From positions 1 to 63,625 of the forward strand of contig NZ_JABSOV010000015.1 of NCBI RefSeq assembly GCF_013215345.1: 63,625 nt of DNA, read 5' to 3'. The stretch's first letter is position 1. Every line of letters starts with the position of its first letter. The notes beneath the pieces are model-generated. The model made no database searches. It was not told the DNA's origin and saw only the letters and a list, made by a program, of their open reading frames with translations. Shown in pieces: positions 1-63,625 of the stretch. The position numbers were made by a program, and so were the translations under genes. The DNA is from Colwellia sp. GTDB taxonomy: Bacteria > Pseudomonadota > Gammaproteobacteria > Enterobacterales > Alteromonadaceae.

Positions 1-1174
1 TTGGCTGCTCATCGAGTAATGCTAAACAAGCTTGTGCGTATGCATTACTATCATCGGTGATGATGACACCATCAGATTGCTGGGCATTAATGCCGGCCAT
101 CGCCATAGTTGTTACCACAATAGCTTTATTAAGGGACATAGCTTCTAATACTTTATTTTGAATGCCACGAGCAATTTGTAATGGTGCAATAACACATTGA
201 GCTTGCTCTATAAAAGGCCGTACATCATGTACACGACCCGTAACAACAATACCTTTCTTTTTAGCTAAAGCACTCACTTCACTACTTGGGTTACCACCAA
301 CAATACAAAAAATAGCATCGGGTTGCTTGGCTAAAACCGATGGCCAAACATATTCAACAAACCACAACACGGCATCAACATTTGCCCAATAATCCATAGC
401 ACCAGTAAAACTAATAAAGGGTACCTGAGGGACTAAGCGTTCTTCAGAAAATTTGGCTTTAGGGTTAAAAAAGTTAACATCTACACCATTGAGTAAACCG
501 TGTACTTTGGCTTGCTGCGCTTGTGGCTGACTATCCCTAAAGAGTTGTGCTTCATCCGCTGAAACAAATAAGCTATGAGTAAATTGTGCGCTAATTGAGT
601 TTTCTTCTTTCGCCAATAACTTATATTCACGATTAAAAAACCACTTAGCAATACCGGTTTTTTTATTCGCGTATTGACGCCATTTATCAGAATCGACATC
701 AACAAAGTCAATCACACGCTCTAGTGACTCATATTCATCTCGCTGACCGCCCTTTCCTTGAACGTACTGCGCCATAGAAGATGAGTAAATAAAAACCTTG
801 CTAATGTTATGCTCGGCAAGTGTTCTATTAGTCCATTGCTGCATACGTTTATCAAAATAATAAGGCAGAGTAATTGGCTGGTTCGTTATAAAGCCTGTTA
901 AGCCTTTAATTTTTGCCAATGTTTTATGCTGATCTAAATGAAACACTGCAACACAATATTTAGCTAAGGTTGCCACATATTGCTTATCAAAAGGATCATC
1001 GATAAAACAGCCCAAATGCACATCATAATACTCACTTAATTTTTTTAGAATATTAAATGAACGTATCTTATCGCCCTTATTAGGCGGGAAAGGTATGCGA
1101 TGACAAAGAAAAAGCAATGGCTCTTTTTTACTTGGGCTTACATCGAGTTGAACTGGCTGACTAGCAAGGGTCAT
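1..1174 (-). CDS. XrtA/PEP-CTERM-associated glycosyltransferase (TIGR03087-like), C-terminus cut by window edge
   Basis: The minus-strand frame opens at the ATG at 1174 and stays open to the left window edge, giving about 391 residues. It is therefore partial, probably missing only a few C-terminal residues. The N-terminus carries the motif HRIPFPPNKGDKIRS, which I recognise from the 'sugar transferase, PEP-CTERM/EpsH1 system associated' family (GT4-like). The distal part has a GT-B donor-domain pattern (FTGAMDYWANVDAV, then IAPLQIARGIQNKVLEAM). It probably adds a sugar to a lipid-linked exopolysaccharide intermediate at the inner face of the cytoplasmic membrane. It starts 5 bases after the stop of the FemAB-like gene, so the two are likely co-transcribed. 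Family assignment is by motif; donor and acceptor sugars are unknown. Confidence 0.8.
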   Translation of the reverse strand, partial: MTLASQPVQLDVSPSKKEPLLFLCHRIPFPPNKGDKIRSFNILKKLSEYYDVHLGCFIDDPFDKQYVATLAKYCVAVFHLDQHKTLAKIKGLTGFITNQPITLPYYFDKRMQQWTNRTLAEHNISKVFIYSSSMAQYVQGKGGQRDEYESLERVIDFVDVDSDKWRQYANKKTGIAKWFFNREYKLLAKEENSISAQFTHSLFVSADEAQLFRDSQPQAQQAKVHGLLNGVDVNFFNPKAKFSEERLVPQVPFISFTGAMDYWANVDAVLWFVEYVWPSVLAKQPDAIFCIVGGNPSSEVSALAKKKGIVVTGRVHDVRPFIEQAQCVIAPLQIARGIQNKVLEAMSLNKAIVVTTMAMAGINAQQSDGVIITDDSNAYAQACLALLDEQP

Positions 1175-1179
1175 GGACA

Positions 1180-2262
1180 TTACCCCAAAAACTTAGATAA
1201 AAAAGGGCCTACTATTTGGCTTACTTTTAACGGTAATTTCTGCCAAAGCTGAATAAAGAACTTATATTTTGGATTGTTAGGACTTAAATTAGGTAATTCA
1301 TCGGCATTAACTAGGTGGTAATAGTAATACAGTGACTTAGGCTGCATGCCCCAGTTTTTCTTATATTTGTAGGGGCCACTATCATTTTTACTGCGACCGA
1401 AGTCATACCATCTATAGCCTCTTCCTCTGGCATTACACATCACTTGGTAATACATATAGTCAGCACTTTTAAGGCCGCGGGCGCTATCGTTGCCACCACC
1501 ATAATAAGGTAACACTTGCTCATTAAAATAAAAATTCATCACTGCACTTGATAGTTGCTTATCTTTATTTTTGATAACAGCGATATCAACATTTTCACCA
1601 AAAACATCAACTAAGTTATTAAAATAATCTTTACTAAATATAGGTGTACCTAAGTTGCGATAGCTGGTTGACAGTAGTTGATAAAAATCATGAAAATTCG
1701 CTTTTCCTTGTTGTAGGGAGAAACTCAGTTCATTTTTAAGGGAATGACGAATAACGGCACGCTGTTTCTTCTTAATATTTGCCAGGATTTGTTCATTGTC
1801 TTCGGCCAATTCACAAGCAAAAATACTATGCGCTTGTTTAAGCAATAACGCTGAATCTTGCTTTTCTTGATATCTTAATTCTAAATAATCAACGGAAAGC
1901 TTTTCGGCTAATTGGCAAGCCTCTTGTTCTAACTGACGTACAAGTGCTGGAGTATCGGCAATAGCTCCGCCATAAACACAAAAAGGCGTAGAGATGAGCG
2001 CGTGACCAAATAATTTACTTTTAACTTCTACTAATGGTAAAACACCGGCAATATTGCCATCAAGCTCTATAAACAAAAAATAACAATCATGGTTAAAGCT
2101 TTTTGAAATAACCTGTTGCCAGCCACTTAAATGAAAAAAGCTACCTTGCGAGTGGTTTTTGACATAGAGATCCCATCGTACAAAGTCAGCGGAGGTTAGC
2201 TGTTTAATTGCAACATTAGTAGTAGAAGCGGTATCAGTGCTGGTATTAAAAATAGTATTCAA
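1180..2262 (-). CDS. FemAB-like protein of XrtA/PEP-CTERM exopolysaccharide locus (TIGR03019-like)
   Basis: A 360-residue protein of the FemAB/GNAT-fold superfamily. The C-terminal region (about 270-330) has the run YDFGRSKNDSGPYKYKKNW, typical of the FemAB-like subfamily tied to PEP-CTERM loci. FemAB enzymes transfer aminoacyl groups to peptidoglycan; for this subfamily the substrate is unknown and a role in modifying exopolysaccharide or envelope is inferred from context. No signal peptide is visible, so it is cytoplasmic. The frame has no usable ATG near its N-terminus; the reading starts at TTG (2262), preceded by a weak purine-rich AAGAGAA. It sits between the glycosyltransferase (5-base gap) and the deacetylase. 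Confidence 0.8.
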   Translation of the reverse strand: MNTIFNTSTDTASTTNVAIKQLTSADFVRWDLYVKNHSQGSFFHLSGWQQVISKSFNHDCYFLFIELDGNIAGVLPLVEVKSKLFGHALISTPFCVYGGAIADTPALVRQLEQEACQLAEKLSVDYLELRYQEKQDSALLLKQAHSIFACELAEDNEQILANIKKKQRAVIRHSLKNELSFSLQQGKANFHDFYQLLSTSYRNLGTPIFSKDYFNNLVDVFGENVDIAVIKNKDKQLSSAVMNFYFNEQVLPYYGGGNDSARGLKSADYMYYQVMCNARGRGYRWYDFGRSKNDSGPYKYKKNWGMQPKSLYYYYHLVNADELPNLSPNNPKYKFFIQLWQKLPLKVSQIVGPFLSKFLG

Positions 2263-2332
2263 GTGTCCATTCTCTTGTTATTTAGCTTTATGATTAATAC
2301 CATAAAAGCCTTATCTCCGTTTAGCGCTTTCG

Positions 2333-3190
2333 CTATTTATCCAAGTAAACACTTTTCATTGTGTCCCATTGGTAATCCTCTAATAAACGCACGACCTTAG
2401 CTTCCATACGGGATAAATTTAAGTAGTGACGTAGTCTTGATTTAACTGAGGCGCCAGCTACCCGAGGTTGCTCTGGGTCTATCTCCCAAGGATGAAAGTA
2501 AAAGCTATAAGGCTGCTGCTCTGTACTTAAGTAGTTATCAATTCGCCTTTTAGATAAAAAGTAAGGATAAAGACGGAAATAACCGCCGCCACCTATGCCG
2601 GTATTACGATCGTTTTTACGTACTGTCGGTACAGGAATTTCTAAAATCCCTTCCGGACGCTGGTATTTGAAGCGTGGCCAATCAGGCACGCCATATAAAT
2701 CATGTTCAATAGGATAGGTACTAGAGCTGTAGTCAAAACCCAACTCAGCCAGTATTTCATAAACCCAAATATTACTGTCGTTAAAGGAGAAGCTCGGCGC
2801 CCTATAGCCAATAATCCCTTGCCCTGAAGTATCTTCAAGTATTTGTTTGCTTTTACTAACATCAGCACGAAATTCATCGGGTGTCATGATCGTCGCACGT
2901 TGATGAGCAAAGCCGTGGCTAGCTAGCTCATGCCCTTGCTCAACAATGGCTTTAATTAAATTAGGACAGCGCTCTGCAACCCAACCTAGCGTAAAAAAAG
3001 TACACTTGGCTTGTTTTTGCTCAAATAACTCTAGTAAACGATAGGTATTACGCTCTACGCGCATTTCTAAGCTTTGCCAATCTGACTTATTAATAACCTT
3101 TTCAAAGGCAGAGACATGAAAGTAATCTTCTACATCAACAGTTAATACTTGTTTTTCTGGTAATTGACTGGCTTTATTTACTACTGACAT
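2333..3190 (-). CDS. XrtA-system polysaccharide deacetylase (NodB fold with DUF3473, TIGR03006-like)
   Basis: A 285-residue carbohydrate esterase family 4 protein. The NodB motifs are visible in order: the Asp pair in LTVDVEDYFHVSAF near residue 20, the metal/catalytic segment HELASHGFAHQ near 86, YRAPSFSF near 130, and the C-terminal FYFHPWEID that marks the DUF3473 extension of exopolysaccharide-locus deacetylases. It would remove N-acetyl groups from an exopolysaccharide or its precursor. There is no clear signal peptide, as is usual for this subfamily. It starts 5 bases after the stop of the glycosyl-phosphotransferase gene, which implies one transcript. The polymer it acts on cannot be deduced from sequence. 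Confidence 0.88.
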   Translation of the reverse strand: MSVVNKASQLPEKQVLTVDVEDYFHVSAFEKVINKSDWQSLEMRVERNTYRLLELFEQKQAKCTFFTLGWVAERCPNLIKAIVEQGHELASHGFAHQRATIMTPDEFRADVSKSKQILEDTSGQGIIGYRAPSFSFNDSNIWVYEILAELGFDYSSSTYPIEHDLYGVPDWPRFKYQRPEGILEIPVPTVRKNDRNTGIGGGGYFRLYPYFLSKRRIDNYLSTEQQPYSFYFHPWEIDPEQPRVAGASVKSRLRHYLNLSRMEAKVVRLLEDYQWDTMKSVYLDK

Positions 3191-3195
3191 CTTAA

Positions 3196-4599
3196 TTAGC
3201 GCCCTTTGCCAAATAATACAATTTCAACGGTTCTAATTAATATTAGTAAATCCAACAAAAAACTACGGTGCTTAATGTAATAAAGGTCATACTTTAACTT
3301 TTCTAGTGAATCTGCCTCTGTTGCACCGTAAGGATATTTTAATTGTGCCCACCCCGTTAAACCCGGTTTAACATTATGACGTTCGTTATAATAAGGCAGA
3401 TTTTTAATTAAGCCTTGCACAAATTGTGGCCGTTCAGGCCGTGGTCCAACAAAGCCCATATCGCCATGGAGTACATTCCAAATTTGTGGTAATTCATCAA
3501 TACGGTATTTGCGCAAATATTGGCCAACTTTGGTAATACGACTATCATTTTCACTAGCCATTTGTGCGCCATGCTTTTCTGCATCTAAACGCATACTGCG
3601 AAATTTAATAATATTAAAGGGTTCGCCGTCTAAACCAACCCGCTCTTGCCGATAAAGTACTGGTGCATTAAAGCCTTCGGTGAGTTTCATACATAACACA
3701 GCAATAAGCATAATTGGCCAAGTAACTAACAATAAAACCACTGCCATTGCCGCATTAAAAATCCAATCTAAGGTATTGCGCAAGTGATTATTAGAAGCAA
3801 AGCCGTTGGAATAAATAACCCAACTTGGATAAATAAGGTTTACCGCTATTTGCCCTGTTTCACGTTCGATAAAATCTAATATTTCGGTTATTTCGATACC
3901 ACGAATTTTACAAGCAAAAAGTTCATCAACGGGTAAATTATTACGGCGTTCATCATTGGCGACGACAATTTCGTCAATCTCATTGGCTAAGGAGTACTCC
4001 ACCAATGACTCAGTTAGATTAATACGTGTTTCACGTTTAATTCCGTCAGGTGTATCCCCCACCATAACGATAAAACCATGGACGGTGAAGTCTTGCCTAT
4101 CGACATCCCGTCGCATACGCTTTTCAATTATTGATGCTCGTTCACCCGTACCCAGCACTAAAATATTTCGTTTGCCAAAGCCAAAAAAATCGACCTTAAA
4201 GGTAAAATAGCGGAAGCAACTTATCAGGAAAACACTAACCAATGAGGCGATAGCCAATAATTCAATGGGCAGATGATAAGGCCCATAAAATGGGTTGATT
4301 ATGGTTGCGGCAAAAAAAGCCACAGATACGCACATCAACATGCGACGGAAAATACCGCGAAAGCTTTCTCTCAGTTTTGAGTTATATAAACCTAATGCTA
4401 AAGCACTTAATTGATTAAGTAGCGCGAAGATAACCGCATATAGCAATAAGAAACCATCAGGAATCAACTGAAACTCAACAACTTTAAATAAGCCATTCAA
4501 ATGAACCGCTAAAAACAGAGATCCTGCGAATAGGATCTGCTCTATGATAATTAAAGACTTACTTCCTGCTGATAAATCACGAAACTTCGAACTAGACAT
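3196..4599 (-). CDS. Initiating sugar-phosphate transferase, XrtA-associated (TIGR03013/TIGR03025-like)
   Basis: A 467-residue polyprenyl glycosyl-phosphotransferase of the WbaP/WcaJ type, which loads the first sugar-phosphate onto undecaprenyl phosphate to start an exopolysaccharide repeat unit. The N-terminal third holds four to five hydrophobic membrane segments (about 15-140), followed by a Rossmann-like region (VLGTGERASIIEKRM). The C-terminal bacterial sugar transferase domain has a membrane hairpin near 280-305, then FNIIKFRSMRLDAE and the signature GDMGFVGPRPERPQF. It is the first gene of the leftward operon, diverging from the export lipoprotein gene across about 200 bases. The sugar specificity is unknown. 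Confidence 0.88.
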   Translation of the reverse strand: MSSSKFRDLSAGSKSLIIIEQILFAGSLFLAVHLNGLFKVVEFQLIPDGFLLLYAVIFALLNQLSALALGLYNSKLRESFRGIFRRMLMCVSVAFFAATIINPFYGPYHLPIELLAIASLVSVFLISCFRYFTFKVDFFGFGKRNILVLGTGERASIIEKRMRRDVDRQDFTVHGFIVMVGDTPDGIKRETRINLTESLVEYSLANEIDEIVVANDERRNNLPVDELFACKIRGIEITEILDFIERETGQIAVNLIYPSWVIYSNGFASNNHLRNTLDWIFNAAMAVVLLLVTWPIMLIAVLCMKLTEGFNAPVLYRQERVGLDGEPFNIIKFRSMRLDAEKHGAQMASENDSRITKVGQYLRKYRIDELPQIWNVLHGDMGFVGPRPERPQFVQGLIKNLPYYNERHNVKPGLTGWAQLKYPYGATEADSLEKLKYDLYYIKHRSFLLDLLILIRTVEIVLFGKGR

Positions 4600-4721
4600 A
4601 ACCGACTAGATTCCCTTTAATTGATAGCTGCTAAACTGCAAGTACCTTCCAACAAAAACAGCTCTAATTCTAACAAAAAACACACTAAAGTTAACGTTTA
4701 ATTTACACTTGTGAATTTACG

Positions 4722-4751
4722 TTGTTAAACTAAGATAAAATATCATACAAT
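4722..4751 (+). promoter_or_regulatory. Candidate sigma-70 promoter for the rightward exopolysaccharide operon
   Basis: TTGTTA at 4722-4727 and TACAAT at 4746-4751 are separated by 18 bases and lie 48 bases before the ATG of the export lipoprotein. The match is reasonable but the region is very AT-rich, so chance is not excluded. No sigma-54 type GG-N10-GC element was seen here. Confidence 0.3.
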
Positions 4752-4798
4752 TAATCATTGTTTTCTAATTAAATTGTATTTAATAAAAGGTGTAAATT

Positions 4799-5434
4799 AT
4801 GGATAATCGCTTTGCCAACAACTTAAAAGTTGGCCTGCTATTGCTAGCAACTTTTCTTTCAGGCTGTAGTTCACACAGTACACTTCCTAGCGCAACCTTG
4901 CACTCATCAAATACTATTAATATAAATTCGTATAAATACTTAATCGGCTCAGGTGATGTGCTTAATATTTTTGTTTGGCGAAACCCCGAAGTATCCGGAT
5001 CTTTTGTTGTTAGACCCGATGGCATGATTACCACATCGTTAGTTGAAGATATCAAGGTATCAGGTAAAACCCCAACTGAACTAGCCCGCTCAATTGAAGA
5101 AATATTAGCAACTTACCTGCGCGACCCTATTGTTACGGTTACAGTAGCAAATTTTGTCGGTCCTTTTAGTGAGCAAATCCGTGTTATCGGTGAAGCCGCG
5201 CAACCGCGGGCAATTAATTATACTCAGCACATGACTTTACTGGATGTTATGATCCAAGTTGGTGGTTTGACTGAGTTTGCCGATGGTAATGATGCGGTAT
5301 TGATACGTATTGAAAATGGTAAGCAAAGGCAATATCAAGTTATGATAGATCAATTGCTTAAAGATGGAGAGATAAGTGCAAATGTTGATATGTTACCTGG
5401 TGATATTATTATCATTCCTGAGGCATGGTTTTAA
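4799..5434 (+). CDS. Wza-like polysaccharide export lipoprotein, XrtA-associated (TIGR03027-like)
   Basis: A 211-residue outer-membrane auxiliary (OPX) protein. Residues 1-23 form a lipoprotein signal peptide ending in the lipobox LSGC, so the mature protein is lipidated at Cys23. A Poly_export domain follows (GSGDVLNIFVWRNPEVSG ... RPDGMITTSLVEDIKVSG, about 50-130), then one SLBB domain (IRVIGEAAQPRAI through LLDVMIQVGGLTEFADG). It is shorter than E. coli Wza (379 residues), which is normal for PEP-CTERM loci. It should form or gate the outer-membrane exit for the polymer. It is the first gene of the rightward operon and is followed by the chain-length protein. Confidence 0.9.
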   Translation: MDNRFANNLKVGLLLLATFLSGCSSHSTLPSATLHSSNTININSYKYLIGSGDVLNIFVWRNPEVSGSFVVRPDGMITTSLVEDIKVSGKTPTELARSIEEILATYLRDPIVTVTVANFVGPFSEQIRVIGEAAQPRAINYTQHMTLLDVMIQVGGLTEFADGNDAVLIRIENGKQRQYQVMIDQLLKDGEISANVDMLPGDIIIIPEAWF

Positions 5435-5485
5435 AACTGTCATCATTAACAACATCTCAAATTAGCGGACAATTAAAGGGTAGTA

Positions 5486-7072
5486 ATGCAAGAAATATTT
5501 GAAGAGATAATTGATTATCTAAAAGGAATTTGGTTAAAACGTCGTTATATCATCATAGCAACTTGGCTTATTTGTCCGCTTGGTTGGTATTTCGTTTCAT
5601 CTATGCCCGATGTATATGAATCAGAAGCAAGGGTTTATGTTGATACACAATCATTATTACGTCCTTTATTACGTGGTTTAACAGTTGAAACTAATCCGAA
5701 TACTCAAATTCGCCTAATGGTGAAAACGCTATTAAGCCGCCCTAATTTAGAACGCATATCGCGTATGACTGACCTTGATGTACAAGCGAGTAATAGTGAA
5801 GAATATGAGGAAATCATTAAATCGCTAAAAAATAACATAAAAATATCAGGGGTTGGACGAGAAAATATTTATACCCTGAGTATTGAAGATAAAGACCCCG
5901 AAATGGCGAGGAATATTGTTCGTGCAGCGTTAACTGTTTTTATTGAAAATACCTTAGGTGAAACTCGTAGTGACTCTGATAGTGCGCAAAAATTTATAAA
6001 TACTCAAATTAGAGACTATGAAAACAGATTAGGTAATGCTGAAGCTAGACTCACTAGCTTTAAACAAAAGTATAGTGGGATCCTACCTAATCAGTCGGGC
6101 GGCTATTACATAAAGTTGAACAGCAGTAGGGAGCAATTAAAGTCTATTGAATTAGATATTCTGGAAAATAAAACGCGTTTAGCATCCGCTAACAAACAAC
6201 TTACACAGTCGATAGTTACCAATCCCAACAGTGCTAATAAAATAAAAAGTGATAGCTCTATTCAAACCACTTACGATAACCGTATTACTGAGCTCGAAGT
6301 ACAGCTTGATACCTTAAAACTACGTTATACAGACAGACATCCAGATGTCATTGAAGTAAGTCGAAATTTAGCGCACTTAAATAAATTACGCAGTGCTGAA
6401 ATAGACAACTACCTCGAGCAAAATAGTGAAAATAGTGGCAGCTTAAACCGATTAAGTGCTAATCCGGTTATTCAAGAAGTACAAATACAAGTTAACCAAT
6501 TGGAAAACTTGATTGCTTCGCTCAATGTCAGAGCTGATAATTACCGCCAGCGTATTATTGAACTTGAAAGTAGTGTACATACTATACCTGAAATAGAAGC
6601 TGAATTAGTAGCCCTCAACCGTGGTTACTCTATTACCAAAGAAAAGTACGAACAATTATTATCACGTAAAGAAACCGCACAACTAGCGCAACAAGCCGAT
6701 GAAACAACAGATAAGATTCAATTTCGTACCTTAGATCCACCGCGTATTGCAAGTAAACCCTCAGGGCCAAAGCGGTTTGTTTTATTTGGTGTGGTCACAG
6801 TGTTAGGCTTTGCGGTTGGTATTGGTTTATCTTTATTAATGAGCCTATTAAACCCAGTAGCAACCTCGACAGCTCAATTATCAAAAGCCACCGGAGTGCC
6901 TATTTTTGGGGTAATCTCAGCCAATGAAAACTTAGGTTTACATAAATGGCATCAAAAGAAAACCATGCTTTTTGTCTGTTCTAACCTGTTATTACTATCA
7001 ATGTTAGTGATTTTTGTTAGTTATTTTTTATTTCCTGACCTCGTACAGGCTCCATTGAAAAGGATCTTTTAG
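5486..7072 (+). CDS. Wzz-like chain-length determinant, XrtA-associated (TIGR03007-like)
   Basis: A 528-residue polysaccharide co-polymerase. A Wzz domain begins at once, with a first membrane helix near 22-40 (IIATWLICPLGWYFV). A long periplasmic coiled-coil region (about 165-400) is rich in Glu, Asn and Gln heptads. The proline-rich segment FRTLDPPRIASKPSGPKR precedes a second membrane helix near 430, and another hydrophobic helix lies close to the C-terminus. It has no fused kinase domain; the tyrosine kinase is the next gene, starting 2 bases after this stop. Together they would form a split BY-kinase system controlling polymer length and export. Confidence 0.9.
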   Translation: MQEIFEEIIDYLKGIWLKRRYIIIATWLICPLGWYFVSSMPDVYESEARVYVDTQSLLRPLLRGLTVETNPNTQIRLMVKTLLSRPNLERISRMTDLDVQASNSEEYEEIIKSLKNNIKISGVGRENIYTLSIEDKDPEMARNIVRAALTVFIENTLGETRSDSDSAQKFINTQIRDYENRLGNAEARLTSFKQKYSGILPNQSGGYYIKLNSSREQLKSIELDILENKTRLASANKQLTQSIVTNPNSANKIKSDSSIQTTYDNRITELEVQLDTLKLRYTDRHPDVIEVSRNLAHLNKLRSAEIDNYLEQNSENSGSLNRLSANPVIQEVQIQVNQLENLIASLNVRADNYRQRIIELESSVHTIPEIEAELVALNRGYSITKEKYEQLLSRKETAQLAQQADETTDKIQFRTLDPPRIASKPSGPKRFVLFGVVTVLGFAVGIGLSLLMSLLNPVATSTAQLSKATGVPIFGVISANENLGLHKWHQKKTMLFVCSNLLLLSMLVIFVSYFLFPDLVQAPLKRIF

Positions 7073-7074
7073 CC

Positions 7075-7980
7075 ATGAGTACCATTGAAAAAGCCCTGGC
7101 TAAACAAAAATTAGCTCAGCAAGAAAAAGTTACTAACATCACTGAACATGAAGTGGTAAATGAGGCTCTTGTTCCAAAGACAACTAGCACGTCAGTTCCT
7201 GTAACAAGCGAAACAGTGAACAGCAAAGAGAACTGTAATAAAGATAAAATCATTTTAAATGGTGATAGGTTAAATGAGCGCGGATTTATTTATAGTCCCG
7301 ATAGCGCTCATCATATTCAAGAAGAATTTCGCCATATTAAACGAAAATTGCTAAACAATGCTTTTGGCTTAGCATCAAAAACACTACACAATAGTAACTT
7401 GATTATGGTGACCAGCTCTCATCCTAATGAAGGAAAAACCTATATCGCCATTAACTTAGCATTAAGTATTGCCCTAGAGCAGGATAAGACCGTACTGCTA
7501 ATTGATGCTGATGTACTAAGGCCTAGTTTGCACAGAGAATTAGAATTTGATAGTAAAAAAGGTTTACTCGAATACTTATTAGCTGAGGTGACATCGCTTT
7601 CTGATATTATTTACAGTACTAATATTGAAAACTTAAAACTAATTCCTGCCGGTAAGCCACACCATTTAACCAATGAGTTATTGGCCAGTGAGCGTATGGA
7701 GAGCTTAGCAAAAGAACTAGCTGAACGTTACCCCGACCGAATAGTTATTTTTGACTGTCCGCCAATCCTCGGCGTTACAGAAACGCCAGTATTATCCGAT
7801 CTTGTTGGCCAAGCGCTTATAGTGGTTGAAGAATCAAAAACTAAAACAGATGATGTTAAAACAGCGGTGAGTCAATTAAATAACGATATTGCTATAGGCT
7901 TAGTAATGAATAAAACCATTAGATCTAAAAAGGATATCTATGGCTATTATGGATATGGCTATGGCAGAAAAAACCAGTAA
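7075..7980 (+). CDS. XrtA-associated tyrosine autokinase (TIGR03018-like)
   Basis: A 301-residue cytoplasmic BY-kinase. The N-terminal 70 residues are low-complexity and probably linker. The P-loop is in SSHPNEGKTYIAINLA (near 120), Walker A' in LIDADVLRPSLH, and Walker B in VIFDCPPIL. The C-terminus is a tyrosine cluster, DIYGYYGYGYGRKNQ, the expected autophosphorylation tail. It works with the upstream chain-length protein, whose cytoplasmic end normally activates the kinase. The tail codons (TAT-GGC type repeats) overlap the start of the next gene in another frame. The name is secure; the cellular role is inferred from Wzc/CpsD relatives. Confidence 0.9.
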   Translation: MSTIEKALAKQKLAQQEKVTNITEHEVVNEALVPKTTSTSVPVTSETVNSKENCNKDKIILNGDRLNERGFIYSPDSAHHIQEEFRHIKRKLLNNAFGLASKTLHNSNLIMVTSSHPNEGKTYIAINLALSIALEQDKTVLLIDADVLRPSLHRELEFDSKKGLLEYLLAEVTSLSDIIYSTNIENLKLIPAGKPHHLTNELLASERMESLAKELAERYPDRIVIFDCPPILGVTETPVLSDLVGQALIVVEESKTKTDDVKTAVSQLNNDIAIGLVMNKTIRSKKDIYGYYGYGYGRKNQ

Positions 7981-9466
7981 AATTCTGTCACCAATACATT
8001 GCATCTCTCTAGCTGGCTTGTTTTTATCCGCCAACTCATTAGCAGGTGAATGGCGCTTTGATCCCAGTCTAGGACTCACCGAAACCTATACTGATAATAT
8101 TGAGCTGAATCAGTTAGATAAACAAACGAGTCTAGTGAGTCAGTTCATTATTGCTGCGGATGCTAACTTTAGCTCAAGAAAATTACAATTTTCATTTGCT
8201 GGTACAGAAACGCTGGTGGGCTATAGCCATGATAGTGAGCTTAATGATGACTATCAAACCTTATCGACTAGCGCATCCTATGCGCTATGGAATGATCAAT
8301 TACACGTTAATGGTAGTTCATCCATTACTAACGTCAGTAAAAATGATACTAGTAATAGCTTAGCTGACTTAGTTTCTGGTGATACGGTTCAGCAACTGAG
8401 TCACTCAGCAGGCTTGCAGTTTAATAGTGCTAACAGCGATTACTCACTCTTTTCCTCTTTATCCTACAGCATCACCGACACTGAGGATGATATAGGTGAA
8501 AGTAATGGTTATTCCGCGTTAATAACTAGTGAAAATGGTAATGCTGCCCGTTATATTTTCTGGCAGGTCGATGGTTCCTTCTCAAATAGAGAAAATGGCG
8601 ATTTTACCAGTGAAAACTATCAGATAGAAACTAAAATCGGCGCTATTACCCCCTATAAACTAAACCCATTTGTCCGTTTTTATAATGAGCGAGTTACCGG
8701 CACGTTAGCAGGTAGTAATCCTGATGCTATCCCGTCTTGGGGGCCTGGCATACGTTACCAAGTAGCCAAGCACTTTCTTATTGACCTATCGTATAACTAT
8801 GTCCGTGATGACACTCAGGCCAGTGATGATTACGTCGCTGCTGATATTGATTGGCAACTGTCTGCCCGGACATCTCTAAAAGCTGGCTATTCAAAGCGCT
8901 TTTTTGGTGATTCTTATACGTTAGACTTTTCACATAGAAGCAAACGGCTAAGTAATAGTATTTCTTACCATGAAACCATTGAAGTGTTCGATCGTAATAA
9001 CTTTCAAGAAGGAAATAACATACCTTTAGGTGGCACTAGCGAAAAAGAATCAGAGCTTGTTGAAGATAATTCGTTTAGTTTAAATAAACGTCTAGCATGG
9101 CAATCTAAATTAACCCTAGCTCGTACTACTTTTAGCCTAGATTTAGCTAACCGCGAGCGAGAAAGTTTAAGTAGCGGTGTGATAGATGACTATCTTGAAG
9201 CACGTTTTAGCATTACTCGTCGTATGAGCCCTAGAAGTGACGTTACTGTTTATCTTGATTACAGGAAAAATATTTTTGACAAAGATAGACCTGAAGGTCC
9301 TCGACAAGAGGATACCTATAAAACATTTTCGACAACTTATAATAGAAGCTTAGCGTCATCTCTCTATGCATTTATAACCTTACAATACCTTGACAGACAA
9401 TCAAATTTTGAACGCTACACTTACACTGAAGCCCGTGCTTCCATTAATTTAACAAAAGATTTCTAA
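7940..9466 (+). CDS. PEP-CTERM-system outer-membrane beta-barrel protein (TIGR03016-like)
   Basis: A 508-residue protein with a hydrophobic signal segment (HCISLAGLFLSANSLAG) cleaved before EWRFDPSLGL, followed by many alternating-pattern strands and a final Phe, as in outer-membrane barrels. The opening SLGLTETYTDNIEL matches a conserved family of uncharacterised barrel proteins coded in PEP-CTERM exopolysaccharide loci. Several ATGs lie together at 7940, 7949, 7955 and 7961; all overlap the end of the kinase gene by 20-41 bases, so the start is uncertain. A role as the outer-membrane porin for polymer secretion is inferred from context only. Confidence 0.82.
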   Translation: MAIMDMAMAEKTSKILSPIHCISLAGLFLSANSLAGEWRFDPSLGLTETYTDNIELNQLDKQTSLVSQFIIAADANFSSRKLQFSFAGTETLVGYSHDSELNDDYQTLSTSASYALWNDQLHVNGSSSITNVSKNDTSNSLADLVSGDTVQQLSHSAGLQFNSANSDYSLFSSLSYSITDTEDDIGESNGYSALITSENGNAARYIFWQVDGSFSNRENGDFTSENYQIETKIGAITPYKLNPFVRFYNERVTGTLAGSNPDAIPSWGPGIRYQVAKHFLIDLSYNYVRDDTQASDDYVAADIDWQLSARTSLKAGYSKRFFGDSYTLDFSHRSKRLSNSISYHETIEVFDRNNFQEGNNIPLGGTSEKESELVEDNSFSLNKRLAWQSKLTLARTTFSLDLANRERESLSSGVIDDYLEARFSITRRMSPRSDVTVYLDYRKNIFDKDRPEGPRQEDTYKTFSTTYNRSLASSLYAFITLQYLDRQSNFERYTYTEARASINLTKDF

Positions 9467-9467
9467 T

Positions 9468-10502
9468 ATGTATGAAAGTTACTATGGCTTTAGTGAACGG
9501 CCTTTCCAGCTAAGTCCTGATCCTCGGTTTTTCTTTGCCACCAGCCATCATCAACGGGCATTATCATATTTACAATACGGCTTAGATCAAGGCGAGGGCT
9601 TTATTGTTATCACTGGCCCTATTGGCACAGGGAAAACAACGATTGCCCGTAATTTATTAGCCAATATTGCTGATGAAAATATTGTCGCGGCTCAATTGGT
9701 TACCACAAATTTATCTCCTAATGAGTTACTTGAGCTTGTTGCTGCTGAGTTTAAAATCACAGTCACTGGTAACAGTAAGGCTGATACACTACGAAGTATT
9801 GAGCAGTTTCTTATCGGCTTAAATAAGCAAGGAAAGCGTGCTTTATTACTTGTTGATGAAGCACAAAACTTGCCGGCAGAAACAGTTGAAGAGCTACGTA
9901 TGCTCTCTAACTTCCAACTAGATAATAAGCCGCTTATTCAAAGCTTCTTACTGGGTCAAGAAGAATTAAAAACCATCATTTCTGCACCTGACATGGAGCA
10001 ATTTAGACAGCGTATTATTGCCTCGGCTCATTTAAAACCACTTAGCGCTGAAGAAGTAAAAGATTATATTAATCATAGGTTAGCGCAGGCCAATTGTAAT
10101 AAAGAAGCTTTATTTTCTGATGATGCCTTTCAGCTTATTTTTGAAAAAACGCTCGGCGTACCGAGAAAAATAAATATTTTTGTTGATAGGCTACTATTAT
10201 TCGGCTTCCTCGAAGAGTTGAGTCACATTAATTGTAAAGTCATTAATGAGGTAGCGAAGGAAATGTCTGTTGAATTAACTGGCTCCCTTAATGGCGCAAC
10301 CCTAGAAAATGAAAGTAAGCCCTTTGTCATCAACTCAACTGAACACGTTGAGAATATAAAAAATGTTTTACGAGAAGTAGAAGAAATATTAGAAGGCTCG
10401 ATTCAACAAAAAGTTAAAATGACCCGCTATATAGATAAGCTTTTAAAACAAAAGAGCCGTGAATTCGCCGAACTACAAAGTAAGGCCACTGATAATAAGT
10501 AA
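9468..10502 (+). CDS. XrtA-associated AAA ATPase (ExeA/GspA-like, TIGR03015)
   Basis: A 344-residue protein. The N-terminus MYESYYGFSERPFQLSPDP is the hallmark of ExeA-family ATPases. Walker A is GPIGTGKTT (about 50), Walker B is ALLLVDEAQNLP (about 125), and sensor-like motifs lie between 180 and 230 (FRQRIIASAHLKPLS). The last 60 residues (EHVENIKNVLREVEEILEG ...) look like a coiled coil. It begins 1 base after the stop of the barrel gene, so translation is probably coupled. In PEP-CTERM loci this ATPase occurs next to the outer-membrane protein; its task, perhaps envelope assembly of the secretion complex, is not established. Confidence 0.88.
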   Translation: MYESYYGFSERPFQLSPDPRFFFATSHHQRALSYLQYGLDQGEGFIVITGPIGTGKTTIARNLLANIADENIVAAQLVTTNLSPNELLELVAAEFKITVTGNSKADTLRSIEQFLIGLNKQGKRALLLVDEAQNLPAETVEELRMLSNFQLDNKPLIQSFLLGQEELKTIISAPDMEQFRQRIIASAHLKPLSAEEVKDYINHRLAQANCNKEALFSDDAFQLIFEKTLGVPRKINIFVDRLLLFGFLEELSHINCKVINEVAKEMSVELTGSLNGATLENESKPFVINSTEHVENIKNVLREVEEILEGSIQQKVKMTRYIDKLLKQKSREFAELQSKATDNK

Positions 10503-10541
10503 TTATCCGTGGCTAATTTTATTTCCATAAATATTAATAAC

Positions 10542-11891
10542 TTAAGTATTAATGGCAATTTTGTATTTTTCAATTAATGAATACAGCGTCGGCCTAGTTA
10601 TTCCCAATAACTCCGACGTTTTAGACATATTTCCTTCCGTCAAAGCATAAGCCTTTTGTATAGCGATAGTTTCTGCTTGCTCACGAACCGCACGTAGATT
10701 TAGCGACAGTTCATACTCAGCATTTTCTTTATCAAAAAAGCCTAAATCAAACGCAGTCACTTGGCTACCTGTACTCATGATAACCGATGATTTTACTTTG
10801 TTTTGTAATTCTCGAATATTACCCGGCCACTTATGATGTCTCAGACCATATAAGGCGTCATCGGCAAATGATTTAACACTACGCTTATACTCGCCAGCGT
10901 ATTGCTGTAAAAAGAAGTTAGCTAAAATAAGCACATCTTCTTCTCGATCACGCAGTGGTGGAATATTCAGAGTGATTTCAGTAATACGGTAAAAAAGATC
11001 TTCACGAAAGGTTTTCTCCGCCACCATACTTTCTAGGTTTTGGTTGGTTGCACAAATAACACGAACATCAACCGGTATTTCTTTACGACCGCCTAAGCGC
11101 TCTATGATTTTTTCTTGTAAAAAACGTAACAATTTAGCTTGTAAGTGATAAGGCATATCACCTATTTCATCTAAAAATAACGTCCCGCCTTGAGCACATT
11201 CTATTTTTCCTAAAGTGGTTTTGTGAGCCCCCGTAAAAGCACCTTTTTCAAAGCCAAACAATTCACTTTCTAATAAATTTTCAGGGATAGAAGCACAGTT
11301 AATGGCAATAAAAGGTTTATCACTACGATCACTCACTTTATGAATAGCTTTGGCGGCGACCTCTTTACCGGTACCACTTTCACCCAGTAATAACGCGGTG
11401 ATTTGAGTAGGAGCAATACGTTGCACCATAAGGCGTAATCTATCAATACTTTCACTACTACCAATAATACCTGTGTCACAGCCCACTATTGATTTCATAC
11501 TGCGGTTATCTGTTTCTATGGTAGCTAAGCTAAAAGCACGTGAAACAATGACATTAATAACATCGCCATCAACAGGTTTTTGATAAAAATCATAAGCGCC
11601 CATTTCTATGGCTTTAAGGGCATTGGTTCGGTCATCATTACCGGTAATAACAATAACTTTAGTATGTGGAGCAAGCGCTAGTATCTGTCTTAATGTTGCC
11701 AAGCCTTCGCTGGCATTGGCGGGGTCTGGTGGTAAGCCTAAATCTAAAGTGACTACTTTAGGTTCATGGCGTCTCACGGCGGCAATAGCACTCTCACGGG
11801 TATCCGCTAATACCACATCGTAATCAGCTAGGCTCCATTTCAATTGTTTTTGTATTCCGAGATCATCATCAACAATCAGTAACTTTTCCAT
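10542..11891 (-). CDS. prsR: PEP-CTERM-box sigma-54 response regulator PrsR
   Basis: A 449-residue NtrC-class regulator. The receiver domain (1-125) has the acidic pocket IVDDD, phospho-acceptor Asp50 in VTLDLGLPP and Lys in YQKPVDGD. The AAA+ domain has Walker A GESGTGKE (near 170) and the sigma-54 contact loop GAFTGA. The C-terminal Fis-type helix-turn-helix reads NMSKTSELLGITRPTLYSLIEKY. This architecture and location match PrsR, the regulator of PEP-CTERM protein genes and exopolysaccharide. It follows the kinase gene by 39 bases and converges with the ATPase gene. Targets would be sigma-54 promoters elsewhere in the genome. Confidence 0.9.
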   Translation of the reverse strand: MEKLLIVDDDLGIQKQLKWSLADYDVVLADTRESAIAAVRRHEPKVVTLDLGLPPDPANASEGLATLRQILALAPHTKVIVITGNDDRTNALKAIEMGAYDFYQKPVDGDVINVIVSRAFSLATIETDNRSMKSIVGCDTGIIGSSESIDRLRLMVQRIAPTQITALLLGESGTGKEVAAKAIHKVSDRSDKPFIAINCASIPENLLESELFGFEKGAFTGAHKTTLGKIECAQGGTLFLDEIGDMPYHLQAKLLRFLQEKIIERLGGRKEIPVDVRVICATNQNLESMVAEKTFREDLFYRITEITLNIPPLRDREEDVLILANFFLQQYAGEYKRSVKSFADDALYGLRHHKWPGNIRELQNKVKSSVIMSTGSQVTAFDLGFFDKENAEYELSLNLRAVREQAETIAIQKAYALTEGNMSKTSELLGITRPTLYSLIEKYKIAINT

Positions 11892-11930
11892 CGCAATGCT
11901 ATTTCCTTTATTTTTAAATATCTATAATTG

Positions 11931-13961
11931 TTAAAGCGCTTTACAGGGTATAATTATTTTAAAATTACTACCTTCATTTTCCTGGCTGGTTACCTGCATG
12001 GTGCCGTCCACGCTCTCAATGAATTGTTTCGCTTCATAAACACCAATGCCCATACCTGCATTACCCTTAGTAGTATCAAAGGGCTTAAATAGGCGATTAG
12101 CGATGAAATCTACTGACATACCACAACCGTTATCAATAATTTCAATATGTAACTCACTTGCCATCATCTGTGCAATTATCTTAACCCAGCCATTATCGTT
12201 TGTCGCTTCTTGTGCGTTTTGTAATAGATGATTTAATACTGAAGAAAGTGTCTCTTCATCAATAGAGATCCTACTATCAAGGGATAATTGCACGCTAATA
12301 TGCGGCATCTGTACATTACGTTGCTCCACTACCGCCATGATTAACGCCTGTATATCGGTATTTTTCTTGCTTGACTCCACCAGTTGTTTATTGCGCAACT
12401 GGGTCAGTACTTTATCTAGCCGCCCTGTTGCCGAGGCAACCGTTTCAAAGACATCATCAATAAAAGCAGGGTTATCTCGATGGCGTTTCGCATTACTATT
12501 AATTAACGACAGTTGCGCTTGAATATTTTTTAAGTCATGCACTAAAAAAGCTGACATACGATTAAAAGCGTCAAACTGCTTAGACTCAGCTATACGTTCA
12601 TTGGCTTCATTAAGTGACAGGTAGTTACTTAATTGTCTAGAGATGGAAAAAAGTAAGTCCCGGTCTTCCCAATTTAATAACCCTTGCTCTGCTGGCATGG
12701 CCAATAAGAAAAAGCCATACACTGATTTATTCATAAAAATGGGAATAATTATATCAATGTGCTTTTGTCGACATAATTGTGCATCTAACGATAAGTCAGG
12801 GTAGCTTTGCTCAACAACAGCTAGCTCTCGGACATCAATAATCCAACCATGTTGTTGACAAAATTCATCAACGGTAACTAAACAGTTTAAATCCTCTTGT
12901 TCAAGTCGATAGTTTTGTTGGTAAAGGCACTGATAATTACCACTCGATACTTTTTTAACTAATGCCCCTTGCTCGATATTCAAAGATGAACAAATAATAT
13001 GAGTAGCGGTATGATAGTAATCATCACTTTCGCCAATTTCGAGCTGCTCTATTGATTTAAGCCACTCAATTCGATAATCATATTTATTAGCAAAAAAGTG
13101 TTTGGTGATAAAGACCTTAACTTCTCGACGTAATCTCTCAGTAATTAATAGTGCAGCTAAAACACTACCACCTAAAAGAATAAAGGCGATACTAATTACA
13201 TCCCCCCAAGTACCACCAAAAAAGTTAATCGCATAGCCAGCTATGGCTAATAACAATAAGTATACCCCTGAAATTAATAACATAGAGCTATAGAAAACCA
13301 TTTCACGGGAGACAAAAACATCCACTGACCAGTCTTTTATCCGTCGAGTACTGACCAATATTAACGGCATACCTAACGCAGTAATGAAGCCTCGGGCATA
13401 CCAGTAAGAAAAGTCTAATTGGTTAACCATGGCTGCCTGAGCAAAAAGTACAAAATCAAACACTGTTGCCATACCTAAGGCTATGATCAATGACCATAGA
13501 GCCCATTTTACTTTAACTTCGGCATTTCTATATAACTGTTCAAGTAAGACCAGTAGCCACAAATTAAGTAATAAAAATAATGAGAATAAAAGCTTAACGC
13601 TATCTGGAATAAATAATGCAGCTCCCCAGCAGAGTGTTGATAAGCCAGCCCAAATTTGTAGGTACTGCTTGATTTTCGGGTCAGTAACAAAGGCTTTAAC
13701 TGAGGTGATATTGGCTTGTGTGCAAAGAATTAACAGCGACCAAGCCGCTAATTTAAAAGTTTCTATGCCGAGAACAATAAGTAATGAAAAACCTTGTGTG
13801 GGTTGTAGTGCGGCGCTGAGCGATGATGAAAAAACTAAAAGTGAGGCTAATAAGACTAAACCACCAGCGAGGATTTTATTTCGTGCCGCTAACAGTAATA
13901 AAATAAAAACAGCATAAGCACAAGCTGCTAAAAAATAGCCTGAAGTACCAATTATTTCCAT
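11931..13961 (-). CDS. prsK: PEP-CTERM-system histidine kinase PrsK
   Basis: A 676-residue membrane histidine kinase. The N-terminal 300 residues contain about eight or more hydrophobic helices, with no classical periplasmic sensor domain. A GAF-like region (about 300-450) follows, then the H-box FLVHDLKNIQAQL (near 477) and a HATPase domain with the N box LLQNAQEAT, IDNGCGM and GMGIGVYEAKQF. This layout fits PrsK, the partner of PrsR. The unusual H-box (HDLKN) is typical of that family. The signal sensed is unknown; the multi-helix input resembles sensors that read lipid or membrane state, which is only a suggestion. Confidence 0.88.
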   Translation of the reverse strand: MEIIGTSGYFLAACAYAVFILLLLAARNKILAGGLVLLASLLVFSSSLSAALQPTQGFSLLIVLGIETFKLAAWSLLILCTQANITSVKAFVTDPKIKQYLQIWAGLSTLCWGAALFIPDSVKLLFSLFLLLNLWLLVLLEQLYRNAEVKVKWALWSLIIALGMATVFDFVLFAQAAMVNQLDFSYWYARGFITALGMPLILVSTRRIKDWSVDVFVSREMVFYSSMLLISGVYLLLLAIAGYAINFFGGTWGDVISIAFILLGGSVLAALLITERLRREVKVFITKHFFANKYDYRIEWLKSIEQLEIGESDDYYHTATHIICSSLNIEQGALVKKVSSGNYQCLYQQNYRLEQEDLNCLVTVDEFCQQHGWIIDVRELAVVEQSYPDLSLDAQLCRQKHIDIIIPIFMNKSVYGFFLLAMPAEQGLLNWEDRDLLFSISRQLSNYLSLNEANERIAESKQFDAFNRMSAFLVHDLKNIQAQLSLINSNAKRHRDNPAFIDDVFETVASATGRLDKVLTQLRNKQLVESSKKNTDIQALIMAVVEQRNVQMPHISVQLSLDSRISIDEETLSSVLNHLLQNAQEATNDNGWVKIIAQMMASELHIEIIDNGCGMSVDFIANRLFKPFDTTKGNAGMGIGVYEAKQFIESVDGTMQVTSQENEGSNFKIIIPCKAL

Positions 13962-14132
13962 ATATATTTACCTGAATTTTTAGCTGCGGTATTAATTAGT
14001 CACTGTATTGTATTCGGAGAAAACTAACAACTAGCCATAGTGATGCCTTTGCCGGATTGACAATGATTATATATGAATTTACTTTTTTTTTTAGCTTTCT
14101 TAATTACCCTTTAACAACAAAGCAACTTAGCT

Positions 14133-17100
14133 CTATAGCTTCGGCTCTACCTCCTTGGTAAACAGCTCAGTTAAAATTGGTACCAACAAGAAACTAGAAA
14201 TAGCAGAAATACATAAACCAGAAATTAACACCACACCGAGTGGTTGCCATAAACCGCCACCAAATAAAGTTAATGGAATTAAACCACCTATAGTCGTTAA
14301 CGTGGTTAGCAATATAGGCGTAAAACGCACCGCACTAGCCTGTAATATTGCTGAGTGTTTATCTAAACCAGAGCGTAAATTAGCATTGGTGGTATCAATC
14401 AAAATAATGGCATTGTTTACCACAATACCAAATAAACTAATCAAACCAACAAAAGCCATCATAGAGAAAGATAATCCGGTTAAATATAAGCCGATAATAG
14501 AGCCAGCCATGGCAAATGGAATTGAGCTAAAAATAATCAGCGGCTGTAAAATAGATTTAAACTGCAACACTAATACCGCAAATATCCCCATCGCAGTTAT
14601 CAGCATGACTTGTGTTAAACCAGCGAAGGTTTTTTGTCGTGATTCTTCTTCTCCGCCTAAAGTAAAGTACATGCCTTTAGGTAAGTCATACAGCTCAAGG
14701 TAAGCCACTAATTCATTGGTGATGTCACCGACAGAATATCCAGTTTCAACATCTGCTGATACTTTGGCCATGCGTAACTTTTGGTAATGAAAAAAGTCAC
14801 TGCCACCTTTTTTTAGCTCCATGGTCGCTAATTGTTCAAGCGGGATAGCTACACCTTGATTATTGCTAATTTCTATTGCCGAAAAACTCTCAATGCTGGG
14901 GTTTTCTCGACGAATCATAATAGGGTAGTCTTCACCATTATTATCATTAAACTGACCTATGGCAGTGCCCGATAGAATGGTACTAATGGTATTATCTAAT
15001 CGTTCAATACTAACGCCACTGAGTGAGGCCTGTTGATAGTCAATAGTAAGCACTAACTCGGTATTTGCCATACCAATAGGATTATCAATATTTACTACTC
15101 CTGATAACTGTCGCATTTTCGCCGCTAAATCATTAGCAACTTGCTCTAAATCAGGCAAAGATTCACTTAACAGCCGAATAGCAATAACTTGGTCGGTCAC
15201 GGGTCCTTGAGTAAACTCTTTAACGGTGATTTCCGCCTGTTGCCAGTAAGAAAAATCATCACGTAGATTTTTTACTAAGGCGGTTACTTCATCCACTTGA
15301 TAAGCTTTTAACACTAACAATGCTTGGCCAAAACGAATCATGCCTCGTTTCGGCACTTCATTATAATAAATACGCGGGTTAGCATTACCAATATTAAGTG
15401 CTACTTTATCAACTAAAGTATACTGCTTAACATGCTGACGTACTTGCTGAAGAACCTCATCGGTATAGGCTAGCGATGAATTTGCCGGTGTTGTGACATT
15501 AATTAGCAGCATAGGTTTTTCAGCTTTAGGGAATAAGCTAACACCTACTTGGCCAAACAGAGAAAACATGGCCATTAAAGCAGCCAAACTAACAATAACA
15601 ACGGCTATTTTGTGCCGTATTAATACCTTTAAAGTATTGCTATAAGTTTTTTCAGCAAATTGATTGGCATAATGTTGTAAGGTTTGTATTTTCAGCGCTT
15701 TAGGCTTAGCTCCTTTATCAATAACAACCAGTAGTTTACTGGCTAGAAGAGGCGTTAAGGTTAATGCCACGAATAACGAGGCAAGTAGTACTAACACTAC
15801 AGTTACCGGCATTGAGCGAATAAAATCGCCGGTATTACTTTGGATCATCAGCATAGGTAAAAAAGCCAACATGGTAGTAATTGTGCCACTGGCTATGGCC
15901 CAAGCAACTTTACTGGTGCCACTTGCTGCCGCTTGCTTGATATCTTTACCAAGTTTCTTTTCTCTATGAATACTCTCAGTAACCACGATTGCGTTATCAA
16001 CCAACAAGCCTAAAGCTATTATTAAACCGACTATGGACATTTGTTGTAAGCCATAACCACTAAAATCCAACCAACCTATAGCCATCAAAAATGAAATGGG
16101 GATAGCAAGTATCACCACTAACGCTTCTCGGAAGCCTAAAAACAATAAGGCCATCAAACCTACAATAATTAGCCCTTGTGTTAAGTTATCAAAAAAACCA
16201 TTTACACGAACGTTAACACTGTCGGCTTGTTGAAATAATTTGGCCAATTTTATTCCACTAGGTAAATTCTGTTGAAACAGCTCTATTTCTTGGTTTATTT
16301 GTTCGGTTAAAACAAATATATTGGTTTTCTCTCGCTGCTCCACCGTGATAAATATCGCTGGTATATCATCAAAATAAGCTAAATAGCTCGGCTCTGCGCT
16401 AGCAAAACTGACACTAGCAATATCTTTGACTTTTAATATACCATTGGCATTAGCAATATTACTGCTACTAATAATAGTATTTTCAATATCAACCAGTTGG
16501 GTGAAATTTCCACTGGCTTTGACATTAAACCGCCGAGTACCCGCATCAACAAAGCCAGGGGTAATGTTCAATGCTCGGCCTTGCAGGATTTGATTAATAT
16601 CAATAAGCGCTAAGCCATAATATTTCAATAACGCCAGATCAATATCTATTGCCACTATTTGCCGTGGATAGCCCCATATACTTGCCTTACGCACACTGGC
16701 TATGGTTTCAAGTCGTTTTTCTAGTAACTTAGCATGCAACTCCATGGTTTTATAATCAGTTGGCTCTGACCACAAAGCCAACTGCATTATGGCCACACTG
16801 CTTGGTGTTGCTTTTAAGACTAATAATTCCGCAATACCGCTAGGTAAGTTAGGCCTTACCGTTGATACCGCCTGCTTAACTTTATTAAATGCCGCTTCGG
16901 CATCTGTGCCATAAAGAAAGTCTATGGTGATCCTTACCGCGCCATTATGGATTTTGGCTTCAATTTTTTTAATATTTTCAATATCAGCAATTTCTTGTTC
17001 CAAAGGATCAACCACTAATGTTTCAATATCACTGGGTGAAGCGCCTGGATAAACCACTTCAATTAAGGTAACCGGTAAATCAAACTGTGGATCTTCTGAG

Positions 17101-17201
17101 CGAGGCATATTTAAATAGGAAAGCACACCAACCAAAACCAGTAACAATATAATAGTTATAGTGAACGGGGCATTATCTATCGCTAATCTAGGGAGTTTCA
17201 T
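14133..17201 (-). CDS. RND-family efflux transporter permease subunit
   Basis: A 1022-residue inner-membrane pump of the AcrB/HAE1 superfamily. The N-terminal membrane helix leads into NMPRSEDPQFDLPVTLIEVVYPGASPSDIE, typical of the simpler RND pumps. Duplicated blocks of six helices (about 330-530 and 845-1010) enclose two large periplasmic loops. Helix 4 shows LIIALGLLVDNAIVV, the segment with the proton-relay Asp. The second half has the matching SLFGIVVNNAIILID. It starts 12 bases after the stop of the membrane-fusion gene, so the two form one operon. No outer-membrane factor gene is adjacent; a TolC-like protein coded elsewhere would be needed. The substrate is unknown. Confidence 0.92.
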   Translation of the reverse strand: MKLPRLAIDNAPFTITIILLLVLVGVLSYLNMPRSEDPQFDLPVTLIEVVYPGASPSDIETLVVDPLEQEIADIENIKKIEAKIHNGAVRITIDFLYGTDAEAAFNKVKQAVSTVRPNLPSGIAELLVLKATPSSVAIMQLALWSEPTDYKTMELHAKLLEKRLETIASVRKASIWGYPRQIVAIDIDLALLKYYGLALIDINQILQGRALNITPGFVDAGTRRFNVKASGNFTQLVDIENTIISSSNIANANGILKVKDIASVSFASAEPSYLAYFDDIPAIFITVEQREKTNIFVLTEQINQEIELFQQNLPSGIKLAKLFQQADSVNVRVNGFFDNLTQGLIIVGLMALLFLGFREALVVILAIPISFLMAIGWLDFSGYGLQQMSIVGLIIALGLLVDNAIVVTESIHREKKLGKDIKQAAASGTSKVAWAIASGTITTMLAFLPMLMIQSNTGDFIRSMPVTVVLVLLASLFVALTLTPLLASKLLVVIDKGAKPKALKIQTLQHYANQFAEKTYSNTLKVLIRHKIAVVIVSLAALMAMFSLFGQVGVSLFPKAEKPMLLINVTTPANSSLAYTDEVLQQVRQHVKQYTLVDKVALNIGNANPRIYYNEVPKRGMIRFGQALLVLKAYQVDEVTALVKNLRDDFSYWQQAEITVKEFTQGPVTDQVIAIRLLSESLPDLEQVANDLAAKMRQLSGVVNIDNPIGMANTELVLTIDYQQASLSGVSIERLDNTISTILSGTAIGQFNDNNGEDYPIMIRRENPSIESFSAIEISNNQGVAIPLEQLATMELKKGGSDFFHYQKLRMAKVSADVETGYSVGDITNELVAYLELYDLPKGMYFTLGGEEESRQKTFAGLTQVMLITAMGIFAVLVLQFKSILQPLIIFSSIPFAMAGSIIGLYLTGLSFSMMAFVGLISLFGIVVNNAIILIDTTNANLRSGLDKHSAILQASAVRFTPILLTTLTTIGGLIPLTLFGGGLWQPLGVVLISGLCISAISSFLLVPILTELFTKEVEPKL

Positions 17202-17213
17202 CTGCTAATACCC

Positions 17214-18284
17214 TTATTGATATTGTGCTTCATCTACCGACGGCTCTTTCGCCAAAGTCAGCTGTTGCCAGCCTCGAGTAACAATAGTTAAGGGTAGGGA
17301 GCTTTGCTTAGCGGACAAATAGATATATTCATTTGAGAGCTGCTTAATGACAAACGCCTGCTGTTGATAACCTTCAGCTTCAGTCGAATTACTAACTAGC
17401 ACCATAATTAAGGCCCGACCTTGGCTATCAACACTATTAAGCGCCTCAATAGGTAAACGATAAGCAAGGATGTCGGTAGTAATGTCAGTTATGACATGGG
17501 CTAGTTGACCGACAATAATTTGATTGGCGGCTATATCTTCTAACAGTACTTCAATAGTAAACAAATGACTTTTTTGATCGGCAATAGCCGGAATTTTGCT
17601 GACAGTGCCCGAGGATACTCCAAATTGCGCTAAATTGACCTTCATATTTTGCTTTAATGTAACTAAATTAACTTCCGCTGCGGTTAGCGCCACACGAACC
17701 ACTAAGTTGTTTTTTATAGCAGCTATTTGTAATGCACTTTGGTTTGGGTTTTGTAACTCACCTAACTCGGTAAATCGGTTTAATACTACGCCATCAAAAG
17801 GAGCTAACAATTGCGCTTTAGCGAGGTTATATAAAGCCACTTTATGGCTGGCACGTGTCGTTATCAATAACGTTTTAGCATCATCTAATGCTTGCTGAGA
17901 GCTCAAGTTTTTACTCAGTAAAGTATTTATGCGCTTAACATCTCGCTTTGCTTGTAATAAATGCGCATAACTAGAGTGTTTATCCGCTATTAGCTCAGCA
18001 GTATCAAGTTGTGCAAGCAATTGACCTTTACTAAATCTTTCACCTTCATCAATGTTAAGTTCTTCCAAGTAACCACTGCTTTTAAAAGATAGGTTTAGCG
18101 TTCGCTTAAAGGCTAACTTACCGGTACGGTTAATATGCTTAACAATAGGCTCAACTTTAAGGGTTTTAGTTTCAATCGCTTGCCCATAAACAGGCGTCAT
18201 TAATGACGTACTGACGATAAACAAACTTATCAGTAACATTGGGGCTATTCGTGATGAAAGTAACCCGAAAATACGTGGTTTCAT
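17214..18284 (-). CDS. RND efflux periplasmic adaptor (membrane fusion protein)
   Basis: A 356-residue membrane-fusion protein. A hydrophobic N-terminal segment (MLLISLFIVSTSLMTPVYG) serves as signal or anchor. A lipoyl/barrel-sandwich half (SFKSSGYLEELNIDEGERFSKGQLLAQLD, about 65-95) is followed by a short alpha-hairpin (about 100-150). The second lipoyl half is LAPFDGVVLNRFTELGELQNPN, and a beta-barrel domain follows. It links the downstream RND permease to an outer-membrane channel. It is the first gene of the two-gene operon; about 220 bases of AT-rich sequence with no recognisable regulator gene separate it from the tRNA. Confidence 0.9.
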   Translation of the reverse strand: MKPRIFGLLSSRIAPMLLISLFIVSTSLMTPVYGQAIETKTLKVEPIVKHINRTGKLAFKRTLNLSFKSSGYLEELNIDEGERFSKGQLLAQLDTAELIADKHSSYAHLLQAKRDVKRINTLLSKNLSSQQALDDAKTLLITTRASHKVALYNLAKAQLLAPFDGVVLNRFTELGELQNPNQSALQIAAIKNNLVVRVALTAAEVNLVTLKQNMKVNLAQFGVSSGTVSKIPAIADQKSHLFTIEVLLEDIAANQIIVGQLAHVITDITTDILAYRLPIEALNSVDSQGRALIMVLVSNSTEAEGYQQQAFVIKQLSNEYIYLSAKQSSLPLTIVTRGWQQLTLAKEPSVDEAQYQ

Positions 18285-18503
18285 TTTGGTAATACAACCG
18301 AAAGTTTAATAGGGTATTCATAACTTTAGGCAGTTTTTTAACTAAAGTACATAAGTTTTATAAATATAGGGGATTAGTGATAAGTAAAGCTAACGACTAA
18401 TGAGATATTTTCGACAACTTAACTAGACAAGCATATTGATAAATTATAGTATTTGCCGCGCATTCCTTGAGGTAATATTAAACTTAGTATATTCCTCAAC
18501 AAA

Positions 18504-18580
18504 CCACCCGTAGCTCAGCTGGATAGAGCGCGCCCCTCCGGAGGGCGAGGTCACAGGTTCGACTCCTGTCGGGTGGACCA
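18504..18580 (+). tRNA. tRNA-Arg (anticodon CCG)
   Basis: A 77-base cloverleaf can be folded by hand. The acceptor stem is CCACCCG with CGGGTGG, the D-arm is GCTC...GAGC, and the anticodon stem CGCCC/GGGCG has the loop CTCCGGA (anticodon CCG, reading CGG). The T-arm is ACAGG TTCGACT CCTGT, and CCA is encoded at the end. It resembles E. coli argX-type tRNA-Arg(CCG). It stands alone, between the divergent RND operon and an unknown small gene. tRNA 3' ends are common integration targets, but no integrase is seen here. Confidence 0.97.
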
Positions 18581-18931
18581 TTTATTTAAAGTAAAAACCT
18601 TGCTGATTGCTTTAATAGTCAATACTTCATTGAGCTGAAAACTAAATACTTGGCAATGCCCAGCATATATCCCTTATCTTAAAATTGTCCAATTCTAGGT
18701 CTATCATCCTAAATTTATTGCTATAAAGGATGACTTAAACGCTTTATATCCACTTTGTAAAAATCTAATTGAGTAAATACTATTTTTTTCATTCGGTATA
18801 TAAGTCATTGATACCAAGCTTTGTATTGTTCCCATAGGCTACTTTACGATTGGAGTAATAGCTTGAGTGTCAAAGTTATAAAAATGAAATTGGTGTGAGT
18901 TAGCGTAATAATGTTGAAAGAAAATTAATAA
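18581..18931. other. Intergenic stretch with no recognisable gene
   Basis: About 350 AT-rich bases between the tRNA and a small leftward gene. I find no convincing open frame and no clear terminator after the tRNA. There is only a weak 6-base inverted repeat (TCATCC/GGATGA near 18705-18733). It could be decayed sequence, but nothing identifies it. Confidence 0.4.
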
Positions 18932-19111
18932 CTAAGATACTCTTTGGCAATAGTCATCATTTTCTTCGACATATATTTGGGCTTGGGCAATAGAGCCAAA
19001 ATAATAGTTAAGTAATTTGCTACGTTTATCGCGAATAGTGATAGGGATATCGAGTTGTTGAACAACATCAAGCCAGGTTTTAACGAGAGTTAATGGCGGT
19101 AGTTCTTGCAT
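18932..19111 (-). CDS. Small hypothetical protein, 59 residues
   Basis: The frame runs from ATG at 19111 to TAG at 18934-18932, preceded by AAGGA about 9 bases upstream, a plausible ribosome-binding site. The product begins MQELPPLTLVKTWLDVVQQL and ends with an acidic tail (VEENDDYCQRVS). The composition looks like a real small soluble protein: an amphipathic N-terminal helix, no signal peptide and no membrane segment. I do not recognise the family. It resembles other very short conserved proteins of Alteromonadales in size only. It lies alone next to a decayed gene, so it could also be a remnant. Confidence 0.5.
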   Translation of the reverse strand: MQELPPLTLVKTWLDVVQQLDIPITIRDKRSKLLNYYFGSIAQAQIYVEENDDYCQRVS

Positions 19112-19189
19112 AATTTCATCCTTGAAAGTAATAACAATAGATACTTTACGTTAAAAATTTGTTAATTCAAAGCTGGTATCTGCTATTTG

Positions 19190-19650
19190 TCACTTTTTAT
19201 ACACTTTCATTTTAAAGCACTGTTGAAAATAATATCTTAAACTAGCATAAACACTCAGCTGATAAGCACGAAGCTCAGAGCCAAAAGTATATTCATTATT
19301 TGGTACATCCGCGCTAACAGAGATAAGCTGAGAGGCCAACCACGTTAGCACAGTGATAATATAATGCTGACGATAAAGATATACACCAGCCTTCTGATAG
19401 GGCGCTTGAGTGGCAAGTTCATGGTAATCATCAGTGTTATTGCTACCAGCACCATTATAGTGGTACTCGATCATCACAATAACATATTCATTTAACGCAT
19501 AGCCTGAGGGTAGGGTATTAGCCGAAATACCTGCTAGAGTTTTGTGAACGAAATAGTTCATCCATTTTTTCAGTAATACTGCGGCATCGTCATCGGCTAA
19601 CTAAGTAAAAAAAACAGTGAAGATAGCCCTGATATAAGCAACTTCAACAT
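19190..19650 (-). pseudogene. Decayed gene for a small exported protein (frameshift after the signal peptide)
   Basis: From ATG at 19650 the frame encodes a signal peptide (MLKLLISGLSSLFFLLS) and then hits TAG at 19599-19597. A second frame, open from 19600 to 19190, continues with LADDDAAVLLKKWMNYF. Adding one T at about 19599 joins the two into SLADDD, a normal signal-peptidase I site, so a single-base loss best explains the break. The rest (about 135 residues) has alternating strand-like segments such as EYVIVMIEYHYNG and ELRAYQLSVYASLRYYF, reminiscent of the end of an outer-membrane barrel. It may thus also carry an internal deletion. An intact 123-residue frame starting at 19561 would lack a signal peptide and is unlikely to be functional. 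Confidence 0.6.
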
Positions 19651-19710
19651 AGAATAATCCCTAAGAGTATTTACTATACCCATAATACTTCAAGATTCTA
19701 GTTTGATGCT

Positions 19711-19809
19711 CAAGGCGCATTTTTTTTATTAAGAGTGGTTTTCTTAAAAACATATTATACGTTATTGTTTTCTGTATGGAGATAACCATTCTATTCAATC
19801 AACGCCTTG
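19711..19809. repeat. Imperfect long inverted repeat, possible dispersed or MITE-like element
   Basis: Three nested arm pairs face each other: CAAGGCG (19711-19717) with CGCCTTG (19803-19809); AGAGTGGTTTTCT (19732-19744) with AGATAACCATTCT (19780-19792, 11 of 13 complementary); and AAAACA with TGTTTT around the centre. The left flank CCATAATACTTCAAGATTC looks like a boundary I associate with dispersed intergenic repeats in marine gammaproteobacteria. That association is from memory and is not tested. It could fold into a hairpin of about 99 bases. Confidence 0.45.
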
Positions 19810-19841
19810 CCTAAAGGTGTTTATTAAACAATATATTTAAC

Positions 19842-19870
19842 ACAAAAAAAACCAGCACTAGGCTGGTTTC
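19842..19870 (-). terminator. Rho-independent terminator of parA-parB operon
   Basis: AAACCAGC and GCTGGTTT (19849-19856 and 19862-19869) form an 8-base stem with a 5-base loop. Read on the minus strand it is followed by a run of eight T. It lies about 30 bases after the parB stop. Confidence 0.85.
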
Positions 19871-19897
19871 TAATATTGGAAATTTAACGATATAACA

Positions 19898-20794
19898 TTA
19901 ATTAATTTTAGCTAAAATATCTTCAAGCTTTTCTAAATTAGCATAAGAAATAACTAATTTTCCTTTGCCTTTTTTATTGTGACTAATAGCGACTTTAGCG
20001 CCAAGTTTGTCTGCTAAGACTTGTTCCAACTCTACGGTCTCAATGGCTTTTTCAACTTTTTCTTTTATCGCAACTGGATTTTGAATCTTCTTAATTAGGC
20101 TCTCGGTTTCTCTTACCGTTAACTCTTTAGTCGCTACTATTTGTGCTGCTGACGTTTGCTCATCACCTTCCAATGCTAATAAAGCACGGGCATGGCCCAT
20201 ATCAATATCACCATTTTCCAAAAAGGTTTTTACTTCTTCGTTTAAGTTATTTAAACGCAATAAGTTACTGACTGTAGTGCGTGATTTACCAATGGCTAAA
20301 GCAACTTCCTGATGGGTTAAATCAAACTCAGTTAATAAGCGTTCTAACGCGATAGCTTCTTCCATGGCATTAAGATCTTCACGCTGAATATTCTCAATTA
20401 AGGCTATCGCTACTGCTGATTCATCCGGTACGTTTTTAATTAAACAAGGGACAATATCAAGCTGAGCCAATTTAGCGGCACGCCAGCGACGTTCACCAGC
20501 AATAATTTCATATTGATCATCTGCAACTAAACGCACAACAATTGGTTGAATAATGCCTTGTGCTTGAATCGATAATGATAATTCTTCTAAGGCCGTATCC
20601 GACATATCACGACGCGGTTGATATTTACCGGGAACAAGTGAGGTGATGGCAATTTTTTGAAACTCATTATCGCTGGTGATTACCTTTGGACTTTCTTGCG
20701 CTGTATCTGTTGGTGCAGCTGGAATCGCTGTTGATAATAAAGCATCAAGTCCGCGACCTAAGCGACTAACGCCTTTACGTTTTGCTGTACTCAT
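19898..20794 (-). CDS. parB: Chromosome-partitioning protein ParB
   Basis: A 298-residue CTP-dependent DNA clamp that loads at parS and spreads along the origin region. The N-terminal leader GRGLDALLS is the usual ParA-contact region. The CTPase/ParB motif appears as GERRWRAAKLAQLDIVPCL and IALIENIQREDLNAMEEA. The helix-turn-helix is LTHQEVALAIGKSRTTVSNLLRL, and a C-terminal dimerisation helix ends the protein. It follows parA by 13 bases. Two perfect parS sites lie about 13 kb away inside recF, so the whole segregation system is within this window. Confidence 0.96.
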   Translation of the reverse strand: MSTAKRKGVSRLGRGLDALLSTAIPAAPTDTAQESPKVITSDNEFQKIAITSLVPGKYQPRRDMSDTALEELSLSIQAQGIIQPIVVRLVADDQYEIIAGERRWRAAKLAQLDIVPCLIKNVPDESAVAIALIENIQREDLNAMEEAIALERLLTEFDLTHQEVALAIGKSRTTVSNLLRLNNLNEEVKTFLENGDIDMGHARALLALEGDEQTSAAQIVATKELTVRETESLIKKIQNPVAIKEKVEKAIETVELEQVLADKLGAKVAISHNKKGKGKLVISYANLEKLEDILAKIN

Positions 20795-20808
20795 AATTTT
20801 CCTTTGCG

Positions 20809-21615
20809 CTAATTGGCGACACTGGCGGTAGCTTTCTGAGCTTTTTTCGCTGCATCATTTTTACGTAACACTTCACCAGCTAGGGCTAAATAGGCTTTAG
20901 CGCCGGTTGATGATTTATCATAATACATAGCTGGCGTTCCAAAACTCGGAGCTTCAGCTAAACGAACATTTCGAGGGATAACACTACGATAAACTTTATC
21001 ACCAAAATGGCGTTTTAATTGCTCAGATACATCATTTGCTAAACGATTACGTGGATCATACATAGTGCGAAGTATGCCCTCAATATGTAATTTATCATTC
21101 ACTACGGACGTTAACTTAGTGATGGTATCCATTAGGGCTGTTAAGCCTTCTAACGCATAGTACTCACATTGCATTGGCACTAAAACAGAGTCAGCAGCCG
21201 TCATAGCATTAACTGTCAGCATATTTAGTGATGGCGGGCAGTCAATAATAATAAAATCATAGTAGTCTTTTACTGGCGCTAGGGCGCTTTTTAATCGCTG
21301 TTCTCGGGCAAAAACACCCATCAATTTGATTTCTGCGGCAGTAACATCGGCATTGGCTGAAATTAAATGATAAAGACCTGAGGTTTCTTTAATGACAACC
21401 TGTTCAACACTCTGCTCTTCAACCAGTAATTCATAACAGGTGGCATGAACATTGTACTTATCAACACCACTGGCCATGGTGGCATTGCCTTGCGGATCTA
21501 AATCAATTAATAAAACTTTGCGTTTTGTCGCCGCCAACGAGGCAGCCAAATTAACCGCGGTTGTAGTTTTACCCACACCACCTTTTTGGTTTGCAATTGC
21601 TATTATTTTTCCCAC
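20809..21615 (-). CDS. parA: Chromosome-partitioning ATPase ParA
   Basis: A 268-residue Walker-type ATPase. The deviant Walker A box NQKGGVGKTTTAVNLA starts near residue 9, with Walker A' LIDLDPQGNATMASG and Walker B DFIIIDCPPSLNMLT. With ParB it moves newly copied origins apart along the nucleoid. It lies in the conserved order mnmG-rsmG-parA-parB, starting 25 bases after rsmG. It is a chromosomal (Soj-like) form, consistent with its position beside oriC. Terminal residues 255-268 are Ala/Lys-rich and unremarkable. Confidence 0.96.
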   Translation of the reverse strand: MGKIIAIANQKGGVGKTTTAVNLAASLAATKRKVLLIDLDPQGNATMASGVDKYNVHATCYELLVEEQSVEQVVIKETSGLYHLISANADVTAAEIKLMGVFAREQRLKSALAPVKDYYDFIIIDCPPSLNMLTVNAMTAADSVLVPMQCEYYALEGLTALMDTITKLTSVVNDKLHIEGILRTMYDPRNRLANDVSEQLKRHFGDKVYRSVIPRNVRLAEAPSFGTPAMYYDKSSTGAKAYLALAGEVLRKNDAAKKAQKATASVAN

Positions 21616-21640
21616 AAGCGCCTCTATTTATATTTTGTTG

Positions 21641-22270
21641 CTAGTGCAATTTCTTCAAGACCAGTACATGGCGTTCACCAACCAAGTCAGGTACGATAAT
21701 TTTATGACTGTCTACTAAAGTAATATTTTCAGGTAATTGGCTGATCTCATCCTGAGGATATTGGCCTTTCAGTGCAAAAAATCGTCCTTGCTCCGTGGTT
21801 ATTAAATGCTGGCACCAGCTTACCATATCATTAAGAGAAGAAAAGGCGCGACTCAAGACACCATCAAAAGGCTGCTCGCCTTGATAGTCTTCAACTCTTG
21901 CCTTCACTGGTGTAACATTAGTGAGCTTTAACTGAAAAACCGCTTGTCTAAGAAAGGTAATACGCTTGCCTAAACTGTCTAATAAGACAAAATTTCTTTC
22001 TGGATACAAAATAGCCAGTGGTATGCCCGGTAAACCAGGACCAGTACCAACATCGATAAAGTTTTCACCAATAAGTACTTCACCGACCATTAAGCTATCC
22101 ATAATATGTTTGATTAACATATCACTAGGATCGCGAACTGAAGTAAGGTTGTAGGCTTTATTCCATTTGTTGAGTAGCTCAACGTATTGAATAAGTAAAT
22201 CGATTTGCTGTTGAGAGACGACAAGCTGCGTTTTACTGATCAGTGTCGTTAATTGTTGTGTTAAATTCAT
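21641..22270 (-). CDS. rsmG: 16S rRNA (guanine-527-N7)-methyltransferase RsmG
   Basis: A 209-residue SAM-dependent enzyme that methylates G527 of 16S rRNA. The SAM site is [18 protein letters not shown] (about 69-86), followed by [14 protein letters not shown]. The length matches the E. coli protein (207). It lies downstream of mnmG, and the 60-base gap contains a perfect 12-base-stem hairpin that ends 12 bases before the ATG. No Shine-Dalgarno sequence is visible, which is unusual and discussed separately. Confidence 0.96.
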
Positions 22271-22281
22271 TTTTATTTAGA

Positions 22282-22314
22282 CCAGCTGACTAATTTAAAA
22301 AGTTAGTCAGCTGG
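22282..22314. other. Perfect hairpin between mnmG and rsmG
   Basis: CCAGCTGACTAA (22282-22293) and TTAGTCAGCTGG (22303-22314) form a 12-base stem with a 9-base loop. On the minus-strand transcript no T-run follows it, so it is not a standard terminator. It lies just upstream of the rsmG start, where it could affect processing or translation. Confidence 0.75.
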
Positions 22315-22330
22315 CCCCTAGCTATTGCTT

Positions 22331-24220
22331 TTAGCCTAATTTGCGTAAAAGACCGTGTTTTTTTAAGTAAACTAATAATAACGAAATTGCCGCCGGAGTA
22401 ATACCAGAAATTCGCGAAGCTTTACCAATAGTTTCCGGACGAGCATCTGTTAGCTTAGCAACAACCTCATTAGAAAGGCCTGAAATTTGCTTATAATCAA
22501 AATCTATTGGAATCAAAGTATCTTCATTACGCTTTTTCTTGGCTATTTCGTCTAGTTGACGATCAATATAGCCAGCATATTTTGTTTGAATCTCAATCTG
22601 CTCAGACGCTTGTTTATCAGCTGCTGCCGGACCTAAACCTTCAATTTTCATCAGATCGTCATATTTTACTTCTGGACGACGGATCAAATCTTCTAAACTG
22701 GCTTCTTTACTCATCGGCGATTTTAACAAGGCATTGATCTGATCAATATTCTGATGATCCTTTTGAATCCAGGTAGATCGTAAACGTTGACGCTCAAGCT
22801 CAATATTTTCCATTTTTTCATTAAATCGTTGCCAACGAGCATCATCAACTAAACCGACTTTACGACCTAACTCGGTTAAGCGAATATCAGCATTGTCTTC
22901 ACGCAACAATAAACGGTATTCAGCACGCGAGGTAAACATGCGATACGGTTCTTTAGTGCCTAAGGTCGCTAAATCATCAATTAATACACCCACGTAAGCT
23001 TGGTCACGACCGAGAATAAATTCATCACGCTCTTTCACTCTATTGGCAGCATTGGTTGCGGCAATAAGCCCTTGAGCGGCAGCTTCTTCATAGCCGGTAG
23101 TACCATTAATTTGACCGGCAAAATATAAGTTTTGTACAAACTTACTTTCTAAACTCTGTTTTAAATCACGAGGATCGAAGTAGTCATACTCTATGGCGTA
23201 ACCCGGACGGGTAATAAAAGCGTTTTCAAAGCCCTTAATTGAACGTACTAAATCAATTTGCACGTCAAAAGGTAAGCTGGTTGAAATACCATTTGGGTAG
23301 ACTTCATGGGTAGTTAAGCCTTCAGGCTCAACAAATATTTGATGTGAGTTTTTATCAGCAAAACGAGTGATCTTGTCTTCAATTGATGGACAGTACCTTG
23401 GGCCAACACCTTCAATTACGCCGGTATACATAGGCGATCTATCTAGACCATCTCGAATAATCTGATGTGTTTTCTCGTTGGTATGAGTAATATAACAGGA
23501 TATTTGCTCAGGATGATCCTCGCGAGATCCCATAAAAGAAAAAACAGGACGTGGTGTATCACCAGGTTGCTCTTCCATCACTGAAAAATCTAATGATCTT
23601 GCATCAAGCCTTGGTGGAGTGCCTGTTTTTAAACGATCCATTCTAAACGGCATATCACGCATTTTTTCTGCGAGATTAACACTGGCAGGATCACCTGCTC
23701 GACCACCTTGATAATTATTTAAACCAATATGAATCAGTCCTGAAAGGAAAGTACCAACGGTAAGTACCACTGTTTTGGCTTTAAATTTAAGACCCATTTG
23801 TGTCGATATACCAACAACACGATCGTTTTCAAGGATCAAGTCATCACAAGGTTGTTGGAAAATAGTTAAATTCTCTTGGTTTTCCAATACGTTTCGAACA
23901 TATGATCGATATAAAATTCGATCCGCCTGAGCACGAGTGGCTCTCACTGCTGGACCCTTACTTGAATTTAAGGTTCTAAATTGAATGGCGCTATGATCAA
24001 TGGCCGTTGCCATTAAACCACCGAGAGCATCAATTTCTTTAACAAGATGCCCTTTGCCAATACCACCAATGGCTGGATTACAAGACATTTGGCCTAGAGT
24101 GTCAATGTTATGAGTTAACAGCAACGTTTTGCAGCCCATACGTGCTGCCGCAAGTGAGGCTTCGGTTCCCGCATGACCACCACCAACAACGATTACGTCA
24201 TAAGACTCTTGATACCACAT
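22331..24220 (-). CDS. mnmG: tRNA uridine-5-carboxymethylaminomethyl modification enzyme MnmG (GidA)
   Basis: A 629-residue FAD enzyme, the same length as E. coli MnmG. With MnmE it installs the cmnm5 group on wobble uridine 34 of several tRNAs. The FAD-binding motif [19 protein letters not shown] is at residue 10. The conserved signature [17 protein letters not shown] is near 370, and the helical C-terminal MnmE-binding domain ends ...[10 protein letters not shown]. Its 5' end faces oriC, as in E. coli and Vibrio, so transcription from its promoter runs away from the origin. Its partner gene mnmE is also in the window. Confidence 0.98.
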
Positions 24221-24437
24221 AAAATCACAATCCTGCTTGGTTAAAATTAGTTAAAGTTTTTATTTAAAAGCGCATGGCAAAATTTGCATCACTCAAAAAT
24301 TATGGAACGTATTTTAACGCTTTTTTCTCTTCATGGATACGATCAAATTCGTAAAAAGATCGGGGTGGATCTTTAATATATATAAAGAGATCTTTATAAA
24401 GATCTTATTATTATTACTTATTATGATCATCTTTTTC

Positions 24438-24446
24438 TGTGGGTAA
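24438..24446 (-). promoter_or_regulatory. DnaA box in R1 position (one mismatch)
   Basis: TGTGGGTAA reads TTACCCACA on the minus strand, one base off TTATCCACA. It sits right after the AT-rich 13-mers with the same orientation as E. coli R1. Confidence 0.65.
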
Positions 24447-24499
24447 GTACTTTTTTCTTATATTTATTAATGAGTAACACCAATGATAACCTTGTGATC

Positions 24500-24534
24500 A
24501 AGCTTTGATCAACAGGCAAATAAGCTTTGATCAA
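24500..24534 (+). repeat. Two 13-base direct repeats in oriC with 22-base period
   Basis: AAGCTTTGATCAA occurs at 24500-24512 and 24522-24534, exactly 22 bases apart (about two helical turns). Each carries a GATC. They sit just left of the first perfect DnaA box, where E. coli oriC has a related AAGCTT/GATC stretch. Confidence 0.85.
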
Positions 24535-24543
24535 AAGTGCTAG

Positions 24544-24552
24544 TTATCCACA
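24544..24552 (+). promoter_or_regulatory. Perfect DnaA box (R4-like)
   Basis: TTATCCACA, identical to the strong E. coli consensus, in the mioC-proximal half of oriC with R4 orientation. Confidence 0.9.
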
Positions 24553-24604
24553 GGTATATTAAAATCCAATTTAATCCACTGAATAATAATAGAAAAATAA
24601 CCGG

Positions 24605-24613
24605 TTATTCACT
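24605..24613 (+). promoter_or_regulatory. Weak DnaA box
   Basis: TTATTCACT, one mismatch to TTATNCACA, 3 bases before the next perfect box and in the same orientation. Confidence 0.5.
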
Positions 24614-24616
24614 GTT

Positions 24617-24625
24617 TTATCCACA
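24617..24625 (+). promoter_or_regulatory. Perfect DnaA box next to mioC
   Basis: TTATCCACA, same orientation as the R4-like box and 73 bases from it, about 50 bases from the mioC stop. Confidence 0.88.
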
Positions 24626-24678
24626 ATGGTAAAAAATAAGATCGTAAACTGTTAATAACTTATGGGTAACTGATCGTA

Positions 24679-25176
24679 CTAGATCGAAAGTAGATCTTTA
24701 TTTGTACGGATCCACTGCGGAGCAAGCTCTTCTGGATCAATGTCTTCAGACATATCGAAGGTTTTAATGGGTGTTATTTCTATGCAACCTTTTGAAATCA
24801 TTAGTTTTGATATTTCAATCGCAGCTTTGCAGAAAGTATCATAGCTAGAATCTCCGATCCCTATGGTCAAAAAACTAACCGTGGATAGATCTTGATCACA
24901 ATTACTTAGATCACTGGCAAATTGCTTGATGTTGTCAGGGTAGTCACCAGCACCATGTGTTGAGGTACAAATGATCCAAAGAGGGTTTTTGTCGGAATTA
25001 CTGTGTTTTTTTTGTTCGTTAATGCTCGGGAAAGTATTATTGAGGATGCTTTTAAGATCAGGTTTAAGGTGAATATCAACCTTATGATCAAGATCATTTA
25101 GGGTTTCTTCACAGGCTTCAGCAACATATTCTGTGCCACCAAGCATACTGCCAACAATGATTTGAATGGAGCTCAT
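24679..25176 (-). CDS. mioC: Flavodoxin-domain protein MioC
   Basis: A 165-residue flavodoxin-like FMN protein. The opening IIVGSMLGGTEYVAEACEE is the FMN phosphate loop and matches E. coli MioC (SGSTLGGAEYVAEH). Also present are TSTHGAGDYPDNI (about 70-82) and TIGIGDSSYDTFCKA. It is about 18 residues longer than E. coli MioC (147), owing to an insertion near 45-65 rich in Asn, Lys and Ser. In E. coli mioC lies beside oriC and its transcription runs into the origin; the orientation here is the same. The gene itself is dense in GATC sites. The biochemical role (biotin synthesis electron carrier in E. coli) is from the family. Confidence 0.92.
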   Translation of the reverse strand: MSSIQIIVGSMLGGTEYVAEACEETLNDLDHKVDIHLKPDLKSILNNTFPSINEQKKHSNSDKNPLWIICTSTHGAGDYPDNIKQFASDLSNCDQDLSTVSFLTIGIGDSSYDTFCKAAIEISKLMISKGCIEITPIKTFDMSEDIDPEELAPQWIRTNKDLLSI

Positions 25177-25332
25177 AGGGGTCTCTTTATAGCGATAATA
25201 TATAGGCAGTTATTGTATTACTTCAGCACAGATAAACAATAATCAATGTATAGATAAGCTTAAATAGTAGGGAAAGTAGGGCACTTAAACCGCTATTTTG
25301 TGCATTTTTTAGTGTGCTATAGGCTGTTATAA

Positions 25333-25368
25333 CCCGTTATTACTGCCAAAAAGGCCGTAAATAACGGG
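25333..25368. other. Long hairpin in the mioC-mnmE gap
   Basis: CCCGTTATT and AATAACGGG form a 9-base stem that continues, after one bulge, through AC/GT and GCC/GGC around an AAAAA loop. Neither strand has a T-run after it, so it is not a typical terminator. Confidence 0.7.
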
Positions 25369-25770
25369 ATAAATCATTATTATTAAGCGCTTCAATAGCG
25401 ATAATACGGACTATATAATTATTATATATGAAAGAAATTATGTGCAGTTATCGAGTCGCAGGTAAGATCCCAAAGGGCGAATACCTAATAAAAGGTAAAG
25501 TCTTACAGACTGCGTTATTGATTTTGATAAGGACGCTGTATGGAAGCAGCTTAAGAGATAATGCAGGAGCATATTCACCTGAATAGCCATGATCAAAATC
25601 TATGCCTTGCTTCTAAGCCTTTTAAAGCTCGCTGAATGGGAAGAGACTTATTGAAATTGGTATAAATAACGGACGGTTTATTGCTGGACGGATAGATATT
25701 TTGCCATTACTAACAGTAATTAGTTAGTCAGTGAGAACAGGGGGATTGAGTTGCGTTGAAGTCTAGGAGG

Positions 25771-25801
25771 AGTAGTAGAGGAAAATAATACCTCTACTAC
25801 T
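25771..25801 (-). terminator. Hairpin just downstream of mnmE
   Basis: AGTAGTAGAGG and CCTCTACTACT form an 11-base perfect stem with a 9-base loop, about 16 bases after the mnmE stop. It lacks a clear T-run, so it may protect the 3' end rather than terminate by itself. Confidence 0.5.
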
Positions 25802-25816
25802 AAACAAATAAGTCCA

Positions 25817-27232
25817 TTATTTACCAATACAAAAAGAGCTGAAAATTTTACCTAGCAAATCATCACTGGTGAATTCACCAGTGATTTGATCCAACTCTTG
25901 CTGACAAATACGCAACTCTTCTGCCAATATCTCACCGGCAACGTAAGATTCAAGTTGCTCTAATCCGACAAGTAAATGTTGATGAGTATTCTCTAGCGCT
26001 ACTAAATGGCGTCTTCTTGCCATAAAGCCACCTTCGGTACTACCTTGGTAACCCATAATCGTTTTTAAGTGCTCTTTTAGGCTGTTAACGCCATCACCAG
26101 TTTTAGCTGATAAGGTAATTATGGCGTGCTGCGTGCCATCGGTATCGGTAAACTCGCTAAAACCTGTTTCAGTATTATTCACGTCGGCTTTATTTCTGAT
26201 CAGCGTAAGCCCCGTGTTTTCTGGTAGTTTGGCAAAAAACTCAGGATAGTAATCTTTTATATCTTGTTCATCTTCTAAGACACTATGATCTTCACTAGCA
26301 TCAACCATTAATAACACGCGATCAGCTTTTTCTATTTCTTGCCAAGCTCGCTCAATGCCTATTTTCTCAACCACATCATCACTATCTCGTAATCCTGCGG
26401 TGTCGATAATATGTAATGGCATGCCATCAATATGAATTTGCTCGGCCAACACATCACGGGTAGTACCGGCAATATCGGTAACTATCGCTGTTTGTTTACC
26501 ACTTAAGGCATTTAGTAAACTTGATTTACCGGCATTTGGACGACCGGCAATCACTACGCGCATACCCTCACGAATAATACTGCCTTGTTGTGCTTGCTTA
26601 CGAACATCTTCTACCTTGCTGATAATAGTCTTTAAATCAGTAACTATTTTTTTATCGGCAAGAAAGTCAATTTCTTCTTCCGGAAAGTCTATGGCAGCTT
26701 CAACATACATGCGTAGGTGAATAATACTTTCAACCATTTCATGCACTAGTTTTGAAAAATCACCTTGTAAAGAGTGTAGGGCAGAGCGAGCTGCTTGCTC
26801 AGAACTAGAGTTAATTAAATCAGCGATGGCTTCAGCTTGAGTTAAATCAAGTTTGTCATTCAAAAAAGCTTGTTCGCTGAACTCTCCAGGCTTAGCCATA
26901 ATGACTTTCGGAAGTGCAAGAATTGCTTTAAGTAGCATATCTAATATAACCGGACCACCATGACCTTGAAACTCAATAACATCTTCGCCGGTAAATGAAT
27001 GTGGTGCTTTGAAAAACAGTGCTATACCTTGATCTAATATCTGTGTTGTATCAGATGAATTGCCATCTGTGAAGGGCAGGTATTCAGCTTTTCTGACCTC
27101 AGGTACTTTACCTAAAATAGCTTGCGCAACATTTTTGGCTTCCGGCCCAGATACTCTAATTATACCTACGCCACCACGGCCAGGTGCGGTTGCTTGAGCG
27201 GCGATTGTCGTTGTGTGAGAAATTGATGTCAT
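25817..27232 (-). CDS. mnmE: tRNA modification GTPase MnmE (TrmE)
   Basis: A 471-residue GTPase, slightly longer than E. coli MnmE (454). The N-terminal folate-binding domain begins [25 protein letters not shown] helical domain is split by the G domain, with G1 [14 protein letters not shown] (about 231), G3 [11 protein letters not shown]4 RNKAD and the K-loop. The C-terminal FCIGK supplies the catalytic Cys. With MnmG it modifies wobble uridines of tRNA. It stands alone, between the yidC terminator and the long gap to mioC. Confidence 0.98.
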
Positions 27233-27338
27233 GGCTAGGTAATTAATTTGAGCTGTTGAATACGGGTATTTTACTTTATTTCAAAATTAATACCAATTCT
27301 TGCTGAGTGGCAATTGATTTTAATGCTCTAAAATAAAA

Positions 27339-27376
27339 AAGGCGATTACTGTTAAACAGTAATCGCCTTTTTATTT
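27339..27376. terminator. Rho-independent terminator after yidC
   Basis: GGCGATTACTGT and ACAGTAATCGCC (27341-27352 and 27356-27367) form a perfect 12-base stem with a TAA loop, flanked by A-runs and T-runs on both sides. It would end leftward yidC transcription before the mnmE promoter. Confidence 0.93.
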
Positions 27377-27403
27377 ATTAGTTTTTTTTTAAAAATACCG
27401 AGG

Positions 27404-29035
27404 TTAAGCAGCTTTTTCTGCTTTTTTCTTGGCTATGCCAGCAAAGATAATTTTCATTTGCGCAATTGAAATCAAGTTACTTACTAACCAATAAAGTACT
27501 AAACCTGATGGGAACCAAGCCATAAATATTGAGAATACTACCGGCATGTATTGCATGATTTTTTGCTGCATTGGATCTTGAATGGTCATCGGCTGCATTT
27601 TTTGCATAACATACATACTTGCACCCATTAGCACAGGTAATACAAAGTAAGGGTCCATTGCTGATAAATCTTGTATCCAGAAGAAAAACGGCGCATGACG
27701 TAGTTCAACACTTTCTAAGAATACCCAGTAAAGCGCTAAGAAAATTGGCATTTGTAGTAATAATGGTAAGCAACCGCCGGCAGGGTTTACCTTTTCCTTA
27801 CGATACATTTCCATGGTGGCTTGTGACATCTTTTGTCTGTCATCGCCAAAGCGTTCTTTTAGCTGCGCCATTTTAGGTGCTAAATCGCGCATTTTAGCCA
27901 TTGAGGTATATTGCGCTTTAGTTAATGGGTACATACCACCTTTTACAATTAAGGTGATGATAATAATAGCCACACCCCAGTTAGTAACAAAGCTCTGGAT
28001 AGTTAGTAGTAACCAGAATAATGGTTGGCTGATCATAAATAAGAAACCATAATCTATGGTTAAGTCTAAGTTATCTGCTATTTTCTCTAGGACTTCTTGA
28101 TCTTTAGGACCAACATAAAATATTGCAGAAGTTGAACCTTGTTGACCGGCATCAATAATAACGGCTGGAGCTTTAAAGCCGATTACCGCTTCAAAGTTGT
28201 TACTGTAACTGGTATAAATTTGGTTACTCTCTTCAGCCTTAGGCACCCAAGCAGAAACGAAGTAATGTTCAAGCATAGCAACCCAACCACCAACGGTTGC
28301 TTTAGTTAAGTTAGCGTCTTGAATATCATCAAAGTCATATTTCTCGTAACGCTCTTCAGTGGTTGAATAAGCAGCGCCACGGTAGGTTGGCAACATGCCA
28401 CCACCAGTGTCGACCATGGTAGATTGCTTAAGTTGACCATACATTTGTACCGAGAGACTATTTGCTGTGTTGTTATCGATGATGTATTCAACATTAACGC
28501 TGTAGCTATTTTTATTAAAGGTAAAACGTTTAGTTACCGTCATACCGCTAACATCGTTAAAAACTAAATCAATGATTAAGCTATCATTGATTAATTCATA
28601 ATCGGTTTGCGCAGTGGTATAAATTGGGCGACCTTTAATAAGACGGTCAATACCATTAGCACCGGTTAAACCACTTTGAGCAATATATTTTTGATTGCCA
28701 TTCTGCATAACGGTAAATGGAATACCATTGCCTTGCTCGGTATCGTACTTAAGTAATTTTACTTCTACGATATCACCACCTTGACTATTAATTTTTAAGG
28801 TGAATGTGTCTGTGGTCACATTGATTAATTTGGCAGAAGTCTCGCTTGATTTTACCGAACTTATTTGTGCATCTGATGATTCAGGCACGAAGTCTGCGTT
28901 AGCATTTTGACCAGACTGATTTTGGCTAATACTTGTTGGTACAGCTATTGGGGCGTTTTGTTCCTGCCATTGACTAAACAGTAAGTAGGTAACAACCATA
29001 AGCGCAATAAAAAGTAGACTGCGTTGGGATTCCAT
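27404..29035 (-). CDS. yidC: Membrane protein insertase YidC
   Basis: A 543-residue inner-membrane insertase of the gammaproteobacterial long type. Helix 1 is at residues 7-22. A large periplasmic beta-sandwich domain spans about 60-330. The conserved core of five helices starts near 345 and includes YPLTKAQYTSMAKMRDLAPKM, then GGCLPLLLQMPIFLALYWV, with the hydrophilic-groove Arg supplied by the first of these. The Lys-rich tail is short. It acts alone and with SecYEG. Gene order rpmH-rnpA-yidD-yidC is the conserved origin-linked cluster. Confidence 0.98.
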   Translation of the reverse strand: MESQRSLLFIALMVVTYLLFSQWQEQNAPIAVPTSISQNQSGQNANADFVPESSDAQISSVKSSETSAKLINVTTDTFTLKINSQGGDIVEVKLLKYDTEQGNGIPFTVMQNGNQKYIAQSGLTGANGIDRLIKGRPIYTTAQTDYELINDSLIIDLVFNDVSGMTVTKRFTFNKNSYSVNVEYIIDNNTANSLSVQMYGQLKQSTMVDTGGGMLPTYRGAAYSTTEERYEKYDFDDIQDANLTKATVGGWVAMLEHYFVSAWVPKAEESNQIYTSYSNNFEAVIGFKAPAVIIDAGQQGSTSAIFYVGPKDQEVLEKIADNLDLTIDYGFLFMISQPLFWLLLTIQSFVTNWGVAIIIITLIVKGGMYPLTKAQYTSMAKMRDLAPKMAQLKERFGDDRQKMSQATMEMYRKEKVNPAGGCLPLLLQMPIFLALYWVFLESVELRHAPFFFWIQDLSAMDPYFVLPVLMGASMYVMQKMQPMTIQDPMQQKIMQYMPVVFSIFMAWFPSGLVLYWLVSNLISIAQMKIIFAGIAKKKAEKAA

Positions 29036-29156
29036 AAAATTTACTTCTCTTCTTTGTGATGGCAGGGGAAATTCCCTTGCATAAATTAAATATGATAAGT
29101 GTGCGGCATTTTAATATACGTTAGCTTGATAACCAACACTCTTTTAGTCGAGCGGG

Positions 29157-29405
29157 CTATTTATTCTTTTTATCTAGTGGTACAGGATCTTCGCCGCCTT
29201 CATTGAGCGGATGACATCTTAATATACGTTTGCTTGCTAACCAACCACCTTTTATCACACCAAAGCGATTAATTGCTTCAGTAGCGTAGGCAGAGCAGCT
29301 TGGAGTGAATCGACAATTAGGACCTAGTAACGGGCTAATAAAGCGTTGATAGCCTTTTATTCCGGTAATTACTAGCTTTTGTGGCGTTGAATTATTTTTC
29401 GCCAT
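29157..29405 (-). CDS. yidD: Membrane protein insertion efficiency factor YidD
   Basis: An 82-residue protein with the family signature [31 protein letters not shown], including its three conserved Cys. The C-terminus has [14 protein letters not shown]. YidD is a membrane-associated helper of YidC-dependent insertion. Its start overlaps the end of rnpA by 34 bases, the usual arrangement in this cluster. It is followed by a 121-base gap before yidC. Confidence 0.96.
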
Positions 29406-29758
29406 ATCTTCTCTAATTCTTGATTTATCGTATTGTTATCAAGTTGATCAATGCCTGACTTTACCATAACGACTATATCGATAGCAGGTAAATCATGTTG
29501 ATTAAGACGGAAGCTTTCTCTGATTTGCCTTTTTATGCGATTTCGTTGTACAGCAAGTTTTACGCGTTTTTTGGCAATAGCTAAGCCTAAACGGTTTTTG
29601 GCAACTGAATTATTTTTATCAGAGACGAGAGTATGAGGTTTTAGTGTTACTAATAATGTAAAGTGGCGAGAGCCAAAACGGACAGGTTTAGAAAAAACTG
29701 TCTGAAAATGACCGGGAGTCAACAAACGTGACTCCCGATTAAATTTGTAAGTAGCCAT
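29372..29758 (-). CDS. rnpA: Ribonuclease P protein component RnpA
   Basis: A 128-residue basic protein that binds the M1 RNA and helps cleave tRNA 5' leaders. The RNR signature is [20 protein letters not shown] (about 65-84). The N-terminus is [17 protein letters not shown]. It overlaps yidD by 34 bases and follows rpmH by 43 bases. An inverted repeat (29773-29802) lies in that gap. Confidence 0.96.
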
Positions 29759-29772
29759 AGTCTGACTACCTT

Positions 29773-29802
29773 ATATCAAAAATTGTAAACAAGGTTTGAT
29801 AT
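29773..29802. other. Inverted repeat between rpmH and rnpA
   Basis: ATATCAAA (29773-29780) and TTTGATAT (29795-29802) could form an 8-base stem right after the rpmH stop. There is no T-run. It may reduce read-through from the highly expressed rpmH into rnpA, as an attenuator or processing site. Confidence 0.4.
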
Positions 29803-29936
29803 TATGCGCTAAGGCTTGCACGGCCTTTGGCACGGCGACGAGCTATAACAGCACGGCCGTTTTTAGTTGCCATGCGAGCACGGAATCCGTGGTTACGCTT
29901 ACGCTTTAGTATGCTAGGTTGAAATGTTCTTTTCAT
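29802..29936 (-). CDS. rpmH: 50S ribosomal protein L34
   Basis: A 44-residue protein, [20 protein letters not shown]... ending in [12 protein letters not shown], nearly identical to other gammaproteobacterial L34. The frame extends 17 codons further upstream, but ATG at 29936 gives the conserved start and is chosen. It is the first gene of the leftward rpmH-rnpA-yidD-yidC cluster, diverging from dnaA across about 440 bases. Confidence 0.97.
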
Positions 29937-30379
29937 TACGCTAATCCGTCGGTTGTTGTTGCCCTGGCGAAAAAGCCTTTTGAGCACACTGGTCTAAAAA
30001 AAGAGGCAGAATAGTAAAGCTTAATAGAGCAATTGTCAATCATTTATGTGAGCTGTTTTCATAATGATCATTGGTTTTAAACTAGAGGATCATCGTGATC
30101 TTTATTGCTATTGGCAATTATATTCACAGTTTTATCACATTGCAGTTTAGCCATCTGAATAACTAATTCTGTGAAAAGCTCATTTAAAGAGAAAATCACC
30201 AATGAAAAGCATAGTTTTTTTTGTTGGTAATGTTGTATTATACGTAATATTAACAGTCTGTTAGCTGTATGTGAATGAAAAAAGTGTAGAATAGTTAAAA
30301 GTCAATATTGCACTTGTGGATAACTCAATAGATAATAGCCCTCAGAAAAATAATTACCTAGTAACTACTGGAGTTTTGG
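29937..30379. other. rpmH-dnaA divergent intergenic region
   Basis: About 440 AT-rich bases hold the divergent promoters of rpmH and dnaA. There is one perfect DnaA box (30315-30323), near matches such as ATATTCACA at 30120-30128, and three GATC sites between about 30065 and 30095. A TAGAAT element at 30287-30292 could be a -10 box for dnaA, but no good -35 lies upstream. No open reading frame is evident. Confidence 0.6.
30315..30323 (-). promoter_or_regulatory. Perfect DnaA box upstream of dnaA
   Basis: TGTGGATAA (TTATCCACA on the minus strand), 57 bases before the dnaA start codon. This fits DnaA autoregulation of its own gene, as known in E. coli. Confidence 0.85.
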
Positions 30380-31753
30380 TTGGATCATTCCCCTTGGCAA
30401 CGATGCCTCTCTGTTCTGCAAGAAGAATTGCCTGCTCAGCAATTTAGTATGTGGATCCGGCCCTTGCAGTGCGTTGTTAATGACAATGTTATGACGCTAT
30501 ATGCTCCTAATCGTTTCGTTCTTGATTGGGTGAGAGATAAATACGTCAATCGAATAAATGAACTTCTCACCATTAATGAAGCTAATAATCCATTATTGCT
30601 GCGTTTTGATGTTGGCAGTAAACCTGTTGTTAATAATAGTTCTATAGCCGCAAAAACTACTGGTAACGAAAGTCTGTTTGCTAAATCTGTTCTTGCTCCT
30701 CAAGTTGCAGAGCCTGAAAGTAATATACCTAAAAAAACCAATATTCGATTAAATTACACTTTTGATAATTTTGTTGAAGGTAAATCGAATCAACTTGCTC
30801 GTGCTGCGGCCTCGCAAGTTGCAGATAATCCTGGCACGGCCTACAACCCTTTATTTATATATGGTGGTACCGGCTTAGGTAAAACACATTTATTACATGC
30901 AGTTGGCAACGGTATTTTACTTAAAAATCCCAATGCTAAAATTGCTTATATGCATTCAGAACGTTTTGTCCAAGATATGGTTAGAGCATTACAAAATAAT
31001 GCGATGGAAAAATTTAAACAATACTACCGATCAGTTGATGCATTACTCATTGACGATATTCAATTTTTTGCTGGTAAAGAGCGTACCCAAGAAGAGTTTT
31101 TCCATACGTTTAATGCTTTACTTGAGGGAAATCAACAAGTTATTTTAACTAGTGACCGTTATCCAAAAGAAATTAATGGTGTTGATGACAGGTTGAAATC
31201 TCGTTTTGGTTGGGGCTTAACTTTAGCCATTGAACCTCCAGAGCTTGAAACGCGTGTTGCTATTTTAAAACGTAAGGCGCAAGAGAGCCAAATCAATCTA
31301 GCAGATGAAGTTGCTTTTTTCATCGCTAAACGCTTACGCTCTAATGTTCGAGAATTGGAAGGGGCATTAAATCGTGTTATTGCGAACGCTAATTTCACTG
31401 GGCGTGCTATTACTATCGATTTCGTCCGTGAAGCATTACGTGATTTATTAGCACTACAAGATAAATTAGTGACTATCGATAATATCCAACGCACTGTTGC
31501 TGAATATTATAAAATTAAAATTGCGGATCTGTTATCAAAACGACGTAATCGTTCAGTTGCTCGACCTCGCCAAATTGCCATGGCATTATCTAAGGAATTA
31601 ACTAACCATAGTTTACCTGAAATTGGTGATGCTTTTGGTGGCCGAGATCACACAACTGTTTTACATGCTTGTCGAAAAGTTAAATCTTTACGCGAAGAAA
31701 CGCATGATATTAAAGAAGATTATTCTAATTTAATCAGAACACTTTCGTCTTAA
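30380..31753 (+). CDS. dnaA: Chromosomal replication initiator DnaA
   Basis: A 457-residue AAA+ initiator. Domain I begins [21 protein letters not shown]. The AAA+ domain has Walker [14 protein letters not shown] (162-169 core) and Walker [11 protein letters not shown]. Domain IV has the DnaA-box-binding signature [15 protein letters not shown]. The start is TTG (30380), with GGAG 8 bases before it; alignment with E. coli DnaA supports this start. A weak start codon plus a DnaA box upstream suggests tight control. It heads the dnaA-dnaN-recF-gyrB cluster and lies about 5.7 kb from the predicted oriC. Confidence 0.98.
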
Positions 31754-31797
31754 CCTTTGTATAAAATAAAAATACTAGCATTTAAGCAGGTAACAAA

Positions 31798-32901
31798 ATG
31801 AAGTTTTCATTGAATAGGGAATTATTACTTAAACCATTATTATTGGTTTCTGGTGCCGTAGAGCGAAAAAGCACTTTACCCATTCTAAGTAATATACTTT
31901 TTGAAATAAGTGGTCAATCACTTACTCTGACAGCGACAGACTTAGAGTTAGAAATGGTTGCTTATGCAAATGTTGATAATCAAGGTGAAGATGGCAAACT
32001 TACTATCCCGGCCCGGAAATTATTAGATATTTGTAAAAGTTTACCTGATAACTCATTAATTTCTTTTGAGTCCATTGATGAAACGATAAAGTTATCGTCT
32101 GGTCGTAGTCGCTATTCGTTGTCAACGTTACCAGCGGTCGACTTTCCTAATATCGAGGAATGGCAGGGCGATGTTGAATTTCACCTGTTAAAGTCTGAAT
32201 TTTTACGCCTAATTGAAAGTACACATTTCTCTATGGCCAACCAAGATGTGCGTTACTATTTGAATGGTATGTCCATTGAATGTGAAGGCAATGAAATTCG
32301 TTCAGTGGCTACCGACGGTCATCGCTTGGCTATCTGTAAAATTTCAAACGACACGCTCGCTTTACCTGCCAGACAAGTTATCGTACCGCGTAAAGGTATT
32401 TTAGAAATTATTCGTTTACTCGCTCCGGTTGATGAGTCAGTAAAAATATTCTTAGGCACTAACCATATACGTATTATTGATACTGAATTTTCTTTTACCA
32501 GTAAATTAGTCGATGGTCGTTTTCCTGATTATCGTCGTGTACTACCTCGTAATGGTGATAAGGTTTTTGAAACTAATAAGGATGCGTTACGCCAGGTACT
32601 TTCTCGTGCATCAATATTATCGAATGAAAAATTTAAAGGTGTACGTTTAAATTTCTCAGATACCAATTTGAAAATTACCGCCAATAATCCAGAACAAGAA
32701 CAAGCCGAAGAAGAAATTGAAATTAACTTTCCTTACGGTGAATTAGAGATTGGCTTTAACGTGAGTTATGTACTTGATGTATTGAGTGCCATTAAAGATG
32801 AGAATGTGAAATTTACTTTAGCGGATGCAAACAGTAGTGTAGTTATCGAAGGTAGTAACAATGGCGAAGCGCTTTATGTTGTTATGCCGATGCGTTTATA
32901 G
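31798..32901 (+). CDS. dnaN: DNA polymerase III beta sliding clamp
   Basis: A 367-residue sliding clamp, one residue longer than E. coli DnaN. Three repeated clamp domains are evident. The N-terminus is MKFSLNRELLLKPLLLVSGAVERK, the middle has TDGHRLAI, and the C-terminal VVMPMRL is the end of the peptide-binding pocket. It encircles DNA and tethers polymerase III and other partners. It starts 44 bases after dnaA with an AGG ribosome-binding site and is probably co-transcribed. Confidence 0.98.
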   Translation: MKFSLNRELLLKPLLLVSGAVERKSTLPILSNILFEISGQSLTLTATDLELEMVAYANVDNQGEDGKLTIPARKLLDICKSLPDNSLISFESIDETIKLSSGRSRYSLSTLPAVDFPNIEEWQGDVEFHLLKSEFLRLIESTHFSMANQDVRYYLNGMSIECEGNEIRSVATDGHRLAICKISNDTLALPARQVIVPRKGILEIIRLLAPVDESVKIFLGTNHIRIIDTEFSFTSKLVDGRFPDYRRVLPRNGDKVFETNKDALRQVLSRASILSNEKFKGVRLNFSDTNLKITANNPEQEQAEEEIEINFPYGELEIGFNVSYVLDVLSAIKDENVKFTLADANSSVVIEGSNNGEALYVVMPMRL

Positions 32902-32928
32902 TTTTCAATAAAGTTATTATATCTACAG

Positions 32929-34062
32929 ATGAGTGTTGCCAAACTTACAACTTATAATTTTAGGAATTTATCATCGGTAGCTATAGAACTTCACCCTAAG
33001 CTTAATTTCTTTGTTGGAGATAATGGCAGCGGTAAAAGTAGTTTACTTGAAGCTATCTTTTTTATTGGTCACGGAAAATCTTTTCGTACCACTAAGCTCG
33101 AGCATCTAGCAAGTTACGAGAGCGATAACTTTGTTGTCAGTATTAAAGATGATAATGATTTACAACTTGGTCTTAGTAAAAATATTGATTCAGGTGTTAC
33201 GTTAATAAAGATTAACGGTGAGCGACATGCTAGATTATCTGAGCTAGCCAAAAATATAGCCGTACAAATAGTTACCCCTGAAAGTTTTAAGCTTTTTTTT
33301 GGTGGACCAAAAGAACGTCGGCGCTTTATTGATTTAGGTATGTTTCACGTGAAACATGACTTTTCCAAACAGTGGCGTGAATTTAACCGAGTGCTTAAGC
33401 AGAGAAATGCTTGTTTAAGAAATCACTTAGATAATTCGACCTTAAATTACTGGACAACTATTTTTTGTCAGTTGTCGGAAAGTGTTGCCCAGATAAGATC
33501 TAAATATGTAGCAGATTTAATTGCTGAACTGCCTTATTGGTTGGCTATATTATTACCTAATATAGCTGATAAAGTGACAGTGCAATATTTACAGGGTTGG
33601 CCACAAAAAAAGATTTTAACCGAAGCTCTACATGATAGTCATGAAAGAGAACAAACTTATGGTTACACCTTATATGGTGCACATAAGTTTGATGTGAAAT
33701 TTCTTATTGCTAAACAAGCATTAGAAAGCCAACTTTCACGAGGACAACAGAAGTTGTTTTTATTGGCGTTAACATTTGCTCAAGCCAAATTGATTGCAAG
33801 AGTTAAGCGAGTAAAACCAATTTTACTTATTGATGATATAGGTGCTGAATTAGATAGTAAATCAAGGCATGCTTTATCAAATGCAACGAGTAAATTAGAT
33901 TGCCAAGTGGTAATCACGGCAATAGAGGAAAGTGTTCTACAACCTTTTTTAAATGACCTTAGTGTTATTAATAACAAGGGTAGCGACAATAATAATTATC
34001 ATATGTTTCACGTGAAACATGGTGTTATATTACCTGTGAATAATTCAGTAATGATTGAGTAG
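32929..34062 (+). CDS. recF: DNA repair/gap-processing ATPase RecF, carrying two parS sites
   Basis: A 377-residue SMC-like ATPase that loads RecA at gaps. Walker A is GDNGSGKSSLLEA (about 30-42), the signature is LSRGQQKLFLLALTFAQ, and Walker B is PILLIDDIGAELD. It is about 20 residues longer than E. coli RecF (357). The extra C-terminal tail (after DLSVINN) is low-complexity and contains MFHVKH, the same hexapeptide found at the conserved internal position near residue 140. Both are encoded by perfect 16-base parS palindromes. It lies 27 bases after dnaN, with no obvious Shine-Dalgarno. Confidence 0.96.
   Translation: MSVAKLTTYNFRNLSSVAIELHPKLNFFVGDNGSGKSSLLEAIFFIGHGKSFRTTKLEHLASYESDNFVVSIKDDNDLQLGLSKNIDSGVTLIKINGERHARLSELAKNIAVQIVTPESFKLFFGGPKERRRFIDLGMFHVKHDFSKQWREFNRVLKQRNACLRNHLDNSTLNYWTTIFCQLSESVAQIRSKYVADLIAELPYWLAILLPNIADKVTVQYLQGWPQKKILTEALHDSHEREQTYGYTLYGAHKFDVKFLIAKQALESQLSRGQQKLFLLALTFAQAKLIARVKRVKPILLIDDIGAELDSKSRHALSNATSKLDCQVVITAIEESVLQPFLNDLSVINNKGSDNNNYHMFHVKHGVILPVNNSVMIE
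33341..33356. promoter_or_regulatory. parS: parS site 1 (ParB-binding centromere site) inside recF
   Basis: TGTTTCACGTGAAACA, a perfect 16-base palindrome identical to the classical chromosomal parS consensus. It lies in the recF segment coding the conserved GMFHVKH, about 9 kb from oriC. The cognate parA-parB genes are in this window. Confidence 0.95.
34004..34019. promoter_or_regulatory. parS: parS site 2 inside the recF C-terminal extension
   Basis: A second perfect copy of TGTTTCACGTGAAACA, 663 bases from the first and in the same reading frame, so it again encodes MFHVKH. It falls in the non-conserved tail of RecF, 43 bases before the stop. Confidence 0.95.
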
Positions 34063-36513
<2,451 letters not shown>

Positions 36514-36535
36514 TTATTGTTAAAGGTAAAACCAG

Positions 36536-36566
36536 ATGCCCGGTCTTCATGTCCGGGCATTTTTGT
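36536..36566 (+). terminator. Rho-independent terminator after gyrB
   Basis: ATGCCCGG (36536-36543) and CCGGGCAT (36553-36560) form an 8-base GC-rich stem followed by TTTTT, 22 bases after the gyrB stop. Confidence 0.92.
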
Positions 36567-36690
36567 AGGATAAATACTCTAAAAAAGCTATAATCGTCAC
36601 AAGTAAAAAACGCAAGATAATTTCCCGCAAATATTATTTGCTCAATTAATCCGTTTGGCATTAAATAAGACAAAAGTGAATTAGAACACC

Positions 36691-37632
36691 ATGACAACTT
36701 ACAATAGTAAAACTTTTCAAGGCTTAATTTTGCAATTGCAAGATTACTGGTCACGTCAGGGTTGTGTATTAGTGCAACCTCTTGATATAGAAGTTGGGGC
36801 AGGTACCTTCCACCCAATGACTTTCTTACGCTCAATTGGTCCAGAGCCAATCAGCAGTGCCTATGTACAACCTTGCCGTCGCCCAACGGATGGTCGTTAT
36901 GGTGAAAATCCAAATCGCTTACAGCATTACTATCAATTTCAAGTGATGTTAAAACCGTCTCCTAAGAACATACAAGAGCTTTATCTCAACTCATTAAAAG
37001 AGTTGGGTGTAGATCCGCTAGTACATGATATTCGCTTTGTCGAAGATAACTGGGAATCTCCGACATTAGGTGCTTGGGGCTTAGGCTGGGAAATTTGGCT
37101 TAATGGTATGGAGATCTCTCAATTTACTTACTTCCAGCAAGTGGGTGGCTTAGAGTGTACGCCTGTTACCGGCGAAATTACTTACGGCCTTGAACGCTTA
37201 GCTATGTACATTCAAAATGTCGATAGCATATATGATCTTGTTTGGACTGATGGCCCATTAGGGACTATCTATTACCGTGATATTTTCCATCAAAATGAAG
37301 TGGAGCAATCTACTTATAACTTTGAGCACGCAGATGTTGATGCGTTATTTAAGCAGTTTGATCAGTGTGAGAAAGACAGCCAAAAACTAATTGAAGCTAA
37401 CTTACCATTGCCTGCTTATGAGCAAGTTATGAAGGCATCACATGCCTTTAACTTACTTGATGCTCGTCATGCAATATCTGTGACCGAACGTCAGCGTTAT
37501 ATCCTACGTGTACGTACGTTATCGAAAGCAGTTGCACAAGCTTACTACCAAAAGCGTGAAGAACTTGGCTTCCCACTATGTAAAAATAATGAAGCCAGTG
37601 CTAACAAAGCAGCAGCTAAAGGAGATAAATAA
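36691..37632 (+). CDS. glyQ: Glycine--tRNA ligase alpha subunit
   Basis: A 313-residue class II synthetase alpha subunit of the bacterial alpha2beta2 enzyme. Characteristic segments are [35 protein letters not shown] (first part), [25 protein letters not shown] and the motif-3 region [15 protein letters not shown]. Length and sequence match E. coli GlyQ (303) closely, with a short Ala/Lys-rich tail. The stop codon overlaps the glyS start by one base (TAATG), so translation is coupled. Confidence 0.98.
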
Positions 37633-39698
37633 TGACTACTGAAACACTCCTTATTGAACTTGGCACAGAAGAGTTACCACCAAAATCATTAAAAACATTA
37701 GCGACAGCTTTCTATGACAATATTAAAAGCCAGCTTGATAGCCATGATTTAGCCTATAGCGATATTAAATGGTTTGCTACCCCGCGCCGTTTAGCGGTAC
37801 AAGTTTTTGATTTAGTTGACAAACAACAAGACAAAACCGTAGAGAAACGTGGGCCAGCAGTGAATGTTGCTTTTGATGAGGCCGGTAATGCGAGTAGAGC
37901 CGCACAAGGTTGGGCAAAATCTAATGGTATTGAAGTTGAGCAAGCTGAGCGTCTAGTAACAGATAAAGGTGAGTGGTTACTTCACCGCGCCACCGTAGCC
38001 GGTAAATCGGTTACCGAATTAGTACCTGCCATGGTAACTACAGCATTAAATAAACTGCCAATTGCTAAGCCAATGCGTTGGGGAGCTGAGCGTATTCAGT
38101 TTATTCGTCCTGTGCACACCTTAACTATGCTTTTTGGTAGTGAAATAATTGCCGGAGAAGCGCTTGGTGTCAGTTCAAGTAATCAAGTACAAGGTCATCG
38201 CTTTCATCATGAAGGTTTAGTAACCCTTAATCACGCCAATGATTACCAAACTGAGCTAGCCAAAGCTTATGTAGAAGTAGACTTTGAGCAAAGACAAAGC
38301 AAAATTGTTGCACAAATAAAACAAGTTGCTAAAGACATTGATGCTGTTGCCCTTATTGATGAAGAGTTACTAAACGAAGTCACAGCACTGGTTGAATGGC
38401 CTGTTACCTTAGTAGGCACATTTGATGAAGGTTTCTTAAATGTTCCTGCTGAGCCGTTAATATACTCGATGAAAGATCATCAGAAGTATTTCCCAGTAAC
38501 CGATAAAAAAGGTCAATTGGTTAATAAGTTTATATTTGTTGCTAACATTGAATCTAAAGAGCCAAATACAGTGGTATTTGGTAATGAAAAAGTTATTCGT
38601 CCACGCTTAGCTGATGCTGAATTCTTCTTTAAAACAGATAAAAAGCAAAGCTTAGAATCAAGACTAGACAGCCTTGAGTCAGTATTGTTTCAAAAACAAC
38701 TTGGTACATTGAAAGCAAAGTCTGAACGAATTGCGACATTATCTCAGTTCATTGCCGAGCAATTAAACGAGAATGCCCAAGATGCGTATCGTGCTGGTTT
38801 ACTCAGTAAAACCGATTTGATGACCGATATGGTTTTAGAGTTTCCACAAGTGCAAGGCACTATGGGTAAGTACTATGCATTACATGATGGTGAAAATGAA
38901 AATATTGCCCAAGCATTGGAAGATCAATACCGTCCACGCTTTGCTGGTGATACTTTACCTGAAGCTAATATTGGCTGTGCAGTTGCCATCAGTGACAAGA
39001 TTGATACCTTAGTAGGCATCTTTGGCATTAATCAGGCACCTAAGGGGGATAAAGACCCATTTGCGCTACGAAGAGCTGCCATAGGTAGTATCCGTATCAT
39101 TATCGAAAAGCAGCTGGATTTAGACCTATCTACATTGATTAACAAAAGTATCGAATTATTCGGTGATAAATTAGTTAATGATAATACCGCCAGCGATGTG
39201 CTTGATTTTATTATGGGTCGCTTCCGCGCCTTCTATCAAGAGCAGGGCATCAGTGTTGATGTTATCCAAGCGGTATTAGCGAAAAAGCCAAGTGCGCCAC
39301 TTGATTTTGATAAACGCATTAAAGCGGTAACCTTCTTTAGGGAATTACCAGAAGCGGCAACACTTGCTGCGGCAAATAAGCGTGTTGGTAATATCTTAGC
39401 TAAATTTGATGGTAAGCTTTACGATGCCTTCAATACAGATTTAGCAAGCGAACAAGCTGAGCAATATCTAGCAAACATCTTCCAAGAGATAAGTTTGCAA
39501 GTAACGCCGTTAATGGCTGATAAAAACTACCAAGCAGCACTTAGCGAGTTAGCACAGCTTAAGGCGCCAATAGACACCTTCTTTGATAACGTAATGGTGA
39601 TGAGTGATGATGAAGCGGTTAAAATTAACCGTTTAACTTTGCTGAATGAAATTAGAAATAGTTTCTTTGCTATCGCTGATATATCAGTGCTCCAGTAA
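37632..39698 (+). CDS. glyS: Glycine--tRNA ligase beta subunit
   Basis: A 688-residue beta subunit, matching E. coli GlyS (689). It begins TETLLIELGTEELPPKSLKTLA and contains the HD-like domain region AYRAGLLSKTDLMTDMVLEFPQVQGTMGKYYA and the C-terminal anticodon-binding DALR-like region ending FFAIADISVLQ. It supplies tRNA binding to the GlyQ catalytic subunit. It is followed by a terminator. Confidence 0.98.
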   Translation: MTTETLLIELGTEELPPKSLKTLATAFYDNIKSQLDSHDLAYSDIKWFATPRRLAVQVFDLVDKQQDKTVEKRGPAVNVAFDEAGNASRAAQGWAKSNGIEVEQAERLVTDKGEWLLHRATVAGKSVTELVPAMVTTALNKLPIAKPMRWGAERIQFIRPVHTLTMLFGSEIIAGEALGVSSSNQVQGHRFHHEGLVTLNHANDYQTELAKAYVEVDFEQRQSKIVAQIKQVAKDIDAVALIDEELLNEVTALVEWPVTLVGTFDEGFLNVPAEPLIYSMKDHQKYFPVTDKKGQLVNKFIFVANIESKEPNTVVFGNEKVIRPRLADAEFFFKTDKKQSLESRLDSLESVLFQKQLGTLKAKSERIATLSQFIAEQLNENAQDAYRAGLLSKTDLMTDMVLEFPQVQGTMGKYYALHDGENENIAQALEDQYRPRFAGDTLPEANIGCAVAISDKIDTLVGIFGINQAPKGDKDPFALRRAAIGSIRIIIEKQLDLDLSTLINKSIELFGDKLVNDNTASDVLDFIMGRFRAFYQEQGISVDVIQAVLAKKPSAPLDFDKRIKAVTFFRELPEAATLAAANKRVGNILAKFDGKLYDAFNTDLASEQAEQYLANIFQEISLQVTPLMADKNYQAALSELAQLKAPIDTFFDNVMVMSDDEAVKINRLTLLNEIRNSFFAIADISVLQ

Positions 39699-39721
39699 TG
39701 AGGTAAGCTAAAAATAGTGAT

Positions 39722-39750
39722 AAAAGGTCATGGCAACATGGCCTTTTTTT
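39722..39750 (+). terminator. Rho-independent terminator after glyS
   Basis: AAAGGTCATG and CATGGCCTTT pair (one G-T) around a GCAA tetraloop, followed by a T-run, about 25 bases after the glyS stop. Confidence 0.9.
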
Positions 39751-39798
39751 ATGCCTAAAATTTGATATCGACTAATATTAACAAATGGCAGTTAAAAT

Positions 39799-39812
39799 TT
39801 GAGCTAGATCAA
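39799..39812. promoter_or_regulatory. Candidate FNR-type site upstream of the DksA-like gene
   Basis: TTGAGCTAGATCAA matches the FNR/CRP-family dyad TTGAT-N4-ATCAA with one mismatch. It is centred about 79 bases before the ATG of the TraR/DksA gene. Motif match only. Confidence 0.5.
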
Positions 39813-39883
39813 CAACAAGAATACAGATAGGCGTAAGGTGAATATAAGAGCTGATATAAAGACAGACCAATAAGGAGCTACTA

Positions 39884-40198
39884 ATGCCAAGCAAAGAGAT
39901 ATCGATATTATTGGAAAACAAAAAAACACAGCTAACCAAGCGAATTGCTGCTATAGAAGCTGATTTTCATAAGGGCAGATCACAGGACTTTTCCGAACAA
40001 GCAACTGAAACCGAAAATGATGGTGTCCTCGATGAAATACATCATGAAGCTAAGTTAGAACTAAGCTTGGTTAAATCCGCATTACAACGCATAGAGGAAG
40101 GTTTATATGGCCATTGTGCCGAGTGTGATGAACTTATTAACCCTGACAGGTTATCGGCATTACCCTATACAACTAAGTGTATTAACTGTGCACTTTAA
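39884..40198 (+). CDS. TraR/DksA-family C4 zinc-finger protein
   Basis: A 104-residue small DksA relative. A coiled-coil hairpin (about 8-75) ends in the acidic TETENDGVLDEIHHEAKLEL. The C4 finger follows, GHCAECDELINPDRLSALPYTTKCINC in two Cys pairs spaced CxxC-17-CxxC. A good ribosome-binding site AAGGAG precedes the ATG. Such proteins can act through the RNA polymerase secondary channel; the lack of the full DksA N-terminal helices makes this a TraR-like short member. An FNR-like site and a decayed YdcH-type gene next to it suggest an oxygen- or stress-linked locus. Confidence 0.88.
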   Translation: MPSKEISILLENKKTQLTKRIAAIEADFHKGRSQDFSEQATETENDGVLDEIHHEAKLELSLVKSALQRIEEGLYGHCAECDELINPDRLSALPYTTKCINCAL

Positions 40199-40233
40199 AC
40201 CGATTTTTTAAATAACTTTTGGAGCAGAGAAAC

Positions 40234-40376
40234 ATGATTTATACCACGAAGTTAACCGCATAGAGCAAGGTGTTGAGAACACCAGTGATCTTTATTTAGA
40301 TGGAAGAAAGAAGCAAAGGCTTAAACTAAAAGATGAACTATTTGTTATGCTGAAAAAAGTCCAAGTTCCCGCATAG
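40234..40376 (+). pseudogene. Remnant of a DUF465 (YdcH-like) gene
   Basis: After a good GGAG site, ATG at 40234 gives only nine codons before TAG. A different frame from about 40222 reads EKHDLYHEVNRIEQGVENTSDLYL, then KKQRLKLKDELFVMLKK, and stops at 40374-40376. This is the second half of the DUF465/YdcH family joined to a fragment of its start. The middle, which normally carries the FPE... and HFAKLF-type segments, is missing. The frame has no in-phase start codon, so the gene is dead. It sits between the DksA-like gene and a terminator, which suggests the two were once a small operon. Confidence 0.72.
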
Positions 40377-40405
40377 CGGTAGTTAAACAAGTAAAATAGC
40401 TTCAT

Positions 40406-40447
40406 AAAGAAATCCCCATGCCTTAAACGAGATTGGGGATTTCTTTT
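40406..40447. terminator. Bidirectional rho-independent terminator between the DksA-like locus and lepB
   Basis: AAGAAATCCCC (40407-40417) and GGGGATTTCTT (40435-40445) form an 11-base stem with T-rich flanks in both directions. It would serve the rightward DksA-like transcript and the leftward lepB transcript. Confidence 0.9.
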
Positions 40448-40459
40448 ATGAAACTTTTA

Positions 40460-41152
40460 CTAAATATTATAAAGGTCTTGGAAGAAGCGTTGTGCGCGGG
40501 GCATATAATAATTATCGTAATCAACAGAAAAGGCAATTGCTGTGGCCTTGCCTCGTAACTCATGATGAGGGACAAAGCCATAAACACGAGAGTCTGCACT
40601 ATGACGACGATTGTCACCTAACACCAAATAATGTCCTGCAGGTACTTTTATTGCGGTAAAGTTACTCAGCCTATTACTGGCGTTGTTATCAATACTTACC
40701 CGATGTTGGATGGCTCCTAAGTTTTCTGTTGCTGTGATTACTGCTGGTGAGCCTTGCGGTAATTTGATTTTACGCGAAGGTTTAAAAGCTAGCTGCTGGC
40801 CGTTGATTTTAAGTACTTCATCAGTCATTGAGACGATATCACCAGGTAGACCCACGACACGTTTAATTAATCTAAGATCAGCCGCTTTCGATTCAAATAC
40901 TACTATCTCACCACGTTGTGGAGTATTAATAGAAATTAATGTTATATCAGTGAACGGTAGCCGTAAGTCGTAAGCCATTTTATTCACCACTATGCGGTCA
41001 CCGACTTGAATGGTGGGTTGCATTGAGCCGCTAGGCACTGAATACCAGTCAGCAACCGCACTACGAAATACCGACATTAATAAAATAAACAGCAGAAGCT
41101 GCTTATTGCTTTGTAGCAGGGAAAGAAACTTATTATTACTAGGTTTTACCAT
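40460..41152 (-). CDS. lepB: Signal peptidase I
   Basis: A 230-residue inner-membrane serine protease. One N-terminal helix (about 18-35) is followed by the catalytic Ser in PSGSMQPT (about residue 43) and the general-base Lys in RLIKRVVGLPGD (about 97). The conserved box GDNRRHSADSRVYGFVP lies near 190. With only one membrane helix it is shorter than E. coli LepB (324, two helices). It need not be the only signal peptidase of the cell: in many gammaproteobacteria the main lepB sits with lepA and rnc, not here. It stands alone between a terminator and tusA. Confidence 0.92.
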   Translation of the reverse strand: MVKPSNNKFLSLLQSNKQLLLFILLMSVFRSAVADWYSVPSGSMQPTIQVGDRIVVNKMAYDLRLPFTDITLISINTPQRGEIVVFESKAADLRLIKRVVGLPGDIVSMTDEVLKINGQQLAFKPSRKIKLPQGSPAVITATENLGAIQHRVSIDNNASNRLSNFTAIKVPAGHYLVLGDNRRHSADSRVYGFVPHHELRGKATAIAFSVDYDNYYMPRAQRFFQDLYNI

Positions 41153-41264
41153 TTTGTTTTACTCCATGTATGTATTAGCTGTCCCGTTTAAGGCAGTACA
41201 GTTAAGAGAAAGTTCCGTGTGGAAATACTTACTTACAACTTGGTAATAAAAAGTTAAGTGCTTG

Positions 41265-41510
41265 TTAGTTTTTTTTTATAACATAGAGAAAAGGCAGAGT
41301 ATCGGTCTGCTTGGCCAGCAGTTCATGTTCCATAAAACGACAAAAGCTTGGAATATCTCTAGCGGTAGAAGGGTCATCACATTTTATTAATAAAGTTTCG
41401 CCGCTAGCAATTTTTCTAATATTCATACGTACCATCATTACGGGCTCTGGGCAGCGTAGTCCGATAGCATCGAGGGTATGATCCGTTTGTTGAAAAATAG
41501 TTAGAGGCAT
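41265..41510 (-). CDS. tusA: Sulfur carrier protein TusA
   Basis: An 81-residue protein, the same size as E. coli TusA. The active Cys20 lies in [20 protein letters not shown]. It relays persulfide sulfur from IscS toward 2-thiouridine synthesis in tRNA and other acceptors. The C-terminus ends in LPFLYVIKK. It is a single gene, leftward, with its promoter in the 160-base gap shared with the divergent slt. Confidence 0.95.
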
Positions 41511-41693
41511 AACACATACATTATTAAAATTAGTTAAAAAAGAATTATACCTTATTCAACCAATTCGACATAAGAAATAAAGTAAATACGACTTTGAAAA
41601 GTTTAGCTTCAACTATACTCAAACTATCGTAATAAGTTAGAAAAACGATGAAAGTTTTCCGCATAAATTTAAATGCCGACTCCTGAGGTGCCA

Positions 41694-43625
41694 GTGAAAA
41701 ATACAGTTAAAATTTTACTCTTGTCTGCTTTTACCTTTGCCTCGATAAATATGTCTAAAGCAAATGACAGCCTGAAAATAATGACAGATATCGGCCAGCA
41801 AAAAACCTTTCTAAAAGCCGAGAAACTCTTAGCAATAAGCTATTCTCAGCAATATAAAAATCTCTATAACCAATTGTATTACTACCCATTGCAACCTTAC
41901 TTAGACCAACAACGCCTAAGAGAAACCATGCAGTTGTCATCTGCAGATGAAATTGCGATTTTTTTAGAAAAATATAGAGATTCACCATTAGATTGGCCAC
42001 TTAGAAAGGCGTGGTTAAGGTATTTAGCAAAAAAAAATAAAGGTACACTCTTTCTCGAGTTTTACAAAAAAACTAGTAATACCGCGTTGACCTGTCAAAA
42101 GCTACAATTCTCATTAGCGGCGGGTATGCCAGCAAGTGTGGTGCTACCCCAAGTAACAAAATTATGGCTAGTGGGTAAGTCGTTAGATAAAGTTTGTGAC
42201 CCACTAATTAAGCAGTGGCAACAAGCTGGCTATAGAACCGATGATATTGTCTGGCAGCGGATAACTTTAGCGGCTGATGGCGGTAAACATTCATTAATCC
42301 CTTATTTAACCGGGCTTCTTCCTAAAGAGCAGCAATACTTGGGGCTATTATGGCATCAAGTAAGGCGTGATCCGGCAAAAGTGGCACGCCAAGATAAGTT
42401 TATTAAAAAATCGGCCAAAGAGAGTCAAATTTATACTTATGGTATTAGGCGTTTAGTGTGGCGCGATCCCAATAAAGCATTGGCGAGTTATAAACAGGCG
42501 CAGCAAGATTTTAGCTTTTCAGCAAGCCAAAGCCAGAAAATAACAGAGAAGTTTGCAGTTGCTTTAGCCAGTAAAAACCACCCTCTAGCACGAGTTTGGT
42601 TGGAAAAATTAGATCCGGTAAATGTAGAGCCTAGTATTATGCAATGGCAGTTAACAGAGGTATTGAAGCAGCAAAATTGGTATTTAGTATTGCAAGAGCT
42701 AGCAATAATGGCGGGAAAATATAAAACAAAGCTACAGTGGCAGTATTGGTATGCAAGGGCGCTGATAGGTACTGGTGAATTGGAACGTGGTCAAGACGTT
42801 ATGAGTGAGCTAGCCACTAAACGTCATTATTATGGTTTCCTAGCGGCAAGTTATTTAGAAACACCGGTCAGTTTACAAAATAGTCCATTAGCGATCACTA
42901 GCCAGGAAAAAAATGGTGTATTGTTGCACCCAGCAGCGAAGCGGGCTTTTGAATTTTACTACTTAGGTCGTTATGTTGAGGCGCGTAGAGAATGGCGTTA
43001 TTGGCTTAGGCAGCTAAATTATCGGGAAAAGCTGGTTGCAGCAAAATTAGCTAATGAAAATGGCTGGTTTGACCGCGCTATTTTTACTTTAGCTCAGGTC
43101 GGTTATTTAAATGATGTCGAGTTACGCTTCCCAAAAGCCTTTGACAAGAAAATTAACCAACATGCACAACTGCAGGAAATAAACCCTGCTTGGGCTTTTG
43201 CTATAGCCAGACGTGAAAGTTCGTTTATGACCGATGCTCGCTCACCCGTAGGAGCGAAGGGCTTGATGCAATTAATGCCTAATACCGCCAAACAACTTAA
43301 GCGCGGCAGTCTCAGTCGACAATATCTTTACAATGCCGAGAACAATATCCAACTTGGGACAAAATATTTACGCAAGTTACTTGATAAAAACAAAGGAAAT
43401 CAAATTCTTGCAACTGCATCTTATAATGCAGGTCCTTATAGGGTTAAAAAATGGCTAAAAAATACTAGTGCCATGCCCGCCGATATTTGGATAGAAACGA
43501 TCCCGTTTAAAGAAACACGAAACTATGTAAAAAGCGTATTAGCATATCAAGAGATTTATCAGCACCAGCCGGGGCAGGTTAGTCGCGTTTTTGAGCAAGT
43601 GATTAATATGAATATTGGTGATTAA
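41694..43625 (+). CDS. slt: Soluble lytic murein transglycosylase
   Basis: About 643 residues with a signal peptide (VKNTVKILLLSAFTFASINMSKA). A large alpha-superhelical doughnut domain (about 40-450) leads to the C-terminal SLT goose-lysozyme domain. There the catalytic Glu lies in AIARRESSFMTDARSPVGAKGLMQLMP, and NIQLGTKYLRKLL and TASYNAGPYRVKKW follow. It cleaves peptidoglycan to 1,6-anhydro products in the periplasm. GTG at 41694 is chosen because TGAGG lies 5-6 bases upstream; an in-frame ATG at 41673 has no ribosome site and would put seven polar residues before the signal peptide. Confidence 0.93.
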   Translation: MKNTVKILLLSAFTFASINMSKANDSLKIMTDIGQQKTFLKAEKLLAISYSQQYKNLYNQLYYYPLQPYLDQQRLRETMQLSSADEIAIFLEKYRDSPLDWPLRKAWLRYLAKKNKGTLFLEFYKKTSNTALTCQKLQFSLAAGMPASVVLPQVTKLWLVGKSLDKVCDPLIKQWQQAGYRTDDIVWQRITLAADGGKHSLIPYLTGLLPKEQQYLGLLWHQVRRDPAKVARQDKFIKKSAKESQIYTYGIRRLVWRDPNKALASYKQAQQDFSFSASQSQKITEKFAVALASKNHPLARVWLEKLDPVNVEPSIMQWQLTEVLKQQNWYLVLQELAIMAGKYKTKLQWQYWYARALIGTGELERGQDVMSELATKRHYYGFLAASYLETPVSLQNSPLAITSQEKNGVLLHPAAKRAFEFYYLGRYVEARREWRYWLRQLNYREKLVAAKLANENGWFDRAIFTLAQVGYLNDVELRFPKAFDKKINQHAQLQEINPAWAFAIARRESSFMTDARSPVGAKGLMQLMPNTAKQLKRGSLSRQYLYNAENNIQLGTKYLRKLLDKNKGNQILATASYNAGPYRVKKWLKNTSAMPADIWIETIPFKETRNYVKSVLAYQEIYQHQPGQVSRVFEQVINMNIGD

Positions 43626-43738
43626 TTAACGCATAGCTTTCAGCTAAAAATTGCAAAGTTTTATCCACAAATTGGGAATATTTAGCTAGAGTGTTTCTTC
43701 TGTCAATAACCAGGCCTACTAGGGATATGCTATCATGA

Positions 43739-45109
<1,371 letters not shown>

Positions 45110-45152
45110 GCTTAATTAAAGCAAATCAATCTTAGATAAGTAACAAGCTATT

Positions 45153-45767
45153 GTGACTCCGTCCTTTCCTATCGCGATTAATAATGTCGAAGATGAACTC
45201 ATTGTTAATCGCAGTCGTTTTATCTGCTATTTACGCCCCTGTGGGGATATAGCCGAAGCAAAAGCCATGCTCAAAGAGCTACAAAAACTTCATCCGCAAG
45301 CTAGCCATCATTGCCATGCATTTTTAACTAAAGCGGCGGATGATAGCCAAGGCTATGGCTTTTCGGATGACGGTGAACCGAGCGGAACGGCTGGAAAACC
45401 TATGTTATTAGCCTTGCAAGGTGGTGGTATAGGTCAAGTTTGTGCGGTTGTTGTCCGGTATTTTGGTGGCACTAAATTAGGTACGGGTGGATTACAAAGG
45501 GCATATGGTGGCAGTGTTCGCCAAGCCATAGCATTTTTGCAGTCAAAAATTAAAATAGCTATGGTGCACAAAACCTTAGCATGTCAATATAGCCAAGTAG
45601 ATGATGTTTTGCATTTACTTAGGCAAGTTGAGGGTCAAGTAATCACTCAAGACTACCAACAAACAGTCATTTTTACACTCGCCATTCCAAACCAAAAATT
45701 GGCTTTAATGCAGGATAAGTTACACACATTGTCATCCGGACAATTACAGTTATACAAAACGGATTAA
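45153..45767 (+). CDS. yigZ: IMPACT/YigZ family protein
   Basis: A 204-residue protein of the UPF0029 family. The N-terminal IMPACT fold carries the signature YGFSDDGEPSGTAGKPML, followed by VVVRYFGGTKLGTGGLQRAYGG. A ferredoxin-like C-terminal domain ends the protein. Its start is GTG (45153). The function of bacterial members is not settled; eukaryotic IMPACT regulates translation. Gene order pepQ-yigZ-trkH is conserved with E. coli. Confidence 0.94.
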   Translation: MTPSFPIAINNVEDELIVNRSRFICYLRPCGDIAEAKAMLKELQKLHPQASHHCHAFLTKAADDSQGYGFSDDGEPSGTAGKPMLLALQGGGIGQVCAVVVRYFGGTKLGTGGLQRAYGGSVRQAIAFLQSKIKIAMVHKTLACQYSQVDDVLHLLRQVEGQVITQDYQQTVIFTLAIPNQKLALMQDKLHTLSSGQLQLYKTD

Positions 45768-45828
45768 TAAATTAGTCCGATTGGTATTAACCACTCTCGA
45801 ACAATAAAGCGAACAAGAAAAATAAAAC

Positions 45829-47280
45829 GTGCAATATAAAAATATTATCCGAATTCTAGGCTTATTGGTTGCGTTACTGAGTGTGACCATGCTGCCGCCG
45901 GCATTAATTTCATTAGTCTATCGCGATGGCGGTGGCTTATCTTTTCTTCTGGCTTTTCTTTGGTGTCTCGGCACCGGGTTCTTGGCTTGGTATCCTTACC
46001 GTTATGAAAAAACCGATCTTAAAGCGAGGGAGGGATTTTTAATTGTCGTGCTCTTTTGGTTAGTCTTAGCCAGTTTCTCCGCTATTCCGCTGATGCTGTT
46101 AGATCAACCTAACCTGTCGATCACTGATGCTTTCTTTGAATCCTTTTCCGGGTTGACGACCACAGGGGCAACTATTTTAAATCACATTGATGATTTACCC
46201 CACGCGGTTTTATGGTATCGCCAGCAATTACAGTGGTTAGGAGGTATGGGGATAATCGTTTTAGCTGTTGCCGTATTACCCATGCTCGGTATTGGTGGTA
46301 TGCAGTTATATCGCGCTGAAACACCAGGACCAGTGAAAGATTCAAAAATGACGCCTCGTATTGCCGATACCGCAAAGCACTTGTGGTATATTTATCTAGG
46401 CTTAACTATTGCTTGTGCGTTTGCTTATTGGCTTGCCGGTATGTCGGGCTTTGATGCAATTTGCCATGCTTTTTCCACAATTGCTATTGGTGGATTTTCT
46501 ACTCATGATGCCAGTATGGGTTACTTTAATAGCCCTGCGATCAATTTAGTCTGTGTTAGCTTCTTACTTATTGCCGGGGTGAACTTTGCCTTGCACTATG
46601 CGGCAGTACAAAATAGATCACTGAAAAACTACTTCTTTGACCCTGAGTTTAAAGTATTTATCGGCATTCAAGTGGTGTTGGTTTTGATTTGTTTTACTGT
46701 GTTAATAAGCACTGGCACCTATCAAGATGCCGACCAAGCACTCGACCAAGCACTGTTTCAATCAGTCTCTATTAGTACCACGGCGGGATTTACCACAACC
46801 TCATTTGCTGATTGGCCAACGTTATTACCTATGTTACTTATTTTTTCGAGTTTCATTGGTGGCTGTGCCGGTAGTACCGGTGGCGGTATGAAGGTTGTAC
46901 GTGTGGTACTACTTTATTTACAAGGTCTTCGAGAGTTAAACAAGTTGGTTCATCCTAGAGCAATCTTCAGTATTAAGTTAGGTCGAAAAGTTTTACCTGA
47001 TCGCGTAGTTGAGGCAGTATGGGGGTTCTTTTCTGCTTATGCTGCAGTGTTTGTCATTTGTATGTTATTGCTACTTGCGGCTGGCATGGATAACGTCACC
47101 GCCTTTACCGCTGTTGCCGCTTGTATCAATAATCTTGGTCCAGGACTTGGGGAAGTGGCTGCTAACTTCTCAACGATTAATGATATGAGTAAATGGGTAT
47201 TAATCATGGCAATGTTGTTTGGCCGCTTAGAGATATTTACCCTATTAGTTTTATTTACCCCTGCATTTTGGCGCACATAA
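45829..47280 (+). CDS. trkH: Trk potassium uptake channel subunit TrkH
   Basis: A 483-residue membrane protein, the same length as E. coli TrkH. Four M1-P-M2 repeats carry selectivity-filter-like segments: TTGATIL (about 110), STIAIGGFST (about 220), STTAGFTTT (about 320) and INNLGPG (about 435). The start is GTG (45829). It takes up K+ with TrkA, whose gene is 3 kb away in this window, rather than as a trkH-trkA operon. A strong inverted repeat lies 27 bases after the stop. Confidence 0.97.
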   Translation: MQYKNIIRILGLLVALLSVTMLPPALISLVYRDGGGLSFLLAFLWCLGTGFLAWYPYRYEKTDLKAREGFLIVVLFWLVLASFSAIPLMLLDQPNLSITDAFFESFSGLTTTGATILNHIDDLPHAVLWYRQQLQWLGGMGIIVLAVAVLPMLGIGGMQLYRAETPGPVKDSKMTPRIADTAKHLWYIYLGLTIACAFAYWLAGMSGFDAICHAFSTIAIGGFSTHDASMGYFNSPAINLVCVSFLLIAGVNFALHYAAVQNRSLKNYFFDPEFKVFIGIQVVLVLICFTVLISTGTYQDADQALDQALFQSVSISTTAGFTTTSFADWPTLLPMLLIFSSFIGGCAGSTGGGMKVVRVVLLYLQGLRELNKLVHPRAIFSIKLGRKVLPDRVVEAVWGFFSAYAAVFVICMLLLLAAGMDNVTAFTAVAACINNLGPGLGEVAANFSTINDMSKWVLIMAMLFGRLEIFTLLVLFTPAFWRT

Positions 47281-47306
47281 CGTTCAGGCGTCCATCAGTA
47301 AAGTGG

Positions 47307-47339
47307 TTGTATATACATATTTAGAATACGTATATACAA
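47307..47339. other. Long palindrome between convergent trkH and the metallopeptidase-like gene
   Basis: TTGTATATAC (47307-47316) and GTATATACAA (47330-47339) pair perfectly. After one mismatch, TATT/AATA extends the stem to a TAG loop. No T-run follows, so it may be a weak bidirectional terminator or a protein-binding site. Confidence 0.6.
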
Positions 47340-47362
47340 GCTTAAATATTTACCTGAAATTA

Positions 47363-50302
47363 CTACCACTTATAACTAAAAGCAATCCAGCCTTGGGTGT
47401 CTGAACTATCATTCTCTGGGTTTACCTGGGCTACTCCATAATTAATAGCTAAATTAGTTAAACCAGTAAAACCAAAGTTATTACTGAAAGAGCCTTTAAC
47501 CCCATAGCTATCGATAACGGCTTGTTCAGCCATTTTATGTCGAGTATAAAACACTTCAACAATGCCTAATGGCAAGTAAGCTTGATAAGCTTGATAGTCA
47601 TTGGCCGCTTGGCGATAAAAGGCTAATTCAGGGGATAATTGCTTATTTAAGTGAGCTTTTTCTTGAATTAAGGTTGAAGAGTAACCGCCTAAACTGAGTA
47701 TATCGCCGGCATCCTCAGAGCGTTGTGCCCACAAGTAATTAAACCCTAGGCCAAAACCATGTATATGCGCGCTTAAGTTAACTAGGCCATTACTACCGTT
47801 ATAACTGCCATCATTACCATTGATTTCGGCTAGCTCATCCTGAGCGATGATTAGCTGGGCATTTATTGCTTGTGATATGCCCCAGCTTTGTTGCTCATGC
47901 GACCAGCTTTGTTCAATTCCGAGTGAAATTGATTGGCTAGAAAAGTTAACATGCTGGCTGTTTTCAAAGCTTGAAGCTTGCACTTGGGCAAAGATATCAA
48001 CCGCAAATGTTTCTACGCTATACGGGTAACGCGCTTCGAGAAACAAGCCTTTTTCAGTGGTTTTACCTAGGGCTAATGCTTGGCTATCTTGTTGATCTGT
48101 TTTTAAGTTAATTAGGTAGCTGTGGGCAAGTAATTTAACAGGCCAGCCTTGCCAGCGTATTGCGGTCGAGGCTCCAGAGATAATATTGCTAAAAACATCT
48201 TGGCTAGCGTTTACTTGCCAATCAAATCGCGACAGCACATCGCCAGATTTATAACCTACTTCAAGCATACTACTACTGGCAGAATAAATGCTCTCAGCCA
48301 GGGTTATTGTTCCTTGTTGAGGGCCTATGCCATAAGTTGATTGTTCGCCAATGCTTTCATCTATAACAGTACTTGCCTCAGCTAGCTTTATGTTGCCGGC
48401 TAAATCATTGGTGATTGCTGAGCTTATGGTAGTGTTGATGATTACTTGTTTATTGGCTTTGCTTAAATCAAGTTGATAAACATCGGGCCCTTGAGCATTA
48501 ATGGCTAAATGCAGTAATTCATTATCGCCTTTTATCATAGGCCATGTTATGACTTGTTCACCAGAAGTGACAGCAGATAAGGTTTGCTTAGAAAAATCAT
48601 ATTGATATAAGCGGGTTGCACTATCTAAACCGGCAACAAAATATAGCAATTGTCCATCTGTAGACCATTCAGGGAAAGAAAGAAATTGGTAATTTTCAGG
48701 TAAGGGTACTATTTTCTCTTGAGCGCTATCAAGTTGGCGAACTTTTAATTGCCATTTATTGTTTAAACTTGAACTGACATAAGCAAAGCTTTTAGACGGT
48801 GAGCCATCAATAGTTGGTCTAAGTCGCGGAAAATCATAGACTTGCTCGAGGCTTTTTGCTGTTAATTCAGCGGTTACTTCGCCTAATGAATCAGGATCTA
48901 AACTTACTTTTACTAATTGTGAATAGCCAGCACGGCTTCGCTCAGCAATGATAAATTGACCATTTTTGCTAATATCGAAGCGACGTATGTTAGCGCTAGT
49001 TGTTAACTGCTTTATGGTATTGCTCGGTAAATGCCAAGAAAAAATATCTTGATGGTAGCTATATTTATCCGCTAAGCTGCTTGCCCCATAAACTAGCGTG
49101 TCATTATCGAGCCAGCGTGGATTTTTAATGCCACGGTTATTTCTTTGGTTTAAGGTATAGGCAACTTCTCTCTTAAAAACACTCGGTGCTTTATCGGCAA
49201 TATCTTGCGGATCGTCGGCTAATAGCTCCTTAGTATTTTTGCTGAATTTCTCAGCGGCTTCGGTATTGTCACTGGTTTTATATACTTCTAGTTTAGTGGT
49301 TTTACCTTCATCGTTCCTTTGCGTTTCAACGATGGCGAGGTAATCACCTTGCGGGCTTAAACTTGCATCACTGACATAGCCAGATAAGTCTAACCATAAC
49401 TTCGAACGACTATCCTCGCTACTGCAAGCACTTAATTGCGCCTCATGTTGCATGGCTTTATAGGTGTATTCAGCAACAAAGCGCTGATAGAGGTTTTTGG
49501 CTGTGTCAGGAAATACGCCTTTAAAGGCTTGTTCGAAATCACGTTGTTCAACGGCAGACCAACGCGTCCAAACAGCATCAAGAGTTTCTTCACCGTAATT
49601 TTCTTCTAACCACTGTAAATAACGGACACCGACTAAATAAGCCATAGAGCCAGACATGAAGCTATCATCGCCTTCATTGAGTTGCTTATAGCTGGGTAAG
49701 GCGCCTTGGCGAGCAAACTGTTGAATGATAGCTTCAACATGGTTGTTGAATAAGCGACCTCGGCCGGTGAGCTTGGACTCCAGTAAAGTGGCGTAACCTT
49801 CACTAACCCAGCGCTCACCATTAATTTGCGACGCATCAAAAAGATCGTACCAATTAGCTAGGCTGTTACGCCATTTACTGCGACTTTTTTGCGCCAAATG
49901 CACTAGATGCACATATTCATGTAATACCAGTAATTGCTGCCAACCGCTAGAATTGGCAATAATGCTGTCTGATTGTGCGGGAGTGGTAAACAAAGCCATA
50001 TAAGGTCGATGACTTAACGGCAGGGCAAAGCCATTGGCTGCATTATAGGGATCGATAATATAAGCATCTACTTTTTCCGTTAATACTCGACCTTGTTGGT
50101 CTTTGATTAATTGGCGGACAACTTCCATTTCTCTGGCACTTGATAAAGCCCATTGGCGATACTCTGGAGTGAAGTGCACACGAAAGTTTGTAGTTTCAAA
50201 TGTTTGCCAATCTTGAGCACTATCAACTAATTCAGCTTGGCTAGTAAAGGCTGTACTGGTTAAAGCTAAGGTAATAGCTGCGAGTACTTTAGATACTTTC
50301 AT
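47363..50302 (-). CDS. Predicted zinc metallopeptidase fused to beta-propeller and outer-membrane-like barrel
   Basis: A 979-residue exported protein. Residues 1-23 are a Sec signal peptide (...TLALTSTAFTSQA). A gluzincin-like site HEYVH lies at 128-132, with a likely third ligand Glu168 in WVSEGYATLLES. Residues about 305-640 show TolB/WD40-type repeats (SLSPQGDYLAIVE, RPTIDGSPSKSFAYVSS, FPEWSTDGQLLYFVAGL). The last 280 residues have alternating strand patterns and end FSYKW, with an aromatic last residue as in outer-membrane barrels. I cannot name a family. A surface or periplasmic protease or assembly factor is inferred. It is a single gene. Confidence 0.72.
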   Translation of the reverse strand: MKVSKVLAAITLALTSTAFTSQAELVDSAQDWQTFETTNFRVHFTPEYRQWALSSAREMEVVRQLIKDQQGRVLTEKVDAYIIDPYNAANGFALPLSHRPYMALFTTPAQSDSIIANSSGWQQLLVLHEYVHLVHLAQKSRSKWRNSLANWYDLFDASQINGERWVSEGYATLLESKLTGRGRLFNNHVEAIIQQFARQGALPSYKQLNEGDDSFMSGSMAYLVGVRYLQWLEENYGEETLDAVWTRWSAVEQRDFEQAFKGVFPDTAKNLYQRFVAEYTYKAMQHEAQLSACSSEDSRSKLWLDLSGYVSDASLSPQGDYLAIVETQRNDEGKTTKLEVYKTSDNTEAAEKFSKNTKELLADDPQDIADKAPSVFKREVAYTLNQRNNRGIKNPRWLDNDTLVYGASSLADKYSYHQDIFSWHLPSNTIKQLTTSANIRRFDISKNGQFIIAERSRAGYSQLVKVSLDPDSLGEVTAELTAKSLEQVYDFPRLRPTIDGSPSKSFAYVSSSLNNKWQLKVRQLDSAQEKIVPLPENYQFLSFPEWSTDGQLLYFVAGLDSATRLYQYDFSKQTLSAVTSGEQVITWPMIKGDNELLHLAINAQGPDVYQLDLSKANKQVIINTTISSAITNDLAGNIKLAEASTVIDESIGEQSTYGIGPQQGTITLAESIYSASSSMLEVGYKSGDVLSRFDWQVNASQDVFSNIISGASTAIRWQGWPVKLLAHSYLINLKTDQQDSQALALGKTTEKGLFLEARYPYSVETFAVDIFAQVQASSFENSQHVNFSSQSISLGIEQSWSHEQQSWGISQAINAQLIIAQDELAEINGNDGSYNGSNGLVNLSAHIHGFGLGFNYLWAQRSEDAGDILSLGGYSSTLIQEKAHLNKQLSPELAFYRQAANDYQAYQAYLPLGIVEVFYTRHKMAEQAVIDSYGVKGSFSNNFGFTGLTNLAINYGVAQVNPENDSSDTQGWIAFSYKW

Positions 50303-50391
50303 AAAAATCCTTTTAAATTTGAGTTTTGTCTGATGTTTTTCTATAGGGTGAGAATGGGAAAGTAATATGTTCAGGTTATATAAGGGGATTA

Positions 50392-50430
50392 TTACAGCTA
50401 ATCAAGCTAAGGATAAGTGATTAGCTGTAA
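50392..50430. other. Perfect 13-base inverted repeat downstream of trkA
   Basis: TTACAGCTAATCA (50392-50404) and TGATTAGCTGTAA (50418-50430) flank a 13-base loop. It lies between the 3' end of trkA and the start of the metallopeptidase-like gene, both leftward. With no T-run it may be a 3'-end hairpin or an operator for the downstream gene. Confidence 0.65.
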
Positions 50431-50454
50431 GTAATTATGTCAAAAAAGAGAGGC

Positions 50455-51831
50455 TTAAAAATAAATAGCACTGACTTGAAATAGTTTTTCAATATCATAG
50501 ATATAACGCTTGTTAACTAAAAACAGTATTACGTGGTCTTCTTCGTGTATTAAGGTATTTGAGTGGGCTATAAGTACTTCACTACCGCGAACAACCGCGC
50601 CGATAGTCGCTCCGGGAGGTAGCTTAATATTTTTAATGGCTCTGCCAACAACTTTAGAAGACTTTTCATCCCCTTTGGCAACTATCTCTATCGCTTCTGC
50701 CGCACCACCGCGTAGGCTATAAACATTATCGATTGCGCCACGTCTTACATGGGTTAACAGCGCCGAGATGGTTGCTTGCTGTGGTGAAATGGCAATATCA
50801 ATAGTGCTGCCATGGACTAAGTCTATGTATGCATCGCGCTGAATAAGCACCATGGTTTTACGTACACCAAGTCGTTTAGCCAACAATGATGACATGATAT
50901 TGGCTTCATCATCATTGGTAACTGCAATAAAAATATCAAATTGGTCAATATTTTCTTCCATAAGTAGTTCTTGATCAGAAGAGTCACCATGAAAAACCAA
51001 AGTATCATTGAGTTCAGACGTTAATTGTTCGGCACGTTTTTGTGAGCGTTCAATAAGTTTTACTTGATGATCTTTTTCTAGAATCCTTGCTAATCCTGCG
51101 CCAATGTTACCGCCACCGGCAATCATAATGCGCTTATAGGCAGGTTCTAGCTTTTGTAATTCATTCATCACCGCTCTAATATGAATACTAGCGGCAATAA
51201 AAAACACTTCGTCATCTGCTTCAATAACTGTTGTGCCAAGCGGACGAATAGGCTTACCGTTGCGATAAATTGCTGCTACTCGAGTATCAACATTAGGAAT
51301 GTGATCTCTTAATGCTGACAGCGCATGGCCAACCAGTAAACCACCATAGTAGGCTTTTACCGCAACTAGACTTACTTTTCCATCAGCAAATTCTAATACT
51401 TGCAGTGCACCTGGGTAATCAATTAAGCGGGCAATATCTCGAGTCACCAGTTGTTCAGGCGCAATAATATGATCAACAGGAATGTGTTTTTTATGAAAAA
51501 GTTGCTCAGAGTATTTTAATATATCATTAGAGCGGATACGGGCAATTTTTTTCGGTGTGTTAAATAATGACGAGCAAATTTGGCAAGTGATCATATTAGT
51601 GGCATCGTCACTGGTAACCGCAATGACCATATCGGCATCTTCAGCGCCGGCTTGTTTTAATACATCAGGATGGCAACCTTGGCCAATAACAACTTGCAAG
51701 TCCATTTTATCCTGTAACTCGCGTAATTTCTCACCATCAATATCAACAATCGATATTTCATTATTCTCGCCAACAAGGTTTGCAGCTAAAGTACCGCCAA
51801 CTTGTCCTGCACCCACTATGATTATTTTCAT
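50455..51831 (-). CDS. trkA: Trk system NAD-binding regulatory subunit TrkA
   Basis: A 458-residue peripheral protein, the same length as E. coli TrkA. Two tandem RCK (TrkA-N and TrkA-C) units are present: the first nucleotide site is [18 protein letters not shown] (2-19) and the second is [19 protein letters not shown] (about 232). It gates TrkH in response to nucleotides. It is the last gene of def-fmt-rsmB-trkA, the same order as in E. coli, 29 bases after rsmB. Confidence 0.97.
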
Positions 51832-51860
51832 GTGTTACTTTTCTGCTTGTATTATATGTA

Positions 51861-53183
51861 TTAATTGAGTTTCAATAATTTGGCGTAATAAAAACCATCC
51901 ATATTTTCAGTATCAGGTAATAATTGCCAGCCGATTATATTTTTATCAGTATCAAGGTTATTACGGGTAATGGCAATTAGTTGTGCATCTTCATTTTGCT
52001 CAATAAAGCGAGAAATTTGTTGGCTGTTTTCTTCAGGTAAAACACTGCAGGTGGCATAAAGTAGTGTGCCGCCCGGTTTGAGTAACGACCAAATATTGTC
52101 AAGAATTTGCTGCTGTAATATAACTAACTTATCAATATCGTCGGCTTTACGTAACCATTTAATATCAGGGTGGCGACGAATAACGCCAGTACCAGAACAA
52201 GGAGCGTCGAGTAATATGCGATCAAATTGTTCACCGGACCACCAATCTTTACTGGCTGCATCTCCAGTAATAACTTTCGCGCTTAGGCCTAAACGTTCTA
52301 AGTTTTCATGAACGCGTGTTAGGCGAACTTCTTCAATATCTATTGCTGTCATTGAGGCAATATCAGGTGTTTGCTCAATGATATGACATGTTTTACCGCC
52401 AGGGGCTGCGCAACAATCTAATACCACGTCATTTGGCTGACAGTCTAGTAAGCGGGCCGCTTGCTGTGCCGCTCCATCTTGTACTGAAACCCAGCCTTGA
52501 TCAAAGCCCGGTAATTTAGCTACATCGAGTGGTTTAGCAAGGGCAATGGCTTGGGATTTTGCTTCAACGCTAGCTATTTCAATTCCAGCCTCAATGAGTA
52601 AGGCTTGATATTCTTCACTAGTATGGTGCTGTTGATTGACACGTAACCACATTGGCGGCCTTTGTTGGTTAGCATCTAGGATAGCTTGCCATTGCTCAGG
52701 ATAACCTTGTTGTACTTTTTTAATAAACCAACCTGGGTGGTTATATTTTATTGGATCCGGTAAGTTTTTAGTTGTCTTATTTTCTAGTTTACTTTCGGCC
52801 TCGAGGGTACGAAGAAAACCTCTAAGCACAGCATTAACAAGCCCTTTCATGTGGTTGTTTTTTAATGTCTTGGTAGCCGCAACGGTTTCACTAACCGATG
52901 CGTGATCTGGTATTCGCATGTATCTTATTTGATAAACGCCTACTAACAGTAAAAAGTGAAATACTCGCTGCTTACCCTTAATTGGTTTTTGCACTAAGTG
53001 ACGAACATCGTTTTCTAATTCTGGTAGATAACGCAGTACGCCATAACAAATTTCTTGCAGTAAACCTTTATCTTTACCCATCAACTTGTCTTGCTGTCTA
53101 GGTAGTTCGTCACTTAAGCTACGCCCTTGATCTATAACGGCGTAACAACACTTAGCTGCTAGAGCTCTTATATTAATTATCAT
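51861..53183 (-). CDS. rsmB: 16S rRNA (cytosine-967-C5)-methyltransferase RsmB
   Basis: A 440-residue SAM-dependent enzyme. An N-terminal NusB-like domain (about 1-140) is followed by the methyltransferase, with motif I VLDCCAAPGGKTCHI, motif IV LLDAPCSGTGVIRRHPDIKW and motif VI LLYATCSVLPEEN, whose Cys is catalytic. It methylates C967 of 16S rRNA. It starts 5 bases after fmt. Length is close to E. coli (429). Confidence 0.97.
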   Translation of the reverse strand: MIINIRALAAKCCYAVIDQGRSLSDELPRQQDKLMGKDKGLLQEICYGVLRYLPELENDVRHLVQKPIKGKQRVFHFLLLVGVYQIRYMRIPDHASVSETVAATKTLKNNHMKGLVNAVLRGFLRTLEAESKLENKTTKNLPDPIKYNHPGWFIKKVQQGYPEQWQAILDANQQRPPMWLRVNQQHHTSEEYQALLIEAGIEIASVEAKSQAIALAKPLDVAKLPGFDQGWVSVQDGAAQQAARLLDCQPNDVVLDCCAAPGGKTCHIIEQTPDIASMTAIDIEEVRLTRVHENLERLGLSAKVITGDAASKDWWSGEQFDRILLDAPCSGTGVIRRHPDIKWLRKADDIDKLVILQQQILDNIWSLLKPGGTLLYATCSVLPEENSQQISRFIEQNEDAQLIAITRNNLDTDKNIIGWQLLPDTENMDGFYYAKLLKLN

Positions 53184-53188
53184 TGTTT

Positions 53189-54175
53189 CTATTCACCAAG
53201 CTTATTTATAGGGCTGCCAACAGTGAACCACTCGCTGCGACCATTAAGGATATCTTTCACTGCCAATGCCTTTTTACCTGGCAGTTGCATTATTTCTAGG
53301 CGTAAGGCACCATCGATGGTAGCAACTTCTATGCCTTCTTTATCGGCTTTTATTATAGTGCCCGGAGCAGAATTTCCATGATATTCCTGAACAGAGGCTT
53401 GCCATACTCTCAATCTATGCTGCTTACTTTCTGATTCAGTGAAGGTAAATTGAGATACAGGCCAAGGGATATAGGCACGGATTTTTCTGTGCAGTTGCTC
53501 CGCACTTAGTTGCCAGTTAAGCTCTGCTTCTGTTTTGTCTAGTTTATGTGCATATGTTGCCAGCTCATTATCTTGGGCAACATTGTGCTCGCTTGCTTGA
53601 TAATTAGGCTGTGCCATAAGTGCCAGTGTTTCTACTAAAGCACCTGGACCTAAATTGGCGAGTTTTTCATAAAGGCTGGCACTGGTGTCAGTATTCTCTA
53701 TTGCGCACTCGGCCGTTAATATCATATCGCCAGTATCTAGCCCTTTATCCATTTGCATTATAGTGACACCGGTTTTTTTATCACCCGCTTCAAGTGAACG
53801 TTGAATTGGCGCAGCACCACGCCACTTAGGTAAAATTGAACCGTGGACATTAATACAGCCCAAGCGTGGCGCATTTAAAATGACTTCAGGTAATATCAAA
53901 CCATAAGCGACCACTACCATAATATCGGCATCATATTGAGATAATTGTTGTTGGTCTGCTGTACTTTTAAAGTTAATAGGTTGTTCAACAATGATGTTGT
54001 GCTCTAGCGCTAGCAACTTTGTTGCACAAGCGGTTAGCTTTTTGCCACGACCTGCGGGTTTATCTGGCGGACAATAAACGGCAACAACATTATGTTCAGA
54101 GTTAATTAATGCTGCTAAATGTTGAGCAGCAAAGTCAGGAGTGCCAGCAAAAATTATATTTAATGGGGTAGCCAA
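53189..54175 (-). CDS. fmt: Methionyl-tRNA formyltransferase
   Basis: A 328-residue enzyme that formylates initiator Met-tRNA. The N-terminal formyltransferase domain has [18 protein letters not shown] and the active-site stretch [20 protein letters not shown], with the catalytic Asn/His/Asp set including the Asp of DTGDMI. A C-terminal OB-fold ends the protein. It lies 43 bases after def, its functional partner, in a conserved operon. Confidence 0.98.
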
Positions 54176-54218
54176 GGGAGTATCCTATAATGGTAAGTAT
54201 GTACTTACTTAGTTGTTG

Positions 54219-54725
54219 CTATTTATCTAAACGAGCTTCTTTTTCAAGCTTCTTTTGAATGCGTTGACGCTTTAACGGTGATAAGTAATCAACAAATAAA
54301 ATGCCATTCAAATGATCTATTTCATGTTGGATACAGATGCTTTGTAAGCCTGTGGCGTTTAAAGTGAATTCTTTACCCTGACGGTCAAGTGCTTTTACGG
54401 TGCAAGCATCATGGCGATCTACTTTGGCATAAGTCCCTGGTACGGATAAGCAGCCTTCTTCGTTGATCGATGTTTCCTCACTGCGGGCAATAATTTCAGG
54501 GTTGATAAGTATCATCGGCTCATCGCTATCTTCGGAGGTATCCATAACAACAATACGTTGATGGATATTGACTTGCGTAGCGGCAAGGCCGACGCCTTTC
54601 TCTTCGTACATAGTTGCCAGCATATCGTCTATAATTGTTGCTGTCGCATCAGTAACAGCGGTAACCGGTTGCGCTTTTGTTCTTAAACGCGGATCGGGGA
54701 AACGTAAAACAGTTAAAATAGTCAT
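54219..54725 (-). CDS. def: Peptide deformylase
   Basis: A 168-residue metalloenzyme that removes the N-formyl group from new proteins. The three motifs are intact: [10 protein letters not shown] (about 46), EEGCLSVP with the metal Cys (about 92) and [12 protein letters not shown] with the HExxH pair (about 134). Length equals E. coli Def (169). It is the first gene of the leftward def-fmt-rsmB-trkA operon and diverges from the LysM gene. Confidence 0.98.
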
Positions 54726-54880
54726 ATTTTGTTAAAAGAATTAGCGATAATTCACCTAGAATGTTATGTTTTAATTATATACTCAAGTAACTGTAACTGA
54801 AACCTGCATTTTAAAGTCACTCGATATAACTAATAATTATAGTGCGTTATAGCAGTAAGTACGCAAAAGGAATGAGCTCA

Positions 54881-55969
54881 ATGCTTAAAAAAATAATACT
54901 CTCGCTATCTTTAATGTCATGTCCATTGATTGCACTTGCTGATCAGATAAAACTTAATGATGACGCACCTAAAACACATGTGGTCGTGAAGGGTGATACG
55001 TTATGGGATATTTCAGCTCTGTTTCTTGAGCAACCTTGGTTATGGCCCAAATTATGGCGCTTAAATCCAGAAATTAATAACCCACATTTAATTTACCCCG
55101 GTGATATTTTAAAGCTAGTTTTTGATGAGAACGGTGAGCCTATGTTAGTGGTTGAACCGGCTAAACCTAGTTATAAATGGTCACCTAAGATTCGCCAAGA
55201 GAAGAAAAAAGATTCTGCCATTACTTTATTACCGCTAGAAGTTATTGCGCCATTTATTCGCTATGATCACTTATTTACCGAAGATGAGCTAGAAAACTTA
55301 CCTTATATTATTGGTAGTGATGAAGGTTATAGAATGAGCATCAATGACTTTAAGGTTTATGTTAATGCTGATCTAGATGTAGCGCAAAGCTACGCTATTT
55401 ACGATAAAGGTGAAGAGCTTTTTGATCCAGAAACCGATGATTCTTTAGGTTTTTATGTCAACTTAGTAGGTACCGGGCAGGTGTTAAAGCGTGGCGATAT
55501 TGAAAATGATGTGCCATCTACCATGAATATTGGCTCGGTAAAAAGAGAAATTCATGCGGGCAACTATGTTGTACCTATTAATGAAGGACAACTATTCCCT
55601 GCTGTTTTTTCAATGAAAGCGGCGAATGAATCACTTCGGGGTTCAATTGTTAAAGCGACTAGTAATGGTCGTGAATTTGCCAAGCTGGAAGTTGTTATGA
55701 TTAACCGTGGTTTGGATCATGATGTGAACGTTGGTGATGTTATGGCCATAAAACGTACTAGTCCTGCAGTAGTTGATACTGGCGATGGCCCTGCTTATGT
55801 TGCTGAAACATCCACTTGGAATCGAATTACTGGTGGTGATTATAAAATGCCAACAGAGAAATTAGGTGAATTAATGGTTTTTAAAGTCTATCAAAAAGCC
55901 AGTATGGCACTTATTTTACACACAGAAAAACCAGCCAGAATTAATGATTTAATTACTGCACCAGAATAA
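54881..55969 (+). CDS. LysM-domain exported protein
   Basis: About 362 residues. A signal peptide (MLKKIILSLSLMSCPLIALA) is followed at once by one LysM domain (HVVVKGDTLWDISALFLEQ ... LIYPGDILKL), which binds peptidoglycan. The rest (about 90-360) has no motif I recognise. ATG at 54881 is chosen because AAAGGA lies 9 bases before it; the frame also has ATG at 54872 and GTG at 54842, neither with a well-placed ribosome site. A LysM protein between def and dprA is a common arrangement in gammaproteobacteria. Its role is probably cell-wall binding, otherwise unknown. Confidence 0.88.
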   Translation: MLKKIILSLSLMSCPLIALADQIKLNDDAPKTHVVVKGDTLWDISALFLEQPWLWPKLWRLNPEINNPHLIYPGDILKLVFDENGEPMLVVEPAKPSYKWSPKIRQEKKKDSAITLLPLEVIAPFIRYDHLFTEDELENLPYIIGSDEGYRMSINDFKVYVNADLDVAQSYAIYDKGEELFDPETDDSLGFYVNLVGTGQVLKRGDIENDVPSTMNIGSVKREIHAGNYVVPINEGQLFPAVFSMKAANESLRGSIVKATSNGREFAKLEVVMINRGLDHDVNVGDVMAIKRTSPAVVDTGDGPAYVAETSTWNRITGGDYKMPTEKLGELMVFKVYQKASMALILHTEKPARINDLITAPE

Positions 55970-56050
55970 CCCACTGTTAAATTTTTTACTTTCCTCTTTT
56001 GTATAAGAGATAGTTAAGCAGACCACTTGTTCTTAGGGAGAAGACAAGTA

Positions 56051-57208
56051 ATGAATAATAACAGTAAAAGTAACAATGAATATTGGTTAGCTTTAAGGCT
56101 TGTTCCTCGGTTAGCCACTCACAAAAAAATAGCGCTGGTTGAAACCTTTGGTTTAACCGCGCTTTTTTCGTTTAATGATAAGCCTTCAGTGCTTACTTCT
56201 GCCAATGGCTTAAGTGTTAAACAACTTTGTGCTTTCTATCAGCCTAACTGGCAACAAATAAGCCAAATTATACAAGACAGTGCAAGCTGTAATAGTGAGT
56301 TAATTTGCTTTGATCATGCTTACTACCCGCAGTTATTAAAGCAAATTTATGATCCACCTTTAGTAATATTCCTTCAGGGCAATCCATTATTACTCAATGC
56401 ACGACAGCTTGCCGTGGTTGGCAGTCGTGCTGCTAGCGCAGGAGGTCGAGATACCGCCTTTTTATTATGCCAACAACTCGCTCAATACAGCTTTGTTATC
56501 ACTAGCGGCTTGGCACTTGGTATCGATGCTGCAGCTCACCGTGGCGCCTTGAGTGAGTCTACTGGCACAGTTGCAGTAGTTGCTACTGGCTTAGATCAAG
56601 TCTATCCAGCAAGACACCGTAGCTTAGCCGAACAAATAATTAAATCTGGTGGTACTATTATTAGTGAGTTTGTTCCTGGCACGCCAGCTAGAGCAGGGCA
56701 CTTTCCAAAAAGAAACCGCCTTATTAGCGGCTTGAGCTTAGGAGTCTTAGTGGTAGAGGCTGAATTAAAAAGTGGCTCTTTGATTACCGCGCGCTGTGCA
56801 CTAGAACAAAATAGAGACGTTTTTGCTATACCAAGTTCTATTGAAAACCCGCAGGCTAAAGGTTGTCATTGGTTAATTAAACAAGGCGCTAAACTAGTTG
56901 AGCAATGTGCCGATATAATAGATGAGTTCGCTTTTGCCGATAAACCTAGTCTACACTTAAAGAGTGATGAACCGCCGTTAAAACCAGTTGAACAAGGCAT
57001 TAACAAAGGAGCAAATGAAATAAATCAAAAAGGCTTGTGTAACGATGCATTGTTGGCTAGTGTGGGATTTGAAATTACTCCCGTTGATAAAGTAGTTTTA
57101 CGAAGCGAACTTCCCGTAGAGGAAGTGTTAACTCGATTAATAATGCTTGAGCTAAGTGGTCTGGTAACTGCGGTGCCTGGTGGCTATATTAGAACACAAA
57201 GTATATAA
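56051..57208 (+). CDS. dprA: DNA-processing protein DprA (Smf)
   Basis: About 385 residues. A SAM-like N-terminal part leads to the Rossmann-like DprA domain with [18 protein letters not shown] (about 125), [18 protein letters not shown] and [31 protein letters not shown] winged-helix-like C-terminus follows ([25 protein letters not shown]). It binds incoming single-stranded DNA and loads RecA in natural transformation. ATG at 56051 after GGGAG is preferred; the frame opens earlier at 56027 with a non-ATG codon. It overlaps nothing and is followed 10 bases later by smg. Confidence 0.95.
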
Positions 57209-57218
57209 GGGGCTAATT

Positions 57219-57692
57219 ATGTTCGATATCTTAATGTATCTTTTTGAAACCTATATCCAAAATGAAGCAGAAGCTATGGTGGATCATGAGCTGTTAACCG
57301 ATGAGTTAACACGAGCTGGATTTCACCAGGATGAAATATATAAAGCATTAAATTGGCTAGAAAAACTGACCGCGTTGCAAGACAGCGACGCTTATCCTTA
57401 CCTTACCCGTGTTGGCAGCAAATCGGTACGCATTTATACCAGCGAAGAAATGCAGCTGCTTGATACACCAAGCCGTGGTTTTATTTTATTTTTAGAGCAA
57501 GTGAATGTACTTGATTTTACTACCCGCGAAATGGTTATTGATAGGGTGATGGAGCTTGATACTAAGTACTTCTCTATGGATGACCTTAAATGGGTAATTC
57601 TTATGGTGTTATTCAATGTACCAGGCAAAGAGTCTGCTTACTCCCAATTAGAAGATTTAATCTTTGAAGAACAAGAAGGGCCACTACACTAA
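57219..57692 (+). CDS. smg: Smg/DUF494 family protein
   Basis: A 157-residue protein, exactly the length of E. coli Smg. It starts [30 protein letters not shown] and ends with a conserved acidic helix. The frame extends upstream into dprA, but ATG at 57219 with AAGGGG before it gives the conserved start. The function is unknown. It lies between dprA and the YrdD-type gene as in E. coli. Confidence 0.95.
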
Positions 57693-57813
57693 TAATTACT
57701 AGCAGGCTGACTAATAAATAGTAGAGCATTTATGTCAGCTGCCGCTCAGCATATTGTTTAGTGAGGTTTTGTGGCATAATAGCGTCATATTTTTTTATGC
57801 GCTAACTCCTATA

Positions 57814-58374
57814 ATGTCTGAATCTGATAAACCGCTTTTTACTCATCACGAACATGCTTTAGATAAAGAGTATCAAGTGTGTCCAGAATGTGGCTCTGAG
57901 TTAACGATTAAACGTGGTAAGTCTGGAGCCTTTTTAGGTTGTGTAAATTACCCTAATTGTCAATATACCCGTGCAGTAGTAGAACATGAACGTGTAGAAA
58001 ATAAAATACTACCGGGTAGTGAATGTCCATTATGCTCCCATGAGTTAGCGGTGAAACAAGGTCGCTATGGCATGTTTATTGGTTGTAGTAACTTCCCTGA
58101 ATGTCATCATATTGAGCAAGAGGCACAAGAAGTCTTACAGGATGTGGCATGTCCAAGCTGTAAAGGTGGAGCATTACAAGAAAAAACCAGTCGTTTTGGT
58201 AAGAAATTTTACTCCTGCGATGCTTACCCTAAGTGCAAGTTTGTTGTTAACCATGAGCCTATTAGCGGTAATTGTGAAAAGTGTCAATTTCCACTCTTAT
58301 TAAAGAGAAATATGGCTGCGGGGCTTAAATACCAGTGTGCAGATAAAAAATGCTCTCATATGCAGAAGACATGA
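57814..58374 (+). CDS. yrdD: Topoisomerase-type C4 zinc-finger protein YrdD
   Basis: About 186 residues, close to E. coli YrdD (180). Three topoisomerase I C-terminal C4 fingers are clear: CPECGSELTIKRGKSGAFLGC, CPLCSHELAVKQGRYGMFIGC and CPSCKGGALQEKTSRFGKKFYSC. A fourth degenerate one, CEKCQFPLLLKRN, ends the protein. It has no catalytic domain, so it probably binds DNA. ATG at 57814 is chosen by comparison with E. coli; the frame opens 20 codons earlier with a hydrophobic, unlikely extension. A strong terminator follows. Confidence 0.92.
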   Translation: MSESDKPLFTHHEHALDKEYQVCPECGSELTIKRGKSGAFLGCVNYPNCQYTRAVVEHERVENKILPGSECPLCSHELAVKQGRYGMFIGCSNFPECHHIEQEAQEVLQDVACPSCKGGALQEKTSRFGKKFYSCDAYPKCKFVVNHEPISGNCEKCQFPLLLKRNMAAGLKYQCADKKCSHMQKT

Positions 58375-58400
58375 CAAGGTTATGTAACTATCCTAGAAAT

Positions 58401-58440
58401 AAAAAAAGACGCCTTTCTATATGTGAATAGGCGTCTTTTT
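58401..58440. terminator. Bidirectional rho-independent terminator between yrdD and purK
   Basis: AAAAAGACGCCT (58403-58414) and AGGCGTCTTTTT (58429-58440) form a 12-base stem, with A-runs and T-runs on either side. It ends yrdD from the left and the purE-purK operon from the right. Confidence 0.93.
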
Positions 58441-58461
58441 CGTTATTAACTACAATATTTA

Positions 58462-59619
58462 TTAGCTTTGCTTAGCTAAATAGTCTTTAGCGAAGTCGCT
58501 AAGATCTGGGAAGGCTTTATTGCAAAGGATATCAGCTAAACTTTGCAAACGCTGAGCAAGTTGCAATTCATTGTTACCGCTAACATTAATATGGCCCATC
58601 TTGCGACCGACACGCTTGCTTTTGTTGTACCAATGTACAGAGGCACTTGGTATAGCAAGTACTTCGTTAGGAATACTATCCTCACCAATAATATTGATCA
58701 TTGCAGTTGGACGAACAAGCGCTGTACTACCTAGAGGTAAATCACAAATTGCTCTTAAGTGATTTTCAAACTGACAGGTGTCAGCACCTTGTTGAGTCCA
58801 ATGACCTGAATTATGTACTCTTGGTGCAATTTCATTTACCAATAGCTGATTGCCTACTTGGAAAAATTCAATTGCCATAACACCAACATAGTTAAGCTTG
58901 TCAGATATTGCTTTAAATACAATGCCTGCTTGCTCTTGTAGTTTAGTATTAACAGGGTTGGCAACGGATACACTTAACATGCCATCAGTATGATGATTTT
59001 CAGTCAGTGGATATACCGCAACATCGCCATTTACGCGGCGAACACCGACAAGAGAAATTTCGCGATCAAAAGGCACCATTTGTTCGGCAACAAGGCCTTG
59101 CTTGACTGTTGTCGTTGAAGCTTTTAGAAAGTCAGCCATATCTTGCCAAATTGCTTCGGCATCAGCGGCTACTTTTAATCGCCATTGGCCTTTACCATCG
59201 TATCCTTCTAGTGCACTTTTAAAGATAATTGGTAAAGATAAGTGACTAATTGCTTTATCAAAATCTGCTTTTGAGTTAACAAAATAATGCTTGGCATTGG
59301 CAACATCACAAGATTCAAGCAATGCTTTCTCTAATCGTCTATCACCACCAATCTTAATGGCTGCACTTGTTGGAAAAAGCTTACCTGATAGCTCACACTC
59401 AGCAAGTACGTCATGGGCTACATGTTCAAACTCTGCGGTAATGACATCGGCATCACTAATGCCAGCTTTTAAATCGCCGTATATGTATTTAGGAGCAAGA
59501 GGGCGTACAACCTTATTACTTAATACATCTAGAGCTTTAACATCCAAGTTTAAAGGTGTGCCCGCTAATTCCATCATGCGAGCTAATTGACCTGCGCCAA
59601 GTACTAGAACTTTTTTCAT
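58462..59619 (-). CDS. purK: N5-carboxyaminoimidazole ribonucleotide synthase
   Basis: A 385-residue ATP-grasp enzyme of purine synthesis. The start is KVLVLGAGQLARMMELAG, and the ATP-grasp core has PIIFKSALEGYDGKGQWRL (about 145), MVPFDREISLVGVRR and NEIAPRVHNSGHWTQQG. It makes N5-CAIR from AIR, bicarbonate and ATP for PurE. The frame opens 49 codons upstream, overlapping purE, but ATG at 59619 is the conserved start. It lies 10 bases after purE, so the two form one operon. It is about 30 residues longer than E. coli PurK (355). Confidence 0.95.
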   Translation of the reverse strand: MKKVLVLGAGQLARMMELAGTPLNLDVKALDVLSNKVVRPLAPKYIYGDLKAGISDADVITAEFEHVAHDVLAECELSGKLFPTSAAIKIGGDRRLEKALLESCDVANAKHYFVNSKADFDKAISHLSLPIIFKSALEGYDGKGQWRLKVAADAEAIWQDMADFLKASTTTVKQGLVAEQMVPFDREISLVGVRRVNGDVAVYPLTENHHTDGMLSVSVANPVNTKLQEQAGIVFKAISDKLNYVGVMAIEFFQVGNQLLVNEIAPRVHNSGHWTQQGADTCQFENHLRAICDLPLGSTALVRPTAMINIIGEDSIPNEVLAIPSASVHWYNKSKRVGRKMGHINVSGNNELQLAQRLQSLADILCNKAFPDLSDFAKDYLAKQS

Positions 59620-59629
59620 AATGCTGTGC

Positions 59630-60112
59630 TTATTCTGCCGGGTTTGGGTTAGCAAGTATGGTTTCGGTCTGTTTTTTACGAAACTGTTCGATATTTTCTT
59701 GGATTTCAGCGTCATAAGTACCAATAATTTGTGCCGCAAGTAAACCTGCATTAGCAGCACCAGCATTACCTATAGCTAACGTACCTACAGCGATACCTTT
59801 TGGCATTTGCACAATTGATAATAAAGAATCTTGTCCGTTAAGAGCTTTAGATTGCACAGGTACACCTAAAACAGGTAAAGAGGTATAAGCTGCAGCCATA
59901 CCAGGTAAGTGAGCAGCACCACCAGCACCAGCTACAATTACTTTAATGCCTCTGTCTTTTGCACTTTCAGCATACTCGGCAAGTAAGTGAGGGGTGCGAT
60001 GTGCTGAAACCACTTTGGTCTCGTACTTTACGCCTAAAGAATCAAGCATCTCTGCTGCATGTTGCATTGTTGGCCAATCTGATTTTGACCCCATGATGAT
60101 ACCGACTGTCAT
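59630..60112 (-). CDS. purE: N5-carboxyaminoimidazole ribonucleotide mutase
   Basis: A 160-residue class I PurE with [20 protein letters not shown] (4-23) and [29 protein letters not shown], including the [16 protein letters not shown]-like stretch. It moves the carboxylate of N5-CAIR to give CAIR. It is the first gene of the purE-purK pair. No PurR-type operator was recognised in the 190 bases upstream. In E. coli this pair is elsewhere; here it is inserted between yrdD and tsaC. Confidence 0.97.
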
Positions 60113-60303
60113 GAATGTATGCCCTTTAAAAAATAAAATGGTCTTCGGGTACGAAGAAAGTAGAATTTAGAGCTGCAATTATAACCTTCTTTATCGCAAT
60201 ACGGAATCGAGAAGTGTTTTATCGATAAATTAATCCATCATTAGGTATTTCTGCTGGGGGTTTGGTAATATTGTCATTAATGTGATTATTAGAAGGCTGG
60301 TCT

Positions 60304-60855
60304 GTGAACGAAACAAATGTAGTTGATGCTTTTAACCGTGGTGGCATTATTGCCTACCCAACAGAAGCGGTGTTTGGTCTCGGTTGTGATCCCGACAACG
60401 AAGAATCACTTAAGCGGCTGTTAGCACTAAAAAAAAGATCCGCAGAGAAAGGCTTAATATTGCTTGCTGGTAACTACTCTCAATTACTCCCTTACATTGA
60501 CGACAGTCAAATTCCGCAAGATATGCGCTTTACTGTCTTATCTAGATGGCCAGATAGCATCACTCAACTCTTACCTAAAAATAAAAAGCTATCACCATTA
60601 TTATCCGGTAAATTTGACACTATCGCGGTAAGAATAACCAGTCAGCCAGACGTTGTTGCCCTGTGCAAACAAACTAATAAGCCGATAGTATCGACTAGCG
60701 CTAATTTATCGGGTCAAGAGCCAGCTAAAACATGGCAAACACTGTCACCACTATTGCTTGAAAATCTCGATTTTATTATTAAAGGTGAGACCTTAGGACA
60801 CAACAACCCCTCACAGATAATTAATGCGTTAACAGGAAAGGTGATTAGAGTTTAA
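60304..60855 (+). CDS. tsaC: Threonylcarbamoyl-AMP synthase
   Basis: A 183-residue Sua5/YrdC-domain enzyme. It makes threonylcarbamoyl-AMP, the donor for t6A37 of ANN-decoding tRNAs. Characteristic stretches are [20 protein letters not shown] (about 13) and [18 protein letters not shown] (about 130). The start is GTG (60304), and the length is close to E. coli TsaC (190). It lacks the Sua5 C-terminal domain, as expected for TsaC. Confidence 0.96.
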
Positions 60856-60900
60856 TTTTAAGCTGAAAAGGGCTAAGAACAGCAGCGACAGACCAAAAAC

Positions 60901-60914
60901 TTGATCAAAATCAA
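60901..60914. promoter_or_regulatory. Perfect FNR box upstream of the ompW-like gene
   Basis: TTGATCAAAATCAA fits TTGAT-N4-ATCAA at every fixed position. It is centred 112 bases before the ompW ATG. A TTAAAA (60942-60947) at a suitable distance could be the -10 box of a class II FNR-activated promoter. E. coli ompW is an FNR target. Confidence 0.75.
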
Positions 60915-61019
60915 TATTAAAGCACTTTCAAAAATTTCACTTTAAAAGTTTGCGCTGAATCAAACTTTATTAAATCATTGGCCTTATTATATCCATAATT
61001 AATTTAAGGATATAATATC

Positions 61020-61694
61020 ATGAAAAAAACTTTATTAACTCTAGCCCTATTAACATGCACTTCAACAGTAGCTCTAGCTAACCAAGCTGGTGACATATTA
61101 GTTCGTGGTGGTCTAACAATGGTTGCACCTGACAGTGGTAAGACGCCAATTTTATTAGGTGGAAGTGCAGACAATGGCATGTCACTTACCGTAGATGATA
61201 ATACTCAACTAGGTTTGAACTTTGTTTACTTTTTTGACAGTAACTGTGCAATCGAATTGCTTGCTGCAACACCATTTACCCATGATGTAACACTTCAAGA
61301 TCCTAAAGGTACATTACAAGCTGATGGAGCACCGTTAGCAGAAGTAAGTCACTTACCACCAACATTAAGTGCTTTGTACTATTTTGATACCGGCACTTCA
61401 CTTAAGCCATACGTTGGTGTTGGTTTAAATTACACAATCTTTTTTGATGAAAAGTTTTCAGATGCCGCTGCAAGTTTGGGCTTAAGTAACCTAGAACTAG
61501 ATGGATCTTTCGGTTATTCAGTTCAAGTAGGTGCTGACTATCATATTAATGATAAGTGGCATGTAAATGCATCAGTTCGCTATATTGATATCAATTCAGA
61601 TGCGACATTTGATGTTGAAGGCGATAGCATTGGTAGTGCCAGTATTGATGTTGACCCTATGGTTTATTCAATCATGCTGGGTTATAAATTTTAA
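61020..61694 (+). CDS. ompW: OmpW-family outer-membrane protein
   Basis: A 224-residue eight-strand barrel. The signal peptide is MKKTLLTLALLTCTSTVALA, cleaved before NQAGDILVRGGLTMVAPDSG. Family features are TQLGLNFVYFFDSNCAIELLAATPFTHDV near residues 60-90, the LPPTLSALYYF segment and the final Phe of IMLGYKF. OmpW forms a narrow hydrophobic channel for small molecules. AAGGA precedes the ATG. A perfect FNR box upstream suggests expression at low oxygen. It sits between tsaC and aroE, where E. coli has nothing. Confidence 0.93.
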   Translation: MKKTLLTLALLTCTSTVALANQAGDILVRGGLTMVAPDSGKTPILLGGSADNGMSLTVDDNTQLGLNFVYFFDSNCAIELLAATPFTHDVTLQDPKGTLQADGAPLAEVSHLPPTLSALYYFDTGTSLKPYVGVGLNYTIFFDEKFSDAAASLGLSNLELDGSFGYSVQVGADYHINDKWHVNASVRYIDINSDATFDVEGDSIGSASIDVDPMVYSIMLGYKF

Positions 61695-61717
61695 ACGGTC
61701 TTTTTAGCACTCAAAAC

Positions 61718-61757
61718 AAAAAGCAGTAACTTATACAAAAGGGTTACTGCTTTTTTG
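61718..61757. terminator. Rho-independent terminator after ompW
   Basis: AAAAGCAGTAAC (61719-61730) and GTTACTGCTTTT (61743-61754) form a 12-base stem with a 12-base loop, followed by a T-run. Confidence 0.92.
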
Positions 61758-61816
61758 TTTTCATTAATTGTTGATTCAGTTAGGCTGTAGCCATACGTTA
61801 ACTTCTGCCAATAACT

Positions 61817-62650
61817 ATGACCCAACAAAATCCAGACCAATACCTCGTTTACGGAAATCCGATCGAACAATCACGCTCGCCCGATATTCATCAGATATTT
61901 GCCAGTAAAAGCCAACATAATATCAGCTATAAAAAACAGCTAGTGGCTCTTGATGATTTTTCTACGGCAGTTAGTGATTTTATTAGCCAAGGCGGCAAGG
62001 GAGCAAATGTCACTGCACCTTTTAAAGAACAAGCACTTAGATTAGCCGATGTTTTGACTGAACGAGCCTCTTTAGCAGGTGCTGTTAATACACTTACCTT
62101 TAAAGAGGGAAAGATATTTGGTGATAACACCGATGGTGAAGGCTTAGTACAAGACTTATTAATGCATGGCGTTATTTTAAAGCAAAGCAGAATTTTGATA
62201 TTAGGCGCAGGTGGTGCTGTTAGAGGTGTGCTGTTACCAATGCTTGCGCAAAACCCTGATGCGATTACTATTGCGAATAGAACGGTAAGCAAAGCAAAGG
62301 ACCTTTGTCAGCATTTTAGCGATGAACGACTTAGTGCTTGTAGCTTTGATGAAACTACAGGGCAAGAGTTTGACCTGATAATAAATGCCACCTCGGCGAG
62401 TTTATCTGGTGATTTACCACCTATCCCTGCATCGATAATAACAACTACAATGGTCTGTTACGATATGGTCTATGGTAAAAATAAGACGCCATTTCTTCAA
62501 TGGGCCAGAGAGCAAGGTGCCCTTAAAGTTATTGATGGCTTAGGTATGTTAGTAGGGCAAGCCGCGGTAAGCTTTGCTATTTGGCGCGGCGTAATACCAG
62601 ATGTGCAGCCAGTAATTGATGTATTAAGAACTGCTATTAAAGAAGGATAG
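61817..62650 (+). CDS. aroE: Shikimate dehydrogenase (NADP+)
   Basis: A 277-residue enzyme, reducing 3-dehydroshikimate in the aromatic pathway. The shikimate site is YGNPIEQSRSPDIHQIF with Ser pair (12-28), the catalytic Lys lies in NVTAPFKEQALRLAD (about 72), DNTDGEGLVQDL follows, and the NADP loop is GAGGAVRGVLLPML (about 134). Length is close to E. coli AroE (272). It is followed 8 bases later by yrdB. Confidence 0.97.
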   Translation: MTQQNPDQYLVYGNPIEQSRSPDIHQIFASKSQHNISYKKQLVALDDFSTAVSDFISQGGKGANVTAPFKEQALRLADVLTERASLAGAVNTLTFKEGKIFGDNTDGEGLVQDLLMHGVILKQSRILILGAGGAVRGVLLPMLAQNPDAITIANRTVSKAKDLCQHFSDERLSACSFDETTGQEFDLIINATSASLSGDLPPIPASIITTTMVCYDMVYGKNKTPFLQWAREQGALKVIDGLGMLVGQAAVSFAIWRGVIPDVQPVIDVLRTAIKEG

Positions 62651-62658
62651 GAGGCGAA

Positions 62659-62892
62659 ATGAATCAGGCAATATTATTTAACGATGATTTAGTATTTGAT
62701 AAGGAGCAGGATGCTTGGTGTTTTACCGCATTACTCTCCGGTCAATCGGTAACTATATACTTTCATTCAATGCAATTAAAGCGATTGGATGAAATAGACA
62801 ATTGCACAAAATTTGATTTAGAAGAGATAGTTGAACTCTGGCTCGAGAAGAATGAACCAGAGGGAAATACTATTAATATACAAATGCGTTAA
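62659..62892 (+). CDS. yrdB: DUF1488 family protein YrdB
   Basis: A 77-residue protein resembling E. coli YrdB: it starts with NQAILFNDDLVFDKEQDAWCFTALLSGQSV, with a C-terminal acidic helix. A very strong ribosome site AGGAGG precedes the ATG. It lies directly behind aroE as in E. coli. The function is unknown. Confidence 0.88.
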   Translation: MNQAILFNDDLVFDKEQDAWCFTALLSGQSVTIYFHSMQLKRLDEIDNCTKFDLEEIVELWLEKNEPEGNTINIQMR

Positions 62893-62929
62893 TTACCTTG
62901 TTCACTCAGGTATTTATTCATTAACACAA

Positions 62930-63469
62930 TCACTCACTAAGATAATCATTTTTTAGTTCGACATAGTTTATGGCTGACTGTTTAAGAAAGTTCGCTTCAC
63001 TTTCCTTTAAAGGTCTAACTTGTTTTACCGGATTACCGACATATAAATAACCGCTGACTAATGTTTTATTTGGCGGTACTAAGCTACCGGCACCAATAAA
63101 AACATCATCTTCGACAACAACACCGTCCATAATTATAGCGCCCATACCAACTAGTATACGGTTACCTAGCTGACAGCCATGCAGCATACACTTATGACCA
63201 ACAGTTACATCGTCGCCAATAACTAAGGGGTTTCCCTGTGGGTTACTCGGGCTTTTACGGGTGACGTGTAAAACACTACCGTCTTGTATATTCGTACGAG
63301 ATCCAATGGTAATTGTGTTTACATCTCCTCGGGCAGCAACAAGCGGCCAAATACTGACATCATCAGCTAAGCTAATGTCTCCAACTAAAATGGCAGAATT
63401 ATCGATATAGATATCAGAACCAAGGGAGGGGAGAATACCTTTATAAGGACGTATGTTAGTTATACTCAT
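62930..63469 (-). CDS. yrdA: Gamma-carbonic-anhydrase-family hexapeptide protein YrdA
   Basis: A 179-residue left-handed beta-helix protein with many hexapeptide repeats (IGDDVTVGHKCMLHGC, ILVGMGAIIMDGVVVEDDVFIGAGSLV). The metal-ligand His are in SVLHV, GHK and LHG, as in the gamma-carbonic anhydrases. ATG at 63469 with AGGTG before it is chosen; the frame opens 23 codons earlier with a Cys-rich, unlikely extension. Enzyme activity for YrdA-type proteins is uncertain. It converges with yrdB. In E. coli the next locus is an rRNA operon. Confidence 0.94.
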   Translation of the reverse strand: MSITNIRPYKGILPSLGSDIYIDNSAILVGDISLADDVSIWPLVAARGDVNTITIGSRTNIQDGSVLHVTRKSPSNPQGNPLVIGDDVTVGHKCMLHGCQLGNRILVGMGAIIMDGVVVEDDVFIGAGSLVPPNKTLVSGYLYVGNPVKQVRPLKESEANFLKQSAINYVELKNDYLSE

Positions 63470-63625
63470 ATAGCACCTATTGCAATACTGCAATTTAATT
63501 GAATGGCAAGTGAGAGTAAAAATAACATAGACAGTCAATAAAACCAGTATTAGAGCAGCTTAGTATTCAAAAACCCTATAAAGATAAAACTAAGTAATTG
63601 AAATATGAATACTAAAGTAGAGTGA

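Follow-up and report, generated by a model that had tools for sequence, protein, structure and literature searches.

Two parS-like palindromes within recF of a Colwellia chromosome: a putative ParB loading pair and its distribution in the Gammaproteobacteria

The recF locus and its two palindromes

The window, i.e. the whole stretch of 63,625 nucleotides of Colwellia DNA that was analysed, carries a dnaA-dnaN-recF-gyrB cluster, with mnmG, parA and parB located about 9–13 kb upstream of recF (Table 1). The names mnmG, dnaN and mioC-like are assignments that we presume from the translations. The recF product scored 328.7 bits against the TIGR00611 profile, for which the cut-off is 172, and a sequence search with it retrieved solved RecF structures.

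Table 1. Positions of recF, the two palindromes and associated features in the window
Feature	Position	Strand	Basis
parB, expected binder of sites A and B	19898..20794	-	TIGR00180-type ParB profile match; contact residues consensus-like
parA-like partition ATPase	20809..21615	-	ORF; ParA-family matches under curated cut-offs
likely oriC, gap between mnmG and mioC-like ORFs	24221..24678	.	gene order, two DnaA boxes, near GC-skew minimum
dnaA, first gene of the dnaA-dnaN-recF-gyrB cluster	30380..31753	+	ORF and profile match
recF, host gene of sites A and B, 377 aa	32929..34062	+	TIGR00611, E 3.9e-98
parS site A, perfect palindrome	33341..33356	.	exact match; in-frame recF codons M138-H143
parS site B, perfect palindrome	34004..34019	.	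exact match; codons M359-H364, RecF C-terminal motif
gyrB	34072..36513	+	start 53 bp past the end of site B

A pattern search of the window located TGTTTCACGTGAAACA twice with 0 mismatches, at sites A and B, 663 bp apart and in one shared reading frame of recF, just as a previous sequence-only reading had described. Both sites have the form of the 16-bp parS palindrome, TGTTYCACGTGRAACN. Beyond these two the window holds no further match to TGTTTCACGTGAAACA at up to three mismatches, a setting for which 0.40 matches are expected by chance and which gave two or more in 6 of 100 shuffles. Within the assembly of 4,239,018 bases (4.24 Mb), sites A and B are the sole matches at up to two mismatches, a level at which the reversed control pattern was also found twice. 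The strict 14-mer GTTYCACGTGRAAC matches the genome twice, and its reversed control not at all.

The same genome encodes a cognate ParB whose parS-contact residues follow the consensus (Q162, G170, K171, S172, R173, N178, G201 and R204, in Caulobacter numbering). Both palindromes are situated 8.7–9.8 kb from the likely oriC and hence in the ori domain, which comes close to the distance of about 9–10 kb claimed before for the ParB loading zone. DnaA boxes are not more frequent in the window than by chance (5 found, 4.3 expected), therefore gene order and skew are the basis of the oriC call. One DnaA-box-like sequence, TTATTCACA, is found on the minus strand at 34035-34043, 16 bp past site B, in a window where such boxes are at chance level. 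A and B look like real parS sites.

Distribution of the site pair

For the family, recF was read from the window and from 60 genomes, fetched out of the other 145 with a recF match. Site A is intact and in frame in 60 of these 61 genes and site B in all of them. The one exception at A, L018 (genome G010), has TGTTCCATGTGGAACA with a CATGTG core. The contig of this gene holds a canonical motif at a distance of 9.5 kb from B, which keeps the count of the genome at two, so that two motifs per genome are not always both in recF. Genome-wide, GTTYCACGTGRAAC matched in 146 out of 147 family genomes, exactly twice in 135 and three or four times in 11, and its reversed control matched once each in 9 of the 147. 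The sole family genome without a match is 81% complete and has no recF match either.

Of 151 genomes sampled from the class, 126 had a RecF match; 124 of these are outside the family, and 120 were read. The ParB-bearing set comprises 117 recFs, including L084 and L096 despite their weaker ParB matches (E about 1e-35 to 1e-37). In this set site A is intact in 98 genes, site B in 94, both in 85 and neither in 10. The count for B was made by position and frame; by alignment columns it is 90, with some C-terminal ends misaligned. L149 was scored as lacking A owing to a late-starting reading frame, though the motif is present at 337. Among the 22 recFs with one site, five (L107, L130, L133, L136 and L143) have another motif just past the recF stop, searched for within a few hundred bases of flank, and a sixth, L163, has a further motif inside recF but out of frame, at 506. 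Such extra motifs past the stop or out of frame speak for selection at the DNA level. Two Legionella loci, L288 and L335, carry their second site in a different frame, and the recF stop codon falls within it (TGT TTC ACG TGA). Genome-wide, GTTYCACGTGRAAC matched in 134 of the 151 class genomes: exactly two matches were found in 98, one in 15, three or more in 21 and none in 17.

In the order sample GTTYCACGTGRAAC matched in 111 out of 148 genomes. Neither canonical site is present in 10 of the 20 order recFs that come with ParB, and eight of these ten have TGTTYCATGTGGAACA at the position of B; the eight belong to one two-replicon family, which we take to be Vibrio-like. Since neither site is found in these 10 of 20 nor in 10 of the 117 class recFs, recF is not an obligatory place for parS.

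A scan of named genomes for site A in recF context returned at least 118 stretches; as the scan required site A, it is uninformative on how frequent A is. Among the matches listed, the motif lies in recF in at least 106, and 86 of these 106 have a second in-frame site 603–672 bp further on; where the recF frame ends within the stretch, 85 of 101 have it. Titles among the matches listed include Pseudomonas, Xanthomonas, Stenotrophomonas, Lysobacter, Halomonas, Alcanivorax, Idiomarina and Alteromonas. No recF was found in 12 of the listed stretches, which include actinobacteria, an acidobacterium, a bin titled Rhizobium and a few bins of Burkholderiales type. The 15 Pseudomonas-titled loci among the matches listed carry the in-frame pair at a distance of 630 bp in 14 cases and of 633 bp in one. 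By the alignment of 232 RecFs and by these Pseudomonas loci, with P. aeruginosa itself known from papers only, sites A and B occupy homologous recF codons and belong to a recF-borne parS pair.

Some genomes show other arrangements. In G214, G228, G288 and G172 two parS motifs stand 29–47 bp apart elsewhere, and one or both recF sites or the RecF match are absent. G263 has twelve canonical parS motifs, compared to two in most of the class sample, and no RecF match at the threshold used.

Codon constraint, concerted changes and loss of ParB

If only the protein mattered, codons under the palindromes should follow the usage of each gene, which was taken as expectation. However, among family RecFs reading FHV[EK], the palindrome codons CAC.GTG.RAA occur in 59 of 60 at A and 61 of 61 at B, where 2.4 are expected at each. 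In the ParB-bearing class set the respective numbers are 98 of 100 (6.3 expected) and 95 of 97 (6.6 expected). Related sequences are not independent, so that the probabilities computed for this test come out too small; the size of the effect does not depend on them. When the 53 conserved columns of the family alignment are ranked, the five most codon-frozen ones are V141, H361, V362, H140 and H364, the third base of the H364 codon being just outside the 16-mer. By codon test and ranking, the sites are conserved as DNA beyond coding need, and the synonymous-site conservation brought up by the sequence-only reading is borne out. In the ParB-bearing order recFs the codons fit in 3 of 3 at A and in 10 of 19 at B; all nine misfits have CAT for CAC and come from the eight Vibrio-like genes and L230.

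Concerted changes were seen in two lineages. Sites A and B both read TGTTCCACATGGAACA in L072 (genome G170) and TGTTTCATATGAAACA in L141 (genome G243), and the two RecFs have FHM for FHV at both places. The canonical motif is absent genome-wide from G170 (91% complete) and G243 (98% complete). We compared a selected set of 30 ParBs at the contact residues named in the accessible part of PMC7383237. Departures at 170, 171, 172 or 204 are G170S in G243, K171L and R204K in G170, and S172N in G200, whose site B is TGTTTCATGTGGAACA; within the selected 30, positions 170, 171 or 204 are thus changed only in the two genomes with concerted sites. Six of the 30 differ at position 162 and none at 173, 178 or 201. 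Four Vibrio-like genomes as well as G149, G152, G246 and G409 have altered sites but no ParB change at 170–172 or 204. These two cases hint at ParB-parS co-evolution but do not prove it.

A match to the TIGR00180 ParB model alone is no proof of a chromosomal ParB, since this model also matches the E. coli control genome. In the order sample, 31 recFs were treated as coming from genomes without chromosomal ParB: that of E. coli K-12, assigned from the literature (no ParABS, according to the accessible part of PMC4368675), and those of 30 genomes, 19 without a TIGR00180 match and 11 with weak or presumed plasmid-type matches, L186 with a strong match on a separate contig being one of the 11. Neither site A nor site B is kept in any of the 31, and genome-wide the canonical motif is missing from 28 of the 30 genomes and occurs once in the other two. 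At A these proteins read, for example, CFHNEP, CFHHYP or LFHHHA, and at B MFTVEK, MFRVEQ, MFAVDQ or IFHIKS. E. coli RecF has CFHNEP at A and MFTVEK at B, the latter encoded by TGTTTACCGTGGAAAA; these are apparent relics of both sites. A mixed picture comes from three class genomes that lack a good ParB match: both sites are present in L174 (81% complete), B alone in L160 and neither in L169. Few RecFs of the ParB-less group have FHV[EK], and the codon fit there is 1 of 1 at A and 2 of 3 at B; L174 and L160 account for these fits. The ParB losses are clustered, with five state changes on the tree and only two independent pairs on supported branches; in these pairs ParB and site B change in the same direction in 0.7 and in opposite directions in 0.2 on average, too few for any significance. 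Thus, the contrast with ParB-less genomes rests on few losses.

Interpretation and comparison with known partition systems

The two palindromes are, with high probability, the ParB loading sites, that is the centromere, of this chromosome, and represent an old gammaproteobacterial pair within recF that has shaped codons and residues of the gene; a functional centromere pair in the recF of the window is very likely on the sequence data. We infer that ParB binds at A and B in Colwellia and that both serve segregation: ParB would load at the two sites and then spread, and ParA would move the oriC regions apart. The pair would be an ancient feature of the Gammaproteobacteria, two parS at two fixed places of recF with the protein reading [MVL]FHV[EK][HQP], where ParB-driven selection on the DNA would fix the codons and largely dictate the residues.

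The sequence-only reading had instead placed B in an extra C-terminal tail, which would have served as a vehicle for B, perhaps through local duplication. The RecF alignments rule the extra tail out: B is the ordinary C-terminus, the last conserved motif ([MVL]FHV[EK][HQ]) in each of the 61 family recFs read, and its place is aligned even in E. coli, which reads MFTVEKGKITD there. A recent duplication might be suspected from the identity of A and B in this genus, whose RecF slightly exceeds that of other family members in the length of the loop preceding B and by a few residues at the C-terminal end. However, both positions are old, being intact together in 60 of 61 family and 85 of 117 ParB-bearing class recFs, and the sequences flanking the two sites are identical at 20 of 50 positions on the left and 16 of 50 on the right, near the 13.8 +/- 3.2 of random recF stretches, so this origin of B is exceedingly improbable. 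The same reading had left it open whether the centromere shaped RecF or was copied into it. Shaping is favoured because of the codon test, the ParB-less recFs and the concerted core changes, and we infer that the cause runs in this direction, from centromere to protein.

It might also be argued that RecF itself requires FHV[EK][HQ] at both places, with the palindrome as a by-product of codon choice. Indeed, F persists at both places in the ParB-less recFs, mostly together with H at A and often with V at B, from which it follows that each motif is partly constrained by the protein. Yet the same residues would yield the palindrome codons in only about 2.4 of 60 genes and not in 59 to 61, ParB-less RecFs do with HN or HH at A and with TV, RV or AV at B, and parS occurs out of the recF frame in L288, L335 and L163. 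The codon test in particular disfavours such a purely protein-based constraint, which we regard as very unlikely. An equally small chance is given to the idea that ParB-bound sites mainly tune expression of dnaA-dnaN-recF-gyrB rather than segregation. An excess of ParB does lower expression of genes near parS1-4 of P. aeruginosa, gyrB included, but at native ParB level the accessible part of the same report describes no such regulation beside the intragenic parS1 and parS2 (PMC5521831). Moreover, the recF pair is the sole parS of the Colwellia assembly at up to two mismatches, and P. aeruginosa needs one of parS1-4 for segregation, any one being sufficient, as far as the available text goes (PMC4368675).

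Beyond Colwellia, we lean, with reserve, towards a class-wide reading of the centromere pair: throughout the Gammaproteobacteria the centromere by descent would be the recF pair, which would have authored two stretches of RecF; drift of ParB would bring matched residue changes at both, and loss of ParB, as in E. coli, would let the residues decay to protein fossils. If this is true, a core DNA-repair protein holds residues that are kept across a bacterial class by a non-protein code, that of the centromere. There would then be a simple sequence guide to where gammaproteobacterial centromeres are located and natural cases of ParB-parS co-evolution, and in E. coli RecF the residues would be remnants, open to testing, of a segregation system that has been lost.

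A literature search, with most subscription journals outside its scope, yielded no description of the class-wide pair or of the imprint it leaves on RecF. The distribution of parS was surveyed by Livny and colleagues in 2007, and recF sites may already be listed there.

As in other chromosomal ParABS (Spo0J/parS) systems, a ParA-like ATPase, a ParB and 16-bp parS sites are found near the likely oriC; unlike ParABS in general, both Colwellia parS are translated in frame as part of a repair gene. The Caulobacter chromosome has a hot spot tolerant of inserted parS that spans recF and gyrB, according to the accessible part of PMC5815017, and recF goes unnamed in that of PMC10419367. The closest relation is to P. 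aeruginosa, for which the following derives from the accessible parts of the respective papers. Its parS1 (TGTTCCACGTGGAACC) and parS2 (TGTTCCACGTGGAACA; PMC4368675) are inside recF (PMC5521831), where its closest parS sites are located (PMC3909081); ParB binding at parS1-4 was detected by ChIP-seq (PMC5098823), and a parS-null phenotype results when parS1-4 are mutated, those within genes by silent changes (PMC4368675). Of the two recF sites, parS1 would correspond to A and parS2 to B, and their 3' ends, AACC and AACA, resemble the common class forms of A and B. Outside recF, P. aeruginosa carries a further two strong sites, parS3 and parS4, whereas the recF pair of Colwellia is all of its parS at up to two mismatches. 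E. coli RecF is homologous and bears the apparent remnants at both places, but unlike the Colwellia protein its gene holds no intact parS. Summarizing, a recF-borne centromere pair is of a kind already known from P. aeruginosa. What deserves further attention is its descent across the class, together with the frozen codons, the changes made in concert at both sites and the E. coli residues that look like relics.
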